The position numbers and the translations under genes are program-made. Source: Bacteroidia bacterium (lineage in GTDB: Bacteria > Bacteroidota > Bacteroidia > M30B66). Taken from it: a DNA stretch of 39,744 bases. The stretch lies in the NCBI GenBank assembly GCA_019695235.1, contig JAIBAI010000027.1:1-39744 (forward strand). The letters run 5' to 3'. The first letter of the stretch is position 1, and each line of letters starts with the position of its first letter. A model generated the notes under the pieces. It did no database searches. It worked only from the letters and a program-made list of their open reading frames with translations, and had not been told where the DNA came from. Positions 1 to 39,744 of this stretch are shown here, piece after piece.

Positions 1-422
1 TCACCATACACCTTATTGGTAGAAGTGAATATAAAAACAGCTTCCGGACATATCTGCCTTGTTAATTCGAGCAGATTCAGGGTACCTGTTGCATTAACGC
101 CAAAGTCGGTAAGTGGCTCCTTTGCTGCCCAATCATGACTGGGTTGGGCTGCGGTATGTACCACCAGATGAATATCACTGCCGTACTCTCTGAATATCTT
201 TTCAAGCGATTGATAATCTCTGATATCACATGAATAGGGTCGGAAATTGCTGAACTTTTCTTTCAGCCGGTCGCGGTTCCACTCAGTAGAACTTTCATTG
301 CCAAAGAAATAGGAACGCAGGTTGTTATCAATACCGATGACCAGGTCGAATTTACCTGCAAAAAACTCAACAGATTCTCCACCAATCAGTCCGGACGAAC
401 CGGTAATAAGGGCTATTTTCAT
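1..422 (-). CDS. NAD-dependent epimerase, CDP-paratose/tyvelose 2-epimerase-like (3' end cut by window)
   Basis: This is an extended short-chain dehydrogenase/reductase (SDR) of the nucleotide-sugar epimerase type. The start codon is at 422-420 and the frame stays open to base 1, so about 140 N-terminal residues are visible. The Rossmann motif TGSSGLIG lies at residues 7-14. [11 protein letters not shown] and ESSTEWN follow, then STNKVYG near residue 135, a variant of the SDR catalytic Ser/Thr-x-x-x-Tyr region. The STNKVYG and DNNxRxxFFG patterns are typical of the CDP-paratose/tyvelose 2-epimerase branch, which inverts C2 of a CDP-3,6-dideoxyhexose or a related sugar. The catalytic YxxxK lies beyond the edge. 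It starts 2 bases after the stop of the upstream epimerase gene, so the two are probably cotranscribed and translationally coupled. The substrate is not certain from the fragment. Confidence 0.75.
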
Positions 423-424
423 AA

Positions 425-1492
425 TCAGCTCAACAATTTTTTAACGCTTTGTTCGTGGGCTTTTATCCACTCAAATATATCTGATAAAATCATTTGCGGA
501 CTGTTTTCAGGTGCCCAGTCACAGATGCTGTTTATCTTTGAATTATCGGTAATATAAACCGGAATATCTGCTGAACGATTTTCAGCCACTTTGCGAATAT
601 TAATTGTATTTCCGGTGATTTGTTCACAAAGGGTTGACAGTTCAGCCAGAGAAACACTTACATCAAGACCGCCCCCAACATTAAATGTCTGACCGCTGAA
701 ACGGCTAAAATCCTCCATCTGCATTTTCAAAAGGCGGTAAAGGTCATTGATGTGTAGGAGGTCTCTCACCTGATGGCCTGTACCACCATAACCAATGTAG
801 CTCAGATCAGCTTTGAAATAATGCCTTGCCAGCCACAATACCACCACTCCCTGATCAACCTTACCCATCTGCCAGGGGCCTGTCAACACGCCACAGCGGT
901 TGATGATGGCCTCCATGCCATAGAATTCAATGTACTCGCGGATAAACAGTTCTGATGCAAATTTGCTCGCTCCGTAAAATGATCTGGCGCCGTCAATCGG
1001 GAAATTTTCGGCGATGCCACTTGTGGAAACGCCCGGTATATCTTGCGCTGGTGCGATTGAGAAGCGTGTTGCCCCGTCAGTATAACGTATCCGGCAAAGG
1101 TCTGCAATCGGATATACCCGGCTGGTAGATAAAAATATAAACCTTGCTTTGTGCCTTGATGCATAATCGAGGCAATTCAGGGTACCACTCAGATTGGTAT
1201 CAATAACATAGTCAGGGCTTGAATCAATACCAGATAAAACAGAAGGTTCGGCAGCCGCTTCAATCAGCAGAGTGATTTCACCAACTTGCGTAAGGTCTTC
1301 CTTGTTGCGGATATCGCCATGAATAAATTCGATGCCCGCCTGAAGAAGCCTGGGGATATTTAATTCAGAACCTCTTCGGCGCAGGTTGTCAAATGCAACA
1401 ATCCTGGCGCTTGGGTAATCGCGTTTTAAGAATAGGGCAAGATTTGAACCGGCAAAGCCACAGCCTCCGGTAATGAGTATGCTTTCACTCAT
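425..1492 (-). CDS. NAD-dependent epimerase/dehydratase, CDP-paratose epimerase-like
   Basis: A 355-residue extended SDR nucleotide-sugar enzyme. The Rossmann motif TGGCGFAGS is at residues 8-16. A catalytic STS triplet lies near residues 122-124, and the YGASK motif gives Tyr173 and Lys177. I chose the ATG at 1492 because it places the Rossmann fold at the usual distance; an in-frame ATG at 1525 would add 11 residues with no family match. The protein resembles the epimerases encoded beside CDP-paratose/tyvelose-type genes. The downstream gene, 2 bases away, is of that family, so the pair probably acts on one deoxysugar for a cell-surface glycan. The exact reaction cannot be read from sequence. 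A promoter-like TATCTTTG box lies about 130 bp upstream. Confidence 0.8.
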
Positions 1493-1620
1493 CGGCGAGG
1501 GATTTGAAAATATTTCCAAGGGCAAATGAGCATGCGGATAATTGCTTCACGGCAGTTACACCGGGCAGCCCGGTTCTGTTAATTTGCGTAATCATTCCTG
1601 TTAAAACCTCCACGAATGCA

Positions 1621-1628
1621 CAAAGATA
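1621..1628 (-). promoter_or_regulatory. Putative Bacteroidota -7 box (TATCTTTG) for the epimerase pair
   Basis: Read on the minus strand the bases are TATCTTTG, a perfect match to the Bacteroidota TAnnTTTG box. It lies in the 272-bp divergent gap between the epimerase gene (start 1492) and fabD (start 1765). No convincing TTTG box sits 19-20 bp upstream, so this rests on the -7 match and its position alone. No clear promoter was seen for fabD in the same gap. Confidence 0.4.
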
Positions 1629-1764
1629 CCATTTAGCCCGAAAAATCTTAATCTGCCCGGCATTTGATTTTAATTGCCTGATACTCTTACAGTTAATGGC
1701 TTCGTTTGGTGTTTTATTGTGTACGTTTCCGTTAAACAAGTCATTTTTGCAGCAAAGACAATTC

Positions 1765-2649
1765 ATGAAAGCATATATATTTCCGGGGCAGGGTGCCCAG
1801 TTTTCAGGCATGGGCAAGGAGCTGTACGAGCAATCAGCAGATGCCCGTTCGCTTTTTGAGCAGGCCAATGAGATTCTTGGTTTTCGCTTAACCGATTTAA
1901 TGTTTAATGGTTCGGATGAGGACCTCAAACAAACAGCAGTAACCCAACCTGCTATTTTTGTTCATTCAGTAGTATTGTTTCTAACCACAGCCGACAAGCC
2001 GGCAGCCGACATGGTAGCAGGTCATTCACTGGGTGAATTTTCTGCCCTTGTTGCAAACAATGCATTATCATTTGAAGATGCGCTGCGTTTGGTGGCGCAA
2101 AGGGCAACAGCAATGCAAAAGGCCTGTGAGATGAATCCGGGTACCATGGCCGCCATCCTCGGTTTGCCCGATGAGCGCATTGAAGAAATTTGTGCCGGGA
2201 TTCGTGCGCAGGGTGAGGTAATCGTGCCGGCAAACTATAACTGCCCGGGGCAATTGGTAATTTCAGGTAGTCTGAAAGGCATTGAACTGGCTTGCGAACG
2301 AATGAAAGAAGCCGGAGCCAAGCGTGCTTTGCCACTTCCTGTTGGCGGTGCATTTCACTCTCCGCTGATGCAACCTGCACAAGACAACCTGGCTGAAGCA
2401 ATTGCCGCTACACATTTTAACGTACCAAGCTGCCCGGTGTATCAAAACGTGAATGCTTCTCCGTCAAGTGACCCGGATACGATTCGTAAAAACCTCATCG
2501 CACAACTTACTGGCCCGGTACGGTGGACCCAATCTGTTATCCGCATGACACAAGATGGGGCAAGCTCGTACACTGAATCAGGTCCGGGCAAGGTCTTACA
2601 GGGGCTTACAAAGAAAATCAGCCCTGATATCCCGGCAGCCAGCATTTAA
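1765..2649 (+). CDS. fabD: Malonyl-CoA:ACP transacylase
   Basis: FabD moves the malonyl group from CoA to acyl carrier protein, supplying the extender unit for type II fatty acid synthesis in the cytoplasm. The 294-residue protein has the usual family length. It starts with the FPGQGAQ motif (residues 6-12), carries the nucleophile in GHSLGEF (Ser88), a conserved Arg near 113, and the catalytic His in GAFHSPLM (His198). The frame is open upstream to about 1504, but the ATG at 1765 is the right start because FPGQGAQ should be almost N-terminal. It is the only plus-strand gene within the sugar gene region and converges on the phosphatase gene. It is therefore probably an independent housekeeping unit, not part of glycan synthesis. 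Confidence 0.96.
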   Translation: MKAYIFPGQGAQFSGMGKELYEQSADARSLFEQANEILGFRLTDLMFNGSDEDLKQTAVTQPAIFVHSVVLFLTTADKPAADMVAGHSLGEFSALVANNALSFEDALRLVAQRATAMQKACEMNPGTMAAILGLPDERIEEICAGIRAQGEVIVPANYNCPGQLVISGSLKGIELACERMKEAGAKRALPLPVGGAFHSPLMQPAQDNLAEAIAATHFNVPSCPVYQNVNASPSSDPDTIRKNLIAQLTGPVRWTQSVIRMTQDGASSYTESGPGKVLQGLTKKISPDIPAASI

Positions 2650-2705
2650 TTGCCTACTACGGCATTGTGAAGGGGCAATAATGCAACATTGATAATAAGG
2701 GATAG

Positions 2706-2723
2706 AAGGATACTTTTATCCTT
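2706..2723. terminator. Possible bidirectional hairpin between convergent genes
   Basis: AAGGATA (2706-2712) and TATCCTT (2717-2723) form a perfect 7-bp stem with a 4-base loop. It lies in the 82-bp gap between the stops of fabD and the cpsB-like gene, and a T-rich stretch follows on the plus strand. The stem is AT-rich and the U-tract is imperfect, so this is a weak call. Confidence 0.4.
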
Positions 2724-2731
2724 TATTTTCA

Positions 2732-3475
2732 TTACAGACTTTGGTTGATTAATCTGCCTGAATCAAGCAACTGGTGCAAGGCACGTTCTTTTGACACCTT
2801 TTCAATCAGGGCGATATGGCCCATTTTATGGGCATCAGAACCTAAAAGGTCAACCAGGTTGCGTTCAATCAGTCGTTCTGCGATACGCTTTGCACCGGTA
2901 CCGTAATACCCTGCAATCGAGCCAATATTTACCTGAAGCAACACCCCTTTTTCGCGAATATTAGCGTATTGTTCTATATTGTGATACCAGTATGGATAGC
3001 GCTCAGGGTGCGCCAGTACCGGGGTATAGCCCTCTGTTTGCAATTTAAAGGTAACGGTATCGAAGTTGTCAGATGGGTTCATGTAAGAGAGCTCCATCAG
3101 CACCTTTTTACCTGAGAAGGTAAGTATTTCATGTGTTCCAATCATTTTTTCAAATGCATGGTCACAGTAGTACTCCGCGGCAGCTTCTACCTCAATTGGT
3201 ATTCCTTCCTGTTGAATGGCTTCTCGCAGTTTGGCCAATCCCCCGCGAATAATCTCAGGTGTATTCCGGTAGAAATCACTCATGATGTGCGGGGTGGTAA
3301 TCAGTTTTCGGTAGCCCAGCGCCTGCATTGCACGAATCATTTCAAGGCTTTGTTCGAGCGTCTCGGCACCGTCATCTATGCCCGGTATAAAATGCGAGTG
3401 CATATCGCAACCAAGCTCTTTTGCCAGCTCAACAGCCGGGCTGTTTCCAAGCAAGTCACGTAGCCACGCCAACAT
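2732..3475 (-). CDS. cpsB: PHP-family protein tyrosine phosphatase, CpsB/YwqE type
   Basis: A 247-residue metal-dependent phosphatase of the PHP fold. In this family the enzymes dephosphorylate the bacterial tyrosine kinase that controls capsule or exopolysaccharide assembly. Metal-binding motifs appear in order: DMHSHFIPGIDDG (His26, His28), TTPHI (His63), AEYYCD (Glu101), LAHPERY (His156) and GSDAH (Asp214, His216). All expected ligands are present, so an active enzyme is likely. It is the last gene of the minus-strand sugar operon and starts 3 bases after the wbpP stop, which fits a regulatory role in polysaccharide export. No Wzc/BY-kinase partner is in the window. Confidence 0.88.
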   Translation of the reverse strand: MLAWLRDLLGNSPAVELAKELGCDMHSHFIPGIDDGAETLEQSLEMIRAMQALGYRKLITTPHIMSDFYRNTPEIIRGGLAKLREAIQQEGIPIEVEAAAEYYCDHAFEKMIGTHEILTFSGKKVLMELSYMNPSDNFDTVTFKLQTEGYTPVLAHPERYPYWYHNIEQYANIREKGVLLQVNIGSIAGYYGTGAKRIAERLIERNLVDLLGSDAHKMGHIALIEKVSKERALHQLLDSGRLINQSL

Positions 3476-3478
3476 GGT

Positions 3479-4471
3479 TTAGGGCTTAAATGCATCGAAG
3501 GTTAAACGTAAACCTTCTTTCAGTTTCACAAGCGGCTGATAACCAAGATACTCATGTGCTTTGCTGATATCGGCCAATGAGTCACGTATATCACCTTCAC
3601 GGGCTTCACGGTGACTGGGCATCGCTTTCACACCGGCATATTCACACAAGAGGTGGTACATCTCAAGAACAGACACCCGTTCGCCGACAGCCACATTATA
3701 CACCCGGCCACAAGCCATTGGATGGGTACTGAATAAGGCCCGGATATTTGCCTGCACTGCATTCTGCACATACGTAAAATCACGGGTCTGCTGCCCATCA
3801 CCATTCATCCATGCCGGAGACTTCTCATGTATTGAGCGAATAAAAAGCGGAATCACAGCAGCATAAGGCCCTTCAGGATTTTGTCTTGGCCCGAAAATAT
3901 TAAAGTAGCGAAGACCAACCAGCTCCATACCATAGGTGCGGGCAAATACATCTGCATATAACTCGTTTACCCTTTTCGAAACTGCATAAGGTGACAATGG
4001 GTTTCCGATATTTTCTTCGATTTTTGGCAGTACCGGATGATCGCCATATACCGAAGATGAACTGGCATATACCATCCGTTTCACACCGGCATTTTTTGCG
4101 GCATCCAGCACATTTAAGAAGCCGGTTACATTAGATGCATTGGTAGCAAGGGGGGTTTTTATTGAACGTGGAACCGAACCTAAAGCAGCCTGGTGGCTTA
4201 CAAAATCAATGCCCTTCAATGCCTGTTCAACAAGGTTGTTGTTGCAGATATCACCCTCGATAAATTCAAAACGGGGGTTGTTTTCAAATGGCCGGATGTT
4301 TTCCCGACTTCCTTCAGAAAGATTATCAAGTACCCTTACCTGCGCTGCACCATGTTGCAGCAAATATTCGGTGATGTGCGAACCAATAAACCCCGCTCCA
4401 CCTGTAACAAGAAACCTGCTACGGCTAAAAAGCTCCTGGTCTGAATGAAATATTTCTGCCCTGCTGCTCAT
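3479..4471 (-). CDS. wbpP: UDP-N-acetylglucosamine 4-epimerase, WbpP/TviC type
   Basis: A 330-residue extended SDR that interconverts UDP-GlcNAc with UDP-GalNAc, or their uronic acids UDP-GlcNAcA and UDP-GalNAcA. The Rossmann motif TGGAGFIGS lies at residues 23-31. SVPRSI, GFLNVLDAA, the serine cluster SSSSVYGDHP (Ser137-140), PYAVSK (Tyr162, Lys166) and RYFNIFGPRQ are typical of the WbpP/TviC group. The long N-terminal arm before the Rossmann fold is also usual there. With the TviB/WbpA-type dehydrogenase two genes upstream it would give a Vi-antigen-like route to UDP-GalNAcA. It starts 5 bases after the rfbB stop. Confidence 0.88.
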   Translation of the reverse strand: MSSRAEIFHSDQELFSRSRFLVTGGAGFIGSHITEYLLQHGAAQVRVLDNLSEGSRENIRPFENNPRFEFIEGDICNNNLVEQALKGIDFVSHQAALGSVPRSIKTPLATNASNVTGFLNVLDAAKNAGVKRMVYASSSSVYGDHPVLPKIEENIGNPLSPYAVSKRVNELYADVFARTYGMELVGLRYFNIFGPRQNPEGPYAAVIPLFIRSIHEKSPAWMNGDGQQTRDFTYVQNAVQANIRALFSTHPMACGRVYNVAVGERVSVLEMYHLLCEYAGVKAMPSHREAREGDIRDSLADISKAHEYLGYQPLVKLKEGLRLTFDAFKP

Positions 4472-4476
4472 TTGTT

Positions 4477-5532
4477 TCAGCGTTTAACGTATTGCTGCTC
4501 GTAATAGTGTGTATAATCACCACTCGTTACCTGGTTAAGCCAGTTTTCATTCTCAAGGTACCAGACTACTGTTTTTTGCAAGCCTTCTCTGAAGTCGAGT
4601 GATGGCTTCCATCCAAGCGCTGTATTAAGTTTGGTGAAATCAATTGCATAGCGCATATCATGGCCGGCACGGTCTTTCACAAAGCTTATCAAGCCCGCAG
4701 AAGTACCGGGTGCTCTGTTAAGTTGTGTATCCATGATTTCACAAAGTGCATGAATCAGGTCAATATTTTTCCATTCATTCGCCCCCCCGATATTGTAGGT
4801 TTCACCCAAAACACCTTGATGGAAAATAAGGTCTATCGCACGTGCATGGTCTTCAACAAACAACCAGTCGCGAATGTTTTCGCCTTTACCATACACCGGT
4901 ACAGGCCTCAAATGCTTGATATTATTAATCGCCAGTGGAATCAGTTTCTCAGGAAACTGATAAGAACCGTAGTTATTTGAGCAGTTCGACAATACCACAG
5001 GCATCTTGTAGGTGTGAAAGTAGGCGCGTACAAGGTGGTCGCTACTGGCCTTTGAAGCCGAATACGGACTTCTCGGATCGTATGGCGTTTCCTCAACAAA
5101 GAAGCCAGTTTCACCCAGACTTCCGTACACCTCATCGGTAGAGATATGGTAAAAACGTTTATCGTTAAAATCTGTCCAGATTTCTCTTGCAGCATTCAGC
5201 AGGTTCACCGTACCCATAACATTCGTCCTAACGAAGGCCGAAGGGTCGGCTATTGAACGGTCAACATGAGATTCGGCAGCAAGATGAACAACTCCATCGA
5301 AGCGGTGCTCCTGAAACAATGCACGGATATGCTCTTCATCGCAGATATCAGCTTTGATGAAGCGGTAATTGCTTTCATTTTCGATATCCCGCAGGTTCAT
5401 CAGGTTGCCTGCATAGGTGAGCTTATCGAGGTTAAAAATGGTATAGTCCGGATATTTCTTAACAAACAAACGTACTACATGAGAACCAATAAATCCGGCA
5501 CCTCCGGTAATTAATATTTTTTTTGAACTCAT
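4477..5532 (-). CDS. rfbB: dTDP-glucose 4,6-dehydratase
   Basis: RfbB/RmlB converts dTDP-glucose to dTDP-4-keto-6-deoxyglucose, the branch point for rhamnose and many other deoxysugars. The 351-residue protein has TGGAGFIGS at residues 9-17 and the diagnostic catalytic triplet in STDEVYG (Thr132, Asp133, Glu134). YSASK provides Tyr157 and Lys161. HVDRS and NCSNNYG are further family motifs. The stop is 5 bases from the wbpP start and the start overlaps the galE stop by 4 bases. The usual partners rfbA, rfbC and rfbD are not in the window, so the final dTDP sugar cannot be named. Confidence 0.94.
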   Translation of the reverse strand: MSSKKILITGGAGFIGSHVVRLFVKKYPDYTIFNLDKLTYAGNLMNLRDIENESNYRFIKADICDEEHIRALFQEHRFDGVVHLAAESHVDRSIADPSAFVRTNVMGTVNLLNAAREIWTDFNDKRFYHISTDEVYGSLGETGFFVEETPYDPRSPYSASKASSDHLVRAYFHTYKMPVVLSNCSNNYGSYQFPEKLIPLAINNIKHLRPVPVYGKGENIRDWLFVEDHARAIDLIFHQGVLGETYNIGGANEWKNIDLIHALCEIMDTQLNRAPGTSAGLISFVKDRAGHDMRYAIDFTKLNTALGWKPSLDFREGLQKTVVWYLENENWLNQVTSGDYTHYYEQQYVKR

Positions 5533-6578
5533 TTTGAAGTATGTGTTTGTGAGTTAAGTTTTTGTTCCCAAAGCCATGCCGAATGCATCATTTCTTCAAG
5601 CGACTTTTGGGCTTTCCAATGAAGCACTTTATTTGAATGGGAAGTATCAGCATATACTTTTTCAATATCTCCCTGACGCCGGTTTGTCAAGCGGTAAGGA
5701 AGCGTTTTACCACTAACTTTTTCAAAAGCTTTTACCATTTCAAGTACCGAGTACCCTGTTCCGGTACCGATATTATATACCTCAAATGCCTGTACATCTG
5801 TATGGTTCATTAAACGGTCAAGGGCCGCAATATGGGCCGCAGCTACATCAACAACATGGATGTAATCACGAATGCAGGTACCATCAGGCGTTTGGTAATC
5901 ACTGCCGAAAATCTTCAATTCTTGCTGCTTACCAATGGCAGTTTGGGTAATAAAAGGCACAAGGTTATTCGGTACGCTGTTTGGATACTCACCAATCAAG
6001 GCTGAATGATGCGCCCCTACCGGATTAAAATAACGCAATGCTATTGCTTTTATTCCTGACACATTTGTAAAATCAGCAATTATCTCTTCACCCATTTGTT
6101 TGGTATTGCCATAAGGTGAACTTGCAGGTTTTATCGGCGAATCCTCGGTAACTGGCAATGTGTCAGGTTCTCCGTAAACCGTACAGCTTGAAGAAAACAC
6201 CAGTTTGGCTACTCCGAATTGCTGTTGTACTTCGAGCAGATTCATCAGTGAAACCAAATTGTTGCGGTAATAAGTTAATGGTTTTTCTACTGATTCACCT
6301 ACTGCTTTAAAAGCAGCAAAATGAATGCTTGCCACAATATCCTGCTCTTGTTCAAAAAGTGCCTTCAGTGCTTTCTTGTCGCACAGGTCAATTGCATAAA
6401 AAGGATGTGCTTGTCCTGTAATTTCGGCAATCCTGTCGAGCATAAAGCGATGTGAGTTGCTCAGGTTATCGGCAATAACCACCCTGTACCCTCTTTCGTG
6501 GAGAGCCACTACGGTATGGCTACCGATATAGCCGGTTCCACCTGTAACAAGAATTGTATTTTTATTATTTACCGTCAA
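5529..6578 (-). CDS. galE: UDP-glucose 4-epimerase
   Basis: GalE interconverts UDP-glucose and UDP-galactose by transient oxidation at C4 with bound NAD. The 349-residue protein has TGGTGYIGSHT at residues 12-22, the catalytic SSSCTVYG (Ser131) and SPYGNTK (Tyr156, Lys160). RYFNPVGAH, the GTGTGYSVLEMV segment and the C-terminal RRQGDIEKVYAD segment are typical of true GalE proteins. Its stop overlaps the rfbB start and its start is 2 bases from the wbpA stop. In this operon it most likely provides UDP-Gal, possibly UDP-GalNAc, for surface glycans rather than for galactose catabolism. Confidence 0.94.
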   Translation of the reverse strand: MTVNNKNTILVTGGTGYIGSHTVVALHERGYRVVIADNLSNSHRFMLDRIAEITGQAHPFYAIDLCDKKALKALFEQEQDIVASIHFAAFKAVGESVEKPLTYYRNNLVSLMNLLEVQQQFGVAKLVFSSSCTVYGEPDTLPVTEDSPIKPASSPYGNTKQMGEEIIADFTNVSGIKAIALRYFNPVGAHHSALIGEYPNSVPNNLVPFITQTAIGKQQELKIFGSDYQTPDGTCIRDYIHVVDVAAAHIAALDRLMNHTDVQAFEVYNIGTGTGYSVLEMVKAFEKVSGKTLPYRLTNRRQGDIEKVYADTSHSNKVLHWKAQKSLEEMMHSAWLWEQKLNSQTHTSK

Positions 6579-6579
6579 A

Positions 6580-7878
6580 TCAAAGACTCCAATAAGTTAA
6601 TCCATTTAATTTGTTACGGTATATTCCTTTGATATCCGAAACAATACCGCCTTCTTTCAAGTGCTGTGTAAACCAGTTTTCAGGCAGATTGGTGTAGGCT
6701 GCATGGTTCACTGCCACCACAATTGCGTCGTATTTGCCTGATGGTTGCTGCTGTAATCCAAAACCGTACTCATGCTCCATCTGGCTGCTGTCGGCATGTG
6801 GGTCAATCACATCTACTTTCAGGCCAAAATCAATGAATTCTTTTACCACATCTGCCACTTTTGAATTCCGGATATCTGAAACATTTTCCTTGAAGGTGGC
6901 TCCCATCACCAGCACCCTGGCTTCTGAAATATCCACCCCGTTAGAAATCAGCTTTTTAACAACCTTCCCGGCGACATAAGCGCCCATTCCATCGTTAACT
7001 GAACGCCCTGCGAGGATTACCTGGGCATTGTGTCCAACTTCTTTGGCTTTATGGGTCAGGTAATAAGGGTCAACACCGATACAGTGTCCACCCACCAGAC
7101 CAGGCACAAAACGCAGGAAGTTCCATTTGGTTCCTGCCGCCTCGAGCACATCATAGGTAGGAATACCCATCTGGCCGAAAATCATTGAAAGCTCGTTCAT
7201 CAGGGCAATGTTCAAATCACGCTGGGTATTTTCAATGATTTTGGCTGCTTCTGCTACCTTGATGGAGGAAGCTCTGTGTACGCCTGCATCTACCACAATT
7301 TCGTAAGTACTGGCTACCTGGTCGAGTGCAATAGCATCAGAGCCACTTACTACTTTAATAATCCGTGAGAGGGTATGTTCTTTATCTCCCGGATTGATAC
7401 GTTCGGGGCTGTAACCCAGTTTAAAATCGGTACCCAGTTTAAATCCGGAGATACTTTCAAGTAAAGGCAGGCAATCTTCTTCTGTGCAACCCGGATAAAC
7501 TGTTGACTCAAACACCACATAGTCGCCCTTTTTCAACACCCCTGCTACGGTTTTGGTTGCTGCCAAAAGCGGTTTCAAATCGGGCAGATTGTATTCATCA
7601 ATTGGTGTAGGTACGGCAACGATAAAAAACGAAGCCTGCTTTAACACCTCAGGGTCGGCGGTAAACTGGATATCACAATGCTCAAACTCTTCCGGCGCTA
7701 ACTCTTCGCTTGGGTCCTGGTGGTTCTTCATCATCTTCACCCGCTGCTGATTGATATCAAAGCCAATCACTGAAATCTTCCGGGCAAAGGCAAGCGCAAT
7801 AGGAAGGCCAACATACCCCAGCCCTACAACTGCCAGTTTGGCTTCTTTGTTTTTTAATCGTTTGTAGATGTTATCCAT
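6580..7878 (-). CDS. wbpA: UDP-N-acetyl-D-glucosamine/galactosamine 6-dehydrogenase (WbpA/TviB/WbpO type)
   Basis: A 432-residue nucleotide-sugar dehydrogenase that oxidises C6 of UDP-GlcNAc or UDP-GalNAc to the uronic acid using two NAD. The N-terminal Rossmann motif GLGYVGLP lies at residues 19-26. FESTVYPGCTE and the central GYSPERINPGD follow, and the catalytic cysteine is in GGHCIGVDPY (Cys266). The C-terminal UDP-binding domain has MGATFKEN and DIRNSK. GGHCIGVDPYYL places it with N-acetylhexosamine dehydrogenases rather than with Ugd, which has GGSCFPKD and is encoded separately at 10473. The start overlaps the wbpB stop by 8 bases. Its product UDP-GlcNAcA feeds WbpB and probably WbpP. 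Which of the two amino sugars is preferred is not certain. Confidence 0.9.
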   Translation of the reverse strand: MDNIYKRLKNKEAKLAVVGLGYVGLPIALAFARKISVIGFDINQQRVKMMKNHQDPSEELAPEEFEHCDIQFTADPEVLKQASFFIVAVPTPIDEYNLPDLKPLLAATKTVAGVLKKGDYVVFESTVYPGCTEEDCLPLLESISGFKLGTDFKLGYSPERINPGDKEHTLSRIIKVVSGSDAIALDQVASTYEIVVDAGVHRASSIKVAEAAKIIENTQRDLNIALMNELSMIFGQMGIPTYDVLEAAGTKWNFLRFVPGLVGGHCIGVDPYYLTHKAKEVGHNAQVILAGRSVNDGMGAYVAGKVVKKLISNGVDISEARVLVMGATFKENVSDIRNSKVADVVKEFIDFGLKVDVIDPHADSSQMEHEYGFGLQQQPSGKYDAIVVAVNHAAYTNLPENWFTQHLKEGGIVSDIKGIYRNKLNGLTYWSL

Positions 7879-8908
7879 TGAGTTTACTCAGTTTTCTAAG
7901 TGCATAAATTCTTTCGATGATTTCCACCACTTTCAAGCCTTCAAGGGCATTGGTAGTAGCACTGGTACGGCCTTTGAGGGTATCAATTACATTCTCAATA
8001 ACAAAATGATGGTTGGCGGCTGAACCCTTATAGGCACCGTAATCATTTGCCGGGCTTGCAGGTTCTAATTCAGGCATTTCATAGCCTTGTACATGGCAAT
8101 ACTCAACTTCATTCATGTATTGCCCGCCAATTTTCACACTGCCTTTTTCGCCGATAATGGTAATAGAACTCTCAAGGTTCTGGTTCCATACCGATGTTGA
8201 ATAGTTAAGGCTTCCCATACCTCCATTGATAAAATCGAAGGTAACAAAACCACTGTCTTCAAATGCGGTTAAGCCCTGATGGTTGAAATCATTGAATTTG
8301 CCCTGGATATTTTTGATATCGCCAAACAACCAGAACATGATATCAATAAAGTGTGAGAACTGGGTAAACAGCGTGCCTCCATCAAGGTCAGCCGAGCCTT
8401 TCCAATTGCCTTTTTTGTAATAACGTTCATCACGGTTCCAGTAACAGTTAAGCTGAACCATATAAATATCGCCTAACTTCCGGCGCTCAATCACTTCTTT
8501 AATCCACACCGACGGGGGTGAATAGCGGTTTTGCATCACACAAAACACCTGGCGCGACACTTGTAATGAATGGTAAATAACCTTTTCGCATTCAGCCTTC
8601 GACAGTCCCATTGGCTTCTCACACACGATATGCTTCATCTGTTCAAGTGCCTGAACTGAATGTTGGGCATGCAGTCCGTTGGGGGTGCAAATACACACCA
8701 CGTCAAAGTCCAGCCCTGCGCTGTACAGTTCCTCCGTCGAATTGAAGAAAGGCACTCCAAATGCATCCAAACCGAGTTGCTCTTTGGGGGCTATATCAGC
8801 AATTGCAACAAGTTCAGCATCCTGATTGCGTGCAATCATTTCGGCATGTCTTTTCCCGATATGCCCGGCGCCGATGACGGCAAATTTAACTTTCTGGTTT
8901 AAAATCAT
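7871..8908 (-). CDS. wbpB: UDP-N-acetylglucosaminuronate 3-dehydrogenase, Gfo/Idh/MocA family (WbpB/WlbA)
   Basis: WbpB oxidises C3 of UDP-GlcNAcA to the 3-keto sugar, the substrate for aminotransferase WbpE. The 345-residue protein has an N-terminal Rossmann fold ([12 protein letters not shown], residues 10-21), the family EKP motif (Lys98-Pro99) and a catalytic His in the [10 protein letters not shown] segment (His186). The C-terminal half is the usual Gfo/Idh/MocA substrate-binding sheet. The context decides the assignment: wbpA follows with an 8-base overlap, wbpD precedes with a 4-base overlap, and wbpE begins the operon. Confidence 0.88.
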
Positions 8909-9486
8909 GCGGTGATTTTGCTTACCCGGTTATTTTCTAACTTATATTTTTCGCCACTTTCAGGGCATTGTGCCAAGCCATCCGGCCCAAATTTGAGCTT
9001 GTGCCCATACTCGCTCATCCAGCCTGTTTGCCTTGCCGGATTTCCAATTACCAAGGCATAAGCAGGTACTTCTTTTGTTACTACTGCGCCTGCGCCAATA
9101 AATGCAAACGCGCCGATATTATGCCCGCAAACAATGGTGGCATTTGCCCCAATACTTGCTCCCTTGCCTACATGGGTTTTCATATATTGATTGCGGCGAA
9201 CAACAGCACTCCTTGGGTTGATTACATTGGTAAATACCATGCTGGGACCTAGAAAAACATCGTCGTCACAAACCACTCCAGTATATATTGAGACATTGTT
9301 TTGCACCTTCACATTGTTGCCCAACACCACTTCGGGTGATACAACAACGTTTTGACCCAGATTACAATTTTTGCCTAAAATACAACCGGGCATCACATGG
9401 CTGAAATGCCATATTTTACTTCCTTCTCCAATCTGGCAACCCTCATCAACAATGGCGGTTGGGTGCACAAAGTAATTTGCTTCCAT
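8905..9486 (-). CDS. wbpD: UDP-2-acetamido-3-amino-2,3-dideoxy-glucuronate N-acetyltransferase (WbpD/WlbB)
   Basis: WbpD acetylates the 3-amino group to give UDP-GlcNAc3NAcA. The 193-residue protein is a left-handed beta-helix enzyme with hexapeptide-type repeats through residues ~8-155 (for example [39 protein letters not shown]). It ends in a tail with CPESGEKY typical of this group. NPRSAVVRR and the [10 protein letters not shown] segment are also family signatures. The start overlaps the wbpB start region in the compact operon (4-base overlap with wbpB), and its own start lies 3 bases below the uxs stop. Confidence 0.88.
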
Positions 9487-9489
9487 CTG

Positions 9490-10473
9490 TCAGGCCGATT
9501 GAAAAGTTCTTGGTTTAATTTCCCATTCGGGCAATGCCCTGAAATAGTCCCAGGTAATTTTCAAGCCCTCAGAGCGGCTTACCTTCGGCTCCCATCCAAG
9601 TATCTCTCGGGCTTTCGCAATATCCGGCCTGCGTTGTTTTGGGTCGTCTTGGGGAAGAGGCTGTTGAATGATTTTCTGTTCGGTACCGGTGAGCTTTATT
9701 ATTTCTTCTGCAAAGTCTCCTATGCTTATTTCATCAGGGTTTCCGATATTCACCGGAAGGTGGTAATCACTGAGTAATAGCCTGAAAATCCCCTCGATAA
9801 GGTCTGATACGAAACAGAACGAACGGGTCTGTGAACCATCCCCAAAAACGGTAATATCTTCTCCTCTGAGTGCCTGACCCATAAAGGCCGGAAGCGCCCG
9901 GCCATCATTTAGCCGCATACGAGGTCCGTAGGTGTTAAATATTCGCACGATACGGGTTTCTAATCCGTGAAATGTATGGTAGGCCATGGTGATAGCCTCC
10001 TGAAAACGCTTGGCTTCGTCGTACACCCCGCGTGGTCCTATTGGGTTTACATTGCCCCAGTAGTCTTCATTTTGCGGATGCACCGTCGGGTCGCCGTACA
10101 CCTCAGAAGTAGAGGCAATGAGCATCCGGGCCTTTTTAACCCTTGCAAGACCCAGCAGGTTATGCGTACCTAAAGAGCCTACCTTTAATGTCTGAATAGG
10201 TATTTTCAGGTAGTCAATCGGGCTGGCAGGTGAAGCAAAGTGAAGGATATAATCTAAGTCGCCCGGTACAAAAACGAACTTTGATACATCATGATGGTAG
10301 AATTCAAAATGTTCGTGCTTAAACAGGTGCTCGATATTTTGCAAGCTGCCGGTAATGAGGTTGTCCATGCCTACCACGCGGCAACCTTCTGCAATAAACC
10401 TGTCGCAGAGGTGCGAACCCAAAAAGCCCGCAGCTCCTGTAATTAGTACCCTTTTACCACTGATGTTCTGCAT
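9490..10473 (-). CDS. uxs: UDP-glucuronate decarboxylase (UDP-xylose synthase)
   Basis: The enzyme decarboxylates UDP-glucuronate through a 4-keto intermediate to UDP-xylose. The 327-residue SDR has [11 protein letters not shown] at residues 12-22, FASPASP (79-85), catalytic STSEVYGDP (Thr122, Ser123, Glu124) and GVYDEAKR (Tyr151, Lys155). [10 protein letters not shown] and the [12 protein letters not shown] segment are hallmarks of UXS proteins. It shares one base with the upstream ugd gene (stop/start TAATG), so ugd and uxs are coupled and form the two-step route UDP-Glc to UDP-GlcA to UDP-Xyl. It interrupts the wbp gene series, showing that several precursor pathways were assembled in one operon. 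Confidence 0.93.
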
Positions 10474-11798
10474 TATTTTGATTTTTTGACTAATTTACGA
10501 CCAATGCTGTAATAAGTGAACCCGGCTTTTTTTATTTGGTCGGAGGTGTAAAGATTCCGGCCATCAAAAATCACTTTCTGCCCCATTTGTTTGTACATCT
10601 GGTCGAAATCAGGATTTCTGAAGGCAGCCCATTCAGTGCAAATCAGGAGGGCATCAGCACCTTCAAGGGCTTCATATTGCGTAGCTGCATAGTTGATTTT
10701 TTTACCATACAACTTTTTTACATTGTTCATGGCTTCCGGGTCAAATGCAACAACCTGTGCCCCTCCTTCAAGTAACTCATCAATCATATACAGGGCAGGC
10801 GCTTCACGGATGTCATCCGTATCCGGCTTAAACGAAAGCCCCCATACGGCAATTTTTTTCCCCTCCAGCTTATTGCTGAAAAACTTCTTCAATCGAGGCA
10901 TCAGAATAGTCTTCTGTCGCTCGTTGATTTGCATCACAGATTCTAATATTTTAAACTCATATCCGGCATCAGAGGCCGACTTCACGAGTGCTTTCACATC
11001 CTTAGGGAAACAACTGCCGCCATAGCCAATGCCCGGAAAGAGGAATCTTTTGCCTATGCGTTGATCAGAACCAATGCCTATTCGTACCAGGTCAACGTCA
11101 GCACCCAACAGCTCACAAAGATTTGCCACCTCGTTCATAAACGAAATTTTGGTAGCTAAAAATGAATTGGCAGCGTATTTGGTCAACTCAGCCGAGCGCT
11201 CATCCATAAACAAAATAGGATTGCCCTGGCGTACAAAGGGCAGGTACAGCTCCTCCATCATCTTTCTGGCTCTTGTTGATGTAGTACCAACCACAACCCG
11301 ATCGGGCTTCATGAAATCTTCAACGGCGTAACCTTCACGTAGGAATTCGGGGTTTGAAACCACATCGAACTCAGCAGTAGCATTGGCCGCAATTGCCTTG
11401 TGTACCTTCTCGGCAGTACCAACCGGTACGGTACTTTTATCAATAATTACCTTGTATTCGGTATTTATCAGATGACCTAATTGCTCAGCAACGCCTAAAA
11501 TATAGCTCAAATCAGCCGAACCATCCTCACCGGGAGGGGTTGGGAGGGCTAAGAAAATCAGTTGTGACTGGCCAACTGCCTCTTTTAAATCAGTTGTAAA
11601 TTTTAACCTTTTTTGTTTGATATTCCGGTCAAAAATTACATCTAACTGGGGTTCAAAAATGGTAAGTGTACCTTTTCGGAGTTTGGTAATTTTTTCCTGG
11701 TCAATATCAACGCAAATCACATGGTTGCCCGACTCCGCCAGGCAGGTACCTGTTACCAGCCCAACATACCCTGTTCCGATTACTGCAATGTTCTTCAT
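10473..11798 (-). CDS. ugd: UDP-glucose 6-dehydrogenase
   Basis: Ugd oxidises UDP-glucose twice to UDP-glucuronate with NAD. The 441-residue protein has the N-terminal motif [12 protein letters not shown] (residues 6-17), KSTVPVGT (121-128), SNPEFLREG, the lysine of [12 protein letters not shown] (Lys207) and the catalytic GGSCFPKD (Cys263). The C-terminal UDP-binding part has [16 protein letters not shown]. Its product is the substrate of Uxs, which is encoded immediately downstream with a 1-base overlap. The start overlaps the wbpE stop by 4 bases (ATGA). Confidence 0.95.
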
Positions 11799-12931
11799 TT
11801 GCCTGTGTTAAAAAATTCAAGTACGGTTTGAATGATATGTGCCAGTTGGTCGTCCTGCATTTCGGTATGCATGGGTAAAGAAATCACCCGCCGGCAAAGG
11901 TCTTCTGTTACAGGAAAATCACCCTCACGATACCTGCTGTCGAGATATGCTTTCTGCATGTGCAATGGTACCGGATAATAAATCATCGCCGGAACTGCTT
12001 TGCTTTCAAGAAATTCTTTCATTTGATCACGCTTGCTGCCATCAGTCAGCAAAGTGTATTGGTGAAACACATGGCTTGACCAGGGGGCACGCACAGGTAC
12101 GGTTAAGCCTTGAATACCTGAAAATGCCTGGTCGTAAACATCTGCCAGGCGCTGTCTTGACGCAGCATAACTATCTAACTCCCTGAGCTTTACAGTTAAA
12201 ATAGCTGCCTGCAAGGTATCTAGCCTTGAGTTAACGCCTACCTCATCATGATAATAACGAACCCGCTGGCCATGATTGGCAATCATGCGTATTTTTTGTG
12301 CTAATTCGTCATCATTTGTAAAAAGGGCACCTCCGTCTCCGTAGCATCCTAAGTTTTTCGATGGAAAGAAAGATGTAGCCCCAATGGTGCCGATGGTTCC
12401 TGCTTTTTTACGGTTGCCGTTGGCATAAATATAATCTGCTCCGATAGCCTGTGCAGTATCTTCAATCAGATGAATACCGTATTTCTTTGCAATAGCTTCA
12501 AGCTGTTCCATCTTACAGCATTGGCCGAACAGGTGCACCGGTACAATGGCTTTTGTTTTATCTGTGATTGCCTTTTCAACGGCTACAGGGTCAATTGTAA
12601 AAGTTTCAGGGTCAACATCTACCAATACTGGTTTCAAGCCAAGCAAGGCAATGACCTCTGCTGTGGCCACATAGGTAAAGCTGGCCGTAATAACTTCATC
12701 TCCGGGTTTTAAGCCCAATGCCATCATGGCTATCTGGAGCGCATCCGTTCCGTTGGCACAGGGTATTACATGCTTCACCGAAAGATAGGTTTCTAAGTTC
12801 TGCTGAAACGTCTTTACTTGTGGGCCTTGTATAAATGCTGTGCTATCAATAACTTCCTGAATGGCCTTATCAATTTCAGGTTTTATCTTCCTGTATTGTG
12901 CCTTCAGGTCTACCATCTGTATTGGGTTCAT
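11795..12931 (-). CDS. wbpE: PLP-dependent aminotransferase, DegT/DnrJ/EryC1 family (WbpE)
   Basis: WbpE transfers an amino group, from glutamate in the family, to C3 of the UDP-3-keto-GlcNAcA made by WbpB. The 378-residue protein has the family start MVDLKAQY, the CANGTDAL phosphate-binding region (58-65), EDTAQAIGA with the PLP-binding Asp158, and the PLP lysine in FFPSKNLG (Lys192). NHGQ and the GVNSRLDTLQAA region complete the signature. It is the first gene of the ten-gene operon. Upstream, the minus-strand bases at 12958-12951 read TAACTTCG, one mismatch from TAnnTTTG, and no good -33 box was seen, so the operon promoter is not firmly located. Confidence 0.9.
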   Translation of the reverse strand: MNPIQMVDLKAQYRKIKPEIDKAIQEVIDSTAFIQGPQVKTFQQNLETYLSVKHVIPCANGTDALQIAMMALGLKPGDEVITASFTYVATAEVIALLGLKPVLVDVDPETFTIDPVAVEKAITDKTKAIVPVHLFGQCCKMEQLEAIAKKYGIHLIEDTAQAIGADYIYANGNRKKAGTIGTIGATSFFPSKNLGCYGDGGALFTNDDELAQKIRMIANHGQRVRYYHDEVGVNSRLDTLQAAILTVKLRELDSYAASRQRLADVYDQAFSGIQGLTVPVRAPWSSHVFHQYTLLTDGSKRDQMKEFLESKAVPAMIYYPVPLHMQKAYLDSRYREGDFPVTEDLCRRVISLPMHTEMQDDQLAHIIQTVLEFFNTGK

Positions 12932-13130
12932 ACCTGTTGAAAAATTGGCGCGAAGTTAAGGAATTTGAACATTCACATAAGAACCTGATTGCGAAGACCG
13001 GGCGGCATGCCTAACATTAATTTTTGCCCGCAATCTTACATCTGTAATTATCTGGCGGTTCAGCCCGTCAAAACAGGTAACAATAAAAGCGCGAAAGGGT
13101 AAGACCAATTATAATAAGAGTCAGCACCCC

Positions 13131-16100
13131 ATGAAAAGAATATTACATCAGGCAAAACAGAAAAGCTTTGGGCTTATCTTCTTTTTCTTTGGCATTTTGG
13201 CGCTTTTACCGACTGCCGGAGCTACTTCGTATACATGGACGGGTGCAGTTAGCAACGAATGGGGCAATCCACTCAACTGGTCGCCCTCAACAGGTTTCCC
13301 TGATTTAGGTGATGATGTAACCATCAATTCGGCTTCAAACAACCCGCTTTATGAAGAAATTTCAGGTTTAAACGACTTTACCATCAATTCGGGCAGTCTG
13401 GATCTTTCGGGGTTTACGATTTTAATAAGTGGCACCGCATCGTTTAACGGAGGCACTATCAGCAATGGTGGTGTGAATTGTTCAGGCACCACGACAACAC
13501 TTGCCGGGACTGTCTTTGCATCAGGGGTTGGTTTGACTATCAATTCAGCAAATGTGTATTTTAATGGTGGCACTTTCAACGGCGCAGTTGCTGTTACCAA
13601 AAGCGGTTCTGGCGACAACACCTCCGATGGAGGCAATACCTTTAAAGGCACTTTCAGCTTAACCAACTCGGGTAGCGGTACAGTGACCTTTGCAAGTGTT
13701 GATGCGGATATCTTTGAACAGACTGCTACTTTTACCAATTCAGGCCCTGGTCTTACACAACTTTGTTACACCGCTGCAGGAAATCAGTTTCAGGGTAATC
13801 TGGTATTTAATTCTACCGGTTCAAGCCAGGGCATACGCATGGGTCAGAACAGCGGTACAGCAAGTCTTTCATCCGGATACACTTTTTCTATTGGCGGTTC
13901 TGGTTTCTCAGCCGGTGACTTGCGCCTTAAAAATTTTACACAAAGTGGCTCAACCGCCCAAAGTATCACCCTTTCAAGTGCGGCAGCATTGTATATTGAA
14001 TCAGGTTGCACCTTTAATGGCGCCGTAACATTCTCATCACCAAACGTTTACATTAATGGCGCACAATTTGCATCAACGGCTGATATAACTAAAACAGGCT
14101 CCAACTCCAACCAAAGCCTCGGAAATAATACTTTCAGTGCTGATGCCACGCTGGTCAATACCGGAAGTGGTGATTTTATCCTGGGCGTTTCAAACCCTGA
14201 TACCTTTAACGGGACAGCCACCTTCAGAAATTCAGGCAGCGGCACTTTATTTGTTGCCCACGTTGCTTCCGGCACCTTATTTAACGAAAACCTCATTGTT
14301 AGTTCAACCGGTTCGAGTAAAGGCGTTCGTTTTGGCCAGAACGGCGGTTCTTCAACACTGGCCTCAGGTAAAACGCTTAGCATTGGTGGTTCTGGTTTTT
14401 CTGCCGGAAGCCTTCGCCTTAGGAATTTCACCCAAACAGGTAGTACAGCTCAAACTTTGAATGTTACCTCCGGCTCAGCCGCCTTGTACCTTGAAACAGG
14501 CAGTACCTTTAATGGTTCTGTGAGCTTTACCTTCCCCCAACTTTATTTAAGTGGCAGCACCTTTCAAAGTACGGCCTCGCTTACCAAGCGTGGAGCAACT
14601 GATAATTCAGGTGCAGGTGGATGTACCTTTAACAGCACTGCCACCATTGTCAACAGCGGTTCCGGACGACTCAACTTAGGAACGGCCAGTCCGGATATTT
14701 TTAACGACAATCTGGTAATTACCTGCTCAGGAAGCAGCATGATTCAGCTGGCACATACGGCGGCTGCAACCCAGTTTAACGGCAATATTGAACTAAACTC
14801 AACAGGCTCGAGCGCCGGGATTCGCTTCGGTCAAAACGGAGGAACCTCTTCACTTGCCAGCACCAAAACTATTACCATTGGTAGCGGAGGCTTTGAAACA
14901 GGTGATTTAACTTTCAACGGGTTTACCCAAACCGGTGCTACTGCACAATCTATTACCGAAATGACTTATCCGGCTGTACTTATTTTAGGTACCGGCTCAA
15001 CATTTAACGGGGCCGTAACTTTTGCAGCGCCCAGGGTATTGCTCAATGGTGCCACCTTTAACGCCAGTGCAAGTATTACCAAAAACAGTTCTGATCAGGA
15101 TTTAAGCGACGGAGGCAACACCTTCAACGATGTATGTACGATTATCAACAGTGGTGATGGCGAAATGGTGCTGGCAAACCTGAATCCCGATGTTTTCAAT
15201 GATGACCTTGAAATTGAAAACATCAGCTCTGACGTCATCAACGTAGCTTATGGCGCAACAGGCACAGAATTTAACGGCAATCTCATCGTGAACAGCAATG
15301 GCTCAGCAGGAGGTATTCGTTTCGGCCAGAATAGTGGAACATCAACACTTGCAAGCGGCAAAACCATCACTATTGGCGGTTCAGGATTTACTTCCGGTGA
15401 TTTACGCCTTGCATGGTTTACACAGAATGGTTCCACATCACAAAGTTTGACCAGTTTTGGCGGCACCGTTGATTTATACCTTGAAGAAGGCACCACCTTT
15501 AACGGAACCGTTACCTTTACAAGCCCGGGCATGTTCCTCAATGGTGCCACCTACAATGCAGATGCAACACTCACCAAAACAGGTGCTGGATTTAATCTTT
15601 CAAATGGCGGAAATACATTTAACGGAATTACCAAAATTTTTAATACCGGCACTGGTTCTTTTGTGCTTGGCGGCTCATATAGCGACACTTTTAACGAGAA
15701 AGTGACCTTTAACCAACAAACAGCTTATACCCTTTATCCGGCCTATACCACCAATTGCTACTTCAAGAAAGACATTAGTACTGTTGGCTCCAATACCACA
15801 GTGATTTTTGCAAGCAATGGCGGACGTGTGACGGTAAATGGAACCAGCGCACAACGTATAGAAGGTGACGGAGGTAAGTCGCCCGAGTTTTACAACCTGA
15901 CAGTAAATAAATCATCCGGAACCCTTGCCCTGAATGTACCGGTGAACATTTCGAACAACCTTACCTTAACGCTTGGGAATATTTCTTCAAATGCCATCAA
16001 TCTGCTTACAATACTTGATAATGCAACGGTAAGCGGGGTATCTAACAGCAGCTACGTAAGTGGCCCGGTACGCAAAGAAGGTAATGATGCCTTTACCTTC

Positions 16101-17054
16101 CCTGTTGGCAAAGGTGGCTATTACAGGCCTATTGCAATTTCTGCTCCCTCGGCAACCAATCATCATTTTACCGCTGAATTTTTCCTTGCGAATTCTGATG
16201 GCTCCTATTCACATTCGAGCAAAGACGCATCTTTGCACCATCTGAGTACTTGTGAGTACTGGATTCTCAACCGTACCAACGGAAGCTCAAATGTAAACGT
16301 AACCTTAAGCTGGGATGCCCCAAGTTGCGGCGTTACCAACCTTGGCGACCTGAAGGTAGCACGCTGGAATGGTTCACAATGGAAAGACCATGGGAATGGT
16401 GGAACAAGCGGAGGTACAAGCAGTGGAACTATTGTCACTGCCGCTGCTGTAACAAGTTTCAGCCCCTTTACACTTTCATCAAATTCTGAAGAAAATCCGC
16501 TCCCTGTAAACCTGTTGCATTTCCAGGCAACTGTTGAAACTGAAAGCAAGGTATTGCTCGAATGGGCTACCACATCTGAAAACAACAGCGATTATTTCAG
16601 TATCGAAGCCAGTACCGATGCAGTAAACTATCACGAAGTATCAAGGGTTTCTGCTGCCGGTAACAGTAATGTATTGCTTGAATACCGTGCCTTCGACAAT
16701 GCTCCGGCATCTGACATTTCATACTATCGCCTAAAGCAGGTTGACCTTGATGGTAAGTTTACGTACTCTAACATAGAGGTAGCAAACATCCCAACCCTGT
16801 GGCGCAACGAAATGATTATCAGCCCCAACCCTGTTATTCATTTCATGGATGTGCGTATTGACCCCGACAGGTTCTCTTTGCCAGAGATAGAATTGGTTGA
16901 TATCCAGGGGCGCACAATACTCAGCCGATCTGCTTATCTGGTTGACCCAAGCAATCCATTACGACTTGACCTGAATACAGTTCCTGCCGGATTGTATTTC
17001 CTGAAAATATCAGAAAATGGCTTTGTAGCCACAAAAAGGGTAATCAAGCGCTAA
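13131..17054 (+). CDS. Large secreted repeat protein with T9SS C-terminal sorting domain
   Basis: A 1307-residue protein probably exported by Sec and then by T9SS to the cell surface or medium. Residues 1-32 are a signal peptide: basic start, then a hydrophobic run ending in TAGATS. A WTG..SNEWGNPLNW segment follows, a motif often seen at the start of Bacteroidota surface proteins. Residues ~150-900 consist of ~165-residue repeats. The GI/VR-x-GQN motif occurs at residues 234, 398, 563 and 728, and a second motif (N/C-TF...N-G-G...PD-x-FN) occurs five times. The pattern of short beta strands rich in Gly, Ser, Thr and Asn suggests a beta-solenoid. Residues ~1110-1220 resemble the linker domain common before sorting signals. 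The last ~80 residues (SPNPVIHFMDV to VIKR) are a type A sorting domain. The role is unknown; adhesion or matrix is plausible. The stop is 6 bases from the lpdA stop. Confidence 0.85.
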   Translation: MKRILHQAKQKSFGLIFFFFGILALLPTAGATSYTWTGAVSNEWGNPLNWSPSTGFPDLGDDVTINSASNNPLYEEISGLNDFTINSGSLDLSGFTILISGTASFNGGTISNGGVNCSGTTTTLAGTVFASGVGLTINSANVYFNGGTFNGAVAVTKSGSGDNTSDGGNTFKGTFSLTNSGSGTVTFASVDADIFEQTATFTNSGPGLTQLCYTAAGNQFQGNLVFNSTGSSQGIRMGQNSGTASLSSGYTFSIGGSGFSAGDLRLKNFTQSGSTAQSITLSSAAALYIESGCTFNGAVTFSSPNVYINGAQFASTADITKTGSNSNQSLGNNTFSADATLVNTGSGDFILGVSNPDTFNGTATFRNSGSGTLFVAHVASGTLFNENLIVSSTGSSKGVRFGQNGGSSTLASGKTLSIGGSGFSAGSLRLRNFTQTGSTAQTLNVTSGSAALYLETGSTFNGSVSFTFPQLYLSGSTFQSTASLTKRGATDNSGAGGCTFNSTATIVNSGSGRLNLGTASPDIFNDNLVITCSGSSMIQLAHTAAATQFNGNIELNSTGSSAGIRFGQNGGTSSLASTKTITIGSGGFETGDLTFNGFTQTGATAQSITEMTYPAVLILGTGSTFNGAVTFAAPRVLLNGATFNASASITKNSSDQDLSDGGNTFNDVCTIINSGDGEMVLANLNPDVFNDDLEIENISSDVINVAYGATGTEFNGNLIVNSNGSAGGIRFGQNSGTSTLASGKTITIGGSGFTSGDLRLAWFTQNGSTSQSLTSFGGTVDLYLEEGTTFNGTVTFTSPGMFLNGATYNADATLTKTGAGFNLSNGGNTFNGITKIFNTGTGSFVLGGSYSDTFNEKVTFNQQTAYTLYPAYTTNCYFKKDISTVGSNTTVIFASNGGRVTVNGTSAQRIEGDGGKSPEFYNLTVNKSSGTLALNVPVNISNNLTLTLGNISSNAINLLTILDNATVSGVSNSSYVSGPVRKEGNDAFTFPVGKGGYYRPIAISAPSATNHHFTAEFFLANSDGSYSHSSKDASLHHLSTCEYWILNRTNGSSNVNVTLSWDAPSCGVTNLGDLKVARWNGSQWKDHGNGGTSGGTSSGTIVTAAAVTSFSPFTLSSNSEENPLPVNLLHFQATVETESKVLLEWATTSENNSDYFSIEASTDAVNYHEVSRVSAAGNSNVLLEYRAFDNAPASDISYYRLKQVDLDGKFTYSNIEVANIPTLWRNEMIISPNPVIHFMDVRIDPDRFSLPEIELVDIQGRTILSRSAYLVDPSNPLRLDLNTVPAGLYFLKISENGFVATKRVIKR
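13830..15810 (+). repeat. Four-fold ~495-bp coding repeat inside the T9SS cargo gene
   Basis: The codons for GI/VR-x-GQN begin at 13830, 14322, 14817 and 15312, a spacing of 492-495 bases (164-165 codons). After each come a Ser/Thr-rich strand, (I/V)GGSGF or a close variant, DLRL-like and FTQ-GSTAQ segments. DNA identity between copies is moderate, so these are old internal duplications kept at the protein level. Confidence 0.85.
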
Positions 17055-17060
17055 GCCTTC

Positions 17061-18464
17061 TCAGCTATGAATGGCTCTGTTGGCTGTTGCTGCCAGCGCT
17101 GCTTCTTTAAATGCTTCGGTAAAGGTGGGATGTGCATGGCAAATCCGTGAGATATCTTCGGCAGTAGCTTTGAACTCCATTGCCAGCACTGCTTCTGCAA
17201 TCATATCAGCAGCACGCGGGCCAATCATGTGTACTCCCAGTATTTCATCTGTTTGCTCATCAGCCAAAACCTTGATAAACCCATCAAGATCCATGCTGGC
17301 ACGTGCTCTGCCCGAAGCCCTGAATGGGAAACTTCCGGCTTTATACTTCCTGCCCTGCTCTTTTAATTGCTCCTCGGTATAACCTACGCATGCAACTTCA
17401 GGCCATGTGTAAACCACCCCCGGAATTAACAAGTGATTGATATGGGGCTTTTGTCCGGCAATAAACTCGGCAACGTATGTGCCCTCTTCTTCGGCCTTAT
17501 GAGCTAACATAGCGCCACGCACCACATCACCAATGGCATATATGCCTGGTACGCTTGTCTGACAATGCTCATTCACTGGTATTCTACCCCGCTCATCAGC
17601 CTTTAACCCGGCGTTTTCAAGTTGCAAGCCTGAAGTATACGGGCTTCTCCCAGTGGCAACCAGACAGATATCGCCTGTTAATTCAAGCTCCTTGCCATCT
17701 TTTAATGCTGTTGCCTTAACAACAACCTGCTTGTCTTTGGTAGTAGCAGAAGATACCTTATGGCCCAGGTAAAATTTAAAGCCCAGTTTGCCCAGAACAC
17801 GTTGCAGTTCTTTTGAAATAGCAGCGTCGGAGGTACCCACAACGCGGTCGGTATATTCAATCACCGACACCTTCGCACCGAGCCGGGCATAAACAGAGCC
17901 CAGCTCCAGGCCAATCACCCCGGCACCAATCACAATCATTTCTTTTGGAATCTCCTGAAGATTCAATGCTTCGGTTGAGCTGATAACCAGTTGTTTATCA
18001 AAATTTACCCCCGGAACTGATGAAGGTTTTGAACCTGTGGCAATGATTACGTTTTTTGCACCAATCTGCTCAGTTTCACTTTCTCCGGAAATTTGTATGG
18101 TATTGGCATTTACAAAAGCACCTGTTCCGCGTTTTACAGTTATCTTGTTTTTCTTCATCAGAAAATCAATACCTGCAACGGTTTGTTTTACTACCTCATT
18201 CTTGCGGTTGATCATTTTCGGCAAGTCAACCTGAAGGGCTTGCAGGTTGATGCCATGTTCGGCAAAAGCATGTTGGGCATTGTGATAATGCTCAGAAGAA
18301 TCAAGCAGTGCTTTCGACGGGATACAACCAACATTCAGGCAGGTGCCGCCCAGGTTTGCATATTTTTCAATCAGCACCGTCTTCATTCCCAATTGTGCGC
18401 AACGGATGGCGGCAACATACCCGCCAGGGCCAGAACCGATAATAGCTACATCAAACTGTTCCAT
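17061..18464 (-). CDS. lpdA: Dihydrolipoyl dehydrogenase (E3)
   Basis: E3 reoxidises dihydrolipoamide of the 2-oxoacid dehydrogenase complexes and the glycine cleavage system, passing electrons via FAD to NAD. The 467-residue protein has the FAD motif IIGSGPGGYVAA (8-19) and the redox disulfide in GGTCLNVGCIPSK (Cys42, Cys47). A second Rossmann motif, GAGVIGLELGSV, binds NAD. YAIGDVV is present, and the C-terminal active-site motif HAHPTFTEAF supplies the His-Glu pair for the partner subunit. Length and motifs are complete. It is a single gene here, with a well-formed promoter and a leader of about 10 bases. The E1 and E2 genes are not in the window. Confidence 0.96.
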   Translation of the reverse strand: MEQFDVAIIGSGPGGYVAAIRCAQLGMKTVLIEKYANLGGTCLNVGCIPSKALLDSSEHYHNAQHAFAEHGINLQALQVDLPKMINRKNEVVKQTVAGIDFLMKKNKITVKRGTGAFVNANTIQISGESETEQIGAKNVIIATGSKPSSVPGVNFDKQLVISSTEALNLQEIPKEMIVIGAGVIGLELGSVYARLGAKVSVIEYTDRVVGTSDAAISKELQRVLGKLGFKFYLGHKVSSATTKDKQVVVKATALKDGKELELTGDICLVATGRSPYTSGLQLENAGLKADERGRIPVNEHCQTSVPGIYAIGDVVRGAMLAHKAEEEGTYVAEFIAGQKPHINHLLIPGVVYTWPEVACVGYTEEQLKEQGRKYKAGSFPFRASGRARASMDLDGFIKVLADEQTDEILGVHMIGPRAADMIAEAVLAMEFKATAEDISRICHAHPTFTEAFKEAALAATANRAIHS

Positions 18465-18480
18465 AAGGTAAAAATTGCGG

Positions 18481-18511
18481 CAAAACTACAACATATCCGG
18501 CTTGAAACAAA
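18481..18511 (-). promoter_or_regulatory. lpdA promoter (TTTG-N19-TAGTTTTG)
   Basis: On the minus strand TTTG (18511-18508) is followed after 19 bases by TAGTTTTG (18488-18481). This matches the Bacteroidota consensus in both boxes and in spacing. The predicted transcript start is about 18474, leaving a leader of roughly 10 bases before the lpdA ATG at 18464. Confidence 0.65.
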
Positions 18512-18661
18512 TTCGTTCACTCCGGCAATCACAATGGCAATTGTTGCACAAGCTCCACTTACAGCAAAATAAATATGTAAACATTAAAAATTAGATTTGC
18601 TGCTATAGCATTAAGCTGCATAAGCCGGGCTGCACATGTTTCTGTTGAAAGTTTATTGTAC

Positions 18662-18691
18662 TTTGCATCTTGGTTCTCATTTGTATCTTTG
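18662..18691 (+). promoter_or_regulatory. Putative promoter of the Fic gene
   Basis: TATCTTTG (18684-18691) is a perfect TAnnTTTG match. TTTG at 18662-18665 lies 18 bases upstream, one short of the usual 19-20. The Fic ATG is about 95 bases downstream. Confidence 0.45.
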
Positions 18692-18785
18692 GTGTTCCGG
18701 TAGCCATCGGAAGCCGGCCTCACGGCAGGTTATTATACATATCATTTTCAAAAAAACCCCAGAAGATATTAGAAGATTTTGAGCA

Positions 18786-19565
18786 ATGGAAAAATTGACC
18801 GATAAATACTTTAACACATATCTATCATTAATTGATGTGAATATCCAAAAATGCTTTAATGACCTACAAGAAACAGAATGGAATCTTGCTAATTTTAAAT
18901 ATTTTACGGCTGTTTCAGTGATGTCATCTTCAAGAATAGAAGGCGAGCAATTGGAAATAGATAGCTATGTAAAGCATAAAGTATTGAACGTAGAATATTT
19001 GCCCAATTTAACTGAAAAACCAAATGACTTATACAAGGCATACGAATTTGCAAGAGATCATAAATTAACCATTGAAAATCTTTCAGAGGCACATGCCATT
19101 GCAACAATTCATTTATTGCCTGAAGCACAAAGAGGGAACATAAGAACGGGCAATATGTTGATTATGGAGCAGCACACCAACCGGATTCAATATGAAGCAG
19201 CTAATGCAGAAGTTGTAAAACAAGCGTATCAATTATTTTGGAAGGAGCTGCATGAACTTCTTACAAAAAATTTAACCATTGAAGAGGTTTTTTATTATGC
19301 GGCGTTCATCCATTTGGTATTTGTAAAGATTCATCCTTTTAACGATGGTAATGGAAGAACAGGAAGGCTTCTTGAAAAATGGTTTTTAGCAACCATGCTT
19401 GGAGAAAAAGCATGGTTTATAGCTAGCGAAAATTATTATTATCAAAACATAACAAGCTATTACAATAATTTGGCACGAGTTGGCTTATTCTTTGGTGAAT
19501 TGAACTATGAGAAAGGACTTCCCTTTCTACAAATGTTGCCCAATGCACTCATTGTTAAGAAATAA
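18786..19565 (+). CDS. Fic-domain protein adenylyltransferase (class II-like)
   Basis: Fic proteins usually transfer AMP from ATP to a Ser, Thr or Tyr of a target protein. The 259-residue protein has the complete catalytic motif HPFNDGNGRTGR at residues 183-194 (His183; Asp188 and Arg194 are the other key residues). Near the N-terminus SSRIEG (48-53) fits the inhibitory-helix motif [S/T]xxxE[G/N], with Glu52 expected to block the ATP pocket. That makes it a self-inhibited class II-type Fic protein. A conserved E-x-Q-RGNIR segment (113-120) is also typical. There is no C-terminal winged-helix domain. No antitoxin-like partner is adjacent. It is the first gene of the accessory island and more AT-rich than lpdA. 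Targets are unknown. Confidence 0.9.
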   Translation: MEKLTDKYFNTYLSLIDVNIQKCFNDLQETEWNLANFKYFTAVSVMSSSRIEGEQLEIDSYVKHKVLNVEYLPNLTEKPNDLYKAYEFARDHKLTIENLSEAHAIATIHLLPEAQRGNIRTGNMLIMEQHTNRIQYEAANAEVVKQAYQLFWKELHELLTKNLTIEEVFYYAAFIHLVFVKIHPFNDGNGRTGRLLEKWFLATMLGEKAWFIASENYYYQNITSYYNNLARVGLFFGELNYEKGLPFLQMLPNALIVKK

Positions 19566-19776
19566 ACGAATTGGCTATTTTCACACATTCATTACTATCG
19601 TTCGGCTTGGTTTTGTCGTTTCTTATGCTGAGCTTGCCAAAGAAAAATTTTTGAAAGTTTACTATCTGCTTGACTACTACAGGAACATGGCACCATGAAT
19701 TTTGCTATCTTTGAGCTGCAAAATGGGTTTTTAGAAGGCCTGACGCTGGCTGTGTAGGACGACCTCACATCAAAGA
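19566..19776 (+). repeat. Intergenic repeat copy A
   Basis: The core at 19681-19745 matches copy B (21440-21504) at 61 of 65 positions. Homology to B extends upstream through the TTTCTTATGCTGAGC segment (near 19619). The core contains ATTTTGC and GCAAAAT as inverted 7-mers separated by 12 bases. The -7-like box TATCTTTG (19706-19713) lies in that loop. The Crp/Fnr gene starts 31 bases after the core. Confidence 0.8.
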
Positions 19777-20343
19777 ATGGAACGACAAGAATATTTCAAA
19801 CTATTTCATGATATCGGCACGGCTGACTATAACTTGCTGACCAAAAACTTGAAAACAAAAAACTTTAAAAAGGGAGACTTCATTACTGTTGCAGGGCAAA
19901 CACAACAAGAACTTTACTTTGTAAAAAGCGGTGTGCAAATGTCATTCTTTGACGCAGACAACAAAACACATATAATTGCATTTACCTATCCGCCGAACTT
20001 GTGTGCCATTCCGGAATCGTTTTCATTTCAAATTCCGTCAAAATACTTTCTGACTTGCCTTACAGACAGCGAATTGGAATACATTACTTTTGACCAATTA
20101 CAAAAACTATTTGACCAATCGCAACAAATTGAGCGACTTTTCAGACGAATGACAGAAGCGATCTTAGCAGGTATGATTAACCGACACATTGAATTGCAAA
20201 GTATGACGATTGAAGAACGTTACAAAACGTTCTGTCAACGTAGTCGGCATTTGCTTCGACTTGTGCCACACAAATACATTGCTTCCTATTTGGGTATTGA
20301 CCCTACGAATTTCAGCAAACTGTTTAATACAGTAAAATTCTAA
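19777..20343 (+). CDS. Crp/Fnr-family transcriptional regulator
   Basis: A 188-residue protein with an N-terminal cyclic-nucleotide-binding-type beta-barrel (residues ~20-115; KKGDFITVAGQ and LYFVKSGVQMSFF are typical), a long dimerisation helix, and a short C-terminal helix-turn-helix (~165-185: IASYLGIDPTNFSKL). This is the layout of Bacteroidota Crp/Fnr regulators of about 190 residues. There are no Cys residues placed for an iron-sulfur cluster, so an Fnr-type oxygen sensor is unlikely; the ligand is unknown. The hydrolase gene starts 66 bases downstream on the same strand, with no intergenic repeat between them. The two may form one unit, with the regulator acting on the hydrolase gene. 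Confidence 0.85.
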   Translation: MERQEYFKLFHDIGTADYNLLTKNLKTKNFKKGDFITVAGQTQQELYFVKSGVQMSFFDADNKTHIIAFTYPPNLCAIPESFSFQIPSKYFLTCLTDSELEYITFDQLQKLFDQSQQIERLFRRMTEAILAGMINRHIELQSMTIEERYKTFCQRSRHLLRLVPHKYIASYLGIDPTNFSKLFNTVKF

Positions 20344-20409
20344 TGTTTGTATAGACCAACTTTTGTTTTCCGGATAGTAAGGAACTTTGCCGTATAAAGT
20401 TTAAAAAAT

Positions 20410-21309
20410 ATGGCGAATCATTGGCTTGACAAATCAGAGTATCCGTTTACATCAAACTATTTTGACATCAACGGTCACAAGTTACATTACATTGACGAGG
20501 GAAAAGGCGAAACAATTTTGTTTGTTCACGGAACACCTTCGTGGAGTTTTGATTATCGCAAGGTAATAAAAACACTATTAAAGAACTACAGGTGTGTTGC
20601 AATTGACCATATCGGTTTTGGACTTTCCGACAAACCAGAGCATTACGATTACTCAACCCAAAATCATAGCAAAACGATTGAAAAATTTGTGCTTGAAAAA
20701 AACTTAGAAAACATCACACTTGTTGTTCACGATTTTGGTGCTGCAATCGGACTAAACTTTGCAATGCAATATCCTGAAAAAATAAAACGTTTGGTTATTC
20801 TCAACTCTTGGTTATGGAGCAGCAAAACCGACCCTGACTTTATTAAGTTAAGCAAGATTTTGAAAAGCCCTTTGTTGCCTTTCTTATATCGTTATCTAAA
20901 CTTTTCGCCCAAATTTATTTTGCCTAAATCGTTTGGCGACAGCAAAATTTCAAAGAACTTATTAAAGCAATACACGAAACCTTTTGCAGACAAGACCCAA
21001 AGAAACGGAACATTGGCATTTATTAAATCGTTGCTTAACGACCAAGATTGGTTTGAACAGCTTTGGAACAAAAGACAAACTATTTCAAACAAGCCGACAT
21101 TGTTCGTTTGGGGAATGAAAGACCCCGTAATTAAACCACATTATTTGGACAAATTTGTTTCGGGTTTTACAAATTCAAAGACAATCAGACTTGAAACAAG
21201 TGGTCATTTTCCACAGGAAGAACAAGCAGAAGCAGTAACAAAATCCATATTTGCCTTCCTAGCAAACAAGAAAAACCACAACTACCATAAAAAAACAACA
21301 GCGCAGTGA
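20410..21309 (+). CDS. Alpha/beta hydrolase, haloalkane dehalogenase-like
   Basis: A 299-residue alpha/beta-hydrolase. The oxyanion motif HGTPSWS is at residues 40-46. The nucleophile elbow VVHDFGAAIG makes Asp108 the nucleophile, as in haloalkane dehalogenases and epoxide hydrolases. The acid is probably Asp238 (FVWGMKDPVI) and the base His266 (SGHFPQEE). A helical cap lies between ~135 and 215. The residue after the nucleophile is Phe109, not the halide-binding Trp of characterised dehalogenases, and HGTP replaces the HGNP with the second halide ligand. True dehalogenase activity is therefore uncertain; ester or epoxide hydrolysis is possible. It follows the Crp/Fnr gene and precedes repeat copy B. 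Confidence 0.8.
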   Translation: MANHWLDKSEYPFTSNYFDINGHKLHYIDEGKGETILFVHGTPSWSFDYRKVIKTLLKNYRCVAIDHIGFGLSDKPEHYDYSTQNHSKTIEKFVLEKNLENITLVVHDFGAAIGLNFAMQYPEKIKRLVILNSWLWSSKTDPDFIKLSKILKSPLLPFLYRYLNFSPKFILPKSFGDSKISKNLLKQYTKPFADKTQRNGTLAFIKSLLNDQDWFEQLWNKRQTISNKPTLFVWGMKDPVIKPHYLDKFVSGFTNSKTIRLETSGHFPQEEQAEAVTKSIFAFLANKKNHNYHKKTTAQ

Positions 21310-21339
21310 AATGGCGCTTAAATTAGATTCAATCCAATT

Positions 21340-21518
21340 TTGTGGATGGTTTTTTTCGAAAAATGTGTAGTCAGACAGGTTTCTTATGCTGAGCGTGTCG
21401 CTTAAAGTTGTGAAAGTTTAAAACCTACCTGACCAGAAAAGGAACACAGCAACATGAATTTTGCTATCTTTGAGCTGCAAATTGGGTTTTTAGAAGGCCT
21501 GACGTTTGTACCAATACC
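21340..21518 (+). repeat. Intergenic repeat copy B
   Basis: The core at 21440-21504 is nearly identical to copy A. Upstream, the segment with TTTCTTATGCTGAGCGTGTC and AAAGTTTAAAACCTACCTGA resembles the right half of copies C and D. A TATCTTTG box is at 21465-21472, 46 bases before the ATG of the membrane protein gene. Confidence 0.8.
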
Positions 21519-22022
21519 ATGCCAAGAATTTCGCCTCCATATCCGGAAAAATATATGCCGACAATAAAAGGCATATTTATATTGACCTTTTCTGCAATTA
21601 TTTTTGGAGGTTTAGCGGGGATTATTGTGTTTTCAACTAAAACAAATTATGACCTTTTTGAGATAATTGTAATGTATGGTTTTGCTATTGTGTTCTCAAT
21701 GTTTTTTTTTATTAGCATATATTACATTTTAACAATTAAAATTGTGTATATCAACCCATTCATAGGCCTGACCATTCGATACCCACTTATTTTCAGAAAG
21801 CTGGAAATAGCATTTAAAGACTTATCAAATACAAGCGAACAACTTCTTTTAATTAAAAATAAAGAAGACTATGAGCCAAAAGCCGACATCGTTTACAGCG
21901 GTAAAAGGTTGATAATATTTCTTGACAACAACAGAAATATCGAAATAAATTCATTTATGACAGATGACTTTTATACACTTAAAGACTATATTGTAGCGCA
22001 AAATATACCATTGCGAAGGTAG
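21519..22022 (+). CDS. Small membrane protein of unknown function, two transmembrane segments
   Basis: I do not recognise a named family for this 167-residue protein. Two hydrophobic segments are clear (residues ~17-38 and ~46-73), separated by a short loop with TKTNYDL. The rest (~75-167) is a soluble, strand-rich domain with IRYPLIF, IVYSGKRLIIFLDN and a final helix. Two TM segments followed by such a domain resemble bacterial PH-like (YdbS-type) membrane proteins; this is only a resemblance. An in-frame ATG at 21555 (MPTIKGIF) is an alternative start that keeps both TM segments. The gene stands alone between repeat copies B and C, as a cassette-like unit. Confidence 0.7.
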   Translation: MPRISPPYPEKYMPTIKGIFILTFSAIIFGGLAGIIVFSTKTNYDLFEIIVMYGFAIVFSMFFFISIYYILTIKIVYINPFIGLTIRYPLIFRKLEIAFKDLSNTSEQLLLIKNKEDYEPKADIVYSGKRLIIFLDNNRNIEINSFMTDDFYTLKDYIVAQNIPLRR

Positions 22023-22043
22023 GTAAGACGCCAACATAAATGA

Positions 22044-22247
22044 AATAAACCATAGCCCAGCGGAGTTCATTTAGCTTTGCTGCTAATCCGTAATAGGCTT
22101 TTTCTGTTGACAAGTGCGAGCAACCCGGTTTCTCATACAATTTCACCGCAATAGGGAGTTTAATACCTGCCCGACTACCAAGAAACATAGCAATAATAAT
22201 TTTGCTATTTTTGAGGTGTAAAATGGGTTTTTAGATGGATTGATGGT
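22044..22247 (+). repeat. Intergenic repeat copy C with inverted arms
   Basis: It is homologous to copy D over about 190 bp. A left arm (22046-22077, with ATAAACC and AGCGGAGTTCATTTAG) is imperfectly complementary to a right arm (22138-22165, with TTTCACCGCAATAGGGAGTTTA), so a long imperfect hairpin is possible. The conserved core at 22181-22240 follows, with TATTTTTG at 22206-22213, 34 bases before the CDF gene. The left arm begins just after the preceding gene's stop. Confidence 0.7.
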
Positions 22248-23150
22248 ATGGGAAAATTAAATGACGATCATAAAGCAGAAGTGACCAACGAGCAGACAGC
22301 CATAAGGACAGCATATTTCAGCATTGTAGGTAATACTGCTTTAGCAACAATCAAAGGCCTTGCTGGATTTTTTGGCAATTCATACGCATTGATAGCAGAC
22401 GCAATCGAATCCACAACTGACATCCTTTCCTCTATTTTAGTTTTACTTGGTCTTAAATATGCATACCGACCTGCCGACAAGAATCACCCATACGGGCACG
22501 GACGTATTGAACCCTTAATAACATTTATCGTTGTCGGATTTTTAATTACATCAGCCACAATCATTGCTTACGAAAGCATACAAAATATTGGGACACCTCA
22601 CGAACTACCGAAAGTATGGACACTTTATGTTCTGGGTGCAATTATCGTTTGGAAAGAAATTTCATATCAAATTGTGCTTAAAAAAAGTAAACAGACAAAT
22701 AGTTCATCATTAAAAGCTGACGCTTGGCATCATCGCAGTGATGCAATTACATCAATTACTGCTTTTATTGGCATTTCGATAGCACTAATTTTGGGAAAGG
22801 GTTACGAAACAGCAGACGACTGGGCTGCATTATTTGCTTCGGGTTTTATTCTTTATAACAGCTACCAAATTTTCAGACCGGCATTGGGTGAAATAATGGA
22901 CGAACATACCTATGACGACCTTGAGCAGGAAATTAGGAATATTGCGGTAACCGTAAATGGTGTACTTGACACCGAAAAGTGTTTTATAAGAAAAGCAGGG
23001 TTACAATATCACATTGACCTACATGCAACGGTTGACAGTAACTTGACTGTTAAACAAGGTCACGATATTGCACACAAACTTAAAGATACTTTAAGACAAG
23101 AATTGCCACAAATCGGCCATGTTCTAATACATATAGAACCCAACGAATGA
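22248..23150 (+). CDS. Cation diffusion facilitator (CDF) metal/proton antiporter
   Basis: CDF proteins export divalent metals (Zn, Fe, Mn, Co) across the inner membrane in exchange for protons. The 300-residue protein has about six TM segments and a C-terminal cytoplasmic domain (~215-298). The family motif HPYGHGRIEPL is at 80-90. The TM5 metal site is HHRSD (His161, Asp165). In TM2 the site reads IESTTD, so Glu54 occupies the position of the usual first Asp, with Asp58 conserved. The metal specificity cannot be read from this. It is a single-gene unit between repeat copies C and D. Confidence 0.92.
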   Translation: MGKLNDDHKAEVTNEQTAIRTAYFSIVGNTALATIKGLAGFFGNSYALIADAIESTTDILSSILVLLGLKYAYRPADKNHPYGHGRIEPLITFIVVGFLITSATIIAYESIQNIGTPHELPKVWTLYVLGAIIVWKEISYQIVLKKSKQTNSSSLKADAWHHRSDAITSITAFIGISIALILGKGYETADDWAALFASGFILYNSYQIFRPALGEIMDEHTYDDLEQEIRNIAVTVNGVLDTEKCFIRKAGLQYHIDLHATVDSNLTVKQGHDIAHKLKDTLRQELPQIGHVLIHIEPNE

Positions 23151-23170
23151 AAAGAAAAGCAACAAATAAC

Positions 23171-23400
23171 ATATAAGCCCTAAACCATATCCGAGCGGAG
23201 CGAATTTAGCTTCGCCACTATTTCTTTGTCGGCTGATTTTGTTGACAAATGTGCAGCCAGCCCGGTATCTCATACTAAGTTCACCGCAATATGGTTTTAA
23301 TACTTGCCAGGCTACCAAAGGAAAATAACAACTTGAATTTTGCTATTTTTGAGCTGCAAAATGGGTTTTCTGCCAGGGTATAAGGTTAGCACCATAATAG
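23171..23400 (+). repeat. Intergenic repeat copy D with inverted arms
   Basis: The left arm (23181-23210) contains AAACCATAT, GCGGAG and AATTTAG. The right arm (23273-23300) contains the complement as CTAAGTT, CACCGC and ATATGGTTT. Between them GGCTG...TTTGT-TG-ACAAA...CAGCC forms a second, inner hairpin. The core (23319-23370) follows with TATTTTTG at 23344-23351, 72 bases before the GNAT start codon. Order and orientation are as in copy C. Confidence 0.75.
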
Positions 23401-23423
23401 GCGGCACAGCAAATTGAAACAGA

Positions 23424-23954
23424 ATGATAGAACAGCTAACAATAAGACAAGAAACACCAGACGATTTTAAAGAAACTTTTGAAGTCAATCATGGCGCTTT
23501 CGGTCAGGACAAGGAAGCAAAACTGGTTGATGCTTTAAGACGCAATTCGACAGTATTTATTCCTGAACTTTCGCTTGTAGCAATTGGCAACAATAAAATT
23601 GTTGGACATATCCTAATTACAAAACTCAGAATTAAAGACAACAACGGAAACATGCATGAAAGTTTAGGCCTTGCACCAATGGCAGTTAGACCTGAATTTC
23701 AAAAAATTGGAATTGGCGGACAACTAATTATACAAGGACTTAAAATAGCCAAAGAATTAGGCTTTAAATCAGTAATCGTATTAGGACACGAACAGTATTA
23801 CCCAAAATTTGGATTTGAACCAGCCGACAAGTGGAATATTAAGGCACCATTTGACGTTCCTTCTCATTTTTTCATGGCAATTGAGCTAGTAAAAGACGGT
23901 CTGAAGAATATATCGGGAATAGTTATTTACCCAAAAGAATTCGAAACAGTATGA
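23424..23954 (+). CDS. GNAT-family N-acetyltransferase (YhbS-like)
   Basis: A 176-residue GNAT enzyme that should transfer an acetyl group from acetyl-CoA to an amine of a small molecule or protein. The acetyl-CoA-binding motif A is clear: LGLAPMAVRPEFQKIGIGGQLI (Q-x-x-G-x-G at ~95-100). A later VIVLGHEQYYPKFGFEPA segment gives the common C-terminal strand and YxxFGF motif. The pattern is that of YhbS-type acetyltransferases, whose substrates vary. It is the last plus-strand unit of the array and converges on the pentapeptide gene. GNAT genes are frequent passengers of cassette arrays, which fits the context. Confidence 0.88.
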   Translation: MIEQLTIRQETPDDFKETFEVNHGAFGQDKEAKLVDALRRNSTVFIPELSLVAIGNNKIVGHILITKLRIKDNNGNMHESLGLAPMAVRPEFQKIGIGGQLIIQGLKIAKELGFKSVIVLGHEQYYPKFGFEPADKWNIKAPFDVPSHFFMAIELVKDGLKNISGIVIYPKEFETV

Positions 23955-24083
23955 CGTAATAAAACGCCTCCGAAGGAGTCGAACAAAACCACAATCAAGT
24001 GATGCCAAAGGCATAGTCCGCAAAACTCATTGTTAGTCGCTTTGATACAAATTTCTTTCTGTTTTATATTTCAATTCTTGGCG
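23955..24083. repeat. Hairpin-rich spacer between convergent GNAT and pentapeptide genes
   Basis: Two short hairpins are visible: CTCC-GAA-GGAG (about 23971-23981) and ATGCC-AAA-GGCAT (about 24003-24015). They are followed by AGTCCGC, AAAACTCATT and GTTAGTCGC. The AGTCCGC...AAAACTCATT part recurs in the spacer at 26328-26350. The end GTTAGTC is one base from the integron core-site consensus GTTRRRY. The hairpins could also act as weak terminators. Confidence 0.45.
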
Positions 24084-24647
24084 TCATTTTTCTATGTAAA
24101 TATCATATTTATCCAAAAGCCCCGAAACGCCTGAAAAAGAAAATTTTGCTTTCTTTATTCTGTTTGTCTCTGGGTTAATGGAATAATTGTAAGAAGTACG
24201 AAAGTCGGCTTTTTCAAGGGTCGTGTGGTCAAAAACTGCTTGTATCAAATTGCAGTTGTCAAACACGGAACTTGTCAAGTCCGCTTCTGCAAAGTCAACT
24301 TCTTGTAAAGTTGAATTTTTGAAAACGGTCTTTTTGATTTTTGTCTTGTAAAAGGAAGAATGGTTGAGTTGGCAACCGTCAAATGAAAAAGACAGTCCAA
24401 ACTCGTTACAAGTGTCAAAGCGAAGTCCCAACATTTTGCAGTCTTTGAATTTTGCGTCCCGAAAAGCTGTCTTGTTGAGCTTCGTTAAACTGAAATTACA
24501 ATCGTTAAATGAGCAATCTATAAACCTAAATCCAGATAGGTCGGAGTCTGCAAAGTTGCAAGCGTTGAAAATACAGTTTTCGTATTCTCCTTTTGTTACT
24601 GTATCGTTTCTGTCTAAAGTTTTGTCTTGAATGTATGTCTTTGTCAT
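24084..24647 (-). CDS. Pentapeptide-repeat protein
   Basis: A 187-residue protein made almost entirely of A(D/N)LXX-type pentapeptides, which fold into a right-handed quadrilateral beta-helix. The repeats run from about residue 25 to 160, for example CNFAD, SDLSG, CSFND, CNFSL, VDFAE, ADLTS, CNLIQ and ADFRT. Length and composition recall Qnr/McbG-type proteins that mimic DNA and protect gyrase, but nothing specific identifies that role and no drug resistance is claimed. There is no signal peptide, so a cytoplasmic location is likely. It sits on the minus strand as a single gene behind the CCGTTAGCGGCAA boundary sequence. Confidence 0.9.
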   Translation of the reverse strand: MTKTYIQDKTLDRNDTVTKGEYENCIFNACNFADSDLSGFRFIDCSFNDCNFSLTKLNKTAFRDAKFKDCKMLGLRFDTCNEFGLSFSFDGCQLNHSSFYKTKIKKTVFKNSTLQEVDFAEADLTSSVFDNCNLIQAVFDHTTLEKADFRTSYNYSINPETNRIKKAKFSFSGVSGLLDKYDIYIEK

Positions 24648-24671
24648 CTGGAATGGTGTTTTGTTGCATTT

Positions 24672-24806
24672 GCCGCTAACGGTTTACAACATGGTCAGTA
24701 TGGGATTGCCGGTGATTTCTAATCAGGTTACGTGAGAAATTGAATTGGGCTGCAAGCTTTCGCAAACCACTGGAATCCCTATTTGCCATATTGTGAGTTA
24801 TCGGTT
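24672..24806. repeat. attC-like imperfect palindrome (~135 bp)
   Basis: The left arm at 24672-24710 (GCCGCTAACGG, ACAACATGG, GGGATT) is imperfectly complementary to the right arm at 24772-24806 (AATCCC, CCATATTGT, GTTATCGG). They enclose an inner TTTCT/AGAAA hairpin. On the minus strand it begins with CCGATAAC just after the T9SS gene stop and ends in CCGTTAGCGG 23 bases before the pentapeptide ATG. This is the layout of an integron attC site: AAC- and GTT-containing ends, a long imperfect stem, and a position after a gene. The core bases deviate from the strict RYYYAAC/GTTRRRY consensus. Confidence 0.5.
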
Positions 24807-24810
24807 GGTA

Positions 24811-26274
24811 TTATTCAATTATTAATCTATCCATTTTTAAAATTTTTACATTGTCAACGATTTTTAAGAAATAAACACCTGGATTTAAGTCTGAAATGTT
24901 AATCATGGAATTGTCTATCTCCAATTTCTTTGTTTTTTGTAATCTCCCTTGAATATCGTAAACGAGAATTTGCAAACCCTGATAATTGATGTTAGAAATT
25001 TTCGCAACTACTTGATTCTTAGCTGGATTAGGATAAATCATAATGTCCTTTGAAGCTGGAAAATCAGAAATTTCAGTTACTGTAATAGGATTACCCCATG
25101 AAACCCCAGCCTTTTTGTAATAAACCAATTTTCGTTTTGCACCACCTAAACAAAAAGCTTGCGTGCAAGAATAATACGGCCCTCCAAGTCCTTTAATATA
25201 TTTTTCATTCGTTAAACATCCGTCAACAATTACCATCTGCCAACAGGAATCACCATTAAATCGATACCTTTCATAACCGCTTGGATTAAGTTTTGACAAA
25301 GGAGTCTCATTTGTCATGAAAAAATTAAAAGTTTCATTTTCGTTAATGATAGGTTCTCCCGGAAGCTTATCAAACTGTGGATCAGGTTTTATTGTTCTTG
25401 TTAAGGTATCGTTATAATATTTAAATTCAGACCTATCAGTGAAAGTTGTAAAAGTGCTTTGCGTTCTGGAATAACGATAAACAATCGAATCAGAATAATC
25501 TGTACGTTCTAAGTATTTATATATTGCCTTATTAATTAAAGATGAACCATACCCATCCCCATACCAACAACTGGATTCATCCAAAACGTGTAATTCATCG
25601 CCTACTTGAAAATCATTCACCTCAAACCAAGTTAAGTTGTTTACGCCAACCTTTGGGCTTGATAGTCCAATTAAATGATATTCTTCTAAAATTTCATATT
25701 GATAATCTGCATTAAAATTCGGGAAAAAGTAAAAGTTCATTGTTGTGATAAATCCGTGAAATTTACTTATTTGTATATTCATATAATTTATTTCAAGATC
25801 AAATTGATTCATACTTTTATCGTAAGCTTGAAATTTAATTGTTTTTACTGAATCAGTGATACCTAAGAATGTCAATGTATCATGACTTATTAATGTAGCC
25901 TCGATTTTAAGTGAATCATTTAACGCAAAAGCAATCCACTTTTCTCCCAAACTTGCGTTAACTTTTAAGGTTATAGTATCTCCCGTTTTATTAATGAACT
26001 TATTTAGACCATCGTCTTCCATTGTCACACTTTTTCCAATCCACGAAGCTGCAACTGGCGAAAAACAATCGTAACCAAATTGCTGAATAGTAGCAAAAGG
26101 AAATAATGTTGAATCACTCTGGTGCTTTACAGAATCAATCCGAATACATCTGATGTTGCCGTGCCCATTACCAAAAAAAGCTATCCGATTTGAATTTATA
26201 GTTTGATATTCCTGTCCAAACGTACTTATTACTGAAATCAACACGAAAATCAGAGAAATTTCTATTCTTCTCAT
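24811..26274 (-). CDS. Secreted protein of unknown function with T9SS C-terminal sorting domain
   Basis: A 487-residue protein with a signal peptide (MRRIEISLIFVLISVISTFG, cleavage near residue 20-22). It has a long central region without a recognised domain and a C-terminal type A sorting domain of about 75 residues (IMIYPNPAKNQVV, VYDIQGR, NPGVYFLKI). Export by Sec and then T9SS is expected. The central part has several Cys and many short strands, with no catalytic motif that I can identify. It is AT-rich compared with the operons outside the island. On the minus strand it is bounded upstream by CCGTTAGCGGCAA and downstream by the attC-like palindrome, so the unit has the form of a single-gene cassette of about 1.65 kb. 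Confidence 0.8.
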   Translation of the reverse strand: MRRIEISLIFVLISVISTFGQEYQTINSNRIAFFGNGHGNIRCIRIDSVKHQSDSTLFPFATIQQFGYDCFSPVAASWIGKSVTMEDDGLNKFINKTGDTITLKVNASLGEKWIAFALNDSLKIEATLISHDTLTFLGITDSVKTIKFQAYDKSMNQFDLEINYMNIQISKFHGFITTMNFYFFPNFNADYQYEILEEYHLIGLSSPKVGVNNLTWFEVNDFQVGDELHVLDESSCWYGDGYGSSLINKAIYKYLERTDYSDSIVYRYSRTQSTFTTFTDRSEFKYYNDTLTRTIKPDPQFDKLPGEPIINENETFNFFMTNETPLSKLNPSGYERYRFNGDSCWQMVIVDGCLTNEKYIKGLGGPYYSCTQAFCLGGAKRKLVYYKKAGVSWGNPITVTEISDFPASKDIMIYPNPAKNQVVAKISNINYQGLQILVYDIQGRLQKTKKLEIDNSMINISDLNPGVYFLKIVDNVKILKMDRLIIE

Positions 26275-26313
26275 ATCATTTTTAGCTTATCATTGGTTTA
26301 TCGTGCGACCTTC

Positions 26314-26326
26314 TTGCCGCTAACGG
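26314..26326 (-). repeat. Gene-boundary 13-mer also found at 24670-24682
   Basis: The plus-strand bases TTGCCGCTAACGG occur at 26314-26326 and 24670-24682. In both places they lie a short distance upstream of a minus-strand start codon (40 and 23 bases). On the coding strand they read CCGTTAGCGGCAA. A 13-base match alone could be chance in 40 kb; the matching positions are what make it notable. Confidence 0.45.
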
Positions 26327-26336
26327 CAGTCCGCCC

Positions 26337-26391
26337 ATAAAACTCATTTTAGAATTCAAAAATAGCAAAATTCATGATGCTATGTTCTTTT
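26337..26391 (-). repeat. Intergenic repeat copy E (core only, inverted)
   Basis: On the minus strand it reads AGAACATAGCATCATG, then AATTTTGCTATTTTTGA, then AAAATGAGTTTT. It therefore matches the core of copies A-D in the opposite orientation. TATTTTTG (26364-26357) lies about 82 bases upstream of the minus-strand T9SS gene. As with the other copies, the core faces the gene it precedes. Confidence 0.7.
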
Positions 26392-26465
26392 AGCTTCCAT
26401 GAAAGAGGGCTTGATTTTGCCAGCCAATTTACGGGTGTGGCAAAAAATGGTTCTTTGTCGAACTC

Positions 26466-26905
26466 CTAAATAAGTCGAAAAAGCCAGAATAAGAAGGCTA
26501 TGTTTCCCCAGGTTTCAGTCGGTTTTTTCAAAATATTGAAGATGCTACGCAGAATAAACGCATTGAAGCTAAGTCCGACTTCGACATAGGCTCTTTTGAT
26601 GCTTCTTACAATAACACGTCCTCTTCATCGGGTGTTTTAGGTGCATGCGTTTAATGCTTGACAAGTCTTGCATGCGGTTGTTGTAAAGTGTCTCACGTGG
26701 ATAGGTGAAGATTTCTTTCTTCCGGGTGTGTTTCGTTCTTTTTTGTACCAGTTTCCATTGGTGGTAGATTTATTACCCTGCGGACAAGTATATTCATTTG
26801 ATTGCTTGTTAAAATCAATTTCAGATTTGTTAAATGCCGGTTTAGGAGCCATTGAAGCTGAGGATATATCCGGAATTGCAACCTACACATTCAGCAAAAT
26901 AAAAG
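26466..26905 (-). pseudogene. Decayed IS1182-family transposase remnant
   Basis: The minus strand encodes transposase fragments in different frames. From about 26852 down to 26637, MAPKPAFNKSEIDFNKQ, YTCPQGN and ACKTCQALNACT match the linker and Cys-containing region of IS1182-type DDE transposases. After an in-frame stop, 26634-26466 reads VEVGLSFNAFILRSIFNIL, the typical C-terminal helix of the same family. The N-terminal catalytic part is missing, and frameshifts and a stop separate the pieces, so it cannot be functional. No terminal inverted repeats were recognised. Confidence 0.6.
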
Positions 26906-27041
26906 TGTAAACTTCAGAAAAACGAAACCTTTAGCAGCAATTTAGGCAACAAACACATGGGCGCAGCTTTCTTTGGCAAAATTTTGACAATTCGATGACA
27001 ATAGGCCCATTTTATAGCCCTGATGGCATACCAACAGGTAG

Positions 27042-27049
27042 TACATTTG
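27042..27049 (+). promoter_or_regulatory. Putative -7 box (TACATTTG) of the uptake operon
   Basis: A perfect TAnnTTTG match lies 28 bases upstream of the lipoprotein ATG at 27077. No clear TTTG lies at the right distance upstream. An AGGAG sequence (27063-27067) provides a purine-rich ribosome binding site, which is unusual in this phylum. Confidence 0.4.
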
Positions 27050-27076
27050 CCGCAAATTTAAAAAGGAGAAGAAATC

Positions 27077-28087
27077 ATGAAAAACCTGTATTTTCTAACC
27101 ATGCTTTTGGCTGTGTTTGTGTTTTCAGCTACAGGATGTAAAAAAGAAGAAAGCCCTGAACCAGAAGGCAAATCATTGGTGCTTGAGGGCAAATGGCGTT
27201 TTGAAAGTATGAATTTTTTAGATGATACCGTTAAATGGAATCCGCAGGTGGTTTATTCATATAGCAATTTTATCGGGTATGCCCCTGCAATGTTCGCTGA
27301 TGTGATGCAATTTGAATTTCTTAGCGACAAAATTGCCAGTAAGGGTAATAAGTTCCATTTTATCAATAAGGGCGATCATAATCAGGGCGGCAGTAGCGAC
27401 TACTGGTATTGGAATTACAAAGATGAAAAAACAGGGTTTGAGATTCAGCAAATTAACCTCAGCATGCCGCCTTATGATTTTTCAGTCATGCAAATTCATG
27501 CTGTTCAGGTGTCTGAAAATGGCAACAAGATTTATTTTAAAGCCGAGGTAAACACACGCATCCCTGGTCAGCCATTCTCACAGATGGTGAAAACGCCCGT
27601 TGAGATTACATTAGTAAAAGATACAAAGAATGAAGATGTAGTCATTCGAATTGCAGGTGAACAATTTATTGCTCCAACAACTGAAAATATGTTGAAGAAC
27701 ATTCATTGGAAACTCAATCCAGGTTCAGATGTTTACGACCCGGATATGAGCGGAGCAAGCGACTCAACAAGAGATTACATGAAAATTGTTGCTTTACAGC
27801 TGGGCGACAGTAGCATCCTGAATTACCGCTATTCGTACCCAATGGGTATTGTTTCAGCCAAACAATATACACAGGATGAATTAGACAAAAACATTCTTAA
27901 AGTTAAAATGGGCGGCTCCTATGGCAGTTCTATACATATTGTGAAATGGCAAATTGAAAGTCTCAATTTGGCTGATGGTACTCTCACCTTAAAAGATATC
28001 GAATCTCAACAAATACGTACATTCGTTAAAATTGCAGATATCAATTCGGAAATCAGCAAAGACGATTACCATCTGATAACCGAATAA
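27077..28087 (+). CDS. Lipoprotein of unknown function, first gene of a TonB-dependent uptake operon
   Basis: A 336-residue lipoprotein. The N-terminal signal ends in the lipobox SATGC with Cys21 as the lipidated residue, followed by KKEES. I recognise no domain. The early LEGKWRFESMNF segment is typical of lipocalin-like Bacteroidota lipoproteins, but the rest does not confirm this. The gene is 59 bases upstream of the TonB-dependent receptor on the same strand, so it is probably part of the same uptake system, for example as a surface or periplasmic accessory lipoprotein. A good purine-rich RBS precedes the start. Confidence 0.7.
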   Translation: MKNLYFLTMLLAVFVFSATGCKKEESPEPEGKSLVLEGKWRFESMNFLDDTVKWNPQVVYSYSNFIGYAPAMFADVMQFEFLSDKIASKGNKFHFINKGDHNQGGSSDYWYWNYKDEKTGFEIQQINLSMPPYDFSVMQIHAVQVSENGNKIYFKAEVNTRIPGQPFSQMVKTPVEITLVKDTKNEDVVIRIAGEQFIAPTTENMLKNIHWKLNPGSDVYDPDMSGASDSTRDYMKIVALQLGDSSILNYRYSYPMGIVSAKQYTQDELDKNILKVKMGGSYGSSIHIVKWQIESLNLADGTLTLKDIESQQIRTFVKIADINSEISKDDYHLITE

Positions 28088-28146
28088 CCATTTCCTTGGC
28101 CTGATATTTAACTTTTCGCCGGATGTGCATTATAACAGTGCTTTGA

Positions 28147-30534
28147 ATGAGATTCTTTTGCCTGTACATTCTATTTACCTTTGGGGTCAATCAAGCGCTG
28201 TTTTCGCAAGTAAAACAATATGGAACCGTAAGTTTCAATGGTATTAAACAACAAGGTGCAAAAGTTTTTATCTGGGGGCAACAGGATACCGTTTTAACAA
28301 ACGCAAAAGGGCATTTCATTTTGCCCCTCATGAATAAGTCAGAATACATTATTCAGGCTTCATTTGCCGGGTATGAATCCTTGCCTTTACAACTGAACTT
28401 TTCGCATAATACTACAGAGGTTCATTTAAAAATCATCGCTTCCCGCTCACTGCAAGGTGTAACCATTACCGGACAAAGCCAGCAGGATATACGGGCAGAG
28501 CATTCAATTCAGGCTGAAGTGGTTGATTTGAACAGCAAAGCAGCTTCAGCAGGCTCGGTAGAGCAAATCATGAACCAGGTACCGGGAGTGCGCATTAGAA
28601 ATTCAGGAGGGCTGGGAGGCAGCGCGGATGTATTGATAGGAGGATTCAGCGGGAAATCAGTCCGTTTTCTGATTGACGGTATTCCGGTTGATTACCTTGG
28701 TTCAAGTATGGGGCTTACCAAAATGCCAACAAGTATTGCCTCATACATCGAGGTTTACAAAGGTACCCTGCCTACTGAAATTGGTGTTGATGCCCTGGGT
28801 GCTGCTGTAAACATCGTTACAGAAACACCTGATAAAAACATCCGTCACTTTAGCTACGAAACCGGGTCTTTCAACACCCAACGTTTAAGTACTCAACTGA
28901 TATTCAGCAAATCAAAACGATTTTACTATGGGCTCAACGCTTTTGCAAATTATTCAAAAAACAACTTTAGGGTTGACAACTTACCAATTGAAGACTTGCA
29001 AACAGGTAAAATTAGATATGTCACAGCACCTTTGTTCAATAATGCGTACCGACAATTAAGTGCCGAAGTGTTTGTGCAATTGAACCACTTAAAATGGGCT
29101 GATGTTTTTAAAATAAAAATCAACAGTTTTGGGCTTGAAAGAGAAATTCAGAACGACTTCGCCTCGAGAGCACGTCCTTACGGAGAGGTAATGATGCAAG
29201 AAAAAGCCCGGCTCATCCCTTCAGTTCTGCATAAAAAACGATTTCTCAATGATAAGCTCCACCTATCACAATTTTTGGTTTTTAGCCGGATAGAGAACCA
29301 ATTTACTGACCTACTTTCTAATGGCTACTATGATTGGGAAGGCAATAAGCATGCTGCTGTTTCAGGTTCAGAAACAGGTACTGATTTTACAAACCTGACA
29401 GATCGTACAATCAACACCCAAACAAGCAATACAACCTATCGTGCATTGCTTAGCTATTTCGTGCGTAACAACCATAAATTTGTGCTGAATATTAGCAATA
29501 ACTTTCTGGTTAGGAGTACAGATAACCTTGCATTATTTAATCAAAAATCTTTTTCAATTTACAACCGACTTATCTTGGGTACAGGATATCAATATCCTTT
29601 ATTTGGAGAAAATTCTGAAGGGCTTACCCAGTTAAAATTTCTGCAAGCACAAGTTCAGGATAAAGGAGCCTCGTTTTCACTCAGCAACATCCCTTTGGCA
29701 AAAGCCTCCGGTAGTGGCTTTAGCATCGCACAGTCAGTCAAATACAAGCCAAATTCTCACTGGCTACTCAGGGCTTCTGCTGAAAACACCATGCGCCTCC
29801 CCGATCAGATGGAAGTATTCGGTGACAATGTGTTTATTAGTCAAAATCTGTTTATCAAGCCGGAAAAGAGTCTGAATTTTAATTTCTCGGCAAATTACAA
29901 ATCGAATGAACAGTTCTCTATAGAAGTTTCGGGTTATTACCGGAAGATTCGGGATATGATCAGACTAAAAAACCTTACCCAATTCCAGGCACAATATCTC
30001 AATTTAGAGAATGTAAATGGTAGCGGTATTGAACTGGAAGCAAAATACAAACCCATCAAAAACCTTGAAATTGCAGGAAACATAACGTACAATGAGTTTC
30101 GTCTGAAAAAGTCAAACGACCCGCTTTCACATGACCTGCATTTTATAAACGCCCGCTTATACAATATGCCTTTTTATTTCGGCAATGCAATGGCCACTTA
30201 TCAGTTTGATAAATTGTTCAGCAAAACCGACAATTTGAAGATATATTCGACATATGGATACGTTCATCAGTTTTACCTTGATCTGATTGAAAAACAATTT
30301 GAACCAGATGGGTTTTTAGGCCTTTTTGGGCAGAGTAAAGTGTATACAGATAGGGTAATTCCGGTGCAGTCAGTGATTTCGGCTGGCTTTACCTGGTCAT
30401 TAGCGATAACAGATGCCCGAAAAATCTCATTTTCTGCCGAGGGAAACAACCTGTTAAACAAACCTGTTTACAATGATTTTAAAATGCAAAATGCCGGTCG
30501 GAGTTTTTATATAAAATTTAGTTTCACATGGTAG
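28147..30534 (+). CDS. TonB-dependent outer membrane receptor
   Basis: A 795-residue outer membrane transporter. A signal peptide (residues ~1-21, ending ALFSQ) is followed by a carboxypeptidase-regulatory-like beta-sandwich (~25-95: TVSFNGIKQQGAKVFI, TNAKGHFILPL, FAGYE). The plug domain (~115-230) includes SVEQIMNQVPGV, SGKSVRFLIDGIPVD and LGAAVNIVTE. The beta-barrel fills the rest and ends in YIKFSFTW, a typical terminal strand with an aromatic C-terminus. The stop overlaps the start of the DUF4374-like lipoprotein gene by 7 bases, so they are coupled. The substrate is unknown; the partner suggests iron-siderophore uptake. It is not a SusC type, and no SusD gene is present. Confidence 0.9.
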   Translation: MRFFCLYILFTFGVNQALFSQVKQYGTVSFNGIKQQGAKVFIWGQQDTVLTNAKGHFILPLMNKSEYIIQASFAGYESLPLQLNFSHNTTEVHLKIIASRSLQGVTITGQSQQDIRAEHSIQAEVVDLNSKAASAGSVEQIMNQVPGVRIRNSGGLGGSADVLIGGFSGKSVRFLIDGIPVDYLGSSMGLTKMPTSIASYIEVYKGTLPTEIGVDALGAAVNIVTETPDKNIRHFSYETGSFNTQRLSTQLIFSKSKRFYYGLNAFANYSKNNFRVDNLPIEDLQTGKIRYVTAPLFNNAYRQLSAEVFVQLNHLKWADVFKIKINSFGLEREIQNDFASRARPYGEVMMQEKARLIPSVLHKKRFLNDKLHLSQFLVFSRIENQFTDLLSNGYYDWEGNKHAAVSGSETGTDFTNLTDRTINTQTSNTTYRALLSYFVRNNHKFVLNISNNFLVRSTDNLALFNQKSFSIYNRLILGTGYQYPLFGENSEGLTQLKFLQAQVQDKGASFSLSNIPLAKASGSGFSIAQSVKYKPNSHWLLRASAENTMRLPDQMEVFGDNVFISQNLFIKPEKSLNFNFSANYKSNEQFSIEVSGYYRKIRDMIRLKNLTQFQAQYLNLENVNGSGIELEAKYKPIKNLEIAGNITYNEFRLKKSNDPLSHDLHFINARLYNMPFYFGNAMATYQFDKLFSKTDNLKIYSTYGYVHQFYLDLIEKQFEPDGFLGLFGQSKVYTDRVIPVQSVISAGFTWSLAITDARKISFSAEGNNLLNKPVYNDFKMQNAGRSFYIKFSFTW

Positions 30535-31856
30535 GTAAATTCATTTTAAAATCACTTTACATTATATGCCTGCCCTTGAGTTGTTTACTAATGTCATGTG
30601 AAGTTGAGAATATAGAAAAAGACAAAGATGTCCCTAAATCAGATTTCTCATCATTTAACTACGTACTGGCAACAGAAGATGCTGCAAATGAAGACATCAC
30701 AACGTTTTTCGCGTTTAATCTTTCACAGGTAAACCCTGAAAAATCGTATGACCTTCTGGCACAAAATGATCAGTTTATCAACGCAAACCCTTCTGTTTCA
30801 TCTGGCCATTATTCACTAAATAACTACTTTTTTACACTGGCAAAAGATAAAAAAGGGTATTCTTCCACTCCCGGTCTGTACCGAATGGCGCTCAACAAAC
30901 AAAACCGGGTATATATCAATGACAATCTGAGTATCTCAAAAAACAGCTTGTTCCCCGCAAGGCAATTGTGTATTGTAAATGAGCAGATTGGTTATTTCTA
31001 CGACGAGGGCAAGGAAGCATACAAAATTAAAATCTTTAACCCTTCTACCATGTACCTGCAAGGTACTATTGACCTGAAACCGCTGATAACAGCGTTTCGC
31101 CCAGGTGTAAAATGGGTGGATGAATCAGGTAATAACCTCGTAAGAACAGGCTCGCTTGTGCTCGATTACAAGGAAGGAAAGCTATACGTTAGTGTCGTAT
31201 TTCTCGAAAAAGCAGCCTTTAACCTGATTGCTGAGAATGAACAACATTTCTACCTTGCAGTCATTGACGTTTTTACGCAAAAAGCTGAAAAGATAATTTC
31301 ATTTAATGGCATCAAAACAGTTGGGTTTTTTGTTTCTGAAAACAAAGCTTCATCGGTTGACCAAAACACCATGTACCTTTGCTCCTGGGGATGGAACCAG
31401 CTTAATACCGGAAACCCTTCTAAAATCATCCGGATAAAACCAGGTGAAACAGAATTTGATACCACCTGGAGTATCAACATCGAAAAACTTTTTGGTGTCA
31501 ATAAAATCGCCCAATCAATGATCGCATGGAACGGCAAAATTTACCTTCACATCTCCGACGACCCGTACGACTTCAATCATTCTGACGAATTAACCTTCAA
31601 GGTCAGAATGTCATATTATGAATTCGACCCAAATAAGCCTGAACAGCCAATAAAATTAGAGATTCCAGGGTCTAACTCCTCAACACGTATGAATGTTTTC
31701 TCGGTGGTTAATGACAAGCTTTTTATTGCTGTACCCAACAGAGAACCTGGAAAATTCAATGGCTACTATTCACTCGACAAAACCGGGCTTCTCAAAAAAG
31801 AGCTTACTCTTGAAAACAAATACCGCCCTACCCGATTGTATTGGTTACATGATTAG
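30528..31856 (+). CDS. DUF4374/XusB-like surface lipoprotein
   Basis: A 442-residue lipoprotein with signal and lipobox SCLLMSC (Cys24). The body resembles DUF4374-type beta-propeller lipoproteins: SSGHYSLNNYFFTL, an IGYFYDEGKEAYKIKIFNPSTM-like strand pattern, YLCSWGWNQ, SMIAWNGKIYLHIS and PTRLYW repeat blade-like units. Proteins of this type, such as XusB of Bacteroides, bind iron-siderophores at the cell surface and hand them to a partner TonB-dependent receptor. Here the receptor gene overlaps this one by 7 bases, the same pairing. A PepSY-type XusC gene is not present. The family assignment is by recognition of pattern, not by search, so the siderophore role remains an inference. Confidence 0.6.
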   Translation: MVGKFILKSLYIICLPLSCLLMSCEVENIEKDKDVPKSDFSSFNYVLATEDAANEDITTFFAFNLSQVNPEKSYDLLAQNDQFINANPSVSSGHYSLNNYFFTLAKDKKGYSSTPGLYRMALNKQNRVYINDNLSISKNSLFPARQLCIVNEQIGYFYDEGKEAYKIKIFNPSTMYLQGTIDLKPLITAFRPGVKWVDESGNNLVRTGSLVLDYKEGKLYVSVVFLEKAAFNLIAENEQHFYLAVIDVFTQKAEKIISFNGIKTVGFFVSENKASSVDQNTMYLCSWGWNQLNTGNPSKIIRIKPGETEFDTTWSINIEKLFGVNKIAQSMIAWNGKIYLHISDDPYDFNHSDELTFKVRMSYYEFDPNKPEQPIKLEIPGSNSSTRMNVFSVVNDKLFIAVPNREPGKFNGYYSLDKTGLLKKELTLENKYRPTRLYWLHD

Positions 31857-32103
31857 GCAAATAACCAGGTATTACCTAAAGTGCCTTTCTTTTTCATTCG
31901 TTTTAAAATGAGCAAAAATACTTCGCATAATTTGCTGCTTTGACAGCCTATTGTCAATAAATTTTACCGAACAACCATTGAGATAGCATTATTGTCTGAC
32001 TTATCTACGCATAAGATTCTATCAGTAGGGCACTAACCATTCGACTGTTTTCATGTTTTCATATATTTTTACAGCGAATTGAAAACGAATAAAATTAGGG
32101 CTT

Positions 32104-33183
32104 ATGCAAAGAATCGTAAAACTTTACGAATGGACAACATCCTTACCGCTTATCACTTGTATTCTCTATCTATCAGGTGCATTAGACAATAGCATTTTTT
32201 TCCAAATTCTGGCAGGAGTGTTACTGCTAAGCTGTGTAATGTCGGCCGTTCACCATTCTGAAATTGTTGCACATCGTGTTGGTGAACCATACGGAACTAT
32301 TATTCTGGCGGTATCTATCACAATTATTGAAGTTGCAATAATCATTTCATTAATGCTTACCGGCGGAAAAGAATATGCTTCATTCGCAAGAGATACAGTG
32401 TATGCAGCTGTAATGTTGATTCTGAATGGGATAATTGGTCTTTCATTATACATTGGAGGCAGAAAATACCATACACAAACCTTTTCATCACATTCTGTAA
32501 AAATTGCATTGGTTGCCATTGTGTCAATCATTACTTTCACAATGATTTTACCTTCATTTACAAGCAGTATTATTGGGCCCTATTATACGGAGCGTCAATT
32601 ACTTTTTGAAATTATTGCTTGCCTGGTAATTTATTTCTCTTTTATTGCTGCACAAACAGTCAAGTATAGAGAATACTTCATCACTGAATCAACTCCTGAC
32701 ACAAAAAGCACACAAAACAGCATCTCAAATACTTCATTTATAATTAGTTTAACTTTCTTGTTAATTTGTCTTGTAATTGTTGTGTTGCTTGCAAAATCAC
32801 TTTCCGACCCCATCGAAAGTTTACTCACTTCATACGGACTTCCCCGAAGTTTAGTCGGTATAATTATTGCTTCAGTGATATTACTGCCGGAAGGCATTGC
32901 TGCTGTTTCATCGGCCAAAAAAAACAAACTGCAAAACAGCCTGAATTTATCATTAGGGTCAGCACTTGCAAGTATTGGTTTGACAATACCTGCCGTATCA
33001 CTTGTAAGTTATATTTTCGACCTTCCGCTCATTTTAGGTTTAGAGACTTTGCCCATCATTTTACTTGCAATTTCTATCTTCACAGTTATGCTTTCATTAA
33101 TAGGAGGGCGTAGTAATATCGTGTATGGCGTAGTACTACTGGTCAATCTGTTTGCCTATGTGTTTTTGACTATCAACCCATAA
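32104..33183 (+). CDS. chaA: Ca2+(Na+,K+)/H+ antiporter, ChaA-like
   Basis: A 359-residue inner membrane protein with about 10-11 TM segments, of the CaCA cation/proton exchanger superfamily. Two related ion-binding repeats are present. The first is HHSEIVAHRVGEPYGTIILAVSIT followed by IIEV (residues ~51-78). The second is LLPEGIAAVSSAKKNKLQ with NLSLGSALASIGLTIP (~260-300). The acidic residues in GEPYGT and LLPEG are the expected ion ligands. In bacteria ChaA expels Ca, Na or K in exchange for protons, helping at alkaline pH or high salt. It is a single gene, with about 250 bp upstream and 120 bp downstream lacking other genes. Confidence 0.88.
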   Translation: MQRIVKLYEWTTSLPLITCILYLSGALDNSIFFQILAGVLLLSCVMSAVHHSEIVAHRVGEPYGTIILAVSITIIEVAIIISLMLTGGKEYASFARDTVYAAVMLILNGIIGLSLYIGGRKYHTQTFSSHSVKIALVAIVSIITFTMILPSFTSSIIGPYYTERQLLFEIIACLVIYFSFIAAQTVKYREYFITESTPDTKSTQNSISNTSFIISLTFLLICLVIVVLLAKSLSDPIESLLTSYGLPRSLVGIIIASVILLPEGIAAVSSAKKNKLQNSLNLSLGSALASIGLTIPAVSLVSYIFDLPLILGLETLPIILLAISIFTVMLSLIGGRSNIVYGVVLLVNLFAYVFLTINP

Positions 33184-33303
33184 TCCACCAGAATTACGTG
33201 AATTATATGTCAGAATTATTTAACATCTTGATGGCAACTATTTTGTACTTTTCGTTCAGAAAATAATTAAATTATCCGGCAAAATATTTCCGAATTTGTT
33301 TTC

Positions 33304-34779
33304 ATGTCCAGCAATTTTTCATACAAATTTTACAAACAAGTTTATTGCTTCTTCCTGAAAAAGGCATTTATAGCTTCGTATCTTTGTGTGCTGCCTATAA
33401 TTATCACGGCTCAAAACACCTATACCAACACTGTTTACGAGGTCAGGGAAGAAAAGAATATCCTGTATGGCACAGCTATCAATTATGCCGGAAATCCGGT
33501 TGATTTATATCTCGACCTGTATAAACCTGTTGATGACCAGAACCTCCATCGCCCGGTTGTGGTAATCGCCTTCGGAGGAGCCTGGGTTACCGGCTCTCGG
33601 GCAAGTACAGACGTAACACCACTGATACCCTGGTTTGTTAAACGAGGCTATGTAGTGGCCTCGATAGATTACCGCCTGGGGATGCATACCTCCCCGGCCG
33701 GGGGGAGCAATACCGCCACCTGTTCTGCCATGGATGGTCCAAGCAATTGCGCTTACGTGGCCGACACCAGCGAATTTATCCGGGCATCATTCCGTGCAAT
33801 GCAAGACATGAAAGGTGCTATTCGGTTTTTAAAAGCCAGAAGCCTTACTGACTCCACATGCCGCGAGAATTTCTATGTTGCAGGTGTAAGTGCCGGAGGT
33901 TTTACCGCGCTTGCTGCTGCCTTTATGAACGATGAATCTGAGAAACCCACCTCAGCAGGAGCTCTTCCTGATGCACCAACCGGGGCAGCCTCACTGAACT
34001 ACTGCCACCAAACTCACAATCCTCCCGGAGCTGATATCAGCCTAAAACGCCCCGATTTGGGAAGCATCGAAGGAACCATTGCGCTTAATGGTGAAAATAG
34101 CCATGTACAGGGAGTGGCAAATTTCTTCGGTGGCATGATCTGGAATTTTCTCGAAAACACCCAGGCAGATGATGCTCCACTTTTATATCTCTACCATAAA
34201 ACTTCCGACCCGATTGTACCTTGCGGATACACCCCTCTTCTGGCTCCACTAAGTTACGATTGCTTAGACCCTTTTGCCTTCTTAGGTTGTAAGCACATCT
34301 GGAACACCCCTTGGGCATGGGGCTCATGTGCCATTAAAAACATGATAGATGCAAAAGGCTATCCTATCAGCTATTTCAATGCTTTGAAAAGTACAGGAGG
34401 CCCCAACTGCCTTGAGAACCCTCCCGGGCATTCCTATCAGGATGCCCCAAAAAGAGTGGAAGAAATAAGCAACTTCTTTTCACCACGCATCATGGCAACA
34501 GAACAAATCAGTTGCGCACTGGTTACCGGCCAAACCAATCACTCAAAGCCTCTGATTTGCCGTATCAGTCCGAACCCCGCTTACAACCACCTTTATATTC
34601 ACGCTCAACCGGGTATTTACTCCTGCACCATCACCGACCTTTCTGGCAGGCTCCTCGCCTCTTATAGGCAGGAAGAACCTGTATTGGATGTCAGCACCCT
34701 CAATGACGGGCTCTACCTGCTTCATTATTCCGGGGCAGAAGGCCTGAGCACCCTTCGGTTCATCAAAACCAGCCATTAA
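33304..34779 (+). CDS. Secreted alpha/beta-hydrolase (carboxylesterase-like) with T9SS sorting domain
   Basis: A 491-residue secreted esterase-type protein. The N-terminus has a hydrophobic signal segment (~residues 19-37, ending TAQ). The hydrolase domain has the oxyanion motif FGGAW (90-94) and the nucleophile elbow GVSAGG (Ser196). Asp302 (TSDPIVP) and His376 (PGHSYQD) probably complete the triad. The layout is that of the BD-FAE/HSL-like esterases. Many Cys residues between 140 and 370 suggest disulfides, which fits extracellular function. The final ~75 residues (CRISPNPAYNHLYIH, ITDLSGRLLAS, LNDGLYLLHYS) form a type A T9SS sorting domain. The substrate is unknown; acyl or aryl esters of polymers are possible. 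Confidence 0.83.
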   Translation: MSSNFSYKFYKQVYCFFLKKAFIASYLCVLPIIITAQNTYTNTVYEVREEKNILYGTAINYAGNPVDLYLDLYKPVDDQNLHRPVVVIAFGGAWVTGSRASTDVTPLIPWFVKRGYVVASIDYRLGMHTSPAGGSNTATCSAMDGPSNCAYVADTSEFIRASFRAMQDMKGAIRFLKARSLTDSTCRENFYVAGVSAGGFTALAAAFMNDESEKPTSAGALPDAPTGAASLNYCHQTHNPPGADISLKRPDLGSIEGTIALNGENSHVQGVANFFGGMIWNFLENTQADDAPLLYLYHKTSDPIVPCGYTPLLAPLSYDCLDPFAFLGCKHIWNTPWAWGSCAIKNMIDAKGYPISYFNALKSTGGPNCLENPPGHSYQDAPKRVEEISNFFSPRIMATEQISCALVTGQTNHSKPLICRISPNPAYNHLYIHAQPGIYSCTITDLSGRLLASYRQEEPVLDVSTLNDGLYLLHYSGAEGLSTLRFIKTSH

Positions 34780-34842
34780 GCTTATTGCAGATGTAAATGC
34801 TGAGGCTTTGGCGCACCCCGTCAATCGTATAAAATTTTTTTG

Positions 34843-34850
34843 TACCTTTG
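34843..34850 (+). promoter_or_regulatory. Putative -7 box (TACCTTTG) of rpsA
   Basis: TACCTTTG matches TAnnTTTG exactly and is followed by CAGCC, giving a leader of about 60 bases before the rpsA ATG at 34916. No clear TTTG box lies 19-20 bases upstream; a T-tract directly precedes the box. Confidence 0.5.
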
Positions 34851-34915
34851 CAGCCCTTTCGAAAATCGGAGGTCGGGCCTGAAAATCCGAATGTTAAACT
34901 TTAACCATTGACGTA

Positions 34916-36949
34916 ATGTCAGAAAACACCCCGGAAAATCCGGAAACAAACGTGGAAAACACCACAACAGAAGCTCCAGTTGCGGAGCAAAACAACGAGG
35001 AAACTACTGCTAAAACAACCGAAGCACCTGTACAGGATGATACAGAGGCTGATTCAGCACCTGAGTCGGTTGAAGAGCTCCTCCCCCGCCACACCAACAT
35101 GGTGGTTTCAAGTCTAGACTTCGACTGGGATGCAGAAGTAAAATCAAGCGGAGGTTTCAAAAATGCCGCAGAAGAACAAATGGCTGCCCGCTACGAGAAA
35201 ACACTTAACTCAGTAAATGAGCACGAAGTAGTTGAAGGCACCATCATGGCAATGACTGCAAAAGATGCAGTTGTAAACATCTCTTACAAATCAGACGGCG
35301 TAGTACCCGTTTCTGAACTTCGCTACAATCCCGAAATTAAAATCGGCGACACCATCGAGGTTTATATTGAAAGTAAGGAAGACAAGGGCGGACAACTTCT
35401 TTTGTCGCACAAAAAAGCCCGTTCACTTAAATCGTGGGATCGCGTAAATACCGCCCTTGAAAACGACGAAATCATCAAAGGTTACGTAAAATGCCGTACC
35501 AAAGGTGGTCTGATTGTTGACGTATTCGGTATCGAGGCCTTCCTGCCCGGTTCACAAATTGATGTGAAGCCTATTCGTGACTACGATATCTACGTAGGCA
35601 AATCAATGGAGTTCAAGGTGGTGAAAATCAACAAAGAATTCAAAAACGTAGTAGTATCACACAAAGCACTGATCGAGGAAGAACTTGAACAGCAGAAAAC
35701 TGAAATCATTGCCAAACTTGAAAAAGGACAGGTACTCGAAGGTACCGTGAAAAACATCACTTCTTACGGGGTATTTATTGACCTTGGCGGCGTTGATGGT
35801 CTGATTCACATTACCGACCTTAGCTGGGGGCGTATCAACCATCCGGAAGAAATCGTTCAACTCGACGAGAAAATCCAGGTGGTTATTCTTGACTTCGACG
35901 AAGGCAAGAAACGTATCGCTCTTGGCCTAAAACAACTTACACCACACCCATGGGACAATGCCGATGCAAATTTGCAGGCTGGCGACAAAGTAAAAGGAAA
36001 AGTTGTGGTACTTGCTGATTATGGTGCATTTGTTGAAATCACTCCTGGCTTTGAAGGCCTGGTACACGTTTCTGAAATGTCATGGTCGCAGCACCTCCGT
36101 TCTGCACAGGATTTCCTTAAGGTAGGCGACGATGTAGAATGTGTGGTACTCAGCATTGACCGTGAAGAGCGGAAAATGTCGCTTGGTATCAAACAACTTA
36201 TGCCAGATCCATGGGCCGATATTGAATTCAAATATCCAACCAATTCACGCCACCAAGCAAAAGTGCGCAACTTCACCAATTTTGGTGTGTTTGTTGAACT
36301 TGAAGAAGGCGTTGATGGCCTGATTCATATATCAGACCTCAGCTGGAGCAAGAAAATCAAGCATCCTAGCGAATTTACCAAAGTGGGCGAAAGCATCGAA
36401 GTGGTAGTTCTTGACATTGACAAAGAAAACCGCCGTCTGAGCCTTGGCCACAAACAGTTGGAAGAAAATCCATGGGATGTATTCGAAACCATTTTCAACG
36501 AAGGCTCTGTTCATACCGGTACCATTACCAGTGTGAATGATAAAGGTGCCGTGGTTGCACTGCCTTATGGTCTTGAAGGATTTGCTCCTACTAAACATCT
36601 GGTAAAAGCTGATGGTTCTACTGCAAAAACAGAAGAAACACTCGAATTTAAAGTGATTGAATTCTCCAAAGAAAACAAGAAAATCATCGTTTCACATGCA
36701 CGCACACACGAAGAAGCAAAACCTTCTACCCGTAAAAAAGGTGCTACAGGAGCCGACTCCAACGATGACGGTGAAGACACCAAAAAAGCGGTGAAGAAAA
36801 TCAAAGACAACCTCGAGAAATCTACCCTCGGCGACCTGAGCGTATTATCAAACCTCAAATCGTCTATGGAAAAGAGTGAAAAGGCTGCTGCTGAGAAAAA
36901 ACTCAGCAAGGCCAAAAAAGAAAAGGAAGAAGAAGGCGACGAAGCCTAA
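34916..36949 (+). CDS. rpsA: 30S ribosomal protein S1
   Basis: S1 binds mRNA on the small subunit and helps load it, which is especially important where Shine-Dalgarno sequences are weak, as in Bacteroidota. The 677-residue protein has an acidic Thr/Glu-rich N-terminal tail (~1-60). Six S1 (OB-fold) domains follow at about residues 105-167, 183-250, 268-340, 355-427, 442-513 and 528-600. The repeated YGVFI/FGVFV, GLIHI(S/T)DLSW and LG-KQL motifs are clearest in domains 3-5. A Lys/Glu-rich C-terminal tail completes it. The total is longer than the E. coli protein (557) but usual for this phylum. It is followed by a strong terminator, so it is a single transcription unit. Confidence 0.96.
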   Translation: MSENTPENPETNVENTTTEAPVAEQNNEETTAKTTEAPVQDDTEADSAPESVEELLPRHTNMVVSSLDFDWDAEVKSSGGFKNAAEEQMAARYEKTLNSVNEHEVVEGTIMAMTAKDAVVNISYKSDGVVPVSELRYNPEIKIGDTIEVYIESKEDKGGQLLLSHKKARSLKSWDRVNTALENDEIIKGYVKCRTKGGLIVDVFGIEAFLPGSQIDVKPIRDYDIYVGKSMEFKVVKINKEFKNVVVSHKALIEEELEQQKTEIIAKLEKGQVLEGTVKNITSYGVFIDLGGVDGLIHITDLSWGRINHPEEIVQLDEKIQVVILDFDEGKKRIALGLKQLTPHPWDNADANLQAGDKVKGKVVVLADYGAFVEITPGFEGLVHVSEMSWSQHLRSAQDFLKVGDDVECVVLSIDREERKMSLGIKQLMPDPWADIEFKYPTNSRHQAKVRNFTNFGVFVELEEGVDGLIHISDLSWSKKIKHPSEFTKVGESIEVVVLDIDKENRRLSLGHKQLEENPWDVFETIFNEGSVHTGTITSVNDKGAVVALPYGLEGFAPTKHLVKADGSTAKTEETLEFKVIEFSKENKKIIVSHARTHEEAKPSTRKKGATGADSNDDGEDTKKAVKKIKDNLEKSTLGDLSVLSNLKSSMEKSEKAAAEKKLSKAKKEKEEEGDEA

Positions 36950-36970
36950 TCTCACCCAATCTTAACCTTG

Positions 36971-37010
36971 AACGCCCGGTTCTTCTTGAACCGGGCGTTT
37001 TTATTTTTAA
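36971..37010 (+). terminator. Intrinsic terminator of rpsA
   Basis: AACGCCCGGTTC (36971-36982) and GAACCGGGCGTT (36988-36999) form a perfect 12-bp stem with a TTCTT loop, followed by TTTATTTTT. It lies 22 bases after the rpsA stop. Confidence 0.93.
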
Positions 37011-37124
37011 ACCCCCAAAAACATTTTTGCCCAAGCGCTCAGCGTAAAAAAACATTCAAATACCTGAGCACAACTACACCAATCCTGAAATTTGCACAAA
37101 ATTCACATTAAATCAAACGATTTA

Positions 37125-37156
37125 TTTGCGAATACGAAGCGTTTATACTACTTTTG
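37125..37156 (+). promoter_or_regulatory. rpmE2 promoter (TTTG-N20-TACTTTTG)
   Basis: TTTG (37125-37128) and TACTTTTG (37149-37156) are separated by 20 bases, a full match to the Bacteroidota housekeeping promoter. The expected start of transcription near 37163 leaves a leader of about 14 bases before the ATG at 37177. Confidence 0.75.
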
Positions 37157-37176
37157 CCCTCCATTTTAGAAAAATC

Positions 37177-37449
37177 ATGAAACAAGATATTCACCCTTCC
37201 AACTACAGGCTGGTTGTTTTCAAGGATATGTCAAATGATTCGGCATTTCTTACCCGCTCTTGCATAGATACAAAAGACACCATTCAATGGGAAGACGGCA
37301 ACGAATATCCCTTGGCAAAACTTGAAATCTCAGCATCTTCGCATCCTTTTTATACCGGTAAAATCAAACTGGTTGACACCGCAGGTCGCGTAGATAAATT
37401 CCGCAACCGCTATAAAACGCATAAAAGTAAAATCGGAGAAGAACAATAA
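37177..37449 (+). CDS. rpmE2: 50S ribosomal protein L31, type B
   Basis: A 90-residue large-subunit ribosomal protein. The start [19 protein letters not shown] is typical of L31 type B, as are the [24 protein letters not shown] segment and the basic tail. The frame is open further upstream to 37126, but that extension overlaps the promoter, so the ATG at 37177 is the right start. Only one Cys (TRSCID) is present, so the zinc-binding CxxC of type A L31 is absent. In other bacteria such zinc-free paralogues replace the zinc form under zinc shortage, but in Bacteroidota type B is often the only copy. The gene has its own promoter and terminator. Confidence 0.94.
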
Positions 37450-37468
37450 TCCGGTTAAAATAAAAGCT

Positions 37469-37504
37469 AAAAAGCCCTTGTCTATTGACAAGGGCTTTTT
37501 TTTT
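37469..37504 (+). terminator. Intrinsic terminator of rpmE2
   Basis: AAAGCCCTTGTC (37471-37482) and GACAAGGGCTTT (37487-37498) form a 12-bp stem with a TATT loop, followed by a run of T residues to 37504. It lies about 20 bases after the stop codon. Confidence 0.93.
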
Positions 37505-37624
37505 GCTCCTACCTGTTTGTGATTTTTACTAAACTAACAAAGCCTTGTTCAAAAGCATTAAAACTAAATCAAAAGCACAAGCATTAGTTTGAAAATATTT
37601 GTAGGGTCAAAAATTATCCGGCAA

Positions 37625-39744
37625 ATGAAAAAACTATTACGTATTTTTAGTGTTATCGCTTTTACTGCTGCAAGTCACTTTGCACAAGCCCAGTCAGCTA
37701 CCCAGGTTTCAATTACCGGAACCGGTGGAGCTTACAGCATTCCAAACAACAGCGCAACGGTTGTTGACAATGGTATCGTGGTTACTGCCAATGGAAACAT
37801 TACCGACTTTACGGTTTCCATCACCGGCAGTTATACAAACCTCGACATCCTCGGCTATTCAGGGGCACTCCCGGTAGGAATCACCGCTGCTGCTTTCAAT
37901 GCAGCAACCAGAAGCATCCAGTTTTTTGGAACTGCTTCGCCTACTGTTTGGCAAGAACTGCTTCGAAGAGTTACGTTAACAACAACATCGGCTGTGTGCT
38001 TTCCCGAGCAAAGGCAAGTTTCATTTGTAGTTGGCAATACCTTCTTTAATCCACTGAATCATCATTTCTATAAACTTGTAACTACTAGCAAGTCATGGAC
38101 TACCGCCCGCAATGATGCCGCTAACAGCTCTTATTTTGGCTATCAGGGCTATCTGGCAACAATATCATCAGCAGCGGAAAATAATTTTATTGATGCATTT
38201 ATTAGTGTCAACTCATGGATAGGCTGCTCTGATAATTACAACCAAATAAACAATTCAGTAAATTATTCGAAATATAGCAATCAAAGTAATGCAGAAGGTA
38301 AATTTCATTGGGTAACCGGGCCGGAAAAGGGAACCCAGATGAGAACCGGAAATGCCGCCGGAGGAAACCTTGGGTCGAACATCGCAGGTGTATATAGCAA
38401 CTGGCAAAACAGTGAACCTAATGACTATCCAAATTCAGGTACTGTAGGAGAAGAAGATTATGGCCACCTGTATGCAGATGGCTCCTGGAACGATTTTCCT
38501 GAAAGCCAAAGCATTGCATCAATTGTTGAGTTTGGTGGCATGCCAAACGACCTTTCTGTATCAGATGTTGTGTACACCCGTACCATCAATATCAATGGTG
38601 CGCCTACAAGTACAATTACCGGAGGCAATGTATCAGTGTGCCCCGGTGGAAACGCTACCTTAACCTTAGGCTCTTTCTCAGGTTCAGTAGTTCGTTGGGA
38701 ATATTCAATTGATAACTTCATTACCCCGGGAGTTGCTATTAACAACACCACTACCACACTTAATCTGACCAATCTTACCGAAACACGCTATTACAGAGCA
38801 GTTGTAACCATCAGCAGTCCAAATTGTACCAACCTGCCAACCTCATCAACGATTGTTACTGTTAATTCTGTTGTTACAGGTAACGTAATTGCCGATATGG
38901 CACAAATTTGTGCCGGAGGCCAGGCCCTGCTGTCTGTATTCGGAAACTCAGGTAGTGTTGTTGATTGGCAGGTGTCAACGGTTTCTAACTTCAGCACTTT
39001 TACAACTATTAACAGCACCTCAACTTCTATTAACTATACATTGGCAAGTAATGGTACGTATTATTTCAGAGCACGTATACAAAATGCCGGATGTGGCTCA
39101 CCTGTTGCATCTCCATCTGCTACGGTTACCGTGGTAAGCGGAACACCCCCTATTGGCGGTACCGTTTCATCTACAACCCACTGTGGAGGCTCTAACTCAG
39201 GAACCCTCACCCTTTCAGGCCACTCTGGTACCATTCAGAAATGGCAGTATTCAACAGATGGCGGGGTAATCTGGACTGACATCAGCAACACAACCACCTC
39301 ACAGGCCTATTCAGGCATCAGCCTTACCCGCAAATACAGGGCAGTTTTGCAAAATGGCTCATGCGGAACCGCCTTTAGCAACCCGGGTACCGTTACTGTT
39401 TACAACTTTACCGCCACCAACAGCAGCCCGCTTTGCTCAGGCAACAACCTGCAACTGGGCGTAGTAACCAACGGAGGAAATGGCCCCTTTACTTTTTCAT
39501 GGACTGGCCCTAACTCTTTTAGTTCTGATGTACAAAATCCTACCATTGCAGCTGCAGGTGCTAATGCAAGCGGTACATACACCGTGGCAGTAACTGCCCC
39601 GGGATGCTCTGCAAGTCCTACCACTACTGCAACAGTTACAGCATCACCAACTATTACCAGCACAACCCCTGCATCACGTTGTAGCAATGGTACACTAACC
39701 CTTGTCGCTGCCGCCAGCGCAGGCTCAGTAAAATGGTTTGCCAA
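37625..39744 (+). CDS. Secreted adhesin-like protein with C-type lectin domain and Ig-like repeats (3' end cut by window)
   Basis: The frame is open from the ATG at 37625 to the window end, 706 residues without a stop. Residues 1-23 are a signal peptide ending FAQAQ. Residues ~145-310 form a C-type lectin-like domain: FYKLV, SWTTARNDA, YLATISSAAEN, SWIGCSD, then FHWVTGPEKGT. They are followed by the sugar/Ca-binding EPND (Glu264-Asp267) and WND (288-290) motifs and by SIVEFGG. Both canonical motifs are intact; EPN is associated with mannose-type sugars in animal lectins. After it come at least four Ig-like repeats of about 80-90 residues, each opening near a Cys (VSVCPGGN, AQICAGGQ, THCGGSN, PLCSGNN). 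Large Bacteroidota adhesins exported by T9SS have this layout, so a C-terminal sorting domain is likely beyond the edge. Confidence 0.85.
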   Translation, partial: MKKLLRIFSVIAFTAASHFAQAQSATQVSITGTGGAYSIPNNSATVVDNGIVVTANGNITDFTVSITGSYTNLDILGYSGALPVGITAAAFNAATRSIQFFGTASPTVWQELLRRVTLTTTSAVCFPEQRQVSFVVGNTFFNPLNHHFYKLVTTSKSWTTARNDAANSSYFGYQGYLATISSAAENNFIDAFISVNSWIGCSDNYNQINNSVNYSKYSNQSNAEGKFHWVTGPEKGTQMRTGNAAGGNLGSNIAGVYSNWQNSEPNDYPNSGTVGEEDYGHLYADGSWNDFPESQSIASIVEFGGMPNDLSVSDVVYTRTININGAPTSTITGGNVSVCPGGNATLTLGSFSGSVVRWEYSIDNFITPGVAINNTTTTLNLTNLTETRYYRAVVTISSPNCTNLPTSSTIVTVNSVVTGNVIADMAQICAGGQALLSVFGNSGSVVDWQVSTVSNFSTFTTINSTSTSINYTLASNGTYYFRARIQNAGCGSPVASPSATVTVVSGTPPIGGTVSSTTHCGGSNSGTLTLSGHSGTIQKWQYSTDGGVIWTDISNTTTSQAYSGISLTRKYRAVLQNGSCGTAFSNPGTVTVYNFTATNSSPLCSGNNLQLGVVTNGGNGPFTFSWTGPNSFSSDVQNPTIAAAGANASGTYTVAVTAPGCSASPTTTATVTASPTITSTTPASRCSNGTLTLVAAASAGSVKWFA

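Follow-up and report, generated by a model that had tools for sequence, protein, structure and literature searches.

A putative remnant of an integron-type cassette array in a Bacteroidia genome, with junctions probably colonised by an IS1182-family element

IS1111-attC insertion sequences of proteobacterial integrons insert in attC sites. Within the IS1182 family, IS1272 targets palindromes and replaces inverted repeats on insertion (PMC5678879). Integrons have been reported to be nearly absent from Bacteroidetes (PMC9024848), and Bacteroidota have been named among the phyla having integrons at varying prevalence (PMC9668308); in Treponema, the recombinase is codirectional with the cassettes (PMC3607928), as is usual in the arrays analysed here. 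A literature search on Bacteroidota integrons returned no description of the system described below, and a search by titles and counts, with most subscription journals outside its scope, returned no link between IS1182 and attC.

The window, by which we mean the whole stretch of 39,744 nt analysed (contig JAIBAI010000027.1 of the Bacteroidia assembly GCA_019695235.1), contains a series of unrelated genes and five homologous repeat cores, A to E (Table 1). A sequence-only reading of the window had described these spacer cores, each pointing at the gene that it precedes, with A and B identical at 61 of 65 positions and with C and D homologous over a greater length and carrying inverted arms. The five cores are present where it placed them, and every one is oriented toward the downstream gene; A and B are nearly identical, at the slightly lower figure of 59 of 64 positions; and C and D are alike further upstream of the core too (73% over 84 nt), but their arms pair like shuffled sequence. 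Identity to copy B over 64 nt is 92% for A, 81% for C, 77% for D and 81% for E, and BLAST E values among the cores range from 1e-7 to 1e-27, indicating that their homology is not due to chance. The homology of A and B ends sharply at a G, beyond which the two diverge; TTAGC follows directly after D and E, and no TT comes next after A and C. Copy D has GGGTATAAGG in place of the tip, and TTAGCACC comes next; GGGTATAAGG is attI-like. In a first DNA search of the whole genome, every core match fell inside the window contig, and a five-copy sequence model found two further, weaker copies in the host genome (C29:8987 and C34:79868). The core pattern had no matches in collections of genome contigs, viral contigs and plasmids, Rfam gave none for the cores, and among 850 kb of further sequence TTTTGCTATNTTTGA from the core was confined to two attC-like sites.

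Table 1. Features of the locus, in window coordinates.
Feature	Position	Strand	Basis	Remarks
Fic/DOC-family gene	18786..19565	+		
Copy A, IS1182 right end	19676..19745	+	homology, right-end profile	core 19680-19743 (+); tip G at 19745
Crp/Fnr-type gene	19777..20343	+		
alpha/beta hydrolase gene	20410..21309	+		second gene of Crp/Fnr unit
Copy B, IS1182 right end	21437..21504	+	homology, right-end profile	core 21439-21502 (+); tip G at 21504
Orphan gene unit	21519..22022	+		membrane protein in the sequence-only reading
Copy C, ~213-nt repeat	22033..22245	+		core 22180-22243 (+); last 69 nt (22177-22245) match IS1182 right end
CDF cation efflux transporter gene unit	22248..23150	+		
Copy D, repeat	23168..23391	+		core 23318-23381 (+); IS1182-right-end core 23316-23373
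GNAT acetyltransferase gene unit	23424..23954	+		
Pentapeptide-repeat gene	24084..24647	-		between GNAT and T9SS genes, without core
attC-like site	24668..24804	-	site model, fold	R'' CCGATAAC, R' GTTAGCGG
T9SS C-terminal-signal protein gene	24811..26274	-		cassette between E and attC-like site
TTAGCGGCAA	26314..26323	-		cassette start / R' half of attC, immediately following IS tip
Copy E, IS1182 right end	26324..26394	-	right-end profile	core 26390-26339 (-); tip at 26324
Decayed IS1182 transposase fragment	26529..26915	-		internal stops; same strand as E, upstream of E

The search for the repeat in other genomes that the sequence-only reading had suggested covered 394 further class genomes with the five-copy sequence model and gave no strong copy; its weak matches were traced to IS1182 ends. 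These weak matches share a common end, GTTTTTAGACnGACTGACG, followed by TTAGCGG-like sequence. In two genomes, G011 (L185) and G155 (L175), two inverted copies of this end, spaced by 1.68 kb, flank an IS1182-family transposase, both transposases scoring above the curated cut-off of family NF033551; in a third, G108 (L184), both ends enclose only 263 nt. When a right-end profile made from eight IS1182 right ends, all from other Bacteroidia genomes, was searched in 80 kb of the host genome, the top six matches were A, B, E, the copies on C34 and C29, and C, with E values of 4.7e-5 for A, 1.8e-4 for B, 1.9e-4 for E and 5.2e-3 for C. The matches of A, B and E reach the last profile position, that of C extends to position 65 of 70, and that of D covers the core only; a left-end profile had no significant match in the window. 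Beside E lies a transposase fossil (tblastn E 2e-15; 35.6 bits, below the family cut-off) that is the only IS1182 match in the host genome, no IS1182 transposase being found at A–D. The right-end profile matches, together with the adjoining fossil, identify the repeats as IS ends, and by sequence comparison cores A–E are shown to be right (transposase 3'-side) ends of IS1182 type. The upstream part of copy C, common to D, is not explained by an IS end. Two other candidates were set aside: A–E as attI-like sites, dropped once IS1182 copies with both ends turned up, and A–E as complete MITEs, rejected since no left ends were found in the window, a short element with both ends being present in G108.

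IS1182 copies were gathered from 28 genomes of the class, the flanks were joined where both ends could be placed, and the joined flanks were searched with a sequence-only attC profile. Joining restores a full attC in 7 of 10 elements, with E values of 6e-34 (L201), 2e-29 (L223), 5e-29 (L209), 1.3e-28 (L207), 3.7e-22 (L203), 3.8e-22 (L213) and 1.4e-8 (L185); the joined flanks of L204 match attC in part (0.0055), those of L184 are site-like by eye, and the L175 element lies outside attC. Insertion separates the L' side from G|TTA of R'. As judged from these joined flanks, there is an IS1182 group that targets attC, exactly at the R' crossover.

The window itself contains one genuine attC-like site, at 24668-24804. 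Behind the T9SS gene, the spacer 24648-24810 adopts the fold CCGATAAC..arm..loop..arm..TAAACC GTTAGCGGCAA, with R''/R' AAC...GTT and complementary arms, and the own-arm duplex of the site has an energy of -36.2 kcal/mol, compared with a shuffled mean of -18.1 (0 of 300 shuffles equal). Its site-model score is 25.2 bits (E 1.5e-4 within the window), and a covariance-model search of the host genome finds one site, weak, which is this one. The 13-mer CCGTTAGCGGCAA lies at the R' end of the site and recurs at copy E, immediately ahead of the T9SS gene; a search with it led to a G041 contig that has several similarly built sites, and its use as a genome-wide marker was rejected, most matches being chance matches in coding DNA. 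Likewise, TTAGCGGCAA is found both after copy E and after the attC-like site, the T9SS unit being bounded by the TTAGCGGCAA next to E and by the attC-like site, and the pentapeptide unit starting with TTAGCGGCAAATG after that site. At A–E, the site model gives no matches and the terminal arms pair no better than shuffles or cross-pairings; A–E as attC sites were rejected, own-versus-cross arm pairing being without signal. An attC covariance search, also suggested by the sequence-only reading, matches 24668-24804 with a site model of our own and leaves A–E unmatched.

Sites of this design are found across the class. An anchored inverted-repeat scan yielded 13 seed sites in eight genomes, most of them on contigs with a tyrosine recombinase. 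The aligned seeds have compensatory changes in 16 of 19 pairs, a test that is partly circular because most seeds were chosen for complementarity, and the structure outperforms both slid and shuffled controls. With covariance model R1, sites are detected in 94 of 119 related class genomes at an E threshold of 0.1, many of them with E below 1e-17, and, across the phylum, in 136 of 296 genomes at 1e-6, the genomes used being mostly metagenome-assembled. The 21 fetched loci, a non-random sample picked for recombinase or site, contain 124 sites. Practically all sites within each array share a single orientation; where a locus has both, recombinase and sites run in the same direction, with three exceptions in which the recombinase is divergent, and the distance from the recombinase to the nearest site is mostly 0.3-3 kb. 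The commonest AAC-to-GTT distance is 120-122 nt. Most R' boxes read GTTANNN, and canonical GTTRRRY is seen in only 6 of 118 sites. The recombinase aligns with XerA and IntI4 (PDB 2a3v). Residues 290-305 of the L043 recombinase stand opposite IntI4 185-242 (15 residues versus 57), and in this alignment the ~42-residue IntI-specific insertion (patch region) is missing from the Bacteroidota recombinases. TIGR02249 was below cut-off in all 100 genomes, and its use alone as an integrase marker was rejected because Xer proteins give a signal in nearly all genomes. An integron-type gene-collecting system seems to be common in Bacteroidota and hardly reported there.

Two gene units of the window have relatives in such arrays. 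The Crp/Fnr gene with its flanks (19767-20390) shares 80% DNA identity and 82% protein identity with the first cassette of an array in a genome of another family (G084, L103:5128-5751), which has at least 12 sites and in which the first cassette adjoins the recombinase; the gene immediately behind the integron-like recombinase in G003 (L053) has 42% identity to the Fic gene. That these relatives come first beside integron-like recombinases elsewhere supports a cassette reading, and the units look, in part of their number with such support, like integron-type cassettes; the membrane-protein, CDF and GNAT units would be cassettes by their arrangement only. The orphan gene at 21519..22022 has no Pfam match. 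The gene content given by the sequence-only reading is correct, with the pentapeptide-repeat gene left unmentioned there, as is its statement that the window holds no integrase: no recombinase is present in the window. It had also proposed looking for a recombinase near the array in the full genome, and the 2.83-Mb host genome (estimated completeness 100%) encodes XerC and XerD only, with no integron-type integrase, which points to a relic array without integrase. Its integron idea gains from the attC-like site, the cassette relatives and the class-wide system; its proposal that the repeats are the recombination sites does not hold, the repeats being right ends of an IS1182-family element that targets attC.

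The locus is probably what remains of an integron-type cassette array into whose junctions copies of an attC-targeting IS1182-family element inserted. The unrelated genes would be cassettes, units B, C and D presumably having once been cassettes too, and each core is an IS right end whose transposase has gone except for the fossil beside E. The cores would end at the G|TT crossover, the position of IS insertion, with D having lost its tip. No attC half-sites are recognisable beside A–D by site model or arm pairing, and once the IS had inserted, the attC sites of units A–D may have disappeared or been overwritten. With no integron-type recombinase in the genome, the array would presumably be unable to shuffle any more. 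Several observations count against a relic: the window shows no left IS ends, the D tip is lost, and no TT follows A and C; the IS end does not account for the ~100-150 nt upstream in C and D; and relatives of the GNAT gene in named genomes have ordinary surroundings, with no cassette context.

The units might instead have been moved by the IS ends themselves, through one-ended transposition or as circles formed by direct-repeat recombination, and not as integron cassettes. A–D are direct repeats around single genes with no attC left, and the IS1182 member IS1272 inserts in place of inverted repeats (PMC5678879); however, the relatives of Crp/Fnr and Fic stand first next to integron-like recombinases, and attC-type R' sequence bounds the T9SS and pentapeptide units, and we regard such movement as unlikely. 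It is decidedly improbable that A–E are a second, divergent attC-like site family of a Bacteroidota integron with a promoter in each loop: in other genomes this sequence forms an IS1182 end, the site model leaves A–E unmatched and their terminal arms behave like shuffled or cross-paired ones, even though A–E sit between a stop codon and the next gene as attC does, the A/B homology breaks sharply at G, TTAGC follows D and E, and TTTTGCTATNTTTGA is otherwise confined, within 850 kb, to two attC-like sites. Ordinary dispersed promoter-like repeats beside stable accessory genes with no cassette history would fit the Bacteroidota -7 motif in the cores and the two copies elsewhere in the genome, but 5 of 7 copies lie within 6.8 kb, the repeats are identical in kind to an IS1182 end and an attC-like site lies at the same locus, and this very improbable reading is disfavoured by the transposase fossil, the attC restoration and the right-end profile.

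The motif TAnnTTTG, the -7 promoter motif of Bacteroidota, is present in all five cores and in both other genomic copies. It occurs also in the loops of 32 of 113 attC-like sites, compared with 6.8 expected, with no enrichment on the reverse strand. The IS ends or attC loops may drive the next gene as putative promoters; in the relic array, the outward TAnnTTTG in each IS end would serve as promoter for the gene that follows.

On balance we lean toward a broader picture, in which Bacteroidota have a widespread, little-recognised integron-type system, with structure-conserved attC-like sites of ~121 nt, co-oriented arrays and recombinases without the IntI-specific insertion, that is parasitised by a crossover-inserting IS1182 leaving outward promoters before cassettes, the window being an integrase-less, parasitised remnant. 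If the arrays recombine, a major phylum would have its own gene-collecting platform, one that current tools may largely miss because its site boxes and integrase are unlike the canonical ones; one array holds a lincosamide-nucleotidyltransferase-like gene and a MerT gene. The attC-specific IS1182 serves to mark such arrays and may offer a route by which silent cassettes gain promoters.

The Bacteroidota arrays resemble integrons and CALIN, clusters of attC without an integrase, in their co-oriented, mostly single-gene organisation and folded attC-like sites, and related arrays resemble integrons in having a tyrosine recombinase at one end; they differ from canonical integrons in an R' that is mostly GTTANNN and in a recombinase that, as aligned, is without the IntI-specific insertion. 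The element shares with the IS1182 family, including IS1272, an NF033551 transposase in autonomous relatives, a structured target and the absence of an obvious long target duplication. Unlike IS1272, it splits attC at the R' crossover, the whole site being regained on joining and the palindrome not replaced, and the window differs from the family in keeping only right ends and a fossil. With IS1111-attC it shares insertion in attC, whereas the transposase is of DEDD type in IS1111-attC and DDE in IS1182.

Loops of Bacteroidota attC-like sites, the folded integron-type sites of cassette arrays, contain TAnnTTTG in 32 of 113 cases vs. 6.8 expected (alignment A4; array loci including L103, L102, L098, and L107). 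The motif, the −7 promoter motif of Bacteroidota, is directed toward the next cassette, most commonly 62-71 nt 5' of R', the 3' box containing the crossover. The heptamer GTTGACA also is overrepresented in attC loops (12/118 vs. 0.6 expected), and is present, together with a small hairpin, in the upstream half common to copies C and D, two of the window's IS1182-type right ends. In one array, L103, cassette genes at 10856-11626 and 12237-12836 are similar to lincosamide nucleotidyltransferase and MerT.

Further IS1182-type ends are present in the host genome (G000) and in locus L184, where a short element apparently is inserted in an attC-like site.

Coordinates of copy C and D upstream halves and of further IS1182-type ends
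Feature	Location	Remark
Upstream half, copy C	window 22033-22150	
Upstream half, copy D	window 23168-23280	
Right end, host genome	G000:C29:8987-9079 (L162)	
Right end, host genome	G000:C34:79868-79939 (L163)	directly precedes a small ORF
263-nt element	L184:2149-2411	both IS1182 ends, without transposase

The spacer between the convergent GNAT and pentapeptide-repeat genes (window 23955-24083) contains CGACTAACAATGAG and a hairpin, which perhaps represent a truncated attC; the spacer received no score from the covariance model of attC-like sites. A weak attC-like match at window 26806-26942 (7.3 bits), within a decayed transposase region, probably reflects chance.

Between recombinase and first cassette, seven loci (L102, L109, L108, L060, L057, L054, and L103) contain an attI-like sequence, approximately GGCGGGTATAAACTA/GTTA. 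At copy D, window 23376-23392 reads GGGTATAAGG/TTAGCACC, which is similar to this attI-like sequence behind recombinases.
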